From the NCBI GenBank assembly GCA_938085105.1, contig CALKGK010000002.1, forward strand, positions 1 through 64,000: 64,000 nt of DNA, given 5' to 3'. This stretch comes from an uncultured Flavobacteriales bacterium (GTDB lineage: Bacteria; Bacteroidota; Bacteroidia; Flavobacteriales_D; Sanyastnellaceae). Below are positions 1 to 64,000 of the stretch, piece by piece; position 1 is the first letter of the stretch; each line of letters starts with the position of its first letter. Both the position numbers and the translations under genes were made by a program. The notes beneath the pieces were generated by a model. It was given only the letters and a program-made list of their open reading frames with translations. It was not told the DNA's origin and did not search any database.

Positions 1-236
1 AAATCCGATTCCAATTCAGCCAAAATTTCGTGTCCACGATTGGGTTTGGCGTCCATCACTCCTGCCCTGCGTTGATTGTAAAACTCCAGCACCAAATGAG
101 GGTCTTTCGCCCATGCTTCGGGTGTAGCTACATCTTCCACACGATGTCCTTCCCATAGTCCTTCCGCACCGCGAAAAGTGGCTATTCCGCTCTCGGCGCT
201 CATTCCCGCGCCGCTGAGTACAACAAGTCGTTTCAT
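1..236 (-). CDS. NAD-dependent protein deacylase, sirtuin (Sir2/CobB type), C-terminal part outside window
   Basis: The first 78 codons of a gene that starts at an ATG (complement of 234-236) and runs off the left edge. The N-terminus reads MKRLVVLSGAGMSAESGI, followed by ATFRGAEGLW. This is the sirtuin NAD-binding signature GAGxSxxSGIxxFR with the following G-L-W. Sirtuins remove acyl groups from lysines using NAD as co-substrate and act in the cytoplasm. The zinc-binding cysteines and the catalytic His lie beyond the edge, so activity and subclass cannot be judged. It is divergent from the lipase gene at 310, with about 73 bp between them. The family assignment is firm. Confidence 0.9.
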   Translation of the reverse strand, partial: MKRLVVLSGAGMSAESGIATFRGAEGLWEGHRVEDVATPEAWAKDPHLVLEFYNQRRAGVMDAKPNRGHEILAELESD

Positions 237-297
237 CACCACAAGTTAAGCAATGTGAAAACGAAATGAATTCTTCATCTCAAATGAAATTGAAAAC

Positions 298-305
298 TAC
301 CTTTG
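298..305 (+). promoter_or_regulatory. Bacteroidetes-type -7 element upstream of lipase gene
   Basis: TACCTTTG matches the TAnnTTTG consensus and ends only 4 nt before the ATG at 310. Transcription would therefore begin at or next to the start codon, giving a nearly leaderless mRNA. This is inferred from the consensus; no start site is known. Confidence 0.55.
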
Positions 306-309
306 CAAA

Positions 310-1395
310 ATGCAAAAAGCTTCTTTCTTCCTCCTTGCCCTTCTGTTTTTGACGCTAAACACCACAGCTCAAATTCTCCAAGAAGGCTTTAATCCTGAAG
401 AGTATTTGGAATGCATGCAAATCACGGTGCAGCAGTCAGACACCAACTATGTGGAGATCCCTGTTGGTCCGCCAGAAAATTACAAGGAGCTGTACCATTC
501 TCCTGACATGGGCTTGGACAATCAGTACGACATTTGGCTTCGCGAAGACGGATTGGTGGTGCTTTCCATTCGCGGGTCGGTGGGTCGGAAGGCTTCTTGG
601 CTGGAAAATTTTTATGCGGCGATGTTTCCCGCCAAAGGGGAGTTACAGCTTTCTGACACCCTGAATTTCAAATACGCTTTTGCGGAGTTGGAAGGTGCAA
701 AAGTGCACGCCGGGTGGACCATCGGTATGGCTTTTCTTGGTCCACACATGCTCGAAAAAGTGATCGATCTTCACGCTGAAGGCTACCGCGATTTTCTGAT
801 CATCGGTCATTCGCAAGGAGGTGCTTTGGCCACGTTGATGGGAGCCTATTTCCATCATCACCCCGATTTCCCTCAGGATATCCGACTAAAAACCTACGCC
901 AGTGCTTCGCCAAAAGTTGGGAACACCCAATTTGCTTACGATTACAACGCCGCACATTACAACTGGAGTTTTCGGGTGGTGAATACCGAAGACTGGGTTC
1001 CGCAAATGCCCATCAGTGTTCAATACCTGAAGGACTTTGGCGATAAAGACCCGATCAACGGCAGCAAGAAAATGATGAAAGAACTACCCGTAATTCAAAG
1101 AGTAGCTTTGCGTAAAGTTTTGAAAAAGCTCGATCGCGAAACGGAAGAGGCAATGGCGGTGCTTCAAAAATACTTAGGGAAGCGTTTGCACGGGTTTTTG
1201 GATGAATATTTACCGGAGTTCGAACGCCCCGAATTTGCTGAATCTGAAAACTATCTACCCTGCGGAATTGATGTGATTTTGATTCCGGGAAGCGATTATC
1301 CTGAGTACATCAAAACTTTACCACAGCGCGGAGTTTTTACGCATCACATGTATCAACCCTACGTTCATCTCGTGAAGCAACAGCACTTGCCTTAA
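310..1395 (+). CDS. Secreted class-3 (fungal-type) lipase family alpha/beta hydrolase
   Basis: A 361-residue protein with a Sec signal peptide (hydrophobic residues about 5-20, cleavage likely after TTAQ). The nucleophile elbow IIGHSQGG places the catalytic Ser at about 168. Asp228 in VVNTEDWVPQMP fits the class-3 lipase pattern, where Asp sits before V-P. A C-terminal His345/346 in FTHHMYQPY can complete the triad. Upstream, LSIRGS resembles the oxyanion strand seen in this family. It probably hydrolyses lipid esters in the periplasm or outside the cell; the substrate cannot be told. Its stop overlaps the stop of the convergent response-regulator gene by 4 nt, so no terminator separates the two. 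Confidence 0.85.
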   Translation: MQKASFFLLALLFLTLNTTAQILQEGFNPEEYLECMQITVQQSDTNYVEIPVGPPENYKELYHSPDMGLDNQYDIWLREDGLVVLSIRGSVGRKASWLENFYAAMFPAKGELQLSDTLNFKYAFAELEGAKVHAGWTIGMAFLGPHMLEKVIDLHAEGYRDFLIIGHSQGGALATLMGAYFHHHPDFPQDIRLKTYASASPKVGNTQFAYDYNAAHYNWSFRVVNTEDWVPQMPISVQYLKDFGDKDPINGSKKMMKELPVIQRVALRKVLKKLDRETEEAMAVLQKYLGKRLHGFLDEYLPEFERPEFAESENYLPCGIDVILIPGSDYPEYIKTLPQRGVFTHHMYQPYVHLVKQQHLP

Positions 1396-2033
1396 ATCAA
1401 GCGGTGGTCCATGGCCAAACGAACGGCTTCTACCTTGTTGTGCACTTGCAATTTTCGGTAGACGTTTTCGATGTGTTTCCTCACGGTTTTGGGTGAAATG
1501 AACATCTTCTCGGCGATTTCTTTGTAATTGAGTCCGCCCGACATTTCCTCCAAGATTTCCAACTCCCGCTTAGATAATCCAAAATCAACCGATGCTTTTG
1601 GCTTTTCAGAAACCGCACGAATGAGGCGAAGGGATTTCATAGCAATGCTCGGACTCATGGGTGCTCCTCCATCCATCACATCCAAAATGCCCTTCTCCAA
1701 TTCTTGAATCTTACTGTCTTTCAACAAATAGCCCGATGCTCCCGCCATGATGCTTCTGAAGACCAAATCATCTTCCTCCATTACCGTGAGCATCACAATT
1801 TTGACGTTGGGGTACTGAGAATGAATGGCTTCGCAAGCCGCAATTCCATCCATCACCGGCATTTGAATGTCCATAAAAATGAGGTCGGGTTGGTGGTTGG
1901 TGACCTTATCGATGGCTTCCCTCCCATTGTTCGCTACCCATACCACTTCACTTTGGTCGATGATGCTTAGTTTTTCTAAGAGGCTTTTGATCAAATCTGG
2001 ACGATCTTCTACGATGGCAATGCGGTAGGTCAT
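1392..2033 (-). CDS. Two-component response regulator, NarL/FixJ family
   Basis: 213 residues. An N-terminal receiver domain (about 1-120) has acidic residues at E9 D10, phospho-acceptor Asp55 in LIFMDIQMPVMDG, Thr in MLTVME and Lys in YLLKD. A C-terminal LuxR-type helix-turn-helix (about 148-210) reads LSKRELEILEEMSGGLNYKEIAEKM (broken: LSKRELEIL, then EEMSGGLNYKEIAEKM) followed by SPKTVRKHIENVYRKL. Such proteins bind DNA as dimers after phosphorylation by a sensor kinase. No histidine kinase lies next to it, so it is an orphan here and its signal is unknown. The 3' end overlaps the lipase gene convergently by 4 nt. Confidence 0.93.
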   Translation of the reverse strand: MTYRIAIVEDRPDLIKSLLEKLSIIDQSEVVWVANNGREAIDKVTNHQPDLIFMDIQMPVMDGIAACEAIHSQYPNVKIVMLTVMEEDDLVFRSIMAGASGYLLKDSKIQELEKGILDVMDGGAPMSPSIAMKSLRLIRAVSEKPKASVDFGLSKRELEILEEMSGGLNYKEIAEKMFISPKTVRKHIENVYRKLQVHNKVEAVRLAMDHRLI

Positions 2034-2037
2034 ATTG

Positions 2038-2045
2038 CAAATTTA
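2038..2045 (-). promoter_or_regulatory. -7 element of response-regulator gene
   Basis: On the minus strand TAAATTTG lies 4 nt before the ATG at 2033. This is a full match to TAnnTTTG and predicts an almost leaderless transcript. Confidence 0.55.
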
Positions 2046-2090
2046 CAGGTGTAAGCAAAAAGAAAGCTACGACAAATGAAGTATTTATTC

Positions 2091-3350
2091 TCAGCTTTCG
2101 AGTGCCTCTTCCACACGCAATGTACTTTTCAAGTCCTCCAAGAGCGGTTCTAATCGTTCCAAAGTAACATGCTCCATAATCACCACTTTAAACCAGCGTG
2201 GTGAATGATGATTATCCGGCACCAACCCGTATTTCTTGGCCAATTCTTGATTAACAAAGTGGGCATCAATGGTGACGATGTTGGAGTCGGGATGACGAAA
2301 ATAATCAACGCCTAGAGTGTCGAGTTCAGCACAAAACCAAGCGGTTCTTTTCTGGAGTATGAAGACCTTTTCTTGCCATCCGTAAGGACCCGTTTGCGAT
2401 AAAATCATCCAAACGGCCACCGCATTGGCCCCAGAACGGCTGCCGATGAGCGTATAATCTTCCCCTTCCACGTAGCTCGCTTCTTGAGTGTTGGCATATT
2501 GAATGAGTCCTTTTCGCATGAGGAAGATCCCTGTTCCATAAGGTGCACGGGCCATTTTGTGCGCATCGAGGGTTACCGAACTTACTTCGGGGTGGCTGAA
2601 GTTCAATTGTTTATCTCCCTCCGTGAAGGGGTGATAGAAACCACCATAAGCCCCGTCGATGTGGACTTTGTACTTGAAATCGAAGGACTTTAATTCGCTC
2701 AAAAAAGGCGACAAATCGTCCACGCTTCCAAACATGGTGGTCATCATATTACCCACCAGAATGGCGTATTTCTTCCCGTTTTGTTTTGCTTCGTGAAGCC
2801 CCTCAGTGAGGTCGCTTTGATTCACCTCTCTCGTTTTTTCATCCACCTTCACTTTCAGAATATTAACCCCGAGAATGTTGGAGGCCTTGTTCATGGAGTA
2901 GTGACTATCTTCGGTGCACAGAATCATGATTTCATCTTTCCGCGCACCAAATTCCGCTATAAAATAATTGCGGTACACCCAAATCGCCTGCATGTTGGCC
3001 TCTGTTCCCCCTGAAGCTACGTAGCCATCGCAAGTTCCTACTTCAGCCCCCAAAATATCTACGGCACACATTTCAATCAGCTCTTTTTCAATTTCCTGTG
3101 TGCCTTTAAAAAACGATTCCGACTTACCTAGGGTGTGGCAACCGATGTGGTTGGGGTTTTGAATGAGGGTTGAAATCCACGGTGCATCTTTGACGAAGGA
3201 AGCGTCTTGGTTAAAAACCTTGTCATCGAGATAAGAAGCGGGAACACCCAATATTGACGATTCGTGGTAGTTGACGTTCTGCTCCAAAGCGCTGAACACG
3301 CGTGCTTTCATTTCCTCCAAAGAGCGCTTCTTCCAAATTCGGGCTTTCAT
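2091..3350 (-). CDS. PLP-dependent group II decarboxylase family protein
   Basis: 419 residues if translation starts at the ATG at 3350 (MKARIWKKRS). An upstream in-frame start exists, but the added residues have no family character. The PLP-lysine is K265 in LDAHKMARAPYG, and the Asp pairing with the pyridine nitrogen is D232 in HIDGAYGGF. His150 in DSHYSMNKA stacks on the cofactor, and the phosphate-binding turn ASGGTEANM is at about 112-120. These fit the histidine/glutamate/tyrosine decarboxylase superfamily (fold type I). The substrate amino acid cannot be assigned from the sequence. It stands alone, with a -7 box 15 nt upstream and the response regulator 57 nt downstream on the same strand. 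Confidence 0.85.
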   Translation of the reverse strand: MKARIWKKRSLEEMKARVFSALEQNVNYHESSILGVPASYLDDKVFNQDASFVKDAPWISTLIQNPNHIGCHTLGKSESFFKGTQEIEKELIEMCAVDILGAEVGTCDGYVASGGTEANMQAIWVYRNYFIAEFGARKDEIMILCTEDSHYSMNKASNILGVNILKVKVDEKTREVNQSDLTEGLHEAKQNGKKYAILVGNMMTTMFGSVDDLSPFLSELKSFDFKYKVHIDGAYGGFYHPFTEGDKQLNFSHPEVSSVTLDAHKMARAPYGTGIFLMRKGLIQYANTQEASYVEGEDYTLIGSRSGANAVAVWMILSQTGPYGWQEKVFILQKRTAWFCAELDTLGVDYFRHPDSNIVTIDAHFVNQELAKKYGLVPDNHHSPRWFKVVIMEHVTLERLEPLLEDLKSTLRVEEALES

Positions 3351-3365
3351 GCTTGTTGTTTTGAC

Positions 3366-3373
3366 CAAAAGTA
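3366..3373 (-). promoter_or_regulatory. -7 element of PLP decarboxylase gene
   Basis: TACTTTTG on the minus strand, a full TAnnTTTG match ending 15 nt before the ATG at 3350. It supports that start over the upstream in-frame codon, which lies outside the predicted transcript. Confidence 0.5.
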
Positions 3374-3576
3374 CAGCGCTTAAATGCAAGGAGAACTGAG
3401 GGATGTCAGTTTTCAGGTTTTGGGATGATGATCTGTGGTGTCGATCGTCCAAGCCTTTATTTTGAACTTGGGATGAAAAACAACAATTGTTTGCACTACT
3501 TTTAGCTTATTCGTTAACACGAAGAGCAAGCCCACAAGCCTTGCCGTTCTGTCACTGTTTTCCAATCCCAAAAAAA

Positions 3577-4245
3577 ATGCACAAGGCTCATAAAACATAT
3601 CTCGTTCTTTTTCTCGGTTTGATGGGAATGGTGTCCTGCGTTGAAGATCTTAAGGTTGGTTATGAAGATGACCGAACAGCGGGTCTGGACACACTTACTT
3701 TACCCGCTCCTCCGCCAATCTCTTTTCATGATGTGATACCTGAGGAGTTGTCGGACAGTGCCAAAACGGAAATCATCACGCGCTTGGTGACTGAAATCAA
3801 TGAAGATTCCACGCTTACTTTTGTGCAAGTGGCGGACTCCCTGAATGGACTTGTTTCGGGCCATTTTAGAAACGACAGTTTGGTGATGCTGCACCTCGGA
3901 TTTGGACTTGGGTACTCAACAAAAGACCGTCCCATGATACTCTCAGGGAGTGCTAAACGTTACTATTTTCATTCAGACAGTCTGATCTTTAGCGAATACC
4001 ATTGCAGTTCTTGGCAGCAAACTGGTCGGTGCAACCCCGTTTCTATTTCGGTGTGGTCGTGGTTGTACGAGCGGGAGGTCATTTCACAGGAAGTGGACGA
4101 GAACATTGGTCCGTATGGCGGTTGTGGATGTGGTTTTGGTTATGACCATGAGTTGTATACTACCACCGAGCAGCTTGATGAACTCTTGGCGATCGTTAAG
4201 TTGGCAAAACACGATGCAGCAGTGCAGGAAGAAGAAGGAGGGTGA
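3577..4245 (+). CDS. Hypothetical lipoprotein
   Basis: 222 residues from the ATG at 3577. This start gives a lipoprotein signal peptide (MHKAHKTYLVLFLGLMGMVSC) with the lipidation Cys at about 21; the longer in-frame version would bury it. The mature part is acidic at the N-terminus (DRTAGLDTLTLP). It ends in a cysteine/glycine cluster, YGGCGCGFGYDHE, with more cysteines in YHCSSW and GRCNP. I recognise no family. The clustered Cys/His could bind metal or form disulfides, but this is speculation. The neighbours (PLP decarboxylase, glycerol genes) give no clue. Confidence 0.65.
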   Translation: MHKAHKTYLVLFLGLMGMVSCVEDLKVGYEDDRTAGLDTLTLPAPPPISFHDVIPEELSDSAKTEIITRLVTEINEDSTLTFVQVADSLNGLVSGHFRNDSLVMLHLGFGLGYSTKDRPMILSGSAKRYYFHSDSLIFSEYHCSSWQQTGRCNPVSISVWSWLYEREVISQEVDENIGPYGGCGCGFGYDHELYTTTEQLDELLAIVKLAKHDAAVQEEEGG

Positions 4246-4307
4246 TTGATTCCCGTGTTCGGTCGAGTTGGATTGGGCTTTGAATTAAACATTGCACATA
4301 AACATGC

Positions 4308-4375
4308 GACCCCGCTGGGGTCGGTTTGATGGAGTTATTTCGACGGTGTTATAAATATGTGACCCCGCTGGGGTC
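4308..4375. repeat. Two copies of perfect palindrome GACCCCGCTGGGGTC
   Basis: Identical 15-bp palindromes (6-bp arms GACCCC/GGGGTC around GCT) at 4308-4322 and 4361-4375, in direct orientation with start points 53 bp apart. Each is preceded by AT and a variable base before GACC (ATGC, ATGT). They resemble the REP-like intergenic palindromes of Bacteroidota. No transposase gene is nearby. Confidence 0.75.
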
Positions 4376-4434
4376 AAGAATACGTGGTGCCTATTTTCAC
4401 GTGGAAACGACATTAAAGGCCAAAAACAAATCAG

Positions 4435-4454
4435 CCCACGGTTTCAACCGCGGG
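4435..4454. repeat. Imperfect palindrome CCCACGGTTTCAACCGCGGG
   Basis: Arms CCCACGGTT and AACCGCGGG are complementary apart from one A/C mismatch, with a TC loop. Its size and GC-rich hairpin form fit a REP-type element. It lies 60 bp from the GACCCC palindromes. Confidence 0.65.
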
Positions 4455-4480
4455 TAATGAAATATCGTTTCATTAGACCC

Positions 4481-4496
4481 AATCGTTTTAACGATT
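4481..4496. repeat. Palindrome AATCGTTTTAACGATT
   Basis: Two 7-bp arms (AATCGTT/AACGATT) separated by TT, 56 bp before the 3' end of glpD. It could end up in the 3' part of the glpD mRNA. It has no adjacent T-run on the minus strand, so a terminator role is doubtful. Confidence 0.5.
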
Positions 4497-4552
4497 TCAA
4501 AACATTTCGCGGCAAGCAAATCAAAGAGAACAGTTGTCCATTTGAAATCGCA

Positions 4553-6166
4553 TCACCACGTCCGAACCCTCTTCATCGCTGCATCGAGAAGCGCAGCTTG
4601 AGACTCTATTGTTTCTTCGTCCCATGCATAATGCTTCGCGAAAACCATGCTCACCACTTTTCGAATGCGTGGGATGGATTTGATATCGAAGTACAATCTG
4701 CCCGTTCTTCGCTCAAAGAAATCGAGGAGATCGAGGGCCATTTCATGCTCAATGCAATGCTCTGCTTCAGCAACAGCGATGGCCATTTCTGCTTGAAGAT
4801 CGAGTTTTGACGCATTTTCGAGGAGTTGTTCTGCCGACGATCCGTAATTGTGAACGAGGTACTCCGAGGTTTTGAAATCAGTGAGAAGCTTGGGGTACAT
4901 GGTAAACAATCGATCAACCAAAGCCTGAACGGCGGTGTAATTCTCAAAATGGGCGTCTTCCAGTTCATGATGGGCAGTGGAACAACTTTTCGCTTCAAAA
5001 TGTCCTTGTTGAATCACTTTGTCCACCACTCGTTCTGCCATTTTCCGATAGCCCGTGAGTTTACCACCCGCGATGCTGATCAGTCCGCTGGGCGACTCAA
5101 AAATCTCGTCTTTCCGGCTCATTTCCGATGCGCTTTTCCCCTCTTCGTGGATGAGCGGACGCAAGCCACTCCATGACGACTCCACATCTTCAGCTCGGAG
5201 TTTGACGGACGGAAACATTTGATTCACCGCATCGAGGATATAATCCACATCTTCTTTAGTGGTTCCAGGTTCTTCCTTCCCTCCTTCGTAGGGCGTGTCT
5301 GTTGTACCGATATAACTCACTCTTCCACGTGGAATGGCAAAAATCATGCGTCCGTCAACATTATCGAAATACACCGTTTGTTTCACCGGTAATCGCTCGT
5401 GGGAGACCACCAAATGCACTCCTTTCGACAAGAAAAGCGCCTTTCCTTTTTTCGAGTGGTCTTTTTCCCGCAGCAAATCAACCCAGGGTCCGGTAGCATT
5501 TACCATCTGTTTGGCCGAAACCTCAACCTCTTGCCCGGATTTCACATCGCGCAGCAAAGCACCAGAGACCTGTCCTTCCTGAGTATATTTAAAATCCAAA
5601 GCCTCTACGTGGTTGCACAAAATCGCACCTTCTCTCCAAGCTGTTTTTGCAATGCTCATCACCAGCCGAGCATCGTCCGTTCGGTATTCGGCATAGTAGC
5701 CCGCGCCTTCTAAATCATCGGTTCTCAAGAGGGGTTCCATTGTTGATGCCTCTTTTTTATCGAGCATTTTCCGACGATCATTCGCCTCCACTCCTGCGAG
5801 AATGTCGTACACCGAAAGCCCCATACTCGTGAGCAAGTAACCGTAATTTCCATCTTTGATGAGGGGAAGGAGCATTTTGTCTGGATGCACCAAATGCGGA
5901 GCGAGTTGATGCACGATGGCTCGTTCCCTTCCCACTTCATTCACCAATTTGAATTCAAACTGTTTCAAATAGCGCAAACCACCGTGAATGAGCTTGGTAC
6001 TCCGGCTGCTCGTTCCCGAGGCAAAGTCGTTTTTCTCCACGAGTGCAACCTTCAAGCCACGGGTTTGCGCATCGAGCGCAATTCCCACACCGGTGATTCC
6101 TCCTCCAATCACCAATAGATCGAAGGATTCCGTATTTAGTTTTTCTAAGGCGAGTGTTCTATTCAT
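4553..6166 (-). CDS. glpD: Aerobic glycerol-3-phosphate dehydrogenase (FAD)
   Basis: 537 residues. The N-terminal Rossmann FAD site is LLVIGGGITGVGIALDA (about 18-34). It is followed by the family block TSSRSTKLIHGGLRYLKQFEFKL (written in parts: TSSRSTKLIHGG, LRYLKQFEFKL). A second conserved block lies at SGLRPLIHEEGK and PSGLISIAGGKLTGYRKMAE. The enzyme oxidises sn-glycerol 3-phosphate to dihydroxyacetone phosphate and passes electrons to quinone at the inner membrane. The gene overlaps the upstream glpK by 8 nt, so both form one operon and glycerol is taken to glycolysis. No glpF transporter is visible. Confidence 0.96.
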   Translation of the reverse strand: MNRTLALEKLNTESFDLLVIGGGITGVGIALDAQTRGLKVALVEKNDFASGTSSRSTKLIHGGLRYLKQFEFKLVNEVGRERAIVHQLAPHLVHPDKMLLPLIKDGNYGYLLTSMGLSVYDILAGVEANDRRKMLDKKEASTMEPLLRTDDLEGAGYYAEYRTDDARLVMSIAKTAWREGAILCNHVEALDFKYTQEGQVSGALLRDVKSGQEVEVSAKQMVNATGPWVDLLREKDHSKKGKALFLSKGVHLVVSHERLPVKQTVYFDNVDGRMIFAIPRGRVSYIGTTDTPYEGGKEEPGTTKEDVDYILDAVNQMFPSVKLRAEDVESSWSGLRPLIHEEGKSASEMSRKDEIFESPSGLISIAGGKLTGYRKMAERVVDKVIQQGHFEAKSCSTAHHELEDAHFENYTAVQALVDRLFTMYPKLLTDFKTSEYLVHNYGSSAEQLLENASKLDLQAEMAIAVAEAEHCIEHEMALDLLDFFERRTGRLYFDIKSIPRIRKVVSMVFAKHYAWDEETIESQAALLDAAMKRVRTW

Positions 6167-7652
6167 CTTCCACCCAATTTAAGGTGCGTTTAAGTGCTTT
6201 TTTCCAACCGGAGTAGAGTGTTTCGGCATCTTCCCGCTCCATCTCTGGAAGGAATGTACGATCAATCTTCCTGAGCTGTTTCACTTCATCCATGGTCCAC
6301 AATCCTGCGGTGATGCCTGCCATGTAAGCTACTCCGAGTGCTGTCGACTCTACATTAAGCGGTCGTTCAACAGCTATGTTCATTTGGTCCGACTGAAATT
6401 GCATCAACAGATCATTGGCCGCTGCTCCCCCATCCACCCGCAAAACCTTCAATTCCATATTGGCATCTTCCTTCATCGCCTCGAGTACATCTCTACTTTG
6501 ATAAGCCATGCTTTCGAGGGTCGCACGAATGAGCTCCGGTTTTCCCGTGTCTCTGGTCAAACCAAAAATCGCCCCCCGCGCATACATGTCCCAATGCGGC
6601 GCACCCAAGCCCGAAAAGGCAGGCACGACATATACTCCATCTCTTCCCGCTTTTGAAGCATAATATTCAGAATCAGGCGCACTATCAATCAATTTCAGCC
6701 CATCGCGAAGCCATTGCACCGCCGCTCCTGCAATGAACACGGAGCCCTCCAGCGCATAAATCACTTGATCTCCATCTCCCCAAGCAATGGTGGTGATCAT
6801 TCCATATTTCGAAAACTGGGCCTGCTCACCGGTATTCATCAACAAGAAACAACCTGTTCCATAGGTGTTTTTTACGCTACCTGGTTCAAAACAACATTGT
6901 CCGAACAGCGCTGCCTGCTGGTCTCCTGCCACGCCTCCAACCTCAAAAGAAGCCGCTCCAATTTTAATCTCGCCAAAACGGTGAATCGAAGGGTGTACCT
7001 TAGGGAGTATCGTTTTTGGAATGTCCAAAGCCGCAAGAAGTTCATCGTCCCAATCCAATTTTTGAATATCGAAAATCATGGTTCGGGAAGCATTGGAGTA
7101 GTCGCTCGCATGGATTTTCCCCTCGCTCCATTTCCACATCAGCCAAGAATCGATGGTTCCAAAAAGCACCTCTCCTTTTTCCGCCAGTTCCCTCGCTCCC
7201 TCAACTTCATCCAAAATCCACTTGATTTTACTTCCTGAGAAATAAGCATCCACCACCAATCCGGTGCTCTTTTTCACGTATTCTTCCCAGCCATCGGCCT
7301 TAAGCTTTTCGCAAATGGCAGCCGTTCGTTTGTCTTGCCACACAATGGCGTTGTACAGCGGTTCGCCTGTGCCTTTATTCCACAAAACGGTAGTTTCTCT
7401 TTGGTTGGTGATGCCCACTTGGGCAATATTTTCCTCGCCAATTTCTAATTCTTTGAACAAGGCCAAAACGGTGGTTTCTAGCGCTTGAAGGATCTCTACG
7501 GGGTCGTGTTCTACCCGACCTTTTTTGGGGAAAATTTGCTGAAATTCCTTTTGTTTCATCCCAAGCCAAGTTCCATTTTCATCCAGCACAAGTGCGCGAA
7601 CACTCGTGGTGCCAAGATCGAGGGTAAGGATGTACGATTTGTCTTTTTTCAT
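6159..7652 (-). CDS. glpK: Glycerol kinase
   Basis: 497 residues, the usual family length. The N-terminal ATPase fold begins LTLDLGTTSVRALVLDENG. Glycerol-site residues sit in NQRETTVLWNKGTGEPLYNAIVWQDKRT. The FGGY signatures are present (GVAGDQQAALFGQ, and LRVDGGAAANDLLMQFQSDQ split as LRVDGGAAAND, LLMQFQSDQ). It phosphorylates glycerol with ATP in the cytoplasm, producing the substrate of the next gene, glpD. It is first in the two-gene operon and divergent from ccmB, with 58 bp between the start codons. No clear TAnnTTTG box was seen in that gap on this strand. Confidence 0.97.
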   Translation of the reverse strand: MKKDKSYILTLDLGTTSVRALVLDENGTWLGMKQKEFQQIFPKKGRVEHDPVEILQALETTVLALFKELEIGEENIAQVGITNQRETTVLWNKGTGEPLYNAIVWQDKRTAAICEKLKADGWEEYVKKSTGLVVDAYFSGSKIKWILDEVEGARELAEKGEVLFGTIDSWLMWKWSEGKIHASDYSNASRTMIFDIQKLDWDDELLAALDIPKTILPKVHPSIHRFGEIKIGAASFEVGGVAGDQQAALFGQCCFEPGSVKNTYGTGCFLLMNTGEQAQFSKYGMITTIAWGDGDQVIYALEGSVFIAGAAVQWLRDGLKLIDSAPDSEYYASKAGRDGVYVVPAFSGLGAPHWDMYARGAIFGLTRDTGKPELIRATLESMAYQSRDVLEAMKEDANMELKVLRVDGGAAANDLLMQFQSDQMNIAVERPLNVESTALGVAYMAGITAGLWTMDEVKQLRKIDRTFLPEMEREDAETLYSGWKKALKRTLNWVEDE

Positions 7653-7710
7653 GCGCTAGGTTCTTCTGAAGCGTGAATGTATGGCATTTGTTCTGTTTCT
7701 TTGCAGCACC

Positions 7711-8373
7711 ATGAAGGCTCTAATGTACCTCATCAAGCACGAATTTAGAATGGAGTTTCGCCAAAAGTATGCGATTGCTTCCATTTTGTTGTTCACCATT
7801 TCTACGATTTATGTGGTGTATCAAGCCATGCGCAAGATCGACGACAGCAAGGTGTGGAACGCCATGTTGTGGATCATTTTGCTCTTTTCAGCCTTCAACG
7901 CCATCAGCAAAAGTTTCTCGACCGAACAACGCTCTTTGAGAATGTACCTCTATACGACGGTCAAACCGCAACAATTTGTGTTGGCCAAGCTCATTTACAA
8001 CATGCTTTTTATGGTCATTCTCGGAATTCTAGCCTTGGGGGTCTTTTCTCTTTTTCTGGGTGATGGAGGTTTGGGGCCCTTGAAATTGGGGTCATATCTT
8101 CTTGGAGTTGTTATGGGATCCATGGGCTTCGCTTGCCTTTTAACATTAATTGCAGGCATTGCAGCTCAAACAGATAGCGGCATTGGGATGACGGCCGTGC
8201 TTGGTTTACCCATCACCATTCCACTCATTCTCATCATTATGCGCTTTACCACCCAAATTATGAAAGGCATTCCTTTTTCAGACAACGCCGAAAACCTCCT
8301 CTATCTTGGGGTGCTTAATGTGGGGTTAATTGGACTAACCTACCTCTTATTTCCTTACCTTTGGCGAGATTAA
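7711..8373 (+). CDS. ccmB: Haem exporter-type ABC membrane subunit CcmB
   Basis: 220 residues from the ATG at 7711 (MKALMYLIKHEFRMEFRQKY), the expected CcmB length; an upstream in-frame ATG adds 10 residues without family similarity. About six membrane segments follow the typical basic N-terminus. The block STEQRSLRMYLYTTVKPQQFVLAKLIYN (in parts: STEQRSLRMYLY, KPQQFVLAKLIYN) matches the family. CcmB works with the ATPase CcmA and CcmC to load haem on CcmE for cytochrome c maturation at the inner membrane. It opens a run of five ccm genes. No ccmA is in this cluster, so the ATPase must be encoded elsewhere or be missing. Confidence 0.9.
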   Translation: MKALMYLIKHEFRMEFRQKYAIASILLFTISTIYVVYQAMRKIDDSKVWNAMLWIILLFSAFNAISKSFSTEQRSLRMYLYTTVKPQQFVLAKLIYNMLFMVILGILALGVFSLFLGDGGLGPLKLGSYLLGVVMGSMGFACLLTLIAGIAAQTDSGIGMTAVLGLPITIPLILIIMRFTTQIMKGIPFSDNAENLLYLGVLNVGLIGLTYLLFPYLWRD

Positions 8374-8383
8374 AAAATTGCTG

Positions 8384-9421
8384 ATGAGGCACCTGTGGTG
8401 GAAAGTTCTTTGTGGCCTATTGCTCGCATACATTACCGTTTTTTCTCTGACTGTACCCTTGGGTCCGGGCGTCATTGGTGTTGACCAAGCAGCCTTGACT
8501 TCCGGGGAAAACACTCGCCTAATTCAAACCTACAACGCGCACCTCGATGCGGCGGATCTTCAGGTATTTTTAGGAGTGGATGACAGTTCTTATTTGTGCA
8601 CCGAAATTCTGGAGATTGTTGAACACGACCTGGTAAAAGTAAGTTTCACCCTTCCCGAAAACGCTCCAAACAAGAGTTTCAACGTTTTGATGAACAACGC
8701 TACGGACGGCACCATGTTCTTCCCCAACGCTTTTCGTTATGCTGAAGGAAGTTCGAGTTCGGAAAATACCGCTTGGGACATTTGCACGGTGAGTGTGGAA
8801 AATCAATTCAACACCGCTTTCAGCATTCCTTTTCAACCCATCATTTACGAGAGCATTCGAAATTTGATGTTCCACGTACCGATGTGGTTCACCATGTTCT
8901 TTTTGATGGGTATTGGTTTGGTGGCCAGTATTCGCTACCTCGCAAAAGGAGATGTTTCCATGGATTTAAAAGCATTGGCCTCCGTTCAAGTGGGCTTGGT
9001 GTTTTGTGTTTTAGGCTTGATTACGGGCTCCGTTTGGGCTCGATTTACTTGGGGAGCTTGGTGGGTGAACGATCCTCAATTGAATGGGGCTTTAGTGACC
9101 TTCCTCATTTACGTGGCCTACATTATTTTGAGAAACAGCATTGAAGACGATCAAAAGCGTGCTCGAATTGCAGCGGTGTTCAACATTTTTGCCTTCGTGA
9201 TTCTCTTTGTCTTGCTGATGGTGCTTCCCCGCTTCTCAGAATCGCTTCACCCAGGAAAAGGTGGAAACCCAGCCTTCAATAAATACGATTTGGACAATAC
9301 CCTGAGAATGGTTTTTTACCCAGCTGTGATTGCTTGGATTTTACTGGGGTACTGGATCTATCAACTGCGTTTGCGTTTGCATCGCATCGAAAAAAAATAT
9401 TACTACCATGAAAACGTTTAA
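8384..9421 (+). CDS. ccmC: CcmC-like haem handling protein with extra N-terminal extracytoplasmic domain
   Basis: 345 residues from the ATG at 8384; a TTG six bases earlier is also in frame. TM1 is at about 9-24. An unusual domain of about 120 residues (26-150) follows, rich in beta-like stretches and ending MFFPNAFRYAE. The CcmC core then begins at FHVPMWFTMFFLMG. The tryptophan-rich haem loop reads TWGAWWVNDPQLNG, a variant of the classical WGxWWxWDxR motif that keeps the Asp. E. coli CcmC has about 245 residues and lacks this insertion. It presents haem to CcmE at the periplasmic face. It starts 10 nt after ccmB and overlaps the next gene by 14 nt. Confidence 0.85.
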   Translation: MRHLWWKVLCGLLLAYITVFSLTVPLGPGVIGVDQAALTSGENTRLIQTYNAHLDAADLQVFLGVDDSSYLCTEILEIVEHDLVKVSFTLPENAPNKSFNVLMNNATDGTMFFPNAFRYAEGSSSSENTAWDICTVSVENQFNTAFSIPFQPIIYESIRNLMFHVPMWFTMFFLMGIGLVASIRYLAKGDVSMDLKALASVQVGLVFCVLGLITGSVWARFTWGAWWVNDPQLNGALVTFLIYVAYIILRNSIEDDQKRARIAAVFNIFAFVILFVLLMVLPRFSESLHPGKGGNPAFNKYDLDNTLRMVFYPAVIAWILLGYWIYQLRLRLHRIEKKYYYHENV

Positions 9422-9629
9422 GCCTCTTTTCTTGTTCTCTATTGTAATGATGACACCCTTTTTCTTGAGCGCACAAGGAGCAAAAAGTGTTCTGGAAGAG
9501 ACCTTTTTCTCTTCAGGGAAGATGCCTGTAGTGCTGAGCGTGGTTTTGATTATTCTACTCGGACTCGTGATCTACATCGCGCTTTTGAACAAGAAGGTCA
9601 ACAAACTTGAAAAAGACATCAATAAATAA
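9408..9629 (+). CDS. CcmD-like small membrane protein
   Basis: 73 residues starting inside the 3' end of the ccmC-like gene (ATG at 9408, 14-nt overlap). It has a hydrophobic N-terminus that looks like a signal peptide (PLFLFSIVMMTPFFLSAQ) and a second membrane segment at about 39-60. A charged tail follows (NKKVNKLEKDINK). Size, position between ccmC and ccmE, and one TM with a charged C-terminal helix fit CcmD, which stabilises the CcmABC-CcmE complex. Sequence motifs are weak, so the call rests mainly on context. Confidence 0.7.
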   Translation: MKTFKPLFLFSIVMMTPFFLSAQGAKSVLEETFFSSGKMPVVLSVVLIILLGLVIYIALLNKKVNKLEKDINK

Positions 9630-9637
9630 GATTCACC

Positions 9638-10042
9638 ATGAAAAAATCGCACATCGTACTTATCCTCTTGATCGCTGGAATTGTAGGAACATTCATCGCG
9701 TCTTTCATGAATACGAGCACCTCGGTTAATTTCGCAGAAGCCTTCGCAAATCCAGGACAGGAATTCAAAGTGAGCGGCTTTTTGGACAAATCCCAAGAGG
9801 TGGTTTACGATCCACAGACCGACCACAGCACCACTATTTTTCACATGATTGATAAAGACGGTGAAGTGCAAAAAGTACAGCTCAAGCAAGCCAAGCCCCA
9901 AGGTTTGGAACGCAGCGAGTCGGTCGACCTCTACGGCAAAGTGATCGACGGCGAGTTTTATGCGACCGACATTTTGATGAAGTGTCCGTCCAAATACAAC
10001 GAAAACAATCACCTCATAGAAACGGCGGAAGCCATTAACTAA
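9638..10042 (+). CDS. ccmE: Haem chaperone CcmE, Cys-type (CxxxY)
   Basis: 134 residues: N-terminal membrane anchor (about 5-23) and a periplasmic OB-fold domain (about 35-120) containing FKVSGFLDKS and LYGKVIDGEFYATDILMK. At the site where proteobacterial CcmE carries the haem-binding His of HxxxY, this protein has CPSKY, giving Cys116 and Tyr120. CxxxY CcmE proteins are established in archaea and some Deltaproteobacteria with a reduced Ccm system; the retained Tyr shows this is the equivalent position. It accepts haem from CcmC and delivers it to CcmF. It lies 8 nt after ccmD and 4 nt before ccmF. Confidence 0.93.
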   Translation: MKKSHIVLILLIAGIVGTFIASFMNTSTSVNFAEAFANPGQEFKVSGFLDKSQEVVYDPQTDHSTTIFHMIDKDGEVQKVQLKQAKPQGLERSESVDLYGKVIDGEFYATDILMKCPSKYNENNHLIETAEAIN

Positions 10043-10046
10043 TCAT

Positions 10047-12842
10047 ATGGGCATTGACTACATAGGAGAATGGATTTGGGCGAGTCATGTGGGGAACTTC
10101 CTTGTGGTCTTGTCTTTTGTAGCGGCTATCTTATCGTTTGTGAGCTATGCCATTGGTGGTAGCTTGAACGATGATAGTTGGAGAAATTTAGGTCGGAAAG
10201 CATTTCGCCTCCACACCTTATCTGTGATTGGCGTCATTGCCGTGCTCTTCATCATCTTGATGAACCACCGCTACGAGTTCGCCTATGTTTCCAAACACCT
10301 CAACAATGCCATGCCCATGCGCTACATTTTGTCGTGCTTTTGGGAAGGACAAGAAGGTAGTTTCCTCCTTTGGATTTTCTGGAACATCGTTTTGGGGAAC
10401 ATCGTCATCTTCAGTGCTGGTCGTTGGGAAGCAAGAGTTATGAGTGTATTCGGACTCGTTCAATTGGTGCTTTCGAGCATGATTTTGGGAGTGTATTTTG
10501 GTGATTATCAGTTTGGTTTGAATCCCTTCCTTTTGGTTCGAGAACTACCTGAAAACGTGGGACTACCATGGACTTTCAGCGCAACTTACCTTCAAGACTT
10601 CCCGAAATTTCAAGATGGTCGAGGACTCAATCCCCTGCTTCAGAATTATTGGATGACCATCCACCCTCCTACGGTATTCCTCGGCTTTGCTTCGACCTTG
10701 GTTCCTTTTGCCTATGCCATCGCTGGACTTTGGAAAAAGGAATACACCGAATGGATGAAGCCCGCTACTCCTTGGGCGTTTTTCGGGGTGATGATATTAG
10801 GTTTGGGAATCCTCATGGGAGGTGCTTGGGCTTATGAGGCTTTGAGCTTTGGAGGATTTTGGGCTTGGGACCCCGTGGAGAACTCCTCCCTTGTTCCTTG
10901 GGTGATCCTCACCGCAGGGGCTCACCTTTTGTTGGTGAACCGACGCAAAAACACCTCTTTGTTCACCACCTTCTTCTTAATCATGATGGCCTTTGTGCTC
11001 ACCGTTTACAGTACCTTCCTGACGAAGAGTGGTATTTTGGGAGATACTTCGGTGCACTCCTTTGTAGATAGCGGTATCTTGCCTCAACTTTCTGTCTTTC
11101 AATTGCTCGCCATTGCGATGATGGTCGCAATGTTCGTAGCTAACGTTCGCTTGCGATTGATTTACATTGCGATGAGCATTGGAATGTTGGTTCTAGGAGC
11201 TGCCATTGATGGCGTGAATATGACGATGGCCTTCATCGTGGTTTCTGCCGGATGGCTTTTGTATTCCTTCAGAGCTTATCTCCCCAAGCAAAAAACCGAG
11301 GAAGAATTGTGGTCGCGCGAATTTTGGATGTTCATTGGCTCCTTGATCCTTATGGTGGCTGCCATCCAAATTACCTGGCAAACGTCCATTCCCGTTTTCA
11401 ATACTTTCCTTGAGCCTTTAGCTCCTCTGCTGCAAGACCTCTATGCCGCAACCGGCTGGGAGTTTTTACCGAAACTAGCGAAGGCCAACTTAGCACCGGT
11501 AAAAGACATCGAATTGGCGTATCACCGATTCCAAGTTCCGCTTGCTTTCCTCTTTGTTACCCTCATTGCAGTTACCCAGTTCTTCAAATGGAAGAAATCG
11601 AGCATCAAGCAGGTGGGTAAAAATTTATTGCGCTCTTTCTTGATCTCGCTGGTGATCAGCACTGTTTTGCTTTTGGTTTATCCTTTTGGATGGGAAGACT
11701 TCCCGCTCATTGCGCTGCTCTTCGCTACGGTATTTGCGGTTTGCTCCAATGCAGATTACATCATTCAAATGAAGAAGGGATCTTTCCTCGATCGTGGAGC
11801 CAGCGTCGCCCACATTGGTTTTGCCCTCGTGATTCTAGGTGCGCTCATCTCTACGGGCCAGCAAGACTTCATCTCTAAAAACCAAATTGGAGACATCCGT
11901 TCCTTGAATGAGGAATTGGACAACTCAGAAGACATTCTTCTCCTTCAAAACGACACTCTTCCGATGGGCGACTATTTCATCAGTTATGTTGATCGTTACC
12001 AAGAAGGAATCCACTTGAACTTTGTGGTTGATTATTTCGAAAGAGACGCCATTCAATACAAAGCCGGCGACATCGTGAGTCACCGAGGGATGCTTTTCGA
12101 AGCGATTCAAGACCACGCTGCAGCCGCCAATTTTGGAATTGAAGATGTAGACAAGAACTGGAGGTTCATCCCCATTCCCAACCCGCGTCAACAAGCCGCT
12201 GCCACAAAATGGCAAAGTGGAACACCGGGTGAACGACTCTTCTCCTTGGAGCCCAACATTCAGTTGAATGAAATCATGGGGAATTCGCCTGAGCCGGACA
12301 CCAAGCACTACCTTGGAAAAGACCTCTACACGCACATCAAATGGGGACGCATTACTCCTCCACCGACCGACGAACAGGGTTACCTTGAAGGAAAAGCCCA
12401 CAATGTGACTCCTGGAGACAGCATTCTCGTGAGCAACATCATGGTGGCCATTGATAGTTTGAGCACTGTGCCCCTTGAAGAACGCGAAAAGTATGCTGTT
12501 TTTGATGACGATATCGTGATTCGAGCTGGAATTACCCTAAGCCAAGGCGACAGCACGAAAGTGGTTGAACCCCTCTACATTATTCGTGGAACCATGGTTG
12601 TTCCAGACCTCCTCGAAGTGGACGATTGGGGCTTGAAGATGCGCATTAACACCTTCAACCCGCAAACCAGCGAATTGAATTTGACCTTGTGGGAACACGA
12701 GTCCATTCGAAGGGACTTCATCGTGATGCAAGCCATCATCTTCCCTCAAATCAATGTGCTTTGGTTGGGAATCATCATCATGACCTTAGGCTCTGGAATG
12801 GCGGTTTGGCATCGCATTCGTCAACGCAAACGCAAAGCATGA
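10047..12842 (+). CDS. ccmF: Cytochrome c haem lyase CcmF, extended form
   Basis: 931 residues against about 650 for proteobacterial CcmF. The N-terminal two thirds are multi-spanning. They hold the conserved MTIHPPTVFLGF (His at about 206) and the tryptophan-rich haem loop GGFWAWDPVENSSLVPW (about 269-285). After the TM region, residues about 620-895 form a large soluble, presumably periplasmic domain, closed by one last TM (about 902-920) and a basic tail. CcmF joins haem from CcmE to the CxxCH of apocytochromes. No CcmG or CcmH thioredoxin-like partner is encoded here. The extra domain may take over apocytochrome handling, which is inference. The stop overlaps the next start (ATGA). Confidence 0.94.
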   Translation: MGIDYIGEWIWASHVGNFLVVLSFVAAILSFVSYAIGGSLNDDSWRNLGRKAFRLHTLSVIGVIAVLFIILMNHRYEFAYVSKHLNNAMPMRYILSCFWEGQEGSFLLWIFWNIVLGNIVIFSAGRWEARVMSVFGLVQLVLSSMILGVYFGDYQFGLNPFLLVRELPENVGLPWTFSATYLQDFPKFQDGRGLNPLLQNYWMTIHPPTVFLGFASTLVPFAYAIAGLWKKEYTEWMKPATPWAFFGVMILGLGILMGGAWAYEALSFGGFWAWDPVENSSLVPWVILTAGAHLLLVNRRKNTSLFTTFFLIMMAFVLTVYSTFLTKSGILGDTSVHSFVDSGILPQLSVFQLLAIAMMVAMFVANVRLRLIYIAMSIGMLVLGAAIDGVNMTMAFIVVSAGWLLYSFRAYLPKQKTEEELWSREFWMFIGSLILMVAAIQITWQTSIPVFNTFLEPLAPLLQDLYAATGWEFLPKLAKANLAPVKDIELAYHRFQVPLAFLFVTLIAVTQFFKWKKSSIKQVGKNLLRSFLISLVISTVLLLVYPFGWEDFPLIALLFATVFAVCSNADYIIQMKKGSFLDRGASVAHIGFALVILGALISTGQQDFISKNQIGDIRSLNEELDNSEDILLLQNDTLPMGDYFISYVDRYQEGIHLNFVVDYFERDAIQYKAGDIVSHRGMLFEAIQDHAAAANFGIEDVDKNWRFIPIPNPRQQAAATKWQSGTPGERLFSLEPNIQLNEIMGNSPEPDTKHYLGKDLYTHIKWGRITPPPTDEQGYLEGKAHNVTPGDSILVSNIMVAIDSLSTVPLEEREKYAVFDDDIVIRAGITLSQGDSTKVVEPLYIIRGTMVVPDLLEVDDWGLKMRINTFNPQTSELNLTLWEHESIRRDFIVMQAIIFPQINVLWLGIIIMTLGSGMAVWHRIRQRKRKA

Positions 12843-13627
12843 TGTTCTCCCAAGTGGTTATGGTGGGGGCTGGAAATGTTGCCAGTCATTTGAGTTCATC
12901 CTTGAGCAAAGTAATTGGGGAGCAACTCGCCTTTTACAACATCAAACTGGAGAACAGCTTGTCCATGTCCAAGTTCCATGGAGGAAAAGTCTTGGACAAT
13001 TTGGAAGCACTCGATCGCGACAGTCTAATCATTGTAGCCATTCCCGACGATGCCATCCCAGAATTCATTGAGCGACTGCCCACTCACTTGAGTGTGGTGC
13101 ATACCTCGGGCAGTGTTCCGCTCTTCCCACGACGAAAGAATTCAGGCGTCTTCTACCCGCTTCAAACCTTCACGAAAGGAATACCGGTAAACATGAGCGA
13201 GGTTCCCTTCTGCATCGAAGCAAGTACACCTGATTTTGAAGCAAAACTTTTGGCCTTGGCGAAAATGTTGTCGGACAAGGTCAAAACAGTGAACTCCGCA
13301 GATCGAGCTCACCTGCATCTCGCTGCTGTTGTAGCATGTAATTTCAGCAATCATCTCTTTTTATTGGCTGAAAACTACCTCAAAGAGCATCACTTGAGTT
13401 TGGATATGCTCTTGCCCCTCATCAAGGAAACAGCGCAGAAAGCACAACGATTATCGCCCAAAGCAGCACAAACGGGTCCGGCAGTGAGACGAGATCAAAA
13501 TACCATCAACAAACATTTAGACGCCTTAGAAAGCAAGCCCGAACTACGGGAGCTTTATGCGGATTTTACCAAAAGAATACAACACGAACATGGCCAAGAA
13601 TTACAAAGAAATCCTACCAAAGATTAG
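12839..13627 (+). CDS. Rossmann-fold plus DUF2520 protein (putative NAD(P)-dependent oxidoreductase)
   Basis: 262 residues from the ATG at 12839, which overlaps the ccmF stop as ATGA and implies translational coupling. The N-terminal Rossmann motif is VVMVGAGNVASHLSSSL (about 5-21). IIVAIPDDAIPEFIERL and VVHTSGSVPL resemble the F420/ketopantoate-reductase-like fold. The C-terminal helical DUF2520 part contains NSADRAHLHLAAVVACNFSNHL and ends with the family block TGPAVRRDQNTINKHL. The reaction is unknown. In Bacteroidota this gene is commonly next to a KdsC-like phosphatase, as here. Confidence 0.85.
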   Translation: MMFSQVVMVGAGNVASHLSSSLSKVIGEQLAFYNIKLENSLSMSKFHGGKVLDNLEALDRDSLIIVAIPDDAIPEFIERLPTHLSVVHTSGSVPLFPRRKNSGVFYPLQTFTKGIPVNMSEVPFCIEASTPDFEAKLLALAKMLSDKVKTVNSADRAHLHLAAVVACNFSNHLFLLAENYLKEHHLSLDMLLPLIKETAQKAQRLSPKAAQTGPAVRRDQNTINKHLDALESKPELRELYADFTKRIQHEHGQELQRNPTKD

Positions 13628-14114
13628 CACCTTCATCTTCGATGTGGATGGCGTTTTTACTGACGGAATCGTTTATCTCACCAACGACGGCGAGCAAGTG
13701 AGAACCGCCAACGTAAAAGATGGCTATGCAGTTCAACTTGCGGCTAAAAAAGGCTACAACCTCGCCATCATCTCTGGTGGAAAAAACGAAATGGTGCGCA
13801 CCCGCTTTCAAGGCTTGGGCATCCAGCACATCTTTTTGGGGAGCCATAACAAACTCGAAGTTTTGGAGCAATTCACCAAAGAGCACGACATCAACTTGGA
13901 AGAGGTGTGTTATATGGGAGATGATATTCCCGACTTAAAAGTGATGGCCAAAGTAGCCTTGCCATGTTGTCCGGCCGACGCTGTTCCTGAAGTTCAGGAT
14001 GCAGTTAAATACGTTTCTCACCGCGGTGGTGGTCGAGGAGCCGTGCGCGATATCCTGGAGCAAACCATGAAAGTGCAAGGAAAGTGGATGGACGACGATG
14101 CTCACCATTGGTAG
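13590..14114 (+). CDS. KdsC-like HAD phosphatase (3-deoxy-manno-octulosonate 8-phosphate phosphatase family)
   Basis: 174 residues from the ATG at 13590, overlapping the preceding gene by 38 nt. HAD motif I is TFIFDVDGVFTDG with nucleophile Asp and acid/base Asp two residues on. Motif II is IISGGK, the Lys of motif III is in HNKLEVLEQF, and motif IV is YMGDDIPDLKVM. There is no cap domain, typical of the tetrameric C0 KdsC/YrbI subfamily. It probably makes Kdo for lipid A core by dephosphorylating Kdo-8-phosphate. Related sugar-acid phosphatases share the motifs, so the exact substrate is not certain. Confidence 0.85.
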   Translation: MAKNYKEILPKISTFIFDVDGVFTDGIVYLTNDGEQVRTANVKDGYAVQLAAKKGYNLAIISGGKNEMVRTRFQGLGIQHIFLGSHNKLEVLEQFTKEHDINLEEVCYMGDDIPDLKVMAKVALPCCPADAVPEVQDAVKYVSHRGGGRGAVRDILEQTMKVQGKWMDDDAHHW

Positions 14115-14198
14115 TCACCGCTCCCCTATTTTATTCACCATTTAACACAAGTTTTCCCGCTTCGACGCTCATTTTTTCGAATTTGCATCGGATATGGG

Positions 14199-14206
14199 TA
14201 TCTTTG
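14199..14206 (+). promoter_or_regulatory. -7 element upstream of yidC
   Basis: TATCTTTG, a full TAnnTTTG match 21 nt before the yidC ATG at 14228, in the 113-bp gap after the KdsC-like gene. It indicates that yidC starts a new transcription unit. Confidence 0.6.
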
Positions 14207-14227
14207 CGCCCCTATTAAACCTCACGC

Positions 14228-16126
14228 ATGGATCGTAATACAGTCATTGGCATCGTAATGATGTTTCTTTTTATCGTAGGATACTCTTATTTCACTCGTC
14301 CGAGCGAAGAAGAGCTGGCCCTACTCGAACAACAAAACATTGCCCGCCAAGACAGCATCAACAAGGCCAATCAAGTTGCTCAAGGTGAGACGAAAGTCAT
14401 CAAAACCATTGAAGATGATGTCGTTTCGAACGATCCTATCCGAGATAGCATCCGCTTGGCCATTTTGGCCGAAGAGCAAAGTTCACGCTATGGAGCATTT
14501 GCCGCTGCGAGTGCGGGGAACGCTCAAGATGTCGTGCTCGAGAATGAAAAGATCAAGTTGGTGCTCAATACCAAGGGTGGCCTGTTCTCCGAAGCCATCG
14601 TCAAAGACTACACAAAGTACAACAGTCAAGACCCCATCTCACTCTGGAACAAAGAATTGAGTGAAATGAACCTTTGGTTGAATTACCCAGCCAAAGGGGC
14701 CATCAATGCGAATGAATTGCTGTTCGACCTTGAACGAAAAGAAGACACTCCGAACGGACAAACAGCGGTACTTCGCTTGAAGACCAACGATCCGCAGAAT
14801 TACATCGACATCATCTACACCCTTGCCAAGAACACTTATGAGGTTACGGTGAGCCTTCAGTTTGTTGGAATGGATCGGGTTTTGGACATGAACAAAGACA
14901 ACTTCATTCAATGGAACGCCGTTGGTTTGCACAACGAAAAAGGCATTGAGTGGGAGCGTCAGCACAGTTCCATCTTCTTTAGAGAAATGGGTGAAGGAAG
15001 AGACTACCTCTCCGAAGCTCGTGAAGACGACGACATTTTGGACCAGCCCTTGAACTGGATGGCCTTCAAACAAAACTACTTTTCAGCCATTGTCATCAAT
15101 AACGACGGCTTTCAATCCAACGCCACCCTTCGCAGCTTCCCACCGGAAAACAGCGAGGACACCACCGTCACCATGTTCTACGAAGCCAAGCTTCCTTTGG
15201 ACTTGAGTCCGTCTGCCAACAGCACCATCGACTTGAGATACTACTTCGGTCCGAACGACATGGAGCCGCTCAAAGCCATGGAAGTCGAAGAACTCGATCG
15301 CATCATCGATTATGGGTGGTGGATTTTTGGATGGGTGAACAGAGTATTGGTTCGTCCCGTATTCAATTGGTTGAGCACCTTCATTGGCAGCGCCGGAATT
15401 GTTATTCTTGTGCTTACACTGCTCATCAAATTGCTCCTCTTCCCTATTACTTGGAAGAACTTCTTGTCTTCAGCAAAAATGCGCGTGCTGAAACCTGAAA
15501 TTGATGAACTCAATGAGAAGTACAAAGATCAGATGGAGAAGCAGCAAGCGCAAATGGCCTTGTACAAGCAAACGGGAGTGAATCCTTTTGCCGGATGTCT
15601 TCCTACCCTACTTCAAATGCCCATCTTGTATGCCATGTTCCGCTTCTTCCCAGCGCACATCTCTTTGCGTGGAGAATCATTCTTGTGGGCGGATGACCTT
15701 GGAGCTTTTGACAGCATCTTGCAACTACCTTTTACCATTCCTTTTTACGGAGATCACGTATCGGGCTTCACTTTGTTGATGGCTACCTCTACCTTCTTCT
15801 ACACCAGAATGAACAGTACGAACATGCCAACGAGCACCCAACCGGGAATGCCGAACATGAAACTCATCATGAATATCTTCCCATTCATGATGCTCTTCTT
15901 CTTCAACAAATACGCTGCAGGACTGAGCTTGTACTATTTTGTAGCTAACTTCATCTCCATCTTCCAAATGGTGGTGATCAAGCGTTACTTCGTGAGTGAA
16001 GAGAAGATTCGCGCCAAAATTGACGCCAACAAAAAGAAACCGAAGAAAAAGAAATCTGCCTTCCAAGAGAAGTTGGAAGAAATGCAGAAGATTCAACAGC
16101 AAAACAATAAAAAAGGAAAGAAATAA
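14228..16126 (+). CDS. yidC: Membrane protein insertase YidC
   Basis: 632 residues. It has the N-terminal TM (about 5-22), then a long periplasmic beta-domain (about 60-355) typical of Gram-negative YidC, then the conserved insertase core from about 380. Core signatures include LFPITWKNFLSSAKMRVLKPEI (in parts LFPITWKNF, SSAKMRVLKPEI), GVNPFAGCLPTLLQMPILYAMF (split: GVNPFAGCLP, LLQMPILYAMF) and FFNKYAAGLSLYYFVAN. The C-terminus is strongly basic (KKKPKKKKSAF, NNKKGKK), as in ribosome-binding tails. It inserts inner-membrane proteins alone or with SecYEG. The next gene begins 2 nt after the stop. Confidence 0.97.
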   Translation: MDRNTVIGIVMMFLFIVGYSYFTRPSEEELALLEQQNIARQDSINKANQVAQGETKVIKTIEDDVVSNDPIRDSIRLAILAEEQSSRYGAFAAASAGNAQDVVLENEKIKLVLNTKGGLFSEAIVKDYTKYNSQDPISLWNKELSEMNLWLNYPAKGAINANELLFDLERKEDTPNGQTAVLRLKTNDPQNYIDIIYTLAKNTYEVTVSLQFVGMDRVLDMNKDNFIQWNAVGLHNEKGIEWERQHSSIFFREMGEGRDYLSEAREDDDILDQPLNWMAFKQNYFSAIVINNDGFQSNATLRSFPPENSEDTTVTMFYEAKLPLDLSPSANSTIDLRYYFGPNDMEPLKAMEVEELDRIIDYGWWIFGWVNRVLVRPVFNWLSTFIGSAGIVILVLTLLIKLLLFPITWKNFLSSAKMRVLKPEIDELNEKYKDQMEKQQAQMALYKQTGVNPFAGCLPTLLQMPILYAMFRFFPAHISLRGESFLWADDLGAFDSILQLPFTIPFYGDHVSGFTLLMATSTFFYTRMNSTNMPTSTQPGMPNMKLIMNIFPFMMLFFFNKYAAGLSLYYFVANFISIFQMVVIKRYFVSEEKIRAKIDANKKKPKKKKSAFQEKLEEMQKIQQQNNKKGKK

Positions 16127-16128
16127 GC

Positions 16129-16647
16129 ATGAAACGACTCCTGTTCATCCTCAGCCTAACTTTCCTCCTTTTTGCCTGTAAAAATTCAAAACAGGCCAGT
16201 GAAGCCTTAGTGGAAGATATCACCATTACAATTCCGGTGGATTCGACCATAGCTGAAGTGGACACGGTTTCAGCCAAAGATACCCTTCTCTACTATCGCA
16301 GAACCCCCTGTTTTGGTCGCTGCCCAAGCTTTGAGCTCATCGTGTACCGCAACCATGATGCTCGCTATGAAGGACAAAATTTCGTGAACCGCATTGGTGT
16401 ATATACTGCCACCGTAGACGAAGCATTGATTGAAGACGTACTTCAAGAAGCAGAAAGAAGCAATTACTTTCAGTTGGACGATCGCTACGATAACCGATTT
16501 GTAAGTGATCTGCCAGCGAGAATTACTGAAGTTGACGGCAAACGCGTTTATAACCGATACGAAGGTCCGGACCTCAGTGCCTTATATTCCCGATTGGATA
16601 CATTAATCGAAAATACCCCATGGAATTTGAAGTCTCAGAACAACTAG
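16129..16647 (+). CDS. DUF6438-type lipoprotein
   Basis: 172 residues. Lipoprotein signal peptide MKRLLFILSLTFLLFACKNS gives a lipidated Cys at 17. The central block RRTPCFGRCPSFELIVYRN with its paired cysteines (PCFGxCP) is the hallmark of DUF6438, followed by GVYTATVD and a C-terminal ITEVDGKRVYNRYEGP. Function is not known for the family. It starts 2 nt after yidC and 36 nt before the peptidase gene, so co-transcription with both is likely. The mature protein should sit on the periplasmic side of the inner or outer membrane. Confidence 0.8.
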   Translation: MKRLLFILSLTFLLFACKNSKQASEALVEDITITIPVDSTIAEVDTVSAKDTLLYYRRTPCFGRCPSFELIVYRNHDARYEGQNFVNRIGVYTATVDEALIEDVLQEAERSNYFQLDDRYDNRFVSDLPARITEVDGKRVYNRYEGPDLSALYSRLDTLIENTPWNLKSQNN

Positions 16648-16683
16648 GGACCGATAAAAAATGGATTAAATAAACAAAAACAG

Positions 16684-18888
16684 ATGAAGAAACTACTCAC
16701 CATTACCGCAGCAATGCTGTTCCTCTTTAACGCCGCGAAAGCCGATGAAGGGATGTGGTTGATGCACATGTTGAAGCGCATCAACGAAGCTGAAATGCAA
16801 AACCTCGGATTGAACCTCTCAGCCGAAGAAATTTATGACATCAACAACGCCAGTTTGAAGGACGCCATCGTTCGTTTGAACGGAGGAATGTGCACAGCAG
16901 AAGTGATATCTTCTGAAGGATTGGTATTGACCAACCACCACTGCGCTTATGGTGCGATTCAATCTTTTTCTGCTCCCGAGCACGATTACTTGACCGACGG
17001 ATTCTGGGCTTTTTCGAAAGATCAGGAAATGCACATCGAAGATTTCGAAGTGTCGTTCTTGGTGCGTATTGACGACGTTACCAAGCAAGTTTTGGCCAAT
17101 GTTAATGACAACATGAGCGAAGATGAGCGTGCGCAAGCAGTTGCAGCAGCAAGCAAAACAATTCGTGAAGAAGCAAGCAAAGACAACGACTATGACGTGG
17201 AAGTAAAAGAGTTCTTCTACGGAAATGAGTACTACCTCTTCGTTTACAACACCTACAAAGACATTCGTTTGGTAGGTGCTCCACCAGAAAGTGTGGGTAA
17301 ATATGGAGGGGACACCGACAACTGGATGTGGCCTCGTCATACAGGAGATTTCTCTTTGTTGAGAATCTATGCTGACAAAGAAAATCAACCGGCTACGTTC
17401 TCTGAAGAAAATGTTCCATTGTCGCCAAAGCGTCACCTCAAAGTATCGATGGACGGAGTTGCTGCTGATGATTTCACCATGATCATGGGTTACCCTGGAA
17501 GCACCGACCGTTTCTTGAGCTCTTACGGCGTTCAGCAAGCATTGGACACCTACAACCCAAGTGTGGTTGAAGTGCGTGACCTCAAGTTGAAAACCATGAA
17601 AAAACACATGGATGAAGACAAAGGGATTCGCATCAAGTATGCTTCGAAATATGCAAGCACTGCCAACTACTGGAAGTACTACATCGGTCAAAGCAAAGGT
17701 TTGAAAAGATTGGACGTTTATGGTAAGAAGAAAGCCCTTGAAGAAGACTTCATGAAGTGGGCCAACGCTGCACCGGAGCGCAAAGAAAAGTATGGAGATG
17801 CGATTGGAATGATTGCTGACTATTACAAGAGCACCGATGCAACCGTAAAGAGCAACGTTTATTCATTGGAAGCAGGATTGATTGGGGCAGACATCACCCT
17901 CTTCACCTTCCGTTTGAACCGACTCCTTGAGCGCACCATGAGCATTGAAGACGAAGCTGAGCGCAAAGCAGCTTTGGAAGGAATGACACCAATGGTAGAA
18001 GACTTCTTCAAAGATTACGACATGGCAACCGACAAAGATGTGTTGGTGAACATGATGAAAATTTACATGAAGAACATCGATAAAGATCAACATCCAAGCG
18101 TGCTTCAATTGATTGGAGATAAGTACAAGAACTCTCCTGAGCGTTTTGCAGACAAAATGTATGCGAAATCTTTCCTTGTTGACAAGCAGCGTTTGATGGA
18201 CTTCTTGGCTGATCCAAACATGAAAAAATGGAACAAAGATTTGGCGGTAATCAATGCGAAATCAATGGCGAACAAGTACTTCGAATCATTTGCCAATCCA
18301 GATCAAGCGAAATTCGATAAAGGATACCGTTTGTTTGTTGATGGATTGAGAAAGATGATGGCTGACAAAGCCTTCTACCCAGATGCAAACAGCACCATGC
18401 GTTTGACTTATGGTACCGTTGGAGACTATTACCCAGCCGACGCCGTTCACTATGATTTCATTACCACTGCAAATGGAATCTTGGAGAAATACGATCCTAA
18501 AAACCCTGAGTTTGTTCTTCCAGAGCGTTTGATCGAATTGATTGACGATGAAGACTTTGGTCAGTGGACCGATGAGAACGGAGAGTTGGTGGTATGTTTC
18601 ATTTCCAACAACGACATTACTGGTGGTAATTCAGGATCTCCTGTATTGAACGCCAACGGTGATTTGATTGGGTTGGCTTTTGACGGAAACTGGGAAGCAA
18701 TGAGTGGTGATATCGCCTTCGAACCAGAATTGCAAAGAACCATCTCTGTTGACATTCGCTACGTCATGTTCATCATTGACAAGTATGCTGGAGCCACTAA
18801 CCTCATTGAGGAAATTGACTTCGTAAGAACTCCTCCTCCAGCACCAGTTGTTGAAGAAGAAGAAATGGAAGCACCGGTAGAGAAATAA
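16684..18888 (+). CDS. S46-family dipeptidyl-peptidase, DPP7-like
   Basis: 734 residues with a signal peptide (about 1-20) and the mature start DEGMWLMHML typical of S46 enzymes. The chymotrypsin-like triad can be placed: His86 in VLTNHHCAYG, Asp222 in DNWMWPRHTGDFSL and Ser650 in TGGNSGSP. Eighteen residues after the Ser is Gly668 (LAFDGNWEAMSGDI). In this family Gly at that site goes with DPP7 (hydrophobic P1), and Arg with DPP11 (acidic P1). The enzyme removes dipeptides from peptide N-termini in the periplasm, feeding amino-acid catabolism. The acidic Pro/Glu tail is not a type IX secretion signal. A strong terminator follows. Confidence 0.93.
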   Translation: MKKLLTITAAMLFLFNAAKADEGMWLMHMLKRINEAEMQNLGLNLSAEEIYDINNASLKDAIVRLNGGMCTAEVISSEGLVLTNHHCAYGAIQSFSAPEHDYLTDGFWAFSKDQEMHIEDFEVSFLVRIDDVTKQVLANVNDNMSEDERAQAVAAASKTIREEASKDNDYDVEVKEFFYGNEYYLFVYNTYKDIRLVGAPPESVGKYGGDTDNWMWPRHTGDFSLLRIYADKENQPATFSEENVPLSPKRHLKVSMDGVAADDFTMIMGYPGSTDRFLSSYGVQQALDTYNPSVVEVRDLKLKTMKKHMDEDKGIRIKYASKYASTANYWKYYIGQSKGLKRLDVYGKKKALEEDFMKWANAAPERKEKYGDAIGMIADYYKSTDATVKSNVYSLEAGLIGADITLFTFRLNRLLERTMSIEDEAERKAALEGMTPMVEDFFKDYDMATDKDVLVNMMKIYMKNIDKDQHPSVLQLIGDKYKNSPERFADKMYAKSFLVDKQRLMDFLADPNMKKWNKDLAVINAKSMANKYFESFANPDQAKFDKGYRLFVDGLRKMMADKAFYPDANSTMRLTYGTVGDYYPADAVHYDFITTANGILEKYDPKNPEFVLPERLIELIDDEDFGQWTDENGELVVCFISNNDITGGNSGSPVLNANGDLIGLAFDGNWEAMSGDIAFEPELQRTISVDIRYVMFIIDKYAGATNLIEEIDFVRTPPPAPVVEEEEMEAPVEK

Positions 18889-18981
18889 GACCTGCTTCGC
18901 TCAAGATGATCCGTTCAATTCTGAATCGTTCATCTCGGCAAAAAGCAATGTGATTTATTCAAACAGAATCACACAGAAATC

Positions 18982-19012
18982 AAAAAGCCCCAACGTCATG
19001 TTGGGGCTTTTT
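18982..19012. terminator. Bidirectional rho-independent terminator
   Basis: 13-bp perfect stem (AAAAAGCCCCAAC with GTTGGGGCTTTTT) and a 5-nt loop, A-run on one side and T-run on the other. It sits between convergent genes, the S46 peptidase and the haem-binding protein, and can serve both. Confidence 0.9.
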
Positions 19013-19080
19013 CATTGAATGATATCCTCAGAAAGTTTGAACAGCTTATCGTTCTTGCTTCGGGGCTTCGTATTGTGAAT

Positions 19081-19512
19081 CTATTGATTGAAATGCTTTA
19101 TGAGTGCTGCTCTTTGCTCCTCACTCAATTTAGCTTCGCTGTGTAGTTTGGTGTAAGAAGACAAGGGCATCCGATTGTTCTCCAGCACTTCCGCGCATTC
19201 ATGTAGGGCGTGGTTTCGATCTTCAGCAGAGAGACTTCCCCATTCACTAAAGTTCAACTTTGACCTTCCCCCCTTCACATGACCTTTTAACCACCAACCG
19301 AGGGGCTGTGGACGAAAGTACCATGGATAATTGGTGGTGTTGCTGTGGCAATCGTAACATGCACTTTCAATCAGCAAACGGTTTTCGTCAGAAACCTGAG
19401 CGATGTCCATATAATCTTCCCCATCCACGACGGCGGGATTGTTTCGATCTACGGGAAAAAATTGAATAGCGATCAGTGCCGCCAATAGGGTGTAAAGTAT
19501 TTTCTTCTTCAT
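19081..19512 (-). CDS. Membrane-anchored haem-binding domain protein (CxxCH)
   Basis: 143 residues. The N-terminal hydrophobic segment ILYTLLAALIAIQFF acts as anchor or signal. The single haem-attachment motif is CYDCH, in ESACYDCHSNTTNYPWY. The block after it (RPQPLGWWLKGHVKGGRSKLNFSEW, i.e. PLGWWLKGHVKGG then LNFSEW) identifies the Haem_bd family. Haem would be attached in the periplasm by the Ccm proteins encoded at 7.7-12.8 kb. The electron-transfer partner is unknown. It lies 36 nt downstream of PPK2 on the same strand, so the two may share a transcript. Confidence 0.85.
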   Translation of the reverse strand: MKKKILYTLLAALIAIQFFPVDRNNPAVVDGEDYMDIAQVSDENRLLIESACYDCHSNTTNYPWYFRPQPLGWWLKGHVKGGRSKLNFSEWGSLSAEDRNHALHECAEVLENNRMPLSSYTKLHSEAKLSEEQRAALIKHFNQ

Positions 19513-19548
19513 GAAACCTTGTTTTGAAGTAAAGGAATTAGGCGCAAA

Positions 19549-20319
19549 TTAACGCTCTTCTTCGTAATTGACGATGCGTGTCTCATTATCGTGCACCAAA
19601 ACGATACTTTCGTCGGGATCAATGCGTTCGCCCGTTTGTCCTTTTTCGGGGTAGTCGTTTTTTGAAATGACGTAGCGCATGGCCTCCAATCGAGCCAAAT
19701 CCTTGTTGTTCCCCTTGATGATCACCCAAGGAGATTGAGGTGTGGCCGTATTGTCAAACATGACTTTTTTGTAACGGGTATAATCGTCCCATTTGTCCAA
19801 AGCCATTTGATCAACGATGCTGAGTTTCCATTGTTGAAGCGGCTCGTTTCTTCGGAGATCTAATCGGCGCTGCTGTTCGTGGTTATCGATGCTAAACCAG
19901 AACTTGACCAAGATAATGCCATCGTCCATCAACATCTTCTCGAAGGGCACCACCTGCTCCATGAACTGATCGTACTTCTTCTTCGTGCAAAAACCCATCA
20001 CAGGTTCAACCACAGCGCGATTGTACCAGCTTCGATCAAAAAGTACAATTTCTCCTGGGTTGGGCAATTCCTTCGCATAACGTTGAAAAAACCACTGACC
20101 CTTTTCCAGCTTGGTAGGTTTCATCAAAGCGACAATACGGTAACCACGCGGGTTTAAAAAGCGCACAAATCGCATGATAGCTCCACCTTTACCAGCGGCA
20201 TCTCTCCCTTCGAAGATGATGACCATCCTTTTCTTCTTTTCCATCACCCACTTTTGCATTCTTACCAACTCGGTTTGCAAATGGATGTATTCTGGATCTT
20301 GTTCTAAAGCGTATAACAT
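19549..20319 (-). CDS. ppk2: Polyphosphate kinase 2 family protein
   Basis: 256 residues, the size of a single-domain PPK2. Walker A-like loop IFEGRDAAGKGGAI (about 34-47), lid block MKPTKLEKGQWFFQRY, and the Walker B/lid signature IVLFDRSWYNRAVVEPVMGF are all present. The terminal part RRNEPLQQWKLSIVDQMAL is family typical. Such enzymes transfer phosphate between polyphosphate and nucleoside diphosphates in the cytoplasm; ADP versus GDP preference is not readable here. The gene is divergent from trmD, with 81 bp between the two ATGs. Confidence 0.92.
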   Translation of the reverse strand: MLYALEQDPEYIHLQTELVRMQKWVMEKKKRMVIIFEGRDAAGKGGAIMRFVRFLNPRGYRIVALMKPTKLEKGQWFFQRYAKELPNPGEIVLFDRSWYNRAVVEPVMGFCTKKKYDQFMEQVVPFEKMLMDDGIILVKFWFSIDNHEQQRRLDLRRNEPLQQWKLSIVDQMALDKWDDYTRYKKVMFDNTATPQSPWVIIKGNNKDLARLEAMRYVISKNDYPEKGQTGERIDPDESIVLVHDNETRIVNYEEER

Positions 20320-20388
20320 TGTTTCTAGTTCGTTCTAACGAAGATAGGAATTGGAAACGGTATTGTGGAAGTGGGAAGCGGGATTCAC

Positions 20389-20396
20389 TATCTTTG
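20389..20396 (+). promoter_or_regulatory. -7 element of trmD
   Basis: TATCTTTG ends 4 nt before the ATG at 20401 (TATCTTTG-TCGA-ATG). It fixes the start at MRIDIL rather than further upstream and predicts a leaderless trmD transcript. Confidence 0.6.
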
Positions 20397-20400
20397 TCGA

Positions 20401-21111
20401 ATGAGAATCGACATCCTTACCGTTCTTCCAAAACTCCTCGAGGGTCCGTTTGCCGACAGCATTCTGAAACGTGCTCAAGACAAAGGACTTGTAGAAGTTG
20501 TGGTGCACGACATTCGCGCGTACAGCACCAATAAGCATCAGAAAGTAGATGATTACGCCTACGGAGGAAACGCAGGAATGGTGATGACCATTCAACCCAT
20601 TCACGATTGCATTTTGAAGTTGCAAAGCGAAAGGGAATACGACGAGATCATCTATCTCACTCCCGACGGAGAAACATGGAACCAAGGAATGGCCAATTTT
20701 TACAGCATGAAAGGAAACCTGATCATGCTTTGCGGACACTACAAAGGGGTTGACCAACGATTGAGGGATCACATCATTACCCGAGAAATCAGCATTGGCG
20801 ATTTTGTGCTTTCCGGTGGAGAACTAGGAGCAGCTGTTTTGGCTGATAGCATTATCCGACTCATTCCCGGAGTATTGAATGACGAAACTAGTGCGCTTTC
20901 AGACAGCTTTCAAGACAACCTCCTCGCTCCCCCCGTGTACACTCGTCCGGCAGATTATCAAGGTTGGAAGGTTCCTGAGATCCTCACCAGTGGAAATTTT
21001 GCCGAAATCGAGACCTGGCTCTTTGAAGAGTCGGTGCGTAGAACCCAAGAAAGACGCCCTGATTTGCTTGAAGATCAAGACGCTGAGGGCCCTGGGAAAA
21101 AAGGGAAATAA
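20401..21111 (+). CDS. trmD: tRNA (guanine-N1)-methyltransferase TrmD
   Basis: 236 residues from the ATG at 20401. SPOUT-fold signatures: [35 protein letters not shown]-like block ([17 protein letters not shown]) and the knot/SAM site [15 protein letters not shown]. It methylates G37 of tRNAs that have G at position 36 and so prevents +1 frameshifting. trmD next to rplS, 80 bp apart, is the ancestral arrangement; rpsP and rimM, which often precede it, are not here. A box upstream of rplS suggests a second promoter. Confidence 0.97.
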
Positions 21112-21150
21112 AAATACCCAAAACACTTCACTCGAATAAAATAATATTCG

Positions 21151-21158
21151 TAATATTG
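21151..21158 (+). promoter_or_regulatory. Possible -7 element of rplS
   Basis: TAATATTG, one base off TAnnTTTG, 33 nt before the rplS ATG at 21192 and within the 80-bp trmD-rplS gap. It may give rplS transcription independent of trmD. Confidence 0.4.
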
Positions 21159-21191
21159 CACCTCATTTTTGGACACCTAGAACCTGAAGTC

Positions 21192-21548
21192 ATGGATAAG
21201 ATCAAAGACATCGCAAATAAACTCGTAGAAATAAAAGACTGGCCAACATTTGCAGCCGGTGATACGATAGCTGTAAGCTACACCATTAAAGAGGGAGCGA
21301 AAGAACGTATCCAGACATTCCAAGGAGTTGTTATTCAACGCCGTGGTTCTGGTACAGCAGAAACGTTTACCATTCGTAAAATGTCAAGCAGCATTGGCGT
21401 TGAGCGTATTTTCCCACTGGCTTCTCCATTTTTGGAAGAAATCAAAGTGGTTAAGCGTGGTAGCGTTCGTAGAGCACGTATCTACTACTTGAGAGAGTTG
21501 ACTGGTAAAGCAGCTCGTATCAAAGAAAAAATGTCTTTCAAGAAGTAA
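21192..21548 (+). CDS. rplS: 50S ribosomal protein L19
   Basis: 118 residues from the ATG at 21192. L19 hallmarks include [33 protein letters not shown] (as [25 protein letters not shown]), [12 protein letters not shown] and the C-terminal [12 protein letters not shown]19 sits at the 30S-50S interface. A GC-rich hairpin with a T-run follows 25 nt after the stop. Confidence 0.98.
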
Positions 21549-21573
21549 TTCTCGAATTACTCAATCGATATTT

Positions 21574-21605
21574 AGGCCGAGCATTTTTTGTTCGGCCTTT
21601 TTTTG
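21574..21605 (+). terminator. Rho-independent terminator after rplS
   Basis: 7-bp stem AGGCCGA/TCGGCCT with an 11-nt loop, followed directly by a run of seven T. Confidence 0.85.
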
Positions 21606-21619
21606 TTTAAACTAAGTCC

Positions 21620-22330
21620 ATGCATCGTCCCCTACTCGAAATCTGTTGTGCCAACTTGCAGTCATGTGAGAATGCAGCACTGCTGAACATTGAGCGTATT
21701 GAATTGTGCTCTGCGCTTGAGTTGGGAGGATTGAGTCCGAGCGTTGCCTTCACCAAACAAGCCAAGAAACTCAAGTTGAATACCATGGTTCTGATTCGGC
21801 CACGAAGCGGTGAATTCTACTTCAGCCCGAAAGAAAAAGAACTCATGATCTCAGAAATGGAGGAACATCTTATGGCCGGATGTGATGGTCTGGTGGTAGG
21901 CGCTTTGAATGAACGTCGCCTGGACCTTGACTTCCTCTCCACCATAAGAAATGCCTTTCCAAATACGGAATTGTGCGTGCACCGAGCCATTGATGAGTCT
22001 GACCATTACGAAGAAGACCTTCAGGCGCTTGTGGACCTTCGATTTGAAAGAGTTTTGAGCAGTGGAAAAGAAAAAGAAGCCTGGAAAGCGAGTGCTTTTT
22101 TGGGGGAAATGCAATTGCGTCATCCACAAATCAAGATCCTCGCAGGCGGTGGTGTGCGACCAAAAAACGCAATTCATCTGCTCAATGCTGGCATCCAAGA
22201 GCTTCATTTTAGTGCCTCGAAATCTGCCACGCACCACCATCAGCATCTGTTTGAAGGACATTACAAAGTAAGTGACTCCTCCCTCATTGCTGAAATGCAA
22301 GAAGTGATGGAGAACTATTCAAAACGGTGA
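21620..22330 (+). CDS. cutC: CutC-family protein (copper homeostasis-type TIM barrel)
   Basis: 236 residues, normal length. The start LLEICCANLQSCENAALLNIERIELCSALELGGLSPS (seen as LLEICCANLQS and RIELCSALELGGLSPS) is the CutC signature. RPRSGEFYFS, GLVVGALN and CVHRAID follow, with the C-terminal ILAGGGVRPKNAIHLL and ELHFSASK. CutC was linked to copper tolerance in E. coli, but its reaction is unsettled. It begins 71 nt after rplS, past a terminator, and overlaps the convergent DUF389 gene by 16 nt. Confidence 0.92.
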   Translation: MHRPLLEICCANLQSCENAALLNIERIELCSALELGGLSPSVAFTKQAKKLKLNTMVLIRPRSGEFYFSPKEKELMISEMEEHLMAGCDGLVVGALNERRLDLDFLSTIRNAFPNTELCVHRAIDESDHYEEDLQALVDLRFERVLSSGKEKEAWKASAFLGEMQLRHPQIKILAGGGVRPKNAIHLLNAGIQELHFSASKSATHHHQHLFEGHYKVSDSSLIAEMQEVMENYSKR

Positions 22331-23763
22331 CTAATGACTTGAACTCTTGGTTTTTTCAAAGAAGACTGAAACCAACGTTGCAGCAAGTCCGTGTCTTCCG
22401 CAATTTTACTTTTTGCAGTACCCGAACGCCACTGAACAAGGAAAGTAGGCAAGGTATCGAGCTCTCCAAACTTCGATTGAATAAGCTGTGCGAAAGCCGC
22501 CTCCTCAACGTCTACTGTGAGCAATTGAATCTCCTGAAGTAGTTTTTCGCTATCAATTCGCGCTCTTTCTTTGGTGAGTAAACGCCGTTGTAGACTGTCG
22601 ATTTCCTTGTTTCGCTGGTCGATGAGTCCTTGATACATCATTCGACTTTGCGCCAACGATTGTTCACTCGTCAAATTCTTCAGGTCTTGAATTTCTTGAC
22701 TGTAGTCCTTAGGTCTTCGAATGTTCAACTGGCATTTCTCCAAACCGTAATCCGAAAGCATGGAATTCCACAGCGCCTCGGTTTCATCTCCTACTGGATC
22801 TCCCATCAACGCGATTGTGATCTGAGGTTGGACCTTATCATAAGTCACTTTTCGATCAATAATTGAGGTTCCCGTTTTATCCAGAACAGTCTCAATTTTG
22901 GCGAGGAACTGGTCTGCATTGGTATTGAAAAAGCTCTGTTGAAGGACATTGTAGAAAATGAAGAAACTGGGAATCATGATCAGGGCAACGAAGGTGTAGA
23001 TCATTCGTTTTACACGTTGTTCTCTTTTCGGCTCAACAAAATCCTTCACCGGAAAACGCATGTATTTGATGTACAAATAAGTTGGAAGAGCGATGAAAAC
23101 GGAATTGATGAAAAAGAGGTAAAGTGCACCAAAGAAGAAGTCCCACTGCCCCGTAGCCAAACCAAAGCCTACAGTACATAAAGGCGGCATGAGGGCCGTA
23201 GCGATAGCGACACCAGGAACAGCATTGCTTTTGAGTGACCGAGAACCAGCGATGATCCCTGCAGCACCACCAAAAAAGGCGACAGCAATCGCAAGTAAGG
23301 TGGCTTCTTTCCGCCCTTTCAACTCTAAATTAATCTCGGGCGTAGGAACGATGAAAAAGTAAATCGTACTGATTACCACCGAAATGATCACCATTACCCC
23401 GAAGTTTTTCAAGCTTTTTGTGAGAAGGTCTACATCATTGGTACCTGCCGCTAAACCAACACCCAAAATGGGTCCCATCAGTGGCGAGATAAGCATGGCA
23501 CCGATGATCACCGCCACACTTCCTGTATTCAAACCAATGCTCGCAATGAAAATGGAGAACACTAGAATCCAAGCGGAATGACCTTTGAACTCAACATCGG
23601 CCCGAATTCCGGCCATGGTTCCTTCTTTGTCAACTCCCTCCTTTAAACTTAAGATGTTCTGGATGGAAGACCACAGAGATCTGAAGAAAAGTCTGGAGCT
23701 ACGATTCAGTTTTGAATCAGCGTTCGTCGACTCATTGGGCTCAACATTTGAAGGATCCGTCAT
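22315..23763 (-). CDS. DUF389 multi-spanning membrane protein
   Basis: 482 residues from the ATG at 23763 (MTDPSNVEPN). A cytoplasmic N-terminus is followed by six or so membrane segments from about residue 60. They carry the family core GSVAVIIGAMLISPLMGPILGVGLAAG (as AVIIGAMLISPLMGP) and SNAVPGVAIATALMPPLCTVG. After the membrane part (about 275 onward) comes an unusually long C-terminal region. It includes a charged coiled-coil stretch (RMMYQGLIDQRNKEIDSLQRRLLTKE, in parts) and ends in a small globular piece. The function of DUF389 proteins is unknown. Its 3' end overlaps cutC convergently; the patatin-like gene lies 64 bp upstream on the same strand. Confidence 0.88.
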   Translation of the reverse strand: MTDPSNVEPNESTNADSKLNRSSRLFFRSLWSSIQNILSLKEGVDKEGTMAGIRADVEFKGHSAWILVFSIFIASIGLNTGSVAVIIGAMLISPLMGPILGVGLAAGTNDVDLLTKSLKNFGVMVIISVVISTIYFFIVPTPEINLELKGRKEATLLAIAVAFFGGAAGIIAGSRSLKSNAVPGVAIATALMPPLCTVGFGLATGQWDFFFGALYLFFINSVFIALPTYLYIKYMRFPVKDFVEPKREQRVKRMIYTFVALIMIPSFFIFYNVLQQSFFNTNADQFLAKIETVLDKTGTSIIDRKVTYDKVQPQITIALMGDPVGDETEALWNSMLSDYGLEKCQLNIRRPKDYSQEIQDLKNLTSEQSLAQSRMMYQGLIDQRNKEIDSLQRRLLTKERARIDSEKLLQEIQLLTVDVEEAAFAQLIQSKFGELDTLPTFLVQWRSGTAKSKIAEDTDLLQRWFQSSLKKPRVQVISHRFE

Positions 23764-23827
23764 GGAAAATAATTTCTGTAAACATAAGAAGAAGCAGAAC
23801 AAATTTACCCTTTCAATGGAATTCTTC

Positions 23828-26104
23828 TCAAGGGTTTAAAAGTGAAATAAGCTCATGGAGCGAGGTCTGATAATCCGCGCGTTCTACCTTATTTTTGATG
23901 GTTTGTTTCTCTTTTGTTGTAAGGTGCCAACTGAGCGACACTTTTGCGGTTCTTTCTTCTTCGAGCTGAAAAGTCACCACATCAATTTTCCCCTCGAAGC
24001 AATAGCTCAAATAGCGCAGCAATTGATCGTGGTTGTAATCTTGTGTCTTGGTGATGTTTCCATACACAGAGCCCAAAGGAGCAGTAAAACGACTGATGAG
24101 GGAAGCACTCTGTTCCTCAGCCACAAAGTCTTTTCGAACATCCCTGCACTGAAGCAAAATCACACCTGAAGTGTTTTCATTGATCCAATCTTTGAAAGTG
24201 TACAAGAACTGCATGCTTGACTTGGCTCCAAAGTTATCTCTCAACCCCGCATCCATCACTTCCATACCAGGGTTTGAAGGCAGGCTTACCATGGGCATGA
24301 TGTAGGGGAAAGTAGCATTCATTCGAAGCGCAGAAGTGAATTTAAGATTGGCACTCCCCTGCTTTTCGAAGAACCTCAAGAACTCTACATCTTCAGCCAA
24401 AGCGCGAGAGTTCAGGTCTGCTTTTGGGGTGTTTTGACAGAGGTAGCTCATGTTTTGCGCAGAGATCAGCAAACGCCGACCATCATTCACAATGGAGGGG
24501 GCAAAAATGGCGATGGGGACGATCGCCTCTCGTTCTGGCTCTCGGTAATCAATGAGCCGACGATCGAGGAAACCTTCCGTATTTTGATTGAGCTGTTGTT
24601 CAAAAGCATATGCTCGGTCCTTGGTATACCTTTGATCTCCATCATTGAAGTGCTGATAGCGGATGAACAAATCGTTGGTGGCCATACTCAAGATCACGGG
24701 GTTCAGAAGGTCTTTGGAAATGCATTCTTGATAATGAGTGATAGGGCGTTTACCCACCTGCTGTTGTGCTTCGCGCAGGGCAATTTCACGCACATAACTC
24801 GCTCCAAGCATACCACCCGAAGAACCTGAAATCAATGCCGTTTGCTGCAGCAAGTTTCCGCCCGAAACACTGTCTGCATGCATCAAACTCGTTAAGGTCC
24901 ACAAAGCGGATCTCAGTCCACCCCCGCTGGCTGTCACAATCACCATCTTTGGCTTCTTTCCATCTTCCCGAACGTTCTTTTCCTTCCATCGCTCAAGAAT
25001 TGCCAAACTCTCGGCAACATCTTGGTTCACCAAAGAATCTTGACGGTTAATGCTCGCCAAGTATTTTCGATCGTAGTTGGCCAATGCGCCGTCGTATTCC
25101 AAGCCGTAAGCTCTGTTTTCCAACTTCAACATCTTCAGCCCGCTAAAAGAAACATTGACCAAGGCAAAAAGAACGATGAAAACCGTGAGTGTCCATCCCT
25201 TCACCCAAGAAAAAAGTGCCGAAATCAACATTAGAAGTACGGTAAATAAAAGAATCACACTCGCTGCTGCGGGAATAACGAAGTATGGATTTTCGCGGAA
25301 AGAACCGATGACGATGAAGGAGATGATGAGCCCCAATTCAAACAAGGAGGCGTTCACATGATTCTGAGTGAACACCTTTTCAAGCAGCGCCCTTTGATAG
25401 TGTTTTGCCGACCTGGCTAATCCAATTTTGAAAAAGTGAACCATATAGGTCTCGATTCTCCAATCTGCCGAACGTTTTTCTTCCTTCACCCAATCTTTCT
25501 TCTTGTGCAAATTGGTTTGAACCGTTGCCTGCTTGCTCGCTTTCTGTTTTACTCCAGAAATGGTGGTGTAAGACCCGATGTTTTTATTCGTGAAAGTGAA
25601 ATACAAGAGGGAAACAACAAGAAAGATGAACATTCCGAAGAGGAGTCCGAATACATTCGTGAGCACTGTTGACCACGTTTCCAATTCTTCATGAATCTGG
25701 TAATGGATGGTGCAGTAAAGATAGACGAGGACAAAAGCCGATGGAATGGCAAAATTGTTGACACTAAATTTGAGAAAGGGTCGGTTGAGCGTTGCGATGA
25801 AAGGGAAACGAAAACCGTGAAGTATATAGGTGTACAGATTGAAAGCCAGAATAAAACCTCCCACAGAGAAACCCAAGATCGCAAAAGCCAGAAAACCACT
25901 GTGTCCGCGATACTCCGGAAAGAGAAACTGATGGGAAATGCCATAATTGCTTCCCAGGAAGTTCATCGTATAGCCAAAAATGAGCAACCAAAACACCAAG
26001 AGGAAATGATTCCTTTTAAAATGTAAAATAACAAGTTGCAGAGGGAAGAAATAGAATACCCTCTGCAGTCCTTGTTTTATGGTTGTTTTTTGTGCTGAAC
26101 TCAT
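23828..26104 (-). CDS. Membrane-anchored patatin-like serine hydrolase
   Basis: 758 residues from the ATG at 26104 (MSSAQKTTIK). The N-terminal half (to about 325) has around seven hydrophobic segments in two groups. The C-terminal half is a patatin-like domain with oxyanion loop VTASGGGLRSALWTL (about 390-404) and nucleophile elbow ALISGSSGGMLGAS (Ser at about 429). The catalytic Asp is in EVMDAGLRDNFG, which reads D-A-G instead of the usual D-G-G/A. Patatins act as phospholipase A or acyl hydrolases. The membrane domain suggests action on lipids at the inner membrane, which is inference. Same strand as DUF389 (downstream) and ftcD (77 bp upstream). Confidence 0.82.
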   Translation of the reverse strand: MSSAQKTTIKQGLQRVFYFFPLQLVILHFKRNHFLLVFWLLIFGYTMNFLGSNYGISHQFLFPEYRGHSGFLAFAILGFSVGGFILAFNLYTYILHGFRFPFIATLNRPFLKFSVNNFAIPSAFVLVYLYCTIHYQIHEELETWSTVLTNVFGLLFGMFIFLVVSLLYFTFTNKNIGSYTTISGVKQKASKQATVQTNLHKKKDWVKEEKRSADWRIETYMVHFFKIGLARSAKHYQRALLEKVFTQNHVNASLFELGLIISFIVIGSFRENPYFVIPAAASVILLFTVLLMLISALFSWVKGWTLTVFIVLFALVNVSFSGLKMLKLENRAYGLEYDGALANYDRKYLASINRQDSLVNQDVAESLAILERWKEKNVREDGKKPKMVIVTASGGGLRSALWTLTSLMHADSVSGGNLLQQTALISGSSGGMLGASYVREIALREAQQQVGKRPITHYQECISKDLLNPVILSMATNDLFIRYQHFNDGDQRYTKDRAYAFEQQLNQNTEGFLDRRLIDYREPEREAIVPIAIFAPSIVNDGRRLLISAQNMSYLCQNTPKADLNSRALAEDVEFLRFFEKQGSANLKFTSALRMNATFPYIMPMVSLPSNPGMEVMDAGLRDNFGAKSSMQFLYTFKDWINENTSGVILLQCRDVRKDFVAEEQSASLISRFTAPLGSVYGNITKTQDYNHDQLLRYLSYCFEGKIDVVTFQLEEERTAKVSLSWHLTTKEKQTIKNKVERADYQTSLHELISLLNP

Positions 26105-26181
26105 CGTTTTGGCGTGGACCCTTGTTCCTTCTTCAAGCAATTTGGTTTTGCTTTGAAGATCGTGTCCGTGCTCTTCTTTAG

Positions 26182-27876
26182 CTACGCCAAATGCTGGTCT
26201 ATTATTGTACGTACTTCTTGTTCAATTTGTTCAGCCTTTGCCACGATATCAGCGCTTTCTTTCAGCACTTCTTCCACATAGGCCTTATCTTCCAAATCGC
26301 CGGTGTTGATTTTCACGTTCATCACCGCTCCCAAAACTGCAGTTCTTGCGCACATCGCTCCTACGCCTGCATCTGTAATGGAGTTCGGATTTCCCGTTTC
26401 TACCATCGCCTTCATCACCTCCATGCTTTTGAGCGCTGTTTGTGCAACGCGAAGCGGAATTTGAATGGCATATTTTGTTGCTGCTTGAATGGCTTCGTGT
26501 CTGGCCTTCTCCTCTTGCTCGTTGCCTTTAGGCATTCCGTAAGCCTCCATAATCCCATTGAACGATGCGGTATCTTCATCCACCAAGTAAAGCAATTCCG
26601 TTTGGTACTTCATGCCTTCTTCGGCCCATTTCGAGAAGGATTCCCAACGGTCGTCCCAACCTCTTTTGTGTGCACTAAGATTTGCAACCATGGTACCTAA
26701 GGCAATCCCCATCGCTCCACAATAAGCGCTCACTGAACCTCCACCAGGCGCCGGGGATTCGGATGCTGTTTCGTTTGCGAAGGCCACCAAATCCATATCT
26801 ACGAGTCGGGATCCCGATCCATCTTCGATCATGTATTCGATGATTTTTTCTTCTGCTTTGAAGGGCGCAAGATCATCCAAACCTAAAGACTTCACCGCGA
26901 TTTTAATTTTTTCCGATTCGCTGATCCCCAGAGAACGCTCTTGTTTCGTGAGGTAATGATCTGCCGCTTCAATGAGCACGCGAAGGGGCATCAAACCAAC
27001 GACTTCACTTCCCGTCACACGAATACCGCGTTCAGCCGCCTTTTTCACCGCCTCATCAAAAGCAACATGCACGGGTGTGACGTTGATGTTCGTGAGGTTG
27101 AGCGACAACTGCGCGATGCCGTACTCTTCAATATACCATCCAATACCTTTTACCGCCTTCAATGTTCCTGGAACCCTTGCTGGTTCTCCATTTTCGTCAA
27201 AAACTTTCTTTCCTGTAATCGGATTCCCTTCTCTTTTCAATCGTCCTGCTTCGCGAATATCAAAGGCAATGGCATTGGCTCTTCGGGTTGAAGTAGTGTT
27301 GAGGTTGATGTTGTAGGCTACCAAGAAATCACGCGCACCAATGGCTGTAGCTCCGGTTTTCTTCACTTGGTCGTTAAATGCTGCCGGACCAAAATCTGGT
27401 TTCCACTTATCTTGACTCAGTTTATCCAAACCTTCATATTCGCCACTTCTACAATGAGCGAGGTTTTTACGCTCAGGTGTTTTTGCTGCACTCTCGTAGA
27501 AATATCCTGGAATTTGAAGTTCCTTGCCTACGCGCTCTCCGAGTTGATGAGCGAGCGCAACGCACTCTTCCATGCTGATGTTGGCCACAGGAACGAAAGG
27601 ACAAACATCGGTAGCTCCCATTCGAGGATGTTCTCCTTTTTGCTTGGACATATCGATCAGTTCTCCCGCCTTCTTGATGAGTCGAAAAGCTGCTTCCACT
27701 GTTTCTTCGGGAGTTCCAACAAAAGTAATCACCGTTCGGTTGGTGGACGCTCCAGGATCTACATCCAAGAGTTGAACCCCTTCAACCTGGCGCACCTCAT
27801 TAACAATGGCCTCTATTTTTGCTTGATCTCGTCCCTCTGAAATATTGGGAACACACTCGACTAGTTGCTTCAACAT
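26182..27876 (-). CDS. ftcD: Glutamate formimidoyltransferase fused to formimidoyltetrahydrofolate cyclodeaminase
   Basis: 564 residues, the size of the bifunctional enzyme. The formiminotransferase part (about 1-330) begins LVECVPNISEGRD and contains HPRMGATDVCPFVPV and GARDFLVAYNINLNT. The cyclodeaminase part (about 365-560) has ASESPAPGGGSVSAYCGAMG and the helical block TGNPNSITDAGVGAMCAR. It finishes histidine degradation by moving the formimino group from formiminoglutamate to tetrahydrofolate and deaminating it. hutI is at 29.6 kb and hutH at 62.6 kb; hutU is not in the window, so the pathway genes are dispersed. Confidence 0.95.
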   Translation of the reverse strand: MLKQLVECVPNISEGRDQAKIEAIVNEVRQVEGVQLLDVDPGASTNRTVITFVGTPEETVEAAFRLIKKAGELIDMSKQKGEHPRMGATDVCPFVPVANISMEECVALAHQLGERVGKELQIPGYFYESAAKTPERKNLAHCRSGEYEGLDKLSQDKWKPDFGPAAFNDQVKKTGATAIGARDFLVAYNINLNTTSTRRANAIAFDIREAGRLKREGNPITGKKVFDENGEPARVPGTLKAVKGIGWYIEEYGIAQLSLNLTNINVTPVHVAFDEAVKKAAERGIRVTGSEVVGLMPLRVLIEAADHYLTKQERSLGISESEKIKIAVKSLGLDDLAPFKAEEKIIEYMIEDGSGSRLVDMDLVAFANETASESPAPGGGSVSAYCGAMGIALGTMVANLSAHKRGWDDRWESFSKWAEEGMKYQTELLYLVDEDTASFNGIMEAYGMPKGNEQEEKARHEAIQAATKYAIQIPLRVAQTALKSMEVMKAMVETGNPNSITDAGVGAMCARTAVLGAVMNVKINTGDLEDKAYVEEVLKESADIVAKAEQIEQEVRTIIDQHLA

Positions 27877-27892
27877 GTTTCAAATTTTGAGA

Positions 27893-27900
27893 CGAAATTA
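27893..27900 (-). promoter_or_regulatory. Probable -7 element of ftcD
   Basis: TAATTTCG on the minus strand, one base off TAnnTTTG, 16 nt before the ATG at 27876. The context AATTTGTAATTTCG is identical to that upstream of the DUF4920 gene at 41727-41740. Confidence 0.45.
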
Positions 27901-28285
27901 CAAATTGGGAATGAGGAATAATGAAAACAGAATGAGGAATTAGGAAAACTTAGGAGCAGACCAAAAGATCGTTGATGTGATGACTGAAAATAAGAGGTTG
28001 GTTTGGGAGAATTGTTGGGGATGGAGCATTTAGGATGGGAGCTGACTCCATGTCTGATTTTGGGAAAAGGAATTGCTTTTGGTTTGTTGGGGGATTGCTT
28101 TCGCTTGGAAAGAAATAAGAGTGATGTTTTGGCGATTGAGAGGATAGAAATTGATGAATTGATGGTGGATTTGATGCGGAAAGTGATGCATTCACAAAGA
28201 AGGCGTGTGCATTGGCAAAGTTGGGGGTGGATTGTTTTGCAGGCTTCAAAATACTCCCGACCTTCAAACCGCTGGTTGGTCAGGT

Positions 28286-28304
28286 GGGGGAGGGATAGGG
28301 AGGG
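28286..28304 (+). other. G-quadruplex-type sequence
   Basis: Four G-runs of 5, 3, 3 and 3 bases separated by A, ATA and A fit the G3+N1-7 pattern on the plus strand. A GCCCGCGAGGGC palindrome follows directly. No gene overlaps it. Confidence 0.55.
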
Positions 28305-28497
28305 CCCGCGAGGGCTATGTTCAGTAGGGAAAAAATCGATTTTTTTTTAAAAATTTCACGACTTTCTCCTTGAATTACAGCACAATATACAAGCTCTCAG
28401 CCTACATTCAAAAAACATCCCACACTCCCATGCAACTTCCGCCCTCCATACCTCGTCTTATACCCAGCGAACAACTAAATTGAACTGAAAAATCAAT

Positions 28498-28526
28498 GGG
28501 GACCTCTTCTAGGGTCCCTTTTTTTG
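28498..28526 (+). terminator. Rho-independent terminator without an assigned upstream gene
   Basis: Stem GGGACC/GGTCCC with an 8-nt loop followed by seven T on the plus strand. The nearest plus-strand gene upstream ends at 22330, so the terminated transcript is unknown. Confidence 0.75.
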
Positions 28527-28543
28527 TGTGCTATGATTGGTCT

Positions 28544-28551
28544 TATATTTG
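28544..28551 (+). promoter_or_regulatory. -7 element of the gene at 28576
   Basis: TATATTTG, full match, 24 nt before the ATG. The run TTTTTTTG of the preceding terminator lies 17 nt upstream and could double as the -33 element. Confidence 0.55.
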
Positions 28552-28575
28552 CTCCTCTTCTGCTAAACTTGCCAC

Positions 28576-29634
28576 ATGAATACTCGTCTGCTACTGCTCC
28601 TTTTTACCAGTTCCCCCCTTTTCTTGTGCGCACAACAACCTTCAAAATATAGCATCTCCTTGCGCGGAAATGCCGGACTTACTTTTGCCAAAATCGATCA
28701 CATCCAAGGAACTCAACTAAGCCAAGCACCGGGCGTGGCAATTGAACTCGGTTCTGCATTTAATGCTCGCTTAAATGATTTCTGGATTGTTGGCCTCGGA
28801 CTCCGAACTGGATTGATAGCTCATTCCTTCTCTTTCGGTCCTTCCGCTTACTCTGCTTCCTATGTCCTCTACCCCCGATTTGAAGGACACGTTACCAAAA
28901 GATTTCATAACCAAAAAAATGTCCATAGCGACCCCTACTTCCGAATGTCCTATGGTCAAACGTGGTTCGACGGTAGCACTTTAGAGAATAGAACAGATCT
29001 TTATCAAGTGGATGTGTATACCATCAAAAAATGGATACCGCACATTTCACCTGAAATCGGACTCATCAAAAGTGAAAAAAACAGTCAGTTACAACTTGGA
29101 TTGACCTACACCTATAGTTTTTCGCAAAATCCAATCCTTCGCTTCGAATTTGAAGAAATCCAAGAAACCAACCCGAACAAAAGCCTGGGATTCAGCAACC
29201 TGAACTATTTTGGACTCATATTTCGCTACAATTTCGGACTCAAAGAACTCCGAAACGATGGCAGCAAAATTCCCAATGGTCACGGAATTGAGGCAGCACG
29301 ACGAGAAACTCGAAAACGAAAAGAAGCCTTTTATTTTTCACAATCACGTGTGGTACTGGAACTTACAGACAATGCACAGGTCGACGGAGATAGTGTTTCC
29401 GTTCGTCTCAACGGAAAATGGGTGCTCTATGGAACACCCATCGACAACGGTAAAAAAAGAGTAGTTCTCTATTTAAAAGAAGGGACCAACGAACTTCTCG
29501 TATTCGCCAACAATGAAGGTCGTGTTTCACCCAATACAGTGAAGGTGAAGCTGATCTCTGGTTTCAGAAGAAAGTCATTAACCATCAGTACAAGTTTGGA
29601 CAGAAATGAGGCTGTTGACCTCATTTTAAAATGA
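28576..29634 (+). CDS. Outer-membrane beta-barrel-like protein with C-terminal beta domain
   Basis: 352 residues with a signal peptide (LLLLLFTSSPLFLCAQ, cleavage about 20). Residues about 25-220 look like an outer-membrane barrel: alternating strands such as YSISLRGNAGLTFAKI, YVLYPRFEGHVTKRF and LNYFGLIFRYNFGL. A charged linker (ARRETRKRKEA) leads to a separate domain (about 258-352) with VVLELTDNAQVDGDSVSVRLNG and GTNELLVFANNEGRVSPNTVKV. This second domain resembles a beta-sandwich module I associate with Bacteroidota envelope lipoproteins and OmpA-like proteins (pattern D-G-D-x-[IV]-S-[LV]-x-L-N-G). Function unknown. It is convergent with hutI, 6 bp between the stops. Confidence 0.65.
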   Translation: MNTRLLLLLFTSSPLFLCAQQPSKYSISLRGNAGLTFAKIDHIQGTQLSQAPGVAIELGSAFNARLNDFWIVGLGLRTGLIAHSFSFGPSAYSASYVLYPRFEGHVTKRFHNQKNVHSDPYFRMSYGQTWFDGSTLENRTDLYQVDVYTIKKWIPHISPEIGLIKSEKNSQLQLGLTYTYSFSQNPILRFEFEEIQETNPNKSLGFSNLNYFGLIFRYNFGLKELRNDGSKIPNGHGIEAARRETRKRKEAFYFSQSRVVLELTDNAQVDGDSVSVRLNGKWVLYGTPIDNGKKRVVLYLKEGTNELLVFANNEGRVSPNTVKVKLISGFRRKSLTISTSLDRNEAVDLILK

Positions 29635-29640
29635 GTCGAT

Positions 29641-30888
29641 TTAACTGAAAACAGCCCCGTTCACAAAAACGGTTTCAATGTGATTTTCACCGAATGCATA
29701 AGGCATCAAGTGGAAGGTTTTCATGGGGTTGGTGATCATGAAGTTGGCCCGCTTCCCAATGCTAATACTGCCCACTTCATGCGAAAGCTCCATGGCTGCA
29801 GCTCCATTCAAACTCGCGGCATTTACGGCAGCTTCAGGTGTCATTTTCATTTGAATACAAGCCAAACTCACAACAAAATTCATATTCCCACTTGGGGTTG
29901 ACCCGGGATTGTAATCCGTAGCTAAGGCAATGGGCAAACCCGCTTCCATCAATGGTTTTACGGGCGTGTAAGGGATTCCGAGGAAGAAAGAACACGAGGG
30001 CAAAGCAACAGGTATGGTTCCACTTCCCTTCAATGCTTCAATGTCTGCTTCTTCCAAAACCTCTAAGTGATCAACGCTCAAAGCGCCATGTTCCACCGCG
30101 AGCTTCACCCCACCAATGGCATTGAACTGATTCACATGAATTTTCGCCTTCAATCCGTACTTTTTACCTGCTTCAAGCACGGCCAAGGTGTCTTCCAAAT
30201 CAAAATACCCTTCCTCCGTGAAGATGTCAACATAATCCACCAAGCCTTCTTCAATGGCCTGAGGCAAGACTTCATCCATCATCAAGTGGACGTACTCCTT
30301 TCTTCGACCTTTGTAACTTGGAGGCAGTGCATGTGCACCGAGAAATGTAGATTTAATGGGGATCGGAAGATTTTCTTTGAGTTTTTTGATGACGCGAAGC
30401 ATTTTCAATTCGGTTTCCGGGCTCAATCCATAACCACTCTTGATCTCCAAAGCTCCCGTTCCCAAAGCAATTAATTTCTTTGCACGCTCAAGCGCATCTG
30501 AGTACAATTGTTCCTCGCTCATTTCCGCCATTTGTGCGGCTGAATTGAGAATCCCTCCTCCCCTCTTCGCTATTTCCTCGTAACTCAATCCGTTGATTCG
30601 GTCAACAAATTCCCCTTCTCGCGTTCCAGCAAAAACTGTGTGGGTATGTGAATCACACCAAAGCGGCAAAACGCACTTCCCCTCTGCATCAATCACTTCC
30701 AAGTCTCGCCAATCAGTGATCCCAGGCCAGTCTGCCATTTCACCAAAAGCAATAATCCTCCCATCTTCCACCGCCAAAAAAGCGTTTTCAATGATGGGCA
30801 ATTGATTCATTTCTTCTCCTGAAACGAGAACTTGGTCTTCGTGATGAGTTCCTACAAGCTGTTTGATGTTTTTGATGAATAGACGCAT
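29641..30888 (-). CDS. hutI: Imidazolonepropionase
   Basis: 415 residues from the ATG at 30888 (MRLFIKNIKQLV). Amidohydrolase metal ligands HTH are in LWCDSHTHTVFAGTREGEF. Further blocks are EIKSGYGLSPETELKMLRV, STFLGAHALP, KIHVNQFNAIGGVKLAVEHGALSVDHLE (in parts) and ALATDYNPGSTPSGNM. It hydrolyses 4-imidazolone-5-propanoate to formiminoglutamate, the substrate of FtcD. The gene stands alone between two envelope-protein genes and is divergent from the gene at 30933 with 44 bp between starts. The near-box TTCCTTTG (30907-30914, minus) may be its -7 element. Confidence 0.96.
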   Translation of the reverse strand: MRLFIKNIKQLVGTHHEDQVLVSGEEMNQLPIIENAFLAVEDGRIIAFGEMADWPGITDWRDLEVIDAEGKCVLPLWCDSHTHTVFAGTREGEFVDRINGLSYEEIAKRGGGILNSAAQMAEMSEEQLYSDALERAKKLIALGTGALEIKSGYGLSPETELKMLRVIKKLKENLPIPIKSTFLGAHALPPSYKGRRKEYVHLMMDEVLPQAIEEGLVDYVDIFTEEGYFDLEDTLAVLEAGKKYGLKAKIHVNQFNAIGGVKLAVEHGALSVDHLEVLEEADIEALKGSGTIPVALPSCSFFLGIPYTPVKPLMEAGLPIALATDYNPGSTPSGNMNFVVSLACIQMKMTPEAAVNAASLNGAAAMELSHEVGSISIGKRANFMITNPMKTFHLMPYAFGENHIETVFVNGAVFS

Positions 30889-30917
30889 GCTTCGGGTTTT
30901 GAGCCACAAAGGAAATG

Positions 30918-30925
30918 TATATTTG
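30918..30925 (+). promoter_or_regulatory. -7 element of the gene at 30933
   Basis: TATATTTG, full match, 7 nt before the ATG at 30933. It overlaps the divergent hutI promoter region. Confidence 0.55.
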
Positions 30926-30932
30926 TCATAAC

Positions 30933-31661
30933 ATGAAGTCTTTCCTGCTCATCTTATGCCTGTTCATCTGGACCCAAAGTCAAGCTCAATACGAAATTGA
31001 AGAGCTCACCATGCCGGAAACGCTAAACACCATTGGCATCAATCTGACCCCGGCAGCTCTGGTCCTTTTTAATGGAACTCCTTACCAAACGAGATTTTCG
31101 GCGGTGTACAAGCGTCAGGTTGATGTGAGTAAACGACTCCGCTTCACCTTAAATTACCTCATCGATGAGCGCTATTTTCAGGAGCGAAACGAGCTTCCTT
31201 TGAGTTTTTCCGACACCACCATTACTTTTCTGTTGGAAAGTGAAGACAATTTTGGTGTGGACCTCCGCTTTGGTTTGGAATATTTTAAGCCCAACCGAAA
31301 TACAAGCATGGTTTATGGCTTCGATGTCTTTCTTGGTTATTACTTCGAAAACTCGGAAGAGGAAACTCAACCTTTCTACATCGACCCTTCGTGCAACTGC
31401 ACACTCCCCTCTCCTTTTGTCTTGGCGCAAAAACGAGAAACTCACATCGAATACCTCTTAGCTGGGGCCGATTTTAGTATTGGGCAACAGTTGAATTTGA
31501 GCGACAAAATGAATTTCATCATTCAATGGACTCCAAGTCTTTTTGTAAAGCTTCCTGTGAATGAGGAGTATACCGACATCAACGCTCGAGAAGAAGCTCC
31601 TCAAAACAGTGTCGACTTCAACTTAAGAGGCTTTGAGCTGTTCTTGAATTATGTCTTTTAA
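30933..31661 (+). CDS. Predicted outer-membrane beta-barrel protein
   Basis: 242 residues from the ATG at 30933, which gives a clean signal peptide ([19 protein letters not shown]). The mature part has alternating amphipathic strands separated by polar turns: [26 protein letters not shown] (in parts), [12 protein letters not shown] and [13 protein letters not shown]. It ends in a strand with a terminal aromatic residue ([10 protein letters not shown]), as expected for barrel assembly. [10 protein letters not shown] in a loop could form a disulfide. I recognise no named family. aroC follows 17 nt downstream and is likely co-transcribed. Confidence 0.7.
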
Positions 31662-31678
31662 CCTCAGAAACGAATAAA

Positions 31679-32758
31679 ATGGCTGGCAATAGCTTCGGAA
31701 AAATCTTTGTGCTTCACACTTTTGGAGAATCTCACGGTCCAGCCATCGGTGGAATCATTGACGGTTGTCCTGCAGGGCTTGAAATTGACCTCAACTTTAT
31801 CCAAGCCCAATTGGATCGAAGAAAACCCGGACAATCCAAAATCACGACGCAACGAAAAGAGAGCGATACCGTCGAAATCCTTTCAGGTATTTTTGAAGGA
31901 AAAAGTTTAGGTACGCCCATTGGTTTTCTTATTCGGAATGAAGACCAAAAATCAAAAGACTACTCCCACATTGCGAAGAAATTCCGCCCTAGCCATGCTG
32001 ACTTCACCTATCAAGAAAAATACGGTATACGCGATTATCGGGGTGGTGGAAGAAGTTCTGCAAGAGAAACGGCTTGTCGTGTTGTTGCCGGAGCCATTGC
32101 GCTTCAAATCTTAAGCAAGTGGGGAATTTCAGTGAATAGTTTCGTTCAGCGCGTTCACAACATCGAACTCGAAAAAGACTTCAAGCATCTGGACTTCAGC
32201 TTGATTGATAGCAATGATGTCCGTTGTCCCGATCCCGATACTGCGGAAGCCATGTTCCAACTCATCGATGAAACACGAAAAGCGGGAGACACCTTAGGAG
32301 GGGCAATCGTTGGGGTGGTTGAAGGCATACCTGCCGGTTGGGGCGAACCTGTTTTTGATAAGCTACATGCTGATCTTGGAAAAGCCATGCTCAGTATCAA
32401 TGCGGCCAAAGGATTTGAGATTGGCTCGGGATTCGATGGGACCTTTATGAAAGGTTCAGAACACAACGATCTTTTTGAGCTGCGCGATGGAAAAACGTCC
32501 ACCGTCACCAACCATTCTGGCGGCATTCAAGGCGGAATCAGCAATGGTGAAAACCTGCAATTTAAGGTAGGCTTTAAGCCCATTGCCACGATCATGCAAG
32601 ATCAAAAAAGCGTGGACGAAGATGGAAATGAAACATTAGTGAAAGGCAAGGGAAGACACGACCCCTGCGTTTTACCTAGAGCTGTGCCCATCGTGGATGC
32701 TATGACCGCTTTGGTATTGGTCGATCACGCTCTTCGCGCAAGAAACAATCGATTCTAA
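31679..32758 (+). CDS. aroC: Chorismate synthase
   Basis: 359 residues. The N-terminal signature is [19 protein letters not shown], followed by [15 protein letters not shown] and [12 protein letters not shown]. The flavin/phosphate block [14 protein letters not shown] and the C-terminal [17 protein letters not shown] are present. It converts EPSP to chorismate with reduced FMN, the last common step to aromatic amino acids. It is complete and normal in length. Confidence 0.98.
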
Positions 32759-32791
32759 AAAAACCAGTTCCCTAGAGTTCTCTTCATTTCG

Positions 32792-32799
32792 TAGATTAG
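32792..32799 (+). promoter_or_regulatory. Possible -7 element of symporter gene
   Basis: TAGATTAG, one base off TAnnTTTG, 6 nt before the ATG at 32806. Confidence 0.35.
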
Positions 32800-32805
32800 C
32801 GCACT

Positions 32806-34266
32806 ATGAAGAAACTAGCTTTACATTGGCAAGTCATCATCGGTATGGTGGTTGGAGCTTTGGTGGCCTACGCGGCGATTATTTTGAATGGTCAATCGGT
32901 CACCATTGGAGGTCAAACCTACCTTCTTAGCACCAATCAAATCATCCTCGATTACCTCAAGCCTTTTGGCGATATTTTCATCAACCTGCTCAAACTAATT
33001 GCCGTTCCGATGGTCCTTTTCTCCATCATTTCTGGTGTGGCTTCCATGAAGGACATCAAAAAGTTGGGACGAATGGGGGTGAAAACGCTCCTCACCTATG
33101 TGGTCACTACAATGATTGCTGTGGTTGTCGGTTTGATTTTGGTGAACATGCTGAAGCCGGGAGCCAAAGTTTCAGATGAACTCCTCAAAGCCAATCGCAT
33201 TCGCTACGAACTTTGGGTGAGCGGAAATGATAAGGTCAATGTTCTCGATGACCAATGCGAGATGTGCAAGGAGGAGAATAAGGCTTTGGTGGAAGAAATT
33301 AGAGCCCAAGGACAAGCCGACGCGGGAGACGAATGGTTGAAGAATGCCATGGAACAAGAGGAGAAAAACGCTTCTCAAGGTCCGCTCCAAGCCCTTGTAG
33401 ATGTGGTTCCGAAGAACATTTTTAGCTCTTTGTCTGATAGCAGCATGCTTCAAATCATCTTCTTCGCCATTTTCTTTGCTATTGTGCTGATTTCCCTCCC
33501 TGAAGATCGCGCCAAACCTGTAACAGCCCTGATTGACGTTCTCAATGAGATTTTTGTGAAGATGGTTTACGTAGTGATGAAAGCCATGCCCTTTTTTGTT
33601 TTTGCCTTGATGGCTGGACAAATCGTGAAAGCTGCTGGAAGCGATGCTGATAAGTTCGCAGAGCTACTTCAATACCTCCTTGTATATAGCCTAACTGTTG
33701 TTTTAGGTTTGATTTTCATGATCTTCATCTTCTACCCTACTTTGGTTCAAATGATGGTGAAAAAATTGAGCTACGGCCAGTTTCTCAGAGGAATGCGCGA
33801 TGCTCAAATCACGGCCTTCTCAACGAGCTCTTCCGTTGCTACTCTGCCCATTACAATTCAATGTGTGGATAAAAAGCTGGGAGTTCCCGAGTCCACTTCG
33901 AGCTTTGTCTTGCCCATTGGAGCTACAGTAAATATGGACGGCACCAGCCTCTACCAAGCAGTAGCTGTGGTGTCTCTCGCTCAGTTTCACATGGTGGACC
34001 TCACATTGGGTCAACAAGCAACCATCGTACTTACCGCAACATTGGCCAGTATTGGTGCTGCAGCCATTCCAAGTGCCGGACTAGTGCTCATGATCATTGT
34101 TTTGGAAAGTGTTGGATTAAATCCCGCCTGGATTGCGCTTATTTTCCCAGTAGATCGTATCTTAGACATGTGTAGAACCGTGGTGAACGTTACTGGAGAT
34201 GGCGCCGTTTGTAGCATCATCGCTAACAGTGAAGGGGAGATTGAACCTGACGAGATCATCGCCTAA
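32806..34266 (+). CDS. Dicarboxylate/amino acid:cation symporter (SDF/DAACS family)
   Basis: 486 residues. Family core features are the HP1 serine-rich loop FSTSSSVATLPIT, TM7 NMDGT, HP2 IPSAGLVLMI and TM8 DRILDMCRTVVNVTGDG with the substrate-binding Arg and Asp. It imports glutamate, aspartate or C4-dicarboxylates with Na+ or H+. Between TM3 and TM4, about 75 hydrophilic residues (118-195) form a longer extracytoplasmic loop than in typical bacterial members. The loop includes Cys151 and Cys154 (CEMC). It follows aroC by 47 bp with its own possible promoter. Confidence 0.9.
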   Translation: MKKLALHWQVIIGMVVGALVAYAAIILNGQSVTIGGQTYLLSTNQIILDYLKPFGDIFINLLKLIAVPMVLFSIISGVASMKDIKKLGRMGVKTLLTYVVTTMIAVVVGLILVNMLKPGAKVSDELLKANRIRYELWVSGNDKVNVLDDQCEMCKEENKALVEEIRAQGQADAGDEWLKNAMEQEEKNASQGPLQALVDVVPKNIFSSLSDSSMLQIIFFAIFFAIVLISLPEDRAKPVTALIDVLNEIFVKMVYVVMKAMPFFVFALMAGQIVKAAGSDADKFAELLQYLLVYSLTVVLGLIFMIFIFYPTLVQMMVKKLSYGQFLRGMRDAQITAFSTSSSVATLPITIQCVDKKLGVPESTSSFVLPIGATVNMDGTSLYQAVAVVSLAQFHMVDLTLGQQATIVLTATLASIGAAAIPSAGLVLMIIVLESVGLNPAWIALIFPVDRILDMCRTVVNVTGDGAVCSIIANSEGEIEPDEIIA

Positions 34267-34290
34267 AATTTGTTTTTTTTTCTCATCTTT

Positions 34291-34315
34291 GGCCCATCTG
34301 AAATAACCTTGGGCC
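34291..34315 (+). promoter_or_regulatory. Hairpin immediately upstream of the lemA start codon
   Basis: GGCCCA (34291-34296) and TGGGCC (34310-34315) are complementary and end one base before the ATG at 34317. If in the mRNA leader, it would place a stem at the ribosome entry site. A CATCTTTG near-box overlaps its 5' edge. Confidence 0.4.
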
Positions 34316-34316
34316 G

Positions 34317-34886
34317 ATGCAAAGCAACATTAAAATGATTTTTATAGCTACATTTCTTCTTTTAGCAGTCATTTTTATTCTTATTCACAACCGTCTTATC
34401 AAGAAAAGAAATGCTGTATCCTATGCAGCAGGCGGAGTTGATGTTCAACTGAAAAAAAGACACGACCTCATTCCCAACATCATTGCCTCTGTGGAGCGCT
34501 TCTTCAGACATGAAGAAAAACTCTTGAACGGTATTGTGAGCATGAGAACACAAGCCATGACGACCAGCGACGAGGAGATGAAGTACAAAACGGAGTCAAC
34601 CATCAGTCAGTTGCTCGATACCCTGCGTGTCTCCATTGAGGCCTACCCTGAATTGAAATCACAAGAAAACGTCATGCAACTACAAAAGAGTTTGAATGAG
34701 GTTGAGGTTGAAATCTCCGCTGCCCGCCGAGCTTATAACAGTAGGGTGCTCGACCTTAACAATGCCGTTCAGGTTTTTCCAAACAGCATTATTGCAGCGC
34801 TTTCCAACATCCAATCAGCGGCCATGTTTGAAGCTCCTTTGGCAGAGAAAAAAGAGATTAATGTGAAGGACCACTTCGAAGCTTAA
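34317..34886 (+). CDS. lemA: LemA family protein
   Basis: 189 residues. N-terminal TM (about 6-22) is followed directly by the LemA block YAAGGVDVQLKKRHDLIPNIIASVERF (as VDVQLKKRHDLIPN). The helical remainder includes VEVEISAARRAYNSRVLDLN and ends NAVQVFPNSIIA. LemA proteins are membrane-anchored helical proteins of unknown function. The DUF3137 gene follows after 6 nt, a recurrent pairing suggesting one functional unit. Confidence 0.9.
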   Translation: MQSNIKMIFIATFLLLAVIFILIHNRLIKKRNAVSYAAGGVDVQLKKRHDLIPNIIASVERFFRHEEKLLNGIVSMRTQAMTTSDEEMKYKTESTISQLLDTLRVSIEAYPELKSQENVMQLQKSLNEVEVEISAARRAYNSRVLDLNNAVQVFPNSIIAALSNIQSAAMFEAPLAEKKEINVKDHFEA

Positions 34887-34892
34887 TTCGCG

Positions 34893-35810
34893 ATGAAAAG
34901 TTTCGAAGCGATTGCTCCTGAGTTGGACCAAAAGTTGGAGGAATTCCACACCTACGCTTCCCAAGAAAAAAAACTCCGCAAAAAATCCAAGCCCTACCGA
35001 ATTGGCACCTTCGTAGCCTTTTTTGGACTCTTTGCAGTAGGATGGATTCCAGTGATCGGTTGGATCATCGCTTTTGTTCTCTTCGCTCTCGTGTTTATTC
35101 TGGGTTTCAAAGCAGCGAATTTCCATTCGAAATCAGACAAGCTCAAAAACGAATACAAAACCAGCTTTCTCAATTGGTACTTTAAGTTAATTCTCGGGGA
35201 AGAAACCCATTACAGTGTAAACACAAAGCTGACCGTTCAGCAAGTAAAACAACTTCAACTCTTTCCCAAATTCAATACGCTCAGGGCAGAAGATTATGTG
35301 AAGTCTAAATGGGACGGACTCGATTTCGAGATGACAGAGTTGAATTTGTCGCAAGAGAACGATGAAGATTATACCCTTAAATTTTCGGGCATCTTCATGA
35401 TTGTAACGTTCCAAAAAGAGATGAGTGGAAAAACCTATGTTCTTCCTAAACAAAACAGAAAGCTCCTTTTCAACCGTTTTCCTAAAGAACATCAAGATAC
35501 CCTAGAAAACGCTCATTTTCATGAGTACTACGATGTGTATGGAGTTCAAAGGGAATTCACGCGCTACCTCTTAACACCAGGAATGATGGAGCGCATTCTC
35601 GATTTGTCAAAAGAACACAAAGCCAAACTCTATTTCTTGTTCAACAAGAATAAACTCTTCATGGCCATCGATTGGAGAAAAGACCTCTTTGAGCCGGATG
35701 AAGATCTTTCGGATCCGATGAATAACTTCAAGATCCTTCACGATCAACTGTCCACAGTGAAATCATTTGTAGACACCTTGAGGGATCAGCGTCAGATTTG
35801 GGAAGGGTGA
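34893..35810 (+). CDS. DUF3137 membrane protein
   Basis: 305 residues. A charged N-terminus (EKKLRKKSKPYR) precedes two close membrane segments (about 44-80, TFVAFFGLFAVGWIPVIGWI onward). A cytoplasmic domain follows with FSGIFMIVTFQKEMSGKTYVLP and the C-terminal KLYFLFNKNKLFMAIDWRKDLFEP, as in DUF3137 proteins. Function unknown. It lies 6 nt after lemA and is convergent with the cold-shock gene. Confidence 0.85.
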   Translation: MKSFEAIAPELDQKLEEFHTYASQEKKLRKKSKPYRIGTFVAFFGLFAVGWIPVIGWIIAFVLFALVFILGFKAANFHSKSDKLKNEYKTSFLNWYFKLILGEETHYSVNTKLTVQQVKQLQLFPKFNTLRAEDYVKSKWDGLDFEMTELNLSQENDEDYTLKFSGIFMIVTFQKEMSGKTYVLPKQNRKLLFNRFPKEHQDTLENAHFHEYYDVYGVQREFTRYLLTPGMMERILDLSKEHKAKLYFLFNKNKLFMAIDWRKDLFEPDEDLSDPMNNFKILHDQLSTVKSFVDTLRDQRQIWEG

Positions 35811-35860
35811 TCTGATCCAAGCTCGCACTTCATCATCACCATCCAGTAAAAAAATAAGGA

Positions 35861-35890
35861 AAAAAAAACCCCAACACTTGCGTGCTGGGG
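35861..35890 (-). terminator. Rho-independent terminator of the cold-shock gene
   Basis: On the minus strand a stem of CCCCA/TGGGG plus CAC/GTG with one mismatch, then a run of eight T. It begins 25 nt after the csp stop. Confidence 0.8.
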
Positions 35891-35915
35891 TGTACTAAAA
35901 TTCTGATATGATATA

Positions 35916-36107
35916 TTAAATCACTTTCACGTTATTAGCGTTCAAACCTTTACGGCCTTCTTTGAGATCGTACTCGACGCTATCGCCTTCTTGTACTTCA
36001 TCAATTAATCCTGAAACGTGTACAAAGTACTCCGTTTTCGACTCGTCGTCAATAATGAATCCAAATCCTTTAGATTCATTAAAGAACTTTACTGTTCCTT
36101 TTTTCAT
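35916..36107 (-). CDS. Cold-shock domain protein (CspA family)
   Basis: 63 residues forming a single cold-shock OB-fold. RNP1 KGFGFI is in ESKGFGFIIDD, and the RNP2-like YFVHVSGL is at about 27-34. It starts MKKGTVKFFN and ends in the typical GLNANNVKVI. It binds single-stranded RNA/DNA and melts secondary structure. It has its own promoter-like box and terminator, so it is monocistronic. The leader is predicted to be short (about 20 nt), unlike the long leader of E. coli cspA. Confidence 0.95.
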   Translation of the reverse strand: MKKGTVKFFNESKGFGFIIDDESKTEYFVHVSGLIDEVQEGDSVEYDLKEGRKGLNANNVKVI

Positions 36108-36129
36108 TGTAATATAATAAATTATGCAG

Positions 36130-36137
36130 CGAAGGTA
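36130..36137 (-). promoter_or_regulatory. Probable -7 element of cold-shock gene
   Basis: TACCTTCG on the minus strand, one base off TAnnTTTG, 22 nt before the ATG at 36107. A TTTTTG lies 15 nt upstream of it. Confidence 0.45.
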
Positions 36138-36356
36138 ACTTTAATTCGCGTGCAAAAAGGGTTTTACCACAAAAAAATCATTTCCTTGTGAAAAGAAGTC
36201 CCTAGAATAAGGAATTAATTGATTCTCAGCGACTAATATTATTTCAGAGAATACACCGAATAAGAGGTTTTTTCGCGTTACTCTATTGGCTTCAGCCCTT
36301 GGAAAACCTCACTCCTATTTTATCAAAAATTCTCAAAAAAAGAGTTCGCTTGTTTG

Positions 36357-36364
36357 TACATTTG
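36357..36364 (+). promoter_or_regulatory. -7 element of the AsmA-like gene
   Basis: TACATTTG, full match, 25 nt before the ATG at 36390. I see no other structure in 36140-36350 beyond AT-rich sequence. Confidence 0.55.
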
Positions 36365-36389
36365 AAAAGCTCTTAAACGCCTACCCCAC

Positions 36390-39236
36390 ATGAAAAAACT
36401 GCTCAAAATTGCCGGCATCTCTCTTTTGGTCATTCTTATTGCCTTGCTCGTTCTCCCCTTCCTTTTTAAGGGGAAAATCATCGAAACGCTCAAGCAGACG
36501 GCCAATGAAGAGTTGAATGCTACCTTGGCTTTTGATGATGTTTCGCTCTCCTTTTTTAAAAGTTTTCCTCAGTTGAGCCTAAGCATTGAACAGCTTTCTT
36601 TGAGCAATCACGCTCCTTTTGAAGGGGTTGAGTTGGTGAAGGCGAGTGAAATTCGGGCAAGTATTGACCTCATGAGCCTTTTTGGTGATGAAATTAAGGT
36701 GAACGAAATCGCGTTGATTCAACCCAATATCGACCTTCGGATCCTGGCTGATGGAAGTGCGAACTACGACATCATGAAAGCAGATGAAGGAACGGCAGAT
36801 GAAACAGCAACAAACGAGGAGACTTCCGAAGATGGAGCATTTGCCTTGGCTTTGAAAAGCTACTTGATCGAAGATGCCAAAATCGCTTATCTGGACGAAA
36901 CAATGCCCATGAGCTTCACTGCTCTTGGACTCAATCATAGCGGAAATGGCGACTTCACATCAGATGTTTTCCTCCTGTCAACCACAACCAGCATTGCCGA
37001 AACTTCTTTTGACTATGACGGTATCGCATATTTGAACAAGGCCGATATTGATATGGACGCCGATTTTGACATCAACATTGCAGCATCGAAATACACCTTC
37101 AAAGAGAACAGCACCTCCATCAATGATTTTGAATTAAAGGCAGATGGTTTTGTAGCCATGCCCGGTGATGACATTGATGTGGACATCTCTTTCTCCACTC
37201 CGAACAACAGTTTCAAATCACTCCTTTCCCTTATCCCAGCGGTGTATAAAGCAGATATGGAAGGAATTCAAACAGCAGGTGAATTGAGCTTTGATGGCTA
37301 TGTGAGAGGGATTTATAACGAGCTCACCATGCCAGGGCTCGGTCTCAACCTAAAAGTGGTGGACGGACGAGTTCAATATCCCGATCTACCCGAGAGCATT
37401 GAAAACATTCAAATCGATGCTAAAATTGACGCCTCCAAAGGAATTGATCATGATGCCATGCGCATTGATGTTCCTGTGTTTCATTTGGAAATGGCCAAAA
37501 ACCCTATCGACCTCACCCTCCTTGTTAAAACCCCATATAGCGACCCGTACTTGGATGGAGCTTTAAAAGCAAAAGTTGATTTGAGTAAAATCGCTCAAAC
37601 CATTCCACTGAATCAAGGTGATGTTTTGGAAGGCTTGATTAATGCTGACCTCACGGTGAAAGGAAACATGAGCTCCATTGAAGAAGAGCGCTACTCCGAT
37701 TTCTTGGCGGAAGGACAAGTCATCGTTCAGCAAATGAAGTACGCATCGGACAGTCTTGACTATCCCGTAGCCGTAAACAATGCATACCTAAATTTCAACC
37801 CCGAACATATCGAACTGAGCGCTTTTGAAGCAATTATTGGGGCGAGTGATTTGAAAGCGAACGGTAAGTTCGACAACTACATGGCCTATGCCTTTAAGGA
37901 AGAAGCCCTTCACGGAGTCTTCAACCTCAACGCCAATAAAATCGACCTCAATGAATTGATGGGCAAAGAAGAAGAAGCTTCAAACGAAGCGATGGCAAAT
38001 GAAGAGGCAAGTCTTGACACAAGCAGCATGTCTGTGATTCGTTTACCGAAAAACATCGATTTTGCCTTGAACAGTTCCATCAATGAATTGATTTATGATG
38101 ACTTCGATATCACTCAGCTTTCTGGAAGCATTACCTTAAAGGAAGGTGAAGCTGCTTTGAGAGGGGTGAAAATGAACATACTGGACGGAAAAGTGAGCGC
38201 CGATGGCAGCTATAATTCCGTCCCTGAAAACCCGAGCATCAACATGGACTTTGGTATTCAGAACATGGACATTCAGGAAGCGGCAAAAACCTTTGTGACC
38301 ATCGAAAAAATGGCTCCCATCGCCAAAAGCTGTAAAGGTAAATTCTCTACGAGCTTGAAAATGATTGGTGAGCTCAACGACAAAATGGAACCCATAACTC
38401 AAACCTTGAACGGAGGTGGTAAATTGAGTGTGGCGGAAGTTGAAATCGAAAAGTTCGCTCCACTGAATAAACTCGCCAAGGAGCTAAAAATAGAAAAGCT
38501 CGCAAAACAAAATTTTAAGGATGTAAACATCTCTTTTGAGTTTGTGAACGGACGAATCGTTCTCGATCCTTTTGTTGTTAAGTTGGACGGCGTTCCCACA
38601 ACCATTTCAGGAAGCATGGGCTTTGAGCAGGACATCGATTACGACATTGATATGGACCTTCCTTTGAGCAAAATCCCGGGGAACTTGGGGCAAGGAGCTC
38701 AAGGATTGATCAGCTCAATCAATGCTTCTTTGGGCACCAACTTTAGCCCGGGAAGCGCAGTTCCAGTGAACCTCAAAGTTACCGGTACGATGGACGAACC
38801 TAAAATAAGTTCCAACTTTGGTGATGCGCTTAAAGGTGAGCAAGAAAACGTAAAAGAGAACATCAAAGAAACGGTGAAAGAAGAGGTCAAAGAGCAAATC
38901 GAAGAGGTGAAAGAAGATGCCGTGGCAAAAGCGCGAGAAGAAGCTGATAAGATCTTGGCCGATGCTCAGAAGCAAGCGGACGATATCGTAGCCAAGGCCA
39001 ATGAAGAGGCAGAAAAAATGAGAACAGCCGGTTATGATGAAGCGAGCAAACTCGAGAACAAAGGTGGGAACATCATTGAAAAAACAGCCAATCGAAAACT
39101 GGCCGAGGCTTTGAGAAAGGAAACCGACAAAAAGGTGGAGAAAGCCAAGGAAGAAGCACAAAAGCGTGCCGATAAAGTGATGGCCGATGCTCGAAAAAAA
39201 GCAGATGAAAAAATTGATGCTGCCACAAGTAAATAA
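36390..39236 (+). CDS. AsmA-like family protein with C-terminal coiled-coil tail
   Basis: 948 residues. The N-terminal TM (about 6-28) and following NEELNATLAFDDVSLSFFKSFPQLSLSIE (parts: TLAFDDVSLSFFKSFPQLSL) match the AsmA start. Long repetitive beta-strand regions fill the periplasmic body, with an AsmA-C-type section near 560-800 (NGGGKLSVAEVEIEKFAPLN, KLDGVPTTISGSMGF). AsmA-like proteins are bridge-like lipid carriers between inner and outer membrane. Residues 811-948 form a highly charged Lys/Glu/Ala tail (REEADKILADAQ, EEAQKRADKVMADARKKADE) predicted to be a long helix. Typical AsmA proteins do not have it. Confidence 0.8.
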   Translation: MKKLLKIAGISLLVILIALLVLPFLFKGKIIETLKQTANEELNATLAFDDVSLSFFKSFPQLSLSIEQLSLSNHAPFEGVELVKASEIRASIDLMSLFGDEIKVNEIALIQPNIDLRILADGSANYDIMKADEGTADETATNEETSEDGAFALALKSYLIEDAKIAYLDETMPMSFTALGLNHSGNGDFTSDVFLLSTTTSIAETSFDYDGIAYLNKADIDMDADFDINIAASKYTFKENSTSINDFELKADGFVAMPGDDIDVDISFSTPNNSFKSLLSLIPAVYKADMEGIQTAGELSFDGYVRGIYNELTMPGLGLNLKVVDGRVQYPDLPESIENIQIDAKIDASKGIDHDAMRIDVPVFHLEMAKNPIDLTLLVKTPYSDPYLDGALKAKVDLSKIAQTIPLNQGDVLEGLINADLTVKGNMSSIEEERYSDFLAEGQVIVQQMKYASDSLDYPVAVNNAYLNFNPEHIELSAFEAIIGASDLKANGKFDNYMAYAFKEEALHGVFNLNANKIDLNELMGKEEEASNEAMANEEASLDTSSMSVIRLPKNIDFALNSSINELIYDDFDITQLSGSITLKEGEAALRGVKMNILDGKVSADGSYNSVPENPSINMDFGIQNMDIQEAAKTFVTIEKMAPIAKSCKGKFSTSLKMIGELNDKMEPITQTLNGGGKLSVAEVEIEKFAPLNKLAKELKIEKLAKQNFKDVNISFEFVNGRIVLDPFVVKLDGVPTTISGSMGFEQDIDYDIDMDLPLSKIPGNLGQGAQGLISSINASLGTNFSPGSAVPVNLKVTGTMDEPKISSNFGDALKGEQENVKENIKETVKEEVKEQIEEVKEDAVAKAREEADKILADAQKQADDIVAKANEEAEKMRTAGYDEASKLENKGGNIIEKTANRKLAEALRKETDKKVEKAKEEAQKRADKVMADARKKADEKIDAATSK

Positions 39237-39265
39237 TTCGGATTGATAATTGCACCTTGCAAATT

Positions 39266-41308
39266 ATGAGAATACCCGTAGTCCTATCAATGATTGTTTG
39301 TCTGAACCTCATCATCAAGGGTGAAGTTCAAGCACAAGATGAATGTGAATACACCCCTAGCTCAAAAGCAGAAAAGCTCTTGACTAAATCGGAAGACAAA
39401 CGAAAATACTCCTTTGACGAGCGCCAAGAACTGATTCAAGAGGCCCTGGAAGAGGATGAAAACTGTTACCCGTGCATGCTCCAACTTGGAGTACGAGCAT
39501 TCAAAACAGCGAAAAGAACCGGTGGTAGTTTTGGTGCAGCTCAGGTGATGTTGAAAAAGCTGACGGATGCTTGTCCGGAATACCACAGCGAGCCCTACTA
39601 CTACCTTGGAGCAATGGCTTATGCCGATAATAACTATGCAGCAGCCTTGGATTATTTCGACTTCTTCCTGCATTTCCCCAATGACGACGAATCCAAATAC
39701 GCCCGCGACTATGAAGACAAGTACGCGGATGTTGAAGAGGTGATTCCTTTTGTGGAGTTCTATCGCGACTTCAATAAATATGCAGATTCCTATAGTCCTT
39801 CTCTGGTTGAAGGAGTTTCGAGTGAAAAGGATGAATACCTTCCAGCATTGAGTCCGGATAGCGAAATCATGTTCTATACCCGACACTACATGAAAAAAGC
39901 CAAAGGTGATTATGTGGCCAAAGCTGTGGAGGAATTTACTTGGAGTTTAAGAGGTGATTTGAATGCGAGTTTTGATGGTGGTGATGCGCTTCCGAAACCT
40001 TTCAACATGGGCGACAATTATGGAGGTGCAAGCATCTCTGTGGACAACAAAGAACTGTTCATCGCCAAAAGAAACCCCGTGGACAACAACCCTGAAAACA
40101 TTGATCTCTATTTAACAAGGTATGAGCTCACAGAAGATCCAAAAACGGGAAAGAAATCGTACATCTGGACAGAACTCAGCAACTTGGGCGAAAAGATCAA
40201 TACCGATGACGGTTGGGAGAGTCAGCCCAGCTTGAGTGGTGACGGACAAACCCTCTACTTCGCCACTCTCCGTGCAAGCACTCAAAAAGAAGGAGCACAA
40301 AATCCCGATACCGATATTTACTACAGCGAACGACAAGAAGATGGATCATGGGGTCCTGCGCAAGCCCTCCCCGCTCCTATCAACACCAAGTGGAACGACA
40401 AAGCCCCCTTCATGCACAGCGATTCCCACACCTTGTATTTCGCAAGCGATCGTCAGCCTGGAGGTGGAGGCTACGACATATGGTACACTCGTCAGCAAGA
40501 AGACGGATCTTGGAGCAGACCGAAAAACATTGGAGCCCCCGTCAACACCAGTGAAGATGAGCACGGAATGATTGTTTCCAGTGATGGTGAGTATGCATAT
40601 TACGCAAGCCGCACCATCCGTGGGAGCAGAGGAATGGACATCTACTCCTTCCCCATCCCCGAAGAAGCCAAACCCGAAAAAGTGATGATCTTGAAGGGGC
40701 AAGTGATGACCAAAGACGGTGAAGTTCCCGAAAACGCTGAAATCAACATCAAGTATGTTCAGAGCAAGAGTGCCCAGAAAATTGAATTAAATCAGGACGA
40801 TGGAAAGTATGCCGCCGTGATCAACATCGACCGCGAAGAAGATGTTGTGGTGCAAGTGAGTGGAGATGATGTAGCCTTCAACACTCACCTCGTGGTAGAT
40901 AAAGATGAAGAACGACAAGCAGATGTGGTGAAGTTGGACATGGTGAAGGAGGAAGTCAAAAAGGGAAGCTCATTCGTTATTCCAGACATCTATTACAGCA
41001 CCGCATCAGCCGACATCAATCGGGAATCGATGATCATCCTCGATGAGTTTGTGGACTATCTCTTGGCCAACCCCAACATCGTTATAGAAATTCAAGGACA
41101 TACCGACGATGAAGGGAATGCTGCTGACAACCTCGCACTCTCGATGGATAGAGCTTTTGAAGTGAAGGGATATTTAGAGAAAAAAGGAATTTCTGGGTCG
41201 CGTATTAAGGCAAAAGGCTACGGTGAAACACGACCAATTGCAGACAATACGAGCCCTTCAGGCAAGGCGAAAAACAGACGCACAGAATTTATGATTATCA
41301 GCATGTAA
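39266..41308 (+). CDS. PD40 beta-propeller / OmpA-family outer-membrane protein
   Basis: 680 residues from the ATG at 39266. Signal peptide (about 1-24), then a TPR-like helical region (about 30-165). Next come PD40/TolB-like repeats, each with a P-x-L-S-x-D-G-x-x-[LI]-[YF]-[YF] core (YLPALSPDSEIMFYTR, QPSLSGDGQTLYFATL, TLYFASDRQPGGGGYDIWY). A short beta domain at about 440-545 follows. The OmpA peptidoglycan-binding domain (about 570-680) contains VIEIQGHTDDEGN, LSMDRAFEVKGYL and NRRTEF. It anchors the outer membrane to peptidoglycan. Members of this architecture are common in Bacteroidota; their role beyond anchoring is unclear. Confidence 0.9.
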   Translation: MRIPVVLSMIVCLNLIIKGEVQAQDECEYTPSSKAEKLLTKSEDKRKYSFDERQELIQEALEEDENCYPCMLQLGVRAFKTAKRTGGSFGAAQVMLKKLTDACPEYHSEPYYYLGAMAYADNNYAAALDYFDFFLHFPNDDESKYARDYEDKYADVEEVIPFVEFYRDFNKYADSYSPSLVEGVSSEKDEYLPALSPDSEIMFYTRHYMKKAKGDYVAKAVEEFTWSLRGDLNASFDGGDALPKPFNMGDNYGGASISVDNKELFIAKRNPVDNNPENIDLYLTRYELTEDPKTGKKSYIWTELSNLGEKINTDDGWESQPSLSGDGQTLYFATLRASTQKEGAQNPDTDIYYSERQEDGSWGPAQALPAPINTKWNDKAPFMHSDSHTLYFASDRQPGGGGYDIWYTRQQEDGSWSRPKNIGAPVNTSEDEHGMIVSSDGEYAYYASRTIRGSRGMDIYSFPIPEEAKPEKVMILKGQVMTKDGEVPENAEINIKYVQSKSAQKIELNQDDGKYAAVINIDREEDVVVQVSGDDVAFNTHLVVDKDEERQADVVKLDMVKEEVKKGSSFVIPDIYYSTASADINRESMIILDEFVDYLLANPNIVIEIQGHTDDEGNAADNLALSMDRAFEVKGYLEKKGISGSRIKAKGYGETRPIADNTSPSGKAKNRRTEFMIISM

Positions 41309-41334
41309 GGATTTTGTTGGATGAATAAATAAAT

Positions 41335-41342
41335 TACATTTG
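41335..41342 (+). promoter_or_regulatory. Promoter of small lipoprotein gene
   Basis: TACATTTG -7 element with TTTG (41313-41316) 18 nt upstream as a plausible -33 element; the ATG is 17 nt downstream of the box. This is one of the best two-element matches in the window. Confidence 0.6.
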
Positions 41343-41359
41343 TATAAAATCTAATATCA

Positions 41360-41638
41360 ATGAAGCATTTATTTTTACTCGGACTTGCAGCTGTATTGTT
41401 TAGCTGTGGTGGTAGCACAGAGTCTACCGAGGTTCAAACACAAATCGAAGAAACTGTAACAGACGTAACTGAAGCTGCAGAAACAACCATGGAAGACGCT
41501 GGAGAAGCGATGGAAGAGGGTGCTGAAGCCGTTGAAGGAGCTGTAGAAGATGCAGTAGAAGAGGTAAGCGAAGCAGCTGAAGAAGGTGCTGACAAAGTTG
41601 AAGAAATGATGGATGACGCAGAAGAAGCTGTGAAGTAA
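41360..41638 (+). CDS. Small Ala/Glu-rich lipoprotein
   Basis: 92 residues. Lipoprotein signal MKHLFLLGLAAVLFSCGGS puts the lipidated Cys at 16. The remainder is almost entirely Glu, Ala, Val, Asp and Thr with a heptad-like spacing (AGEAMEEGAEAVEGAVEDAV), predicted to be a strongly acidic amphipathic helix. No family is recognised. The next gene encodes a lipoprotein with a near-identical signal peptide and a similar helical tail. A terminator follows, and the upstream promoter suggests a monocistronic, possibly abundant transcript. Confidence 0.75.
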   Translation: MKHLFLLGLAAVLFSCGGSTESTEVQTQIEETVTDVTEAAETTMEDAGEAMEEGAEAVEGAVEDAVEEVSEAAEEGADKVEEMMDDAEEAVK

Positions 41639-41658
41639 TCCTTTATCAATCATACTTG

Positions 41659-41691
41659 AAGAGGAGTTCATTTTGGGCTCCTCTTTTTTTT
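41659..41691 (+). terminator. Rho-independent terminator after small lipoprotein gene
   Basis: Stem AAGAGGAG/CTCCTCTT with an 11-nt loop and a T-run of eight, 20 nt after the stop at 41638. Confidence 0.85.
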
Positions 41692-41732
41692 GCTAAAAAT
41701 GTGCAATTCAATAAGGTAACAAGAGAAATTTG

Positions 41733-41740
41733 TAATTTCG
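41733..41740 (+). promoter_or_regulatory. Probable -7 element of DUF4920 gene
   Basis: TAATTTCG, one base off TAnnTTTG, 20 nt before the ATG at 41761. The same AATTTGTAATTTCG string precedes ftcD. Confidence 0.45.
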
Positions 41741-41760
41741 CGCCAAATCAAAATCAAAAA

Positions 41761-42474
41761 ATGAAACATTTATTCTTTTTAGGAATGATTGCTTTGCTAG
41801 CGAGCTGCGGCGGAGGTCAATCACACGATCACGCTGAAGGTGAAATCGTTGAAACAAGCATTGAAAACGTTAACTACGGAGAGGCTTTTGAAGTATCCGA
41901 AGTAGTAAGCATTGACGAAGTAGCTGCAGCCCTTGATACCATGGGAACCGTAGACTGTGTTGTAAAGGCAAACATCGTTGAAACCTGCGCGAAAATGGGT
42001 TGCTGGATGACCGTTGAGCAGAGCAACGGAGAACCTGTAATGGTTTACATGAATGACCATTCTTTCTTTGTTCCTAAAGAAGGTATGGGTGGCAAAACGG
42101 CTTTGATTAAAGCAACTGCAACAAAAGACACTACGTCGGTAGAAATGTTGAAGCACTTGAAAGAAGATGCCAATGCACCACAGGAAGAAATTGACGCGAT
42201 TACTGAGCCTAAATTCGGTATGAAATTGAACGCAACCGGTGTAATTATCGAGGGTGTAGAAGTTGAGAAATCAGGAGCTGCTGATGCAATGCACGAGGCT
42301 ATTGATCACGCAGTAGACCACGCACACGACGCAGTAGACCACGTTCACGAGCAAGTTGAAAACGTTGAAGAAAACGCAAAAGACTTGGCAAATGATGCTT
42401 TAGAAACTACAGGAAATGCTTTGGACAAAGCTGGTGAAACAATAGATCAAGCGCAAGAAGCTGTGAGCAAATAA
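41761..42474 (+). CDS. DUF4920 lipoprotein with His-rich helical tail
   Basis: 237 residues from the ATG at 41761, which gives lipoprotein signal MKHLFFLGMIALLASCGGG (Cys at 16). An in-frame upstream start would hide it. Residues about 35-168 are a DUF4920 domain with ETCAKMGCWMTVE, VYMNDHSFFVP and KFGMKLNATGVIIEG. Residues 169-237 form an extra helical tail, first His-rich (AMHEAIDHAVDHAHDAVDHV, six His at regular spacing) and then Ala/Glu/Asp-rich. A short HDH motif also follows the lipidation Cys. The His pattern could bind metal; this is inference. DUF4920 function is unknown. A bidirectional terminator follows. Confidence 0.85.
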   Translation: MKHLFFLGMIALLASCGGGQSHDHAEGEIVETSIENVNYGEAFEVSEVVSIDEVAAALDTMGTVDCVVKANIVETCAKMGCWMTVEQSNGEPVMVYMNDHSFFVPKEGMGGKTALIKATATKDTTSVEMLKHLKEDANAPQEEIDAITEPKFGMKLNATGVIIEGVEVEKSGAADAMHEAIDHAVDHAHDAVDHVHEQVENVEENAKDLANDALETTGNALDKAGETIDQAQEAVSK

Positions 42475-42494
42475 TCACTCAATAAGAAAACAAT

Positions 42495-42530
42495 AAAAAG
42501 CCCCTTTCTTCACGGAAAGGGGCTTTTTTT
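42495..42530. terminator. Bidirectional rho-independent terminator
   Basis: 14-bp stem AAAAAGCCCCTTTC with GAAAGGGGCTTTTT, flanked by A-run and T-run. It lies between convergent DUF4920 and TolC-family genes. Confidence 0.9.
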
Positions 42531-42581
42531 ATTCTTGGATCTACGAATAATCAACTTTTTCATTTCCTCATTGACCCTTGT

Positions 42582-43997
42582 TCATTCTCCCAAAATCCCC
42601 AAAGCGTAATTGGTCTTGAGAATGGCCTTTTGGTTTTCAGCTAAGAGCGAAACTAATTTTATCTGAGCATTGATATAACTCAATTCGCGAGAGTTGACGA
42701 GAAAAAGTGAGCTCTCTCCAGCTTCAAACTTTCTTCTTTCCCCCGCTAGAAGCTGTTCATAGTCCCTCACCGTTCTTCGATACAAGGCAATTTGCTCAAA
42801 ACTCACGTCCCACATGTTCAGGGCTGCCTGCAACTTGTTTTGAAGATTGGCTTGCTTGTTCTCAAAGGCCAACTCTTGTTCACGAATTTTCAATCCCGTT
42901 AGTGCCACACCACTTCGCTCCTTTCTCAGAAAAAGAGGCATGTTGAACTCCAGCCCCCACGAGTAATTGTTCACACTGTAATTGGCTAGTGGACTGTCGC
43001 CAACGAGCCTTTCATTCAGCGGTTGATATTTCAGGTTGATCTCGGGTTTGAGTTGCTCTCTTTTCCAGCGCTCCTCAATTTCGAGTTGTTCGATTTTGAA
43101 CCCGGTCAGTAGCAGTTCAGGGTGCTGCAATACTAAATCTTGGAGTACAATCTGACTCAAGCTCGCTGCATTGCTCACTGTAAGTTCGTCTTCACGGTAG
43201 GGAACGGTATTCTCTTCTAGCACTAAGGGAACCATCCCATCAGCCCACAAAAACACGCCCAAATACAAAGCACTGTTTTTGAAATCGAGTTCCGCTTGTT
43301 GCAAGGCGAGCAATCGGTTTTGCACTTGAATTCCAGCTTCAAGGGTGTCGATGGCAGGTACATCTCCAAGTCGCGCACTTTGCTTCACCCCAACAAAACG
43401 CTCTTGTGCTAACTGCAAAGCTCCTCTGTAAATTCTGAGGTTGTTGTATGATTTGAAAAAGTCCCAATATGCTTCCCCTGCAGAAAAGAGCAGTTCGTTC
43501 ATCAATCGTACTCGTTCAGCCTCTGTGCTTTCTTGATACACCTGTGCCTGGCGGAGTCCGGCCCGGCGTTCATCGATGAACATCCCTTGTCCCAAAGCCA
43601 TGCTCACTCCACCCATCCACAACCCTGTGGAAGGAACGCTGTTCTCCGGATTCAAAAACACTCCTTGATTTTGCTCAAAGCCTGCCATGAGTTCCAAACC
43701 AAACCACGTTGGCACCTTCACTCCTGCGTCAATGTTGCTGTAGTATTGGCTGTCTTTAAAGTATTTCTGACTCACATCAGAATAGGCCTTTGGGTCAAAA
43801 CCACCCCGCGCTCCTTGCACTGTGGCATCACCAAAAGCTTCCTGTAAATTGGCTTGCACGCTGAGTGGGTGACCTTTTTTCACCAAGGACATGAATGCAT
43901 CAAAAGGCAAAACCTTCAAACTATCGGTTGTTTCCTCCTGCGCGCACATATTCATGCTCAGCAGAAAGAAAGCAAACATCCATAAGTTCTTTTTCAT
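42582..43997 (-). CDS. TolC-family outer-membrane efflux/secretion channel
   Basis: 471 residues from the ATG at 43997; a GTG three bases earlier is also in frame. Signal peptide about 1-19 (LWMFAFFLLSMNMCAQ). The two-fold helical hairpin repeat of TolC is visible as long amphipathic helices. These include RVRLMNELLFSAGEAYWDFFKSYNNLRIYRGALQLAQERF (in parts: SAGEAYWDFFKSYNNLRIY) and the second-half equivalent QIALYRRTVRDYEQLLAGERRKFEAGESSLF (as YRRTVRDYEQLLAGE, KFEAGESSLF). It forms the outer-membrane exit duct for the HlyD/ABC pair upstream. The start overlaps the HlyD stop by one base (TGATG), implying coupling. Confidence 0.9.
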   Translation of the reverse strand: MKKNLWMFAFFLLSMNMCAQEETTDSLKVLPFDAFMSLVKKGHPLSVQANLQEAFGDATVQGARGGFDPKAYSDVSQKYFKDSQYYSNIDAGVKVPTWFGLELMAGFEQNQGVFLNPENSVPSTGLWMGGVSMALGQGMFIDERRAGLRQAQVYQESTEAERVRLMNELLFSAGEAYWDFFKSYNNLRIYRGALQLAQERFVGVKQSARLGDVPAIDTLEAGIQVQNRLLALQQAELDFKNSALYLGVFLWADGMVPLVLEENTVPYREDELTVSNAASLSQIVLQDLVLQHPELLLTGFKIEQLEIEERWKREQLKPEINLKYQPLNERLVGDSPLANYSVNNYSWGLEFNMPLFLRKERSGVALTGLKIREQELAFENKQANLQNKLQAALNMWDVSFEQIALYRRTVRDYEQLLAGERRKFEAGESSLFLVNSRELSYINAQIKLVSLLAENQKAILKTNYALGILGE

Positions 43998-45355
43998 CAC
44001 TTCTTGGCTTTATCTTCTGTTCCTGATTTTTCTGAGGTCTTGTAATAATCTGGCGGGAAACCGTTGATTTGTCGCCAGAGTTCGTACCACACAAAAACGT
44101 CCTTCAATAGCGTCATACTGTTTGTTCCCGCACCTACACGAAGCGCATCTGGCCAAGCGTGATCTTCAGGGTCGGGCTCTACCAAGATGCGGTATTTCCC
44201 ATTCTCACTGATGAAGTTATCGATGGCAAACACTTTTCCGCCATAAGTACCATAACTCGTATTTGGCCATCCAGAAAATACAATCGCTGGCCACCCGTCA
44301 AATTGGAGCCTTACTTTTTGTCCTTTCTCCATAAGCGGTAGGTCAATCGGACGAATGAACATCGCCACCGCCAAGTCGTACTGCGCCGGCATGATGCTCA
44401 CAATCTCCTCTCCTTCTTTCATGGTCTCGCCGAGTCCGATTTGAATGGCTTTGGTAACATAGCCGTCCTGAGGAGCCGTGATGTAATAAAGTCCTTGACG
44501 AACCGAGTAATTCATGTACTGGTTTTGGAGTTTAGTGACCACCGCCTCAGCATCATACATGTTGGACAAGGCCGTGAATTTCTCCGATTCCGCCTTGGCA
44601 ATTTCCTTTCGGTACTGCGCTTCGATGGAAGTCAATTCCACTTGGGCGTTGATCAACTCATTTTGTGAGGTGAGCAATTTATTTTCAGCAGAAATCATTT
44701 CCGCTTTTGTCTTTTGCAAAGCTTGTTGGCGCTTCTCCAAATCGGTTTGTGATTTCAAGCCTTCCGCAGCCAGTTCTTCCATTCGAATGAGCTGATCTTG
44801 GGCAATTTTGAAATTCAATTGATATGCTTTGAAGTCGATACTATCGCTTGTGATTTTCAGGTTGGCCTGCTTCACTTTGTTTCGAGCTTGCTGCATTTTT
44901 AATCGGCTAGTTTGCACCAATGCATCCACTTGATTGTCTTGTGCCTTGACCTTTTCCATGTAGGATTGAACCGCCATTTCTTTTGCTTTCAACTGCTCAT
45001 CGGTTCTTGCAAGGAGTTGAGGATCGAAGTACTCATCTTTTACCTCAGAGATGAAGAGAATGGTATCTCCCTTGTGCACGAAGTCTCCTTCTTGGACAAA
45101 CCAACGCTCGACTCTTCCGGCAATCACCGAATGGATGGTTTGTGGACGCTGATCTGGTTTGAGGGTAGTTACCTCACCCCGAGCGCGAATATTCTGGGTC
45201 CATGGCAAAAAGAGAATGATCAAAAAAGCGATAAATAAACCTACAAACAGGCGAAGAAGTACATTGCCAGACACTCGTTTCTCAGCGCTATCCAGAGCTG
45301 AAAACTTCTCTTGTTTGATGTGTTTTTTGACATTTAAATCTGAAATATTCAGCAT
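43997..45355 (-). CDS. HlyD-family periplasmic adaptor
   Basis: 452 residues. One TM at about 33-50 (LLRLFVGLFIAFLIILFLPW). Lipoyl-like half motifs flank a long coiled-coil hairpin: SVIAGRVERWFVQEGDFVHKGD (as GRVERWFVQEGDFVHKGD) and ITAPQDGYVTKAIQIGLG. The hairpin spans about 110-290 and is rich in Gln/Glu/Lys. This is the membrane-fusion protein of type I secretion-like systems, linking the ABC protein to TolC. A short C-terminal Trp-rich stretch (VFVWYELWRQINGFPPDYY) is unusual. It starts 51 nt after the ABC gene and overlaps TolC by one base. Confidence 0.92.
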   Translation of the reverse strand: MLNISDLNVKKHIKQEKFSALDSAEKRVSGNVLLRLFVGLFIAFLIILFLPWTQNIRARGEVTTLKPDQRPQTIHSVIAGRVERWFVQEGDFVHKGDTILFISEVKDEYFDPQLLARTDEQLKAKEMAVQSYMEKVKAQDNQVDALVQTSRLKMQQARNKVKQANLKITSDSIDFKAYQLNFKIAQDQLIRMEELAAEGLKSQTDLEKRQQALQKTKAEMISAENKLLTSQNELINAQVELTSIEAQYRKEIAKAESEKFTALSNMYDAEAVVTKLQNQYMNYSVRQGLYYITAPQDGYVTKAIQIGLGETMKEGEEIVSIMPAQYDLAVAMFIRPIDLPLMEKGQKVRLQFDGWPAIVFSGWPNTSYGTYGGKVFAIDNFISENGKYRILVEPDPEDHAWPDALRVGAGTNSMTLLKDVFVWYELWRQINGFPPDYYKTSEKSGTEDKAKK

Positions 45356-45406
45356 GCTACTTGGGTTCTAATTAAAACTACTTTTTTTAAAGTCTTTGAA
45401 ACCATC

Positions 45407-47089
45407 TTAAGAGGCCTTTTCCACGATTCGTCCATCTTTCATCACCACAACTTTATTGGCGGTTTGTAAAAAGAATGGATCTCGTGAGATGACAACCAAA
45501 GACCATTTCTGCTCAGGTGAAGTGAGGAATGAAATGATATCCTTTCGCTCTTCTTCCCTCAGGTTCTCTAAAGGATATTCCAACAAGAGCAACTTGGGCT
45601 TATCTGCAATACTTCGCGCTAAGAGCATTTTTTGAACGGTGCTTTTAGGCAGTTTTGTTCCTTGTGGATCAATGTGCGATTCATAACCATCGGGCAAACT
45701 TTGGATGAATGGCTTCAACCCTAAAGCTTCTACCGCCCACTGTATGTTCTCAAAAGAGGCATTTTTCCTTCCCATTCCGATGTTCTCCAAAACGCTTCCC
45801 TCAAAGAGTTTTTCCTGAGAGAGGTAATCTCCAATCGACGAGCGTAGGTTGCACAGGTTGAGGTTACCCATAGGAAGTCCGTTAAAAGACACTACTCCCT
45901 CTTGTACTTCATAGAGTCCGGCCATGAGCTGAAGCAAGGAGCGTTTTCCTGCACCATTCCCACCCGTAATCACCATGCGATCTCCCGGTTTAAGGTGCAA
46001 GTTAATGTCGCTCAAATTGGGCTTCGATTTCCCTGGATAAAAGAAGGTTACATCGTTTAACTGCAGTTCCATACCGTTCTGACCACAAAGCTCAGAAGTG
46101 CTGTTTCCTGTCTGGTTTTCAAGTGTAAGATCGGTCACCTGCCCTACTTTCTCGAGGGAAGTGAGAACGTCATAAATGGTTTCCAAACTGGCGATCAACT
46201 TCTCCACCGAACTCATAATGAGAAGGATGATGATCTCAGCTGCGACGAACTGACCAATGTTCATGAGCTGTTCCATCACCAAGATTCCACCAATGGCGAG
46301 GAGTCCGAGGGCAACAATCACCTTAAACACGACCATCAAAGAATACTGCTGCACCAAAACCTTAAAGTGGCTCTCGCGATAAGTGAGGTAGTCACCAACG
46401 TGTTTGTTGGTTCGGTCCAAGGGCAAATCCGTTTCTCCTGCCAATTTAAACGTGGTTTCCGTTCTTGCCAATTCCTCCAGCCAGTGCGCGGTTTTGTATT
46501 TGTGTTTCGACTCTTTCAAGCTTGTTTGCAGCCCCCTTTTATACGTAAACTTAAAAATCACTGCAATCAAAACCACCAAAATCAAACTGAACGCCACGAA
46601 GAAGGGGTGATAAAGGGAGAGCAGAATCAAACCAAAAATCACCTGCATGGAAGACGCCGTGAAGTCGATGAGGATCTTTGAAAGACCTTTTTGTACCGAC
46701 ATGATATCAAAAAAGCGGTTCATCAATTCTGGAGCGTAGTGCTTATAAAGTTCCTCCATCTTGATGCGGGGAATCCGGTAGGCAAACTCAAAGGCCGCTC
46801 TACTAAAAATCTTCTGTTGAAGGTTCTCTACAATCCTCAACTGATAAATCTGCAAAGCTCCAGAAATGGCCACACCCAATACAACGATGGCCACAAGGAT
46901 GATCCATGAGGTGTTCATTTGACCACCTTGTATCAAGTTAACAATTGCCTGAATCCCAAGAGGTAAGGATAAGTTGATTAAACCATTGAAAATAGCATAG
47001 GCATAGACGTTTCTGATCTCTCTTTTGTCTGGCTTGAGCAGTTTCCAAAAACGCTGATTGGGCTTTAATACTTCTTCGCTTGATTCCAT
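45407..47089 (-). CDS. ABC exporter (TM plus ATPase domain) with degenerate nucleotide-binding motifs
   Basis: 560 residues. TM exporter domain about 27-310 with six segments; ATPase-type domain about 338-556. Motif by motif, the ATPase domain is degraded. Walker A reads GGNGAGKRS, keeping K382 but with Arg383 where Ser/Thr binds Mg. The Q-loop Gln425 is kept (LSQEKLFEGS). The signature LSGGQ is replaced by LPKST (480-484). Walker B LLLDE is replaced by LLLEY, so the catalytic Glu is Tyr505. The H-loop His is replaced by Arg536 (VVISRDPF). No peptidase domain precedes the TM part. The reading frame is intact, with no sign of a pseudogene. Between TetR and HlyD in one operon, it is the inner-membrane part of the export system, but a homodimer should not hydrolyse ATP. 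Confidence 0.9.
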   Translation of the reverse strand: MESSEEVLKPNQRFWKLLKPDKREIRNVYAYAIFNGLINLSLPLGIQAIVNLIQGGQMNTSWIILVAIVVLGVAISGALQIYQLRIVENLQQKIFSRAAFEFAYRIPRIKMEELYKHYAPELMNRFFDIMSVQKGLSKILIDFTASSMQVIFGLILLSLYHPFFVAFSLILVVLIAVIFKFTYKRGLQTSLKESKHKYKTAHWLEELARTETTFKLAGETDLPLDRTNKHVGDYLTYRESHFKVLVQQYSLMVVFKVIVALGLLAIGGILVMEQLMNIGQFVAAEIIILLIMSSVEKLIASLETIYDVLTSLEKVGQVTDLTLENQTGNSTSELCGQNGMELQLNDVTFFYPGKSKPNLSDINLHLKPGDRMVITGGNGAGKRSLLQLMAGLYEVQEGVVSFNGLPMGNLNLCNLRSSIGDYLSQEKLFEGSVLENIGMGRKNASFENIQWAVEALGLKPFIQSLPDGYESHIDPQGTKLPKSTVQKMLLARSIADKPKLLLLEYPLENLREEERKDIISFLTSPEQKWSLVVISRDPFFLQTANKVVVMKDGRIVEKAS

Positions 47090-47769
47090 TATGATGCTTT
47101 AATGAGGGTCAATACCATGTTCTGGTAGTACTTTGTAATTCCTTTTTCTCCGCAAACCACGTCGGTCAATCTCGGTAAGTGTTCTGCAAAAAAGTGTTGA
47201 TGATTTGCCCCTTCAATCACTGTTGTGACCAGCATGTGGGGGTATTTGTATTCGGGTTGAATCTCTAAAATGATTTTCCCGATCAACTCTACAAGATCTT
47301 TATAACTGGTGTAAACACCTTGATCGTTGATTTCGTCTACCTGTTTATTGAGGTATGCTTTGGAAGATTCTGCTACTACCAAATGGTAGAGTTTCTGCTC
47401 ATCGATGTGTGGAAATTGGATATCCACCTCATGCACCCCCAAAGCCACATCCAAAGCTCGCATTAACCGCTCTTCCGCTGAAGGAACGTTGGCCGTAGCA
47501 AAAAGAATGCGGTACTGAACCCAGGCCCAATACCAAGCAGTAAGATAAAGGAGTAATTTGTGTTTGCTCTCGAAGTAGCGGTAAACCGAAGCTTCTGTGC
47601 TCCCAATTGATTTCGCCAGCTTTTTAAAGGTGAAACTTTCGAAGCCCATCTCGCTGATTAACTCAATGCTTCCACTGATGATGCGCTGACCAAGGTCGCT
47701 AGACTCTGGGTTCTTGAGGTAAATGCTGTCGTTCACCTGCAAACGTAAATTGGCATACAATCCATCCAT
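47089..47769 (-). CDS. TetR/AcrR-family transcriptional regulator
   Basis: 226 residues from the ATG at 47769; upstream in-frame starts would extend into the promoter. N-terminal HTH (about 25-70): LGQRIISGSIELISEMGFESFTFKKLAKSIGSTEASVYRYFESKHKLLLYL (key parts GFESFTFKKLAKSIGSTEAS and VYRYFESKHKLL). The helical C-terminal ligand domain contains several Trp, Tyr and His. The stop overlaps the ABC start by one base (TAATG). As first gene of the export operon, with an inverted repeat around its promoter, it most likely represses its own operon and responds to a ligand. Confidence 0.92.
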   Translation of the reverse strand: MDGLYANLRLQVNDSIYLKNPESSDLGQRIISGSIELISEMGFESFTFKKLAKSIGSTEASVYRYFESKHKLLLYLTAWYWAWVQYRILFATANVPSAEERLMRALDVALGVHEVDIQFPHIDEQKLYHLVVAESSKAYLNKQVDEINDQGVYTSYKDLVELIGKIILEIQPEYKYPHMLVTTVIEGANHQHFFAEHLPRLTDVVCGEKGITKYYQNMVLTLIKAS

Positions 47770-47772
47770 AAT

Positions 47773-47809
47773 GATAGTAACGATCGGCAAATATAATAGC
47801 ATTACTATC
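47773..47809. promoter_or_regulatory. Putative TetR operator (perfect inverted repeat) spanning the export-operon promoter
   Basis: GATAGTAA (47773-47780) and TTACTATC (47802-47809) are perfect inverted repeats 21 bp apart. A third half-site, TCACTATC, lies further upstream at about 47823-47830. The -7 element TATATTTG on the minus strand (47795 to 47788) sits between the two perfect half-sites. Confidence 0.65.
47788..47795 (-). promoter_or_regulatory. -7 element of TetR-ABC-HlyD-TolC operon
   Basis: TATATTTG on the minus strand, full TAnnTTTG match, 18 nt before the TetR ATG at 47769, enclosed by the inverted repeat described for 47773-47809. Confidence 0.6.
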
Positions 47810-47832
47810 GCTTTTGTTCGCTTCACTATCAA

Positions 47833-48225
47833 ATAAACGTTAAAAGACTGTTTTTATAATGGGTACAGCAAGGTTTCGGTGCTTTCTAAGCGCTCATGAA
47901 CCGTCGTAAAGGACTGTAAATTGAAAGATTTTCTTGATGAATGCTCGTCAACGTACTGATCATCAAGAAAGCGAAAATTGAAGCTGGACTTAAGCCAATG
48001 CTTCTCGATGAACCCGTTTTTCGACATATTTCGAATTCATGATTCGGAGTATACCCATATAGTGGCCTTGAGGTCACTTTACAACACAAAACAGGAAGCT
48101 GCAAAACGTAAGTTGTATCTGCATCAAGCCGGCTCAGAAAATAGCATTTCAGCATACATAATAACGTTCACACCTTTGCGTTGATAAAATAATCTCACCC
48201 CTCCCTCCCAAGACAAGCACATTTC
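47833..48225. other. Gene-free interval with an 11-bp inverted repeat
   Basis: No credible gene on either strand between the TetR promoter and the TPR gene promoter. The only structure seen is TTTCTTGATGA (47930-47940) and its exact complement TCATCAAGAAA (47960-47970), spacer 19 nt. Confidence 0.6.
47930..47970. repeat. Perfect 11-bp inverted repeat
   Basis: Arms TTTCTTGATGA and TCATCAAGAAA with a 19-nt spacer, in a gene-free region. It could be a protein-binding site or RNA hairpin; there is no T-run for a terminator. Confidence 0.7.
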
Positions 48226-48233
48226 TACCTTTA
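48226..48233 (+). promoter_or_regulatory. Possible -7 element of TPR gene
   Basis: TACCTTTA, one base off TAnnTTTG, 79 nt before the ATG at 48313. A leader of about 75 nt would result. Confidence 0.35.
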
Positions 48234-48312
48234 GTACGTTCGAATTGAAGAAGGTTTTCCCAAGCCAAAATGAACAAGGGAACGATTCTTGAATAAAGTT
48301 GCATACACGAAC

Positions 48313-51300
48313 ATGACCTGGAAACACATGATCAAATTATTTCATTTTGCCCTTTTATTTCTCCTTTGCGGACTAGCCATTGGTCCGAGTGCCCTTCAAG
48401 CGCAGCAAACAGAAATTTTCACCAACGAGCACCGATTTTATCGGGAGGCGATGGATCTTTTCGATAAAGAAAAATACGCCGCGGCCCAAAAAGGCTTTGA
48501 GCGATACATGGAACTATCGCCTGATCGACATTTGGAACAACACATCAACGCAGAGTACCACGCTGCCCTTTGTGCTTTGTACCTCTTTCACAAGGATGCA
48601 GAGTTTCGCTTGGAGCAATTCGTTCTCAAGCATCCCGAGAGTCCGTGGGTAAGAAAAGTGTACTTCGAACTCGCCACCTATAACTACAAAAAAAAGAGCT
48701 ACAAAAAAGCATTGGAGTGGTTTGAATCTGTTGATCCACGCGACCTCAATGCAAAGCAGACCCTTGAATTTCATTACAAAAGAGGTCATGCCTTATTCAT
48801 GAAAGGACGAGTGGATGAAGCTCGAACCGATTTTTTCGCAGTGAAAGATGAGCCTGGGGAATACCAAGCTCCAGCGAATTACTTTTATTCCCACATCGCT
48901 TACGAAAGTGAGCAATGGCAAAATGCCTACGACGGGTTTTCAGCCCTCGCGGAAGACGAAAATTTTGGTCCTGTAGTGCCTTACTACCTCACTCAAATCC
49001 TATACAAACAAGGGAAGTACAGTGAAATGCTGGCCTATGCACCGGCGTTCATCGATTCTACGGCTGATGAGGACATTAAACGCAAACCGGAAATTGCTCA
49101 GCTCATTGGCGACGCTTATTACCGAGAGAACAATTACATCGATGCACTTCCTTATTTGGAGTTCTACCACCAGGAAACCGACAAAGCCGATATATCCCGA
49201 GATGCTTTTTTCCAATTGGGGTATTCGTATTACTCTTTAGGTCAAAACCAAAAAGCCTTGGACAATCTCAACGAGGCGTCCCAAGGAGAAGACCTGCTCG
49301 CTCAAAGCGCCATTTACCATATGGCTGATTGCTATTTGAAGCTCGACCAAAAAACTTACGCTCGTTCTGCTTTCAAAGAAGCCAGTGAAATGGACTTCAG
49401 CATGGAATTGAAGGAAGACGCCTTGTTCAACTACGCTAAATTGGCTTATGAATTGAGCTACAACCCGTTTCATGAAGCTATTACTGCTTTTGAAGAATAT
49501 CTTGTGGTTTATCCAAGTTCCACGCGGTCTGACGAAGCCTATGAATTCCTGCTTCAAGTGTACATGAAGTCGAAAAACTACGAAAAGGCCCTAGCCTCGT
49601 TGGACCGCATTGACAATAAAGACACCCGTACAAAAGAAGCCTATCAAGTGGTGAGTTTTAATCGTGGGGTTGAATTGTTTCGCGCTGGGAAATATGCTGA
49701 AGCTGCGGGATTCTTCGATAAGGTGAGCACCTACCCCGTCAACCCAAAAATCAATGCCGAAGCTCTTTTCTGGAAGGGAGAACTGGCCTACAACAGTCAG
49801 AAATACTCCCAAGCCTTGGGGTATTACAACGCCTTCCTTCAAGAACCGGGAAGCTACAACAGCAACTTCTACCACCTCGCCAACTACGGAGCTGGTTATG
49901 CTCTGTTCAAGCAAGAGAAATACATCGATGCAAGCAGTGCGTTTCGCAAGTTTGTAGACACCAACAATTTGAACGACGACAAAAAGCAAAACGACGCACT
50001 CTTGAGGGTGGCCGATTGCTTTTACGTTTCGAAGAGCTACGATCAAGCCATTACCTACTACGAACGCGCCATGAGTTTGCAAGGCGCCAATCAAGACTAT
50101 GCATTTTACCAAAAAGCCATCTGCTTTGGTTTGATGGGCAACAAGAACAAGAAAATCGAAGTATTGAAAGCCCTTCTTGAAGATCAAGATGGAAGTAAAT
50201 TTACCGCAGACGCGAAGTTTGAGCTTGCCAAGACTTACCTCTCCATGGACAATTATAACATGGCCAAGGTATACTACGATACAATCTTGAACGAACACGG
50301 TACGAGTCAGTACTTGAAGCACAGTTTAGTCGACCTCTGTTTGATTGAAGTAAAGCGCGGTAATAACGACGAAGCCCTAGCCCTTTGGAACAGAATTAAG
50401 GTAGAATACCCAACCGATCAAGTGGCTTTGGACGCTTACAACCTCGTTGAGCCTCTGCTCATTGAAAACGGTTTACTTAGTGACCTTCCTCCTGCCGTGA
50501 GTGTGAGCGATGACGACATCGAACAAAAGATATTCCGTGCGGCAGAAGACTACGCCATCACAGGAGATTGCAACAACGCCATCCGAAAACTGGAAGAATA
50601 CTTGGTGAAATATCAACCCGGCTACTACGCCACTTCCGCCAACTACTATCTTGGAAATTGCTACTTCGAAAGCAATGAACTTGAGAAAAGTTTGAACGCA
50701 TTCAACTATGTCATCTCCCAACCTGTGAGCGACTATTCTGAAGAAGCATTGGTGGCTGCGGCAACCATGAATTATAACAAGAAAAACTACCAACAAGCGC
50801 TCAACCACTACATCGAATTGGAAAACCTCGCCCGTTTGAAAAACAATGTATTGGAAGCACAAATTGGTCAGATGCGCTGCCATTATCTGCTCGGACAAAA
50901 AGACGATGCCTTGGAGTATGCCGAAAAGGTGATTAGCAATGAGAACACTCCAGAGAACATTAAGATCACCGCTTATTTGTGGCGTGGAAGAATTCGTTTC
51001 GACCGTTCACTTTGGGATGAAGCCTATTACGACTTTGCTGAAGTGGTGAAAACCGGAGGTGAAAAGGCGGCTGAAGCCAAGTACAAGATGTGTGAAATTG
51101 CCTACAACAAAGGCGCTTATGAAGCAGCTGAAAAAGAAATCTTCCAAATGATTGAGAATTTCTCTTCTTACGAAGAATGGAAGTTCAAAAGCTATCTCCT
51201 CTTGTCTGACGTCTATGTTGGAATGGAAGACCTCTTCCAAGCAAGGGCGACACTCAACACCATCATTGACAACGTGAGTGAAGCTTGGGTAGTGGACAGT

Positions 51301-51438
51301 GCCAAGCAAAAACTCGCGGCACTCGACCAACAGGAGTCGGATCAACAAAACGAAGATCAAAACCGAGAAATCGAAATCAACCTGCAAGGTGAAGAAGACG
51401 ATAACAAAAGCATTGAAGACGATGAAGACAAGCAATAA
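48313..51438 (+). CDS. Large periplasmic tetratricopeptide-repeat protein
   Basis: 1041 residues from the ATG at 48313; the ATG at 48328 is also possible, and both give the same signal peptide (LFHFALLFLLCGLAIGPSALQAQ, in parts LFHFALLFLLCG, PSALQAQ). Almost the whole mature protein consists of TPR units of about 34 residues, recognisable by YAAAQKGFERYMEL, KALDNLNEAS, YAEAAGFFDKV, YSQALGYYNAFL, YDQAITYYERAM and YQQALNHYIEL. The C-terminus is Glu/Asp/Gln-rich. TPR arrays are scaffolds for protein complexes. It overlaps the next gene by 17 nt in another frame, so it and the outer-membrane barrel are co-expressed and probably work together at the cell envelope. Confidence 0.88.
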   Translation: MTWKHMIKLFHFALLFLLCGLAIGPSALQAQQTEIFTNEHRFYREAMDLFDKEKYAAAQKGFERYMELSPDRHLEQHINAEYHAALCALYLFHKDAEFRLEQFVLKHPESPWVRKVYFELATYNYKKKSYKKALEWFESVDPRDLNAKQTLEFHYKRGHALFMKGRVDEARTDFFAVKDEPGEYQAPANYFYSHIAYESEQWQNAYDGFSALAEDENFGPVVPYYLTQILYKQGKYSEMLAYAPAFIDSTADEDIKRKPEIAQLIGDAYYRENNYIDALPYLEFYHQETDKADISRDAFFQLGYSYYSLGQNQKALDNLNEASQGEDLLAQSAIYHMADCYLKLDQKTYARSAFKEASEMDFSMELKEDALFNYAKLAYELSYNPFHEAITAFEEYLVVYPSSTRSDEAYEFLLQVYMKSKNYEKALASLDRIDNKDTRTKEAYQVVSFNRGVELFRAGKYAEAAGFFDKVSTYPVNPKINAEALFWKGELAYNSQKYSQALGYYNAFLQEPGSYNSNFYHLANYGAGYALFKQEKYIDASSAFRKFVDTNNLNDDKKQNDALLRVADCFYVSKSYDQAITYYERAMSLQGANQDYAFYQKAICFGLMGNKNKKIEVLKALLEDQDGSKFTADAKFELAKTYLSMDNYNMAKVYYDTILNEHGTSQYLKHSLVDLCLIEVKRGNNDEALALWNRIKVEYPTDQVALDAYNLVEPLLIENGLLSDLPPAVSVSDDDIEQKIFRAAEDYAITGDCNNAIRKLEEYLVKYQPGYYATSANYYLGNCYFESNELEKSLNAFNYVISQPVSDYSEEALVAAATMNYNKKNYQQALNHYIELENLARLKNNVLEAQIGQMRCHYLLGQKDDALEYAEKVISNENTPENIKITAYLWRGRIRFDRSLWDEAYYDFAEVVKTGGEKAAEAKYKMCEIAYNKGAYEAAEKEIFQMIENFSSYEEWKFKSYLLLSDVYVGMEDLFQARATLNTIIDNVSEAWVVDSAKQKLAALDQQESDQQNEDQNREIEINLQGEEDDNKSIEDDEDKQ

Positions 51439-53176
51439 GAACCTAGTAAGCGCTGCATGTTTCATCTTGCTCGCCCTCTTTTCATTCGAAAGTAAAGCCC
51501 AAGATAGTTTGAGCATGGACGTTACCTTTCAAGGTGACCTTGTGATCTTTCTGAAAGACGCTAACAAGCTATCCAACTGGCCCGAGCCCATAGAGTCGAT
51601 TGTGGAAATTCCCACCATCAAATACTCCCTCATTCCCAACAAGCAACAGGTGAACATCAATCCCGAAGCCATTGAAGCTGTTAAAGTTAATGTCGAACCA
51701 CGATTGAAGAAGTTGTACCGAGGCTACATGAAAGCCGGTTTTGGACTCTACACCACTCCTTTGGTGGACTTCTATTACACTGATGGAAGGTCGAGACAAG
51801 GAACTTGGGGGCTTCGATATGAGCATTTAAGTTCGGCAGGTGGAGTGGCTGCTGATGACAGTATTCCAGATTCCTTTTCGAAAAATGAAATCAACCTTTG
51901 GGGGCGACGCTTCCTTAAAAAGCATGCTTTGCAAGGAGATTTTAAATGGGACCGTGATGTAGTGAATTACTACGGTTTTAATCCCGATGTGAACCCAGTG
52001 AGCGTGAGCGATTTTGAAGAACAACGCTTCAACTTTGTTGGGGGAAAGGTGAACCTCAAGAGCTATTACCGCGATTCCAGTAAGATGAACTATGACGCTA
52101 CCGTTGGCTTTTTCAACTTCAGAGACAAGCTGGAGAGCAACGAGAACAATTTGGACTTGAGGATTCACGGTCGGAAATTTGTAAACACCGAGCTCATTAG
52201 TGTGGATTTTGGTTTGAATTACGATCAATATGAGTTTGTGAGCCTTGAAAACTCGCAAGATAAACCTCGAAAGGTAAATTCACTCGTCTCCCTCGAGCCA
52301 CGTGCAACTACCATTCGCGATAACTGGAGGGTCTCTGTTGGGATGGGACTTTGGGTAGATATGCGCGAAGAGGAGCCCTTCTATTTCAAACCCTTAGTGG
52401 AAGCAGAATACAGTCTTTTGGACGACCTCTTCATTCCTTATGCCGGTGTGGGAGGTGAAGTGATTCAAAACACTTACCGAAGCATTACGGAGCAAAACCC
52501 TTGGGTGCTTTCGGAGTACGAACAAATGAACACCAACCAAAAGAGTACCATGTTTGGAGGTATTCGAGGAACGATTTCGTCGAGTACCAGTTTTAATGCA
52601 CGCATTAGCCGCACTCGCTATGAGAACTTTCTATACTTTGTGAATGATAGTACCTTCACTGGAGGTACATTAACTGATGGTAAACCGCAAGTTGATTTTG
52701 GAGTGGGGAATGCTTTCAACACCATTTACGACGACCTCACGGTGGTGAATTTGAGTGGTGAAGTGAGCATCAACAGCGAAGACCGTCTCAAACTCTTCGC
52801 CCGAGGAGACTACTTCCTCTACTCTACTGAGGTTGAGGACTACGCTTGGTACCAGCCTACTACCCAACTTACCTTAAGTGCAAGCTACAATCTGCGCGAC
52901 AAACTCATGATCAAGGCCGATGTGTTTACGGTTGGTCAACGAAAAGCAAAAAGCATCCTCGCTTTGGAAGAAGATCAGGAAATTGGACAGTCTGGTTACA
53001 CGGTCATTAACTTGAAAGGGTATGTTGATGCGAATTTGGGCTTTGAGTATCGTTATACTAAGCGTTTGAGTGCTTGGGTTCAGTTCAACAACTTCTTGGC
53101 GAGCAGGTATGTTTCGTTTACGCCGTTTGCGGCGCAGCGCTTTAATGCGATGATGGGGGTGAGCTACGCTTTTTAG
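51422..53176 (+). CDS. Outer-membrane beta-barrel protein (TonB-receptor-like barrel without plug)
   Basis: 584 residues from the ATG at 51422, chosen because it gives a signal peptide (LVSAACFILLALFSFESKAQ); it overlaps the TPR gene by 17 nt. The N-terminal 70 residues are a short periplasmic segment. The rest shows many amphipathic strands of receptor-barrel type (YMKAGFGLYTTPLVDFYY, TWGLRYEHLSS, LGFEYRYTKRLSAWVQFNNFL) and ends with a terminal Phe (MMGVSYAF). There is no plug domain and no TonB box, so it is not a canonical TonB-dependent transporter. Its partner is probably the upstream TPR protein. A strong terminator follows. Confidence 0.8.
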   Translation: MKTSNKNLVSAACFILLALFSFESKAQDSLSMDVTFQGDLVIFLKDANKLSNWPEPIESIVEIPTIKYSLIPNKQQVNINPEAIEAVKVNVEPRLKKLYRGYMKAGFGLYTTPLVDFYYTDGRSRQGTWGLRYEHLSSAGGVAADDSIPDSFSKNEINLWGRRFLKKHALQGDFKWDRDVVNYYGFNPDVNPVSVSDFEEQRFNFVGGKVNLKSYYRDSSKMNYDATVGFFNFRDKLESNENNLDLRIHGRKFVNTELISVDFGLNYDQYEFVSLENSQDKPRKVNSLVSLEPRATTIRDNWRVSVGMGLWVDMREEEPFYFKPLVEAEYSLLDDLFIPYAGVGGEVIQNTYRSITEQNPWVLSEYEQMNTNQKSTMFGGIRGTISSSTSFNARISRTRYENFLYFVNDSTFTGGTLTDGKPQVDFGVGNAFNTIYDDLTVVNLSGEVSINSEDRLKLFARGDYFLYSTEVEDYAWYQPTTQLTLSASYNLRDKLMIKADVFTVGQRKAKSILALEEDQEIGQSGYTVINLKGYVDANLGFEYRYTKRLSAWVQFNNFLASRYVSFTPFAAQRFNAMMGVSYAF

Positions 53177-53204
53177 GAGGGGTTCGCTACGCTAGTTTTT
53201 TGGA

Positions 53205-53228
53205 GGACGCACGTTGTGCGTCCTTTTT
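53205..53228 (+). terminator. Rho-independent terminator after the barrel gene
   Basis: Perfect 8-bp stem GGACGCAC/GTGCGTCC with loop GTT, then five T. It lies 28 nt after the stop. Confidence 0.9.
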
Positions 53229-53250
53229 GTTTTGGCGGCCTTTTCAGTTT

Positions 53251-53390
53251 GCGGGGGCTCTCGGTGGGGCGCGGAGGTGGACGGGCGCGGCATGTCCTTT
53301 TCCGTTCGCGGGGGCTCTCGGTGGGGCGCGGAGGTGGACGGGCGTGGGGCGACCTTTTCCGCTTGCGGGCGCGCGCGGGTGGGGGCTTTT
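53251..53390. repeat. GC-rich 57-bp tandem repeat (two full copies and a degenerate third)
   Basis: Copies begin at 53251, 53308 and 53365, each opening GCGGG. The first two share GCGGGGGCTCTCGGTGGGGC followed by GCGGAGGTGGACGGGCG and differ mostly near their ends; the third keeps only part. The GC content is far above that of all neighbouring genes. Copy 1 contains, on the minus strand, the hairpin motif GGACATGCCGCGCCCGTCC, also found at 62423-62441. No gene is recognised in it. Confidence 0.85.
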
Positions 53391-53476
53391 TGTTTGAAAA
53401 GGGGAATTTATCAACAATTGTGAATATTTCGTCAGTATTGACAGGGGTTTCAGGCTGTATTCGGCGAAGGAAATCG

Positions 53477-53484
53477 TATCTTTA
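53477..53484 (+). promoter_or_regulatory. Possible -7 element of gyrB
   Basis: TATCTTTA, one base off TAnnTTTG, 80 nt before the gyrB ATG at 53565. Confidence 0.35.
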
Positions 53485-53495
53485 TGCTGCATTAA

Positions 53496-55514
<2,019 letters not shown>

Positions 55515-55556
55515 TCAACTTTGCTCTTGAGTCTTTCGGCTCTAAAATGATCTTAT

Positions 55557-55595
55557 AAAAATCCCCACTTCATTGCTGATGTGGGGATTTTTTTT
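55557..55595. terminator. Rho-independent terminator between gyrB and the helicase gene
   Basis: Stem AAAAATCCCCAC/GTGGGGATTTTT with a 12-nt loop and T-run, A-run on the other side. It lies between convergent genes and is usable in both directions. Confidence 0.85.
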
Positions 55596-55707
55596 GATTG
55601 GGTTCTTTGAAGCTAAAATCCATTTGGCGGTGATTTATTCCAAAACAAAAAAGCAGAACAACCTAAGGGATGTCCTGCTTTCTAATCATGCTTTCTACTT
55701 CAGACCA

Positions 55708-57084
55708 CTACCAACGTTTGCCGCTGGTTTTCTTACGTTGTCCGCCACTAGATGCTCCACTTTTGTTTCCACCAGAATTCCCGCCTGGTCTACCACCACT
55801 CTTATTGCGGTTCGACGGTCCGCCGCCACCAGAACGTTTCGGTTTGCTGTGTCTGCGATCTTCTTTTCCACCTTGAGCTTTTGGTCTTCCACCTCCACCA
55901 CGAGGTTTTCTTCCACCACCACCTGTTGGAGGAGGATTGTCTCCTGGGCGGTTATTTGGTTCGAATCCTTCAATCTTTTCACTTGGCAAGGATTCATTGA
56001 TCAGAAACTGAATTCCATCCAAGAACTCATACTCATCAATATCGACCAAAGACAGCGCTTCTCCACTCGCTCCTGCCCTTCCCGTTCTTCCGATGCGGTG
56101 AACATAATCTTCAGGAATGTTGGGCAGTTCAAAATTCACCACGTGAGGCAGCAAAGGAATATCCAAACCTCTGGCTGCAATATCTGTTGCTACTAGAACA
56201 CGAATTTTACCGTCTTTAAAACCTTTCAATGCGTTGGTCCTGGCTCCCTGACTTTTATTACCGTGAATGGCAGCAGATGTAATTCCGCTTTTTTCCAATT
56301 TCTCACTCAATCGGTTAGCGCGGTGTTTCGTTCTTGTGAAAATGAGTACTTGACGCCAGTTTCCATCGGCAATCAATTGAGTGATTAGTTTGGTCTTATC
56401 TTGTTGATCCACAAGAATCACTCGTTGCTGAATCACCTCCACCGTCGTGTTCTCTGGGGTAGCTTCAACCGCAACGGGGTCTTTCAAAATACCTCCAGCA
56501 AGCTCTTTAATCTCCTTCGAGAAAGTTGCAGAAAACAATAAGTTTTGACGGTACCCCGGCAATACTTTAATCACCTTTTGAATGTCGCGAAGAAAGCCCA
56601 TATCGAGCATTCTGTCTGCCTCATCAAGCACCAAGACTTCAACTTTATTCAAATTTACGTGTCCTTGCGCTTGTAAATCGAGCAAACGGCCTGGGGTTGC
56701 GATCAAAATATCCACTCCTTGGCGCAATGTTCTCACTTGAGGGTTCTGATTTACACCACCAAAGATCACCGTTGAACGGATGTCCAAATACGTACTGTAC
56801 TCTTTAACGTTTTCTTGAATTTGTGCCGCAAGCTCTCTTGTAGGAGTAAGGATCAAAGCACGAATGGCTCTTTTCGCTTGAGGTTTGGTTCTCGATAACA
56901 ACTCCAAGATTGGCAGGGTAAAACCTGCTGTTTTGCCTGTACCTGTTTGTGCTGAGGCAAGAACATCTTGTCGATCGAGCACTACTGGAATGGCTTTTTC
57001 TTGAATGGGGGATGGACTGGTATAGCCCTTTTCGCTCACCGCTTTCAAAATGGGAGCTGATAATCCTAAGGATTCGAATGTCAT
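55708..57084 (-). CDS. DEAD-box RNA helicase, RhlE-like
   Basis: 458 residues. Q motif [31 protein letters not shown] (key parts F-E-S-L and SPIQ), motif [11 protein letters not shown], Ia [42 protein letters not shown] and [12 protein letters not shown] are all intact. The tail from about 385 is low-complexity Gly/Arg/Lys/Ser ([28 protein letters not shown]), an RNA-binding tail typical of this subgroup. It remodels RNA structure in ribosome assembly or cold adaptation. The gene is monocistronic and divergent from the SDR gene. Confidence 0.95.
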
Positions 57085-57193
57085 AAAATGTAATTGTGAA
57101 ACGGACCATCGTTTCTCAATGCCATTTCTGTTTGTGCAAAGGTAGACTAATTAAATGAACGTGCGACCAAGTCAAGATTGAAGCGGTTTTTCG

Positions 57194-57201
57194 TACTTTT
57201 C
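57194..57201 (+). promoter_or_regulatory. Probable -7 element of SDR gene
   Basis: TACTTTTC, one base off TAnnTTTG, 4 nt before the ATG at 57206, the same spacing as for the lipase, response-regulator and trmD genes. Confidence 0.45.
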
Positions 57202-57205
57202 GGCC

Positions 57206-58009
57206 ATGAGTTTGAAGGAGTATTACAGCGGAAAAAAAGTATGGATCACAGGAGCCTCGAGCGGAATTGGCGCCGCCTTGAGCAGAAAACTCGTGGAGGC
57301 TGGAGCGGAAGTCTTGCTCTCTGCTCGAAACGAAGAAAAGCTCAAAGAAGTGGCTCAATCTTGCCAAGATCCTTCAAAAGTCCACGTTTTGAGTTTGGAT
57401 TTATCTCAAATGGAGAGTCATTCAGAAAAAACAAAAACGGCCATCGAGCTTTTGGGGCACATCGACATCATGGTGCACAATGGCGGTATTTCACAGAGGA
57501 GCTTGGTGAAAGACACCGATTTGGAGGTCGACCGAAGAGTCATGGAAATTGACTATTTCGGTACAGTTTCACTCACAAAAAATCTTTTGCCTCATTTCAT
57601 TGAACGCAAAACGGGATCCTTTGCCGTAGTTACCAGCTTGATGGGCATCTTCAGTAGTCCGATGCGATCGGGGTATTGCGGAGCGAAGCATGCACTTCAC
57701 GGGTTTTTTGATGCTTTAAGAGCAGAGCATTTTGAAGATAACATCCGAGTACACCTTCTTTGCCCTGGTTTTATTCATACTGATATTTCTAAAAACGCCT
57801 TAACCGGAGACGGGAACCAACAAGGAAGCATGGATGAAGCCACTGGACAGGGGCTTTCTCCCGAAAAGTGTGCAGAAAAAATGGCCAAAGCCATTGCCAA
57901 AAACAAAGCTCAAACCCTCATTGGGCGAAAAGAAATACTCGGAGCATATTTGCATCGTTTTGCGCCTGGAATATTGCGCCGGATGATGCGAAAAGTGAAA
58001 GTGACTTAA
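57206..58009 (+). CDS. Short-chain dehydrogenase/reductase
   Basis: 267 residues. Cofactor motif VWITGASSGIGAALSRKL (TGASSGIG at 15-22), NNAG equivalent MVHNGGIS, catalytic Ser in VVTSLMG and Tyr-x-x-x-Lys in RSGYCGAKHALHGFF. The overall pattern is close to the DHRS7-type classical SDRs. It carries out an NAD(P)-dependent redox reaction on an unknown alcohol or ketone. The gene stands alone; its stop is 11 bp from the convergent stop of the efflux adaptor gene, with no terminator visible between them. Confidence 0.88.
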   Translation: MSLKEYYSGKKVWITGASSGIGAALSRKLVEAGAEVLLSARNEEKLKEVAQSCQDPSKVHVLSLDLSQMESHSEKTKTAIELLGHIDIMVHNGGISQRSLVKDTDLEVDRRVMEIDYFGTVSLTKNLLPHFIERKTGSFAVVTSLMGIFSSPMRSGYCGAKHALHGFFDALRAEHFEDNIRVHLLCPGFIHTDISKNALTGDGNQQGSMDEATGQGLSPEKCAEKMAKAIAKNKAQTLIGRKEILGAYLHRFAPGILRRMMRKVKVT

Positions 58010-58020
58010 TAAGAATTGCC

Positions 58021-59130
58021 CTATTTATCGTAAATCGGTGAACTCCAGATTTTGATCTTATCGGACGCTGTCACCCCTGAAATAACTTGAACCTTCATCC
58101 CATCGGATAAGCCCAATTCCAAAGTTCTTTTCTCGTAAACGTTAGGAGAAGTCTCCACCTCCACAAATGGCTTTTTATCAGCATCGAACTGCACCAAAGA
58201 CTCATCAATCGCAAAAACGTCTTCCTCTTTTCGGAGCACGACATCGGCATTTGCGCTGTAGCCTGCACGAATGAACTCCCCATCTTCCAAATTCACTGCA
58301 GCCTTGATTTCAAACTTGATGGCTCCATTGTCCTCAACTCCTTTTGGAGCAATGTACTCAAGTGTTGCCGGGAAAGTACGATTTTCAATTGCACCAATGG
58401 TTAGGATCAACTCCATCCCAATTTCCAATTTCTCCACCTCAGACTCGTCCACCTTACCAATGAAGAGCAAATCTTTCATATCAGCGATGGTAGCAATGCT
58501 CGTTCCCTCATTAAAATTATTGGCCTCAATCACCGAATTACCCTCTTTCACGGGAACATCGAGAACCATACCGGGAATCGTTGCTTTGATTAAAGTGAGT
58601 GAACTACTTCCTGAACGCTGAGAAACCCCTTCCTTCACAATAGCCAAGGCATCTTTTGCGGCATCAAGTTCTTCCTTTGCTTGTCTTTGAGCAATCTCAA
58701 ACCCTTGAAAATCTGCTGCTGCAATCACTCCTTTCTCCAATAATTCTGAATTTCGGTCGAAATCCATGTTGGCATTGTCGAGCGAAATTTTTGCGCGTTC
58801 CACACGGTTTTCCGCATTGTTCAAGCTCACCATGTTAGGAATCACCTTCACTTTAGCGATAAGATCGTTCACTTCAATTTGTTCTCCAGCTTCCACATAA
58901 ATCTCCTTTACGATACCTGAGATTTGAGGTTTAATGGCCACTTCTTTTCTTGGCTGAACACTTCCCGTTGCCACCGTTTTATCGATGATGGTTTGGGTGC
59001 TCCCAGTTTGAGTTTCGTAGGTTGCCGGACCTTGAACTTCATCGAGGTACAAGGTATAAATAGCATATCCTGCTCCACCGATGGCGAGGATACAGAAAAT
59101 AATGAGGGGGATGAGACAGCTTTTCTTCAT
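58021..59130 (-). CDS. MacA-like periplasmic adaptor of ABC efflux system
   Basis: 369 residues. N-terminal TM (LIPLIIFCILAIGGAGYAIY, about 6-25), lipoyl halves VAIKPQISGIVKEIYVEAGEQI (as ISGIVKEIYVEAGEQI) and IPGMVLDVPVKEGNSV, a short helical hairpin (about 100-165), and beta-barrel and membrane-proximal domains. It is last of four genes (ATPase, permease, permease, adaptor), 5 nt after the second permease. It would link the permeases to an outer-membrane channel; no TolC gene adjoins it, the nearest being at 42.6 kb. Confidence 0.9.
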   Translation of the reverse strand: MKKSCLIPLIIFCILAIGGAGYAIYTLYLDEVQGPATYETQTGSTQTIIDKTVATGSVQPRKEVAIKPQISGIVKEIYVEAGEQIEVNDLIAKVKVIPNMVSLNNAENRVERAKISLDNANMDFDRNSELLEKGVIAAADFQGFEIAQRQAKEELDAAKDALAIVKEGVSQRSGSSSLTLIKATIPGMVLDVPVKEGNSVIEANNFNEGTSIATIADMKDLLFIGKVDESEVEKLEIGMELILTIGAIENRTFPATLEYIAPKGVEDNGAIKFEIKAAVNLEDGEFIRAGYSANADVVLRKEEDVFAIDESLVQFDADKKPFVEVETSPNVYEKRTLELGLSDGMKVQVISGVTASDKIKIWSSPIYDK

Positions 59131-59135
59131 GGTAA

Positions 59136-60389
59136 TTATTCGCTTCTAAGTGCTTCTACTGGTTTTATTTGAACGGCGATGAGTGCAGGTAAAAGTCCTG
59201 CAAATGCGCCCATGACAATCATGATGAGGAGGATGAGTAAACTTGTGAGGGATCCGATGGACGGGTTTCTGAAGGATCCTGAAGCCTCGCCCAGGACAAA
59301 TTCATTCAATCCCCATAAAATGCCCACACCGAAAATAATCCCAAGACATCCGAAAATGAGGGTAAGAAAGACCGTTTCAACCATCACTTGTCGGATAATC
59401 AAGCCCGACTGTGCTCCCAAGGCCCTTCGAACACCAAACTCCTTGGTTCGTTCTTTCACGGTGACGAGCATGATGTTGGTAATTCCAATCACTCCTGCGA
59501 GGAGAGCTAGTCCGCCAAAAATAAAAGCCACAATACTCAATCCACCGAACACCGTGTTGATTTCCTCCATCTCTTCCGCCATCGTCCAATAACCAAAAGC
59601 TCTCGGATCATCGGGGTGGACACTCTTTCGGGCCTTGAGATTGCCCAAAACTTGGTCTACTGCCACTTGAGTCGGGTATTCTTCTTTGAGCATGATGGAC
59701 AACCATCCCACAACATTCCCGTAGTTGAAGGCCTTTTGGAAAGTGGATATTGGAATGAAAATGGACTGCGTGTCTTCTTCAGCATCTTCACCTGTTTTTA
59801 TCGACTTGTATACCCCCACTACTTTGAAGCTCACGCCTTGAATTTGGATGTATTTCCCCAGTGCGGAGGCCTTTCCGAAGAGCACCGTATTCACCCTTTC
59901 GCCGATAACACAGATCTTTCGTTCATCTCGGATGTCCAGCTCATTGAGGTAGCGACCTTGATCGATGATGAGGGGTTCGATTTTGATGTAATCTGGGGTA
60001 TCTCCGTAAACGTTAAACGCCCCAGATTTATTCTGATACACCACGTTATTTGCTCCTTGGTATCCTCCCAATTGCACTCTGGGTGAAACCAATTCAATCT
60101 CGTTTACTTTCGCTCGCAGGTAGTCCACATCCGAGTTCAAAATTTCGAATCGCCTTCCCTGTTGAAATCCTTTGTAAGGCATGCTGGTTTGCATGGACCA
60201 CATGAACATGCTGTTGGTCGCTCGATTGGCCATGTCTGCCTTCACCCCGTTCTCGAGGCCCTTAGCCGAAGCCAGTGTAATCATGATCATGAACACTCCC
60301 CAGCCCACACCAATCCCCGAAAGTATAGCTCGCAAGGGATTTCTTAAAATCACCTGCAGTATTTCGATCCAAGTATCTTTATCAAACAT
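59136..60389 (-). CDS. MacB/FtsX-type ABC permease (second)
   Basis: 417 residues. TM1 at about 20-42, a large extracytoplasmic MacB-PCD domain (about 50-270), then three TMs. The FtsX core has VTVKERTKEFGVRRALGAQSG (as KERTKEFGVRRALGA) and ends IAVQIKPVEALRSE. It is homologous to but clearly diverged from the upstream permease, so the pair probably assembles as a heterodimer. 41 nt separate it from the first permease. Confidence 0.92.
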   Translation of the reverse strand: MFDKDTWIEILQVILRNPLRAILSGIGVGWGVFMIMITLASAKGLENGVKADMANRATNSMFMWSMQTSMPYKGFQQGRRFEILNSDVDYLRAKVNEIELVSPRVQLGGYQGANNVVYQNKSGAFNVYGDTPDYIKIEPLIIDQGRYLNELDIRDERKICVIGERVNTVLFGKASALGKYIQIQGVSFKVVGVYKSIKTGEDAEEDTQSIFIPISTFQKAFNYGNVVGWLSIMLKEEYPTQVAVDQVLGNLKARKSVHPDDPRAFGYWTMAEEMEEINTVFGGLSIVAFIFGGLALLAGVIGITNIMLVTVKERTKEFGVRRALGAQSGLIIRQVMVETVFLTLIFGCLGIIFGVGILWGLNEFVLGEASGSFRNPSIGSLTSLLILLIMIVMGAFAGLLPALIAVQIKPVEALRSE

Positions 60390-60430
60390 GCTTGGCCTCC
60401 TTTCTTTTCTGGTTGATATGTGACTGTGGC

Positions 60431-61657
60431 TTATTCATCTCTCAGGGCTTCTACAGGGTTAATGCGAGCAGCGCGCACCGCTGGAATGAGTCCGGCAAAG
60501 ATTCCAACCACCATCAACAAGCCCAAAGCGCCCAGGCTGATCCAAGGTGAAACTCTCGGGTTAGAGAAGAAATCGTGTTCCAGATTGTCTGCCAAAACGC
60601 TTAAAATTCCGATACCGCAAACGAGCCCAATGCATCCAGAAACAAAAGTGAGGAAAGTTGCTTCTTGAATGATTTGTGAAATGATGGTTCCCGGAGGTGC
60701 ACCCAGGGCCTTTCGGATTCCGATTTCTTTGGTTCTTTCTTTTACCACGATGGCCATGATGTTGGCCACACCAATCATTCCAGCGAAGAGGGTGAAAAAA
60801 CCAATGCCCCAAATGAACACCTCAATTCCTTTGAAAATGTCCAAAAACATGCTGAATTCCTCATTGTTGTTGCGCACCCAAATCGCACGGGTATCGTCGG
60901 GATGAACGCGGTGACGATCTTTCAAAACGGCCTCGATCTTCTCGCTCATTTCGATGGTTTCTTCGAGCGGACGATCAGAAGTACTCAGGATGAACATGTC
61001 CACCTTGTCGTTCCGACCAAAAATTTTCTGTCCGGTAGTAATGGGGAGATAAATTTGTCTGTTTTCCCATCGTCCGTTTGGATCGGAGAAAGTTCCAATC
61101 ACTTTAAAATTCACCCCAGCAATCTCAATGTATTGATTCAAGGCCGGAGTTCCACGGAAGAGATCATCGAGAATCGTTTGTCCCACCACTGCTACTTTCC
61201 GCTCGTCTCGAATATCGTTTTCATTGATGTATCTCCCCTCTTTCATCACCGTCTTCTCCAGTTCTTGGTGTCCCGGGTGCACACTTCTCACACCAAAGTT
61301 TTGAGCTTGTCCTTTGTACTTCACATTGGCGTTCCACAATGAAACTCTGGCAGAATAAGTATCCTCACCCCCAAAGAGATCGCGAATCATATCTAGGTCG
61401 CTATTCTCATACTCAATGCGGCGATTGGCTTTCATTCCGGCATAAGGAATAGAAGTACTTCCTCTTCTGATCCAGAGGGAGTTGATGGCGTCATCGTTGA
61501 ACTCTTTCATCACCCCATTTTGCAATCCAAAGCCCAAGCCCTGCATCACAACCAAGATGAAGATACCTAGACCTACTGACAGTCCCGTGAGGAACGTCCG
61601 CAAGGGATTTTTAATCATTGTGGCGAAGATCTCGCTCCATTTATCGATATCAAACAT
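60431..61657 (-). CDS. MacB/FtsX-type ABC permease (first)
   Basis: 408 residues, same architecture as its neighbour: start MFDIDKWSEIFATMIKNPLR, PCD-like domain, and FtsX core VVKERTKEIGIRKALGAPPG, end ARINPVEALRDE. It overlaps the ATPase gene by 8 nt. Substrates of MacAB-type machines include peptides, lipoproteins and macrolides; none can be assigned here. Confidence 0.92.
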   Translation of the reverse strand: MFDIDKWSEIFATMIKNPLRTFLTGLSVGLGIFILVVMQGLGFGLQNGVMKEFNDDAINSLWIRRGSTSIPYAGMKANRRIEYENSDLDMIRDLFGGEDTYSARVSLWNANVKYKGQAQNFGVRSVHPGHQELEKTVMKEGRYINENDIRDERKVAVVGQTILDDLFRGTPALNQYIEIAGVNFKVIGTFSDPNGRWENRQIYLPITTGQKIFGRNDKVDMFILSTSDRPLEETIEMSEKIEAVLKDRHRVHPDDTRAIWVRNNNEEFSMFLDIFKGIEVFIWGIGFFTLFAGMIGVANIMAIVVKERTKEIGIRKALGAPPGTIISQIIQEATFLTFVSGCIGLVCGIGILSVLADNLEHDFFSNPRVSPWISLGALGLLMVVGIFAGLIPAVRAARINPVEALRDE

Positions 61658-62351
61658 GTGCGTCCTGAGCGATTTCGGAAGGTCTTCCAGTAGATTCTAT
61701 TCGGCCATCTTTAAGTCGAATGACGCGATCGGTCATATCGGCGATATCGTTTTCGTGGGTAACAATCACCACCGTGATACCCTCGGCATTCACTTGTTTC
61801 AGGACATCCATCACCTCGTAGCTCGTTTTCGTATCGAGTGCACCCGTAGGCTCATCGGCCAAAATGACTTTGGGTTGGGTAATGAGTGAGCGAGCAATAG
61901 CAACTCTTTGTTTTTGACCACCACTCATCTCGCTGGGCAAGTGATCTTTCCAATCTTCCAGACCAACTTTCTTCAAGTATTCTAGCGCAATTTGGTTTCG
62001 TTTAGATCGAGGGACCTTTTGATAATAAAGTGGGAGGGCCACATTTTCGAGCGCCGTTTTGAAGTTAATCAAGTTGAACGACTGAAACACAAAACCCAAA
62101 AAGCGACTCCGATAATTCGCCGCCTGTTTCTCTGAAAGACCGCTCATTGAAACACCGTTCAAGCGATAATCGCCCTCATTGTAGCTATCGAGAATCCCTA
62201 GAATATTCAGCAAAGTTGACTTCCCCGAACCCGAAGAGCCCATAATGGAAACCAGTTCTCCCTCATCAATCCTCAAGTCAATGCCCTTGAGCACCTCCAT
62301 GGAGTTTTTACCAGATTTATAAGACTTGCGGATATTCTTGAGTTCTATCAT
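61650..62351 (-). CDS. ABC transporter ATPase (MacB/LolD type)
   Basis: 233 residues with all motifs intact: Walker A GSSGSGKST, Q-loop FVFQSFNL, signature MSGGQKQRVAIARSL, Walker B VILADEPTGALD and H-loop VIVTHEND. It is the first gene of the efflux operon and powers the two FtsX-type permeases by mechanotransmission. It contrasts with the degenerate ATPase domain at 45.4 kb. Confidence 0.96.
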   Translation of the reverse strand: MIELKNIRKSYKSGKNSMEVLKGIDLRIDEGELVSIMGSSGSGKSTLLNILGILDSYNEGDYRLNGVSMSGLSEKQAANYRSRFLGFVFQSFNLINFKTALENVALPLYYQKVPRSKRNQIALEYLKKVGLEDWKDHLPSEMSGGQKQRVAIARSLITQPKVILADEPTGALDTKTSYEVMDVLKQVNAEGITVVIVTHENDIADMTDRVIRLKDGRIESTGRPSEIAQDAHV

Positions 62352-62367
62352 GCCGAGAAGGTTCGGC

Positions 62368-62375
62368 CAAAGATA
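62368..62375 (-). promoter_or_regulatory. -7 element of MacAB-like operon
   Basis: TATCTTTG on the minus strand, full match, 16 nt before the ATG at 62351. Confidence 0.6.
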
Positions 62376-62420
62376 TGTTTATGCCACCATTTGTGAAAAA
62401 CCCCCATGGGAAAATATGTT

Positions 62421-62442
62421 AAGGACGTGCCGCGCCCGTCCA
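62421..62442. repeat. GC-rich hairpin element, second copy
   Basis: Contains GGACGTGCCGCGCCCGTCC, an imperfect palindrome (5-bp outer and 2-bp inner stem, one mismatch, 3-nt loop). It matches 21 of 22 positions of the complement of 53278-53299. Confidence 0.75.
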
Positions 62443-62476
62443 AAGGAGCAAAGCGACCCGCCCCAAAAGCAGCACC

Positions 62477-62600
62477 CAAAAAAGCGAAGCAAAAAAAGCA
62501 AAGCACCCAAAAAAGCGAAGCAAAAAAAAGCAAAGCGCCCCCAAAAAGCAAAGCACCCCCAAAAAGCAAAGCACCCACAAAAAGCAAAGCGCCCCCCCAA
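62477..62600. repeat. Low-complexity tandem array (31-bp then 18-bp units)
   Basis: GCGAAG recurs at 62484 and 62515 (31-bp period, two copies). GCAAAG then recurs at 62530, 62548, 62566 and 62584 (exact 18-bp period, unit GCAAAGCRCCCCCAAAAA). The array begins at the base after the hutH stop codon and reads towards the MacAB-like promoter. No gene is supported. Confidence 0.85.
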
Positions 62601-64000
62601 CTACAAAAACCTCTTCACCACATTCTCCCTAACAAACATCGCACTCCTCTGCATCAAAGGACTCAAATACTCATCATCCTCCACAAAAGGCACCACCTCA
62701 CGATACGCCTCCAACAAACGCTCCAGAGCAGGAGAAGACTTTGCTGGTCGGCGAAAATCAATTGCCTGGGCAGCATTCATCAATTCAATCCCCAAAATTT
62801 TCTCCAGGTTTTCCACCACCTTAAATGCCTTAGTAGCAGCATTCGCTCCCATACTAACGTGGTCTTCCTGACCATTTGAAGAGTCGATACTATCGATAGA
62901 AGCTGGCGTGCAAAATTGTTTGTTTTGGCTCACGATTGAAGCGCAAGTGTATTGCGGAATCATAAAACCAGAGTTCAAGCCTGGGTTGTTCACCAAGAAT
63001 TCAGGTAGCTCTCTATTACCTGAAACCAATTTATACACCCTACGCTCGGAAATCGCCCCTACTTCAGCCATGGCAATGCACAGTTGGTCCATGCTCAATG
63101 CCAGAGGCTGACCGTGAAAGTTTCCTGCTGAAATGATCTCACCCGTTTCAGGGAAGATGGTTGGATTATCGGTTACAGCGTTGACTTCTCTTTCTACAAT
63201 TGTGTTGATGTAGTTGAGCGCATCTCTGCTTGCACCGTGAACTTGAGGCACACAGCGGAAAGAGTAAGGATCTTGGACATGCTTTTTGGCTTGTTGAATG
63301 AGCTCACTTCCTTCCAACCACTGACGAACATTTGCCGCCGTGGAAATCTGACCTTCTTGTTTTCGAACCTCATTTACATTGTGCTGAAAGGGCTCTTTTC
63401 TGCCATCAAAAGCATCTACTGAAAGTGCTGCGAGTGCATCGGCCCAGTCCATCAAATGATGTGCTTTATGAAGTAAATAGCATGAATAAGCGCTCATGAA
63501 TTGAGTACCGTTCAAGAGGGCGAGACCTTCTTTTGCCTTTAGGGTGATGGCTTGCAGGCCAAAAGACCTCAAAACAGACTTTGCATCTTCTTTTCCATCT
63601 TCGCCATGCACCTCACCTTCTCCGAAAAGCGGAAGAGACAAGTGCGCTAAGGGCGATAAATCGCCACTCGCTCCCAGTGAACCTTGTTGATACACCACAG
63701 GGAGAATGCCTTTATTGTAAAAGTTCGCCAAAAGCTCCACTGTTTCCAATTGAACGCCTGAATGGCCTTTACTCAGACCTAAAATTTTAAGGAGAATCAT
63801 CCATGAAACCACCTCTTTTGGAACCTCTTCCCCCATTCCGCAGGCATGTGATCGAACAAGGTTGACCTGAAGTTCTTCCAAGTGCTCGCCAGAAATGCTG
63901 TTTTTGTACAAGCTTCCGAAGCCCGTATTGATTCCGTAAATCGGACTCGAGCTCGAAGCAATCGTCTCGTCTAGAAAATTTCTACACGCCACAATCTTCG
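62601..64000 (-). CDS. hutH: Histidine ammonia-lyase, N-terminus outside window
   Basis: 466 codons are present and the open frame continues past the right edge; the usual length is about 500, so roughly 35-40 residues are missing. The first visible part is IASSSSPIYGINTGFGSL. The MIO prosthetic group forms from Ala-Ser-Gly in QGSLGASGDLSPLAHL. FQHNVNEVRKQEGQ, QDPYSFRCVPQVHGA and NFHGQPLALSMDQ are family blocks. It converts histidine to urocanate in the cytoplasm. It is 31 kb away from hutI and 35 kb from ftcD. A tandem repeat array begins directly after its stop. Confidence 0.96.
   Translation of the reverse strand, partial: KIVACRNFLDETIASSSSPIYGINTGFGSLYKNSISGEHLEELQVNLVRSHACGMGEEVPKEVVSWMILLKILGLSKGHSGVQLETVELLANFYNKGILPVVYQQGSLGASGDLSPLAHLSLPLFGEGEVHGEDGKEDAKSVLRSFGLQAITLKAKEGLALLNGTQFMSAYSCYLLHKAHHLMDWADALAALSVDAFDGRKEPFQHNVNEVRKQEGQISTAANVRQWLEGSELIQQAKKHVQDPYSFRCVPQVHGASRDALNYINTIVEREVNAVTDNPTIFPETGEIISAGNFHGQPLALSMDQLCIAMAEVGAISERRVYKLVSGNRELPEFLVNNPGLNSGFMIPQYTCASIVSQNKQFCTPASIDSIDSSNGQEDHVSMGANAATKAFKVVENLEKILGIELMNAAQAIDFRRPAKSSPALERLLEAYREVVPFVEDDEYLSPLMQRSAMFVRENVVKRFL

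Follow-up and report, generated by a model that had tools for sequence, protein, structure and literature searches.

The ATPase is the defining feature of an ABC exporter, and the locus described here raises the question of what drives an exporter of this fold when the catalytic residues of the ATPase are gone. The window (the whole stretch of DNA analysed, 64,000 nucleotides from an uncultured Flavobacteriales bacterium) carries on its minus strand a four-gene operon headed by a TetR-family regulator (47089..47832; PF00440, E 1.1e-10), for which the mechanical start is a TTG at 47832 and the true start may sit further in. A half-ABC exporter of 560 residues follows, then a HlyD-type periplasmic adaptor, or membrane fusion protein, of 452 residues (43997..45355; PF13437, E 2e-11; TIGR01843, E 3.6e-26) and a TolC-type outer-membrane channel (42582..44000; PF02321, E 7.4e-34). 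The exporter ORF, 45407-47089, is open throughout, as a previous sequence-only reading of this DNA had stated. That reading also described the genes as tightly coupled, which holds for the TetR stop overlapping the ABC start (TAATG) and for the HlyD/TolC junction (TGATG), where the GTG start of the TolC gene overlaps the 3' end of the HlyD gene, but not for the ABC and HlyD genes, which are separated by a 51-bp gap with no coupled junction. Across the more than 70 loci compared, only the TetR (present in 47 of them), ABC, HlyD and TolC genes are conserved, and no cargo gene, either RTX or leader peptide, is conserved beside the operon.

Two further ORFs of the window lie near the operon on the plus strand. 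The adjoining one (41656-42474) encodes a small acidic lipoprotein-like product with a homologue near the operon in loci L001, L081, L082 and L089, and it may give a hint at function. The other (39257-41308), judged by eye, encodes a 683-residue protein with a repeat-rich middle and an OmpA-like C-terminus with a peptidoglycan-binding look, as is typical among Bacteroidota envelope proteins.

The exporter consists of a six-helix transmembrane domain (TMD; 46106..47089, minus strand, residues ~1-328, from PF00664 and the AF2 model) and a nucleotide-binding domain (NBD; 45407..46105, minus strand, residues ~329-560, ABC_tran, AF2 pLDDT about 90). Its matches to ABC_tran (E 1e-16) and ABC_membrane (PF00664, E 1.8e-11) are both above the Pfam cut-off, the AlphaFold model, built with 48 orthologues, shows a complete fold (mean pLDDT 86.9), and among PDB structures this model best matches PCAT1 and further exporters of type IV (Foldseek TM 0.90 to PCAT1), all of which indicates that the NBD is real but degenerate. 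Its Walker A reads GGNGAGKRS, with the Gly residues and K382 intact and R383 in place of Ser/Thr; the signature region, QGTKLPKST, has LPKST for LSGGQ; Walker B, LLLLEYP (E504, Y505), places Tyr505 at the position of the catalytic Glu; and the H-loop, SRDP (S535, R536), has Arg536 at the position of the His. Compared with a type IV ABC exporter, the six-helix TMD is thus present while LSGGQ, catalytic Glu and H-loop His are absent. Every residue named in the sequence-only reading (GKRS, LPKST, LLLEY, Arg536 and the retained K382) was found in place, but its label of a nearly motif-less domain was too strong for a Walker A with intact Gly and Lys, and the retention of the Q-loop Gln is doubtful, since in an ungapped alignment with P-glycoprotein-type proteins the canonical Gln column falls on S424 and Q425 lies one residue off register. 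A same-genus orthologue (L001, identical with L138) of 89% identity carries the same GKRS, LPKST, LEYP and SRDP, which rules out chance or sequencing error as the source of these changes. Both copies go one step further in having Arg after the P-loop Lys and Tyr at the catalytic position.

Relatives were collected from genome contigs, from 395 genomes of the phylum, 97 of which gave a match at E <= 1e-60, and by additional family-level searches. On a TMD-only tree, the clade of the window protein is separated by a fully supported split from an outgroup of 18 C39/HlyB-like Bacteroidota exporters (L090-L107), and the two sides differ sharply in catalytic residues. The H-loop His occurs in none of the 70 full-length Bacteroidota clade members versus 14 of 18 outgroup members, the fourth-position Gly of the signature in 1/70 versus 14/18, the Walker B Asp in 4/70 (Glu in 52) versus 18/18, and the catalytic Glu in 7/70 (Asp in 50) versus 17/18. 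On the other hand, the Walker A Lys is present in 67/70 clade members and in the entire outgroup, and 63 of the 70 keep the Ser/Thr after it. Walker A itself was lost in L008/L009, in L056/L160-L163 and in L155-L158, with the operon kept, and its presence changes at least four times on the tree. The sequence-only reading had allowed for this copy being a decaying gene, should its close relatives in that operon context prove canonical; the orthologue alignment that it proposed gave the opposite picture, with losses that are family-wide and ancient. The sequences show that loss of the signature, catalytic Glu and switch His is ancestral to the whole clade and maintained under purifying selection, and that the catalysis-critical residues of the NBD are dispensable throughout the family.

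Some features of these relatives deserve separate mention. The signature of the outgroup is itself non-standard (e.g. LPGGLIRK, VPLGLIRR, LSTGQIRR), although Walker B and the catalytic Glu are kept, as is the H-loop in most cases. Unlike the PCAT/HlyB-type outgroup, the window clade usually has no N-terminal peptidase-like part; L007, L065, L073, L077, L078, L079 and L087 bear an extra N-terminal stretch of ~160-180 residues, without a Pfam match in the three scanned, which is presumably left over from a C39-like domain. In L159 (genome G528) the exporter is read as two adjacent ORFs covering query residues 8-249 and 248-536, which could reflect a naturally split gene, a pseudogene or an erroneous frameshift.

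Substitution rates point in the same direction. In close pairs, dN/dS amounted to 0.01-0.05 for the TMD, 0.03-0.13 for the degenerate NBD and 0.01-0.08 for the proteins without NBD described below, values obtained by simple counting in which some synonymous distances were saturated; all usable ratios were far below 1. The NBD evolves faster than the TMD, yet without free drift, and strong purifying selection acts on both domains in close pairs.

The family also includes members from which the NBD is missing outright. Six genomes of the 395 matched residues ~8-328 alone, in frames of 334-360 residues, and such TM-only proteins were finally found in 26 genomes of three families (19 of f10, 6 of f3 and 1 of f9). 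In the 25 loci read, the TM-only protein has 329-385 residues by mechanical start, and its C-terminus lies no more than a few residues from the conserved VTDL linker. HlyD and then TolC follow in 25/25 loci, the HlyD gene overlapping or lying no more than 98 bp away, a distance too short for an NBD, and a divergent TetR gene stands upstream in 15 of the 25. One of these proteins, L119, has PF00664 as its sole family match, with no match to the SbmA/BacA family; the AF2 model of a TM-only protein reached modest confidence (pLDDT 69.7). On the TMD tree the TM-only proteins form a single clade (99*), nested among NBD-bearing members and with the degenerate L065 as sister. One genome, G424 (L133, L134), gave three matches, namely a TM-only protein, a full-length relative of 592 residues and a distant one of 757.

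A second form of NBD loss occurs in the window's own family, where TMD and HlyD are joined end to end as a single protein of 742-767 residues, with TolC as the next gene (L149:1522-3825, L150:1074-3311, L151:3867-6095, L152:5182-7425, and a partial L153). None of the fusions has a Pfam NBD, and no other example of this architecture turned up in our searches. The fusion clade stands elsewhere in the tree than the TM-only clade, its nearest relatives (L155-L158) bearing an NBD without Walker A. Altogether, NBD presence changes at least three times on the tree, but as L152 has a very long branch and an uncertain placement, we count two certain losses rather than three. The NBD has thus been lost altogether at least twice independently, and the whole domain is dispensable in two or more lineages in which TMD, HlyD and TolC remain under selection.

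What remains fixed in all these proteins is a set of charged residues in the TMD. Among the 119 non-outgroup members, NBD-less ones included, E88, K134, K138, E285, K297 and K314 are conserved at 99-100%, and position 296 is Glu or Asp in 119/119. The position of E285 is occupied by Asn in ComA and PCAT1. However, E285 is also found in 17 and E296 in 15 of the 18 outgroup members, which keep the catalytic residues; both carboxylates were therefore present before the NBD decayed and are not diagnostic of proton coupling, a situation like that of YddA, which carries part of the glutamate ladder of SbmA, according to the authors who described it (PMC13316013). Regions facing the NBD behave less uniformly. 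TM-only members show relaxed conservation in coupling helix 2, with R209 in only 10 of 25 and F214 mostly replaced by Tyr, while the NRFFD motif of ICL1 (124-128), near the NBD contact, is kept in TM-only members and lost in the TMD-HlyD fusions. The combination of a relaxed coupling helix 2 and a preserved ICL1 in TM-only members argues only partly against docking of an NBD in trans.

Taken together, we consider it rather probable that the window protein is the inner-membrane part of a TetR-controlled HlyD-TolC exporter working free of ATP hydrolysis, ion-coupled and with its NBD as a nucleotide-binding or structural remnant. The ancestors of such pumps would be peptide exporters, Bacteroidota ABC transporters of the C39/HlyB type, and ATP hydrolysis would have been abandoned later, so that the energy for transport probably comes from another source. 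The suggestion of the sequence-only reading that the system uses another energy source or works as a gated channel was, in general terms, strengthened by the NBD-less relatives. The TMD dimer would keep alternating access and pass its substrate to HlyD-TolC, and in NBD-bearing members the leftover Walker A/P-loop would at most bind nucleotide, as a structural or regulatory module. Ion coupling might do the work, most likely with protons and through the carboxylates E88, E285 and E296 of the transmembrane helices, as in SbmA, a proton-driven ABC-type fold without NBD that relies on a glutamate ladder (PMC13316013). By analogy with SbmA and with MsbA and LmrA, in which proton-coupled transport persists once the NBD is cut off (PMC4979069), the proton-motive force would be the likeliest driver. 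A small molecule, toxic or used in signalling, is the probable substrate, given the TetR-type regulator and the lack of a conserved cargo gene beside the operon.

The best surviving alternative, which we still regard as unlikely, is that ATP powers or switches the full-length members, the degenerate NBDs closing on P-loop binding and reopening by a slow or non-canonical hydrolysis, for instance by the swapped ED pair, so that only the NBD-less branches changed their energy source. The frequent retention of Walker A Gly and Lys together with the following Ser/Thr would agree with it, as would an NBD that is intact in the model and under purifying selection, and degenerate sites still bind ATP and matter, according to a review (PMC7756269). 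However, a homodimer would have no signature, no catalytic Glu and no His at either site. In the window protein the Ser/Thr of Walker A is missing as well and the catalytic residue is replaced by Tyr, and the operon was retained in the three groups without Walker A.

A passive conduit, a ligand-gated channel or an assembly scaffold, in which the TMD dimer opens or anchors HlyD-TolC for downhill exit or periplasmic loading, appears quite unlikely, even though the NBD is dispensable, some TMDs form one protein with HlyD, and the partners that never vary are HlyD and TolC. The many strongly conserved charged residues of the TMD are seemingly more than a scaffold needs.

A motor located elsewhere was also sought. 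An HMM search of all ORFs detected NBD-like ORFs in 4 of the 25 TM-only loci, none of them conserved with the operon: in three loci, of genus g51, the ORF is an ATPase of ABC-2 look one gene past TolC with its own neighbour of ~266 residues, and in the fourth, L052, it is an OLD/AAA-like ATPase. No relocated NBD was found in the 25 NBD-less genomes, where identity to the NBD of the sister clade did not exceed 32% even in the best matches; among the matches listed, all but one lie in frames of 580-1056 residues, mostly ordinary full-length exporters, the exception being a 358-residue frame in G540. No extra operon gene that could serve as alternative motor is conserved in the more than 70 loci.

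An obligate heteromer, in which a canonical half-transporter or free-standing NBD from another locus supplies catalysis, seems improbable. Partners in heterodimeric exporters are normally adjacent or co-evolving, whereas here no partner gene occurs in the operon across more than 70 loci, and nearly all genomes hold one family copy, which leaves the dedicated half-ABC partner proposed by the sequence-only reading unsupported. Heterodimers in which a single site is degenerate are common among exporters (PMC7756269), and the ICL1 still conserved in TM-only members could mean NBD docking in trans. The genome of the window does contain four other ABC exporters, but these are of canonical multidrug or MsbA type, and no type I secretion-type half-transporter was found elsewhere in it; moreover, coupling-helix-2 residues are relaxed in TM-only members, NRFFD is lost in the fusions, and an orphan NBD of this lineage was not found in the 25 NBD-less genomes. 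Finally, although motif losses by themselves fit decay, a decaying pseudogene or a local sequencing error is hardly conceivable and we reject it, given the open frame, the same-genus copy with identical changes, the family-wide loss, the dN/dS far below 1 and the intact operon.

The ion-coupled reading can be placed among known systems. PCAT/HlyB-type exporters (C39, type I secretion) share TMD homology, fold and ancestry with the window family, and in most cases the HlyD and TolC operon; compared with type I secretion or tripartite exporters, the window operon has the adjoining HlyD and TolC genes but lacks a cargo gene. Heterodimeric exporters (TM287/288, BmrCD, TAP, Pdr5-type) show losses of the same kinds, with catalytic Glu changed to Asp and altered signature and H-loop. 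However, in TM287/288-like exporters a partner or second half preserves one of the two sites in canonical form, whereas a window homodimer would have both sites degenerate, and no complementary canonical partner was found linked or co-conserved. A further parallel is offered by the SbmA/BacA-like SLiPTs, which likewise have an ABC-exporter-type TMD without NBD, NBD-bearing ancestors and conserved TMD carboxylates (PMC13316013); in the window family E88, E285 and E296 are invariant or nearly so, and they are at most candidates for a comparable glutamate ladder. Absence of the NBD, a SLiPT trait, is seen in the TM-only and fusion relatives but not in the window protein. Furthermore, SLiPTs import and have lost the coupling helices, while the window family feeds HlyD-TolC export, is TetR-regulated and has no extra TM0 helices. 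The engineered MsbA-MD and LmrA-MD also consist of an ABC exporter TMD alone and are proton-coupled (PMC4979069), but they are laboratory truncations, in contrast to an NBD loss that is natural, ancient and embedded in a tripartite operon.

NBD-less ABC folds, as in SbmA, are already known, and single degenerate sites have been reviewed in depth (PMC7756269). The open-access literature searched yielded SbmA and heterodimer papers only, with no description of a doubly degenerate, TMD-only or TMD-HlyD-fused family of HlyD-TolC exporters. It is a serious, if still tentative, possibility that in this family ion-driven secondary transporters arose naturally from ABC exporters for a second time, separately from SbmA/BacA, with intermediates surviving. 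If so, the surviving series would run from a canonical NBD through a catalytically dead NBD and a P-loop-less NBD to the TMD only and TMD-HlyD, all feeding TolC tripartite export. Annotation pipelines label such proteins as ABC transporters, or detect just a fragment or the HlyD adaptor. As one and the same pump occurs in nature in full-length, dead and NBD-less forms, the role of ATP hydrolysis in the ABC exporter fold becomes directly testable. In this widespread and selected family the motor appears disabled everywhere and was deleted at least twice, and the family would add to the TolC tripartite exporters a class that is neither ABC-driven nor RND/MFS.
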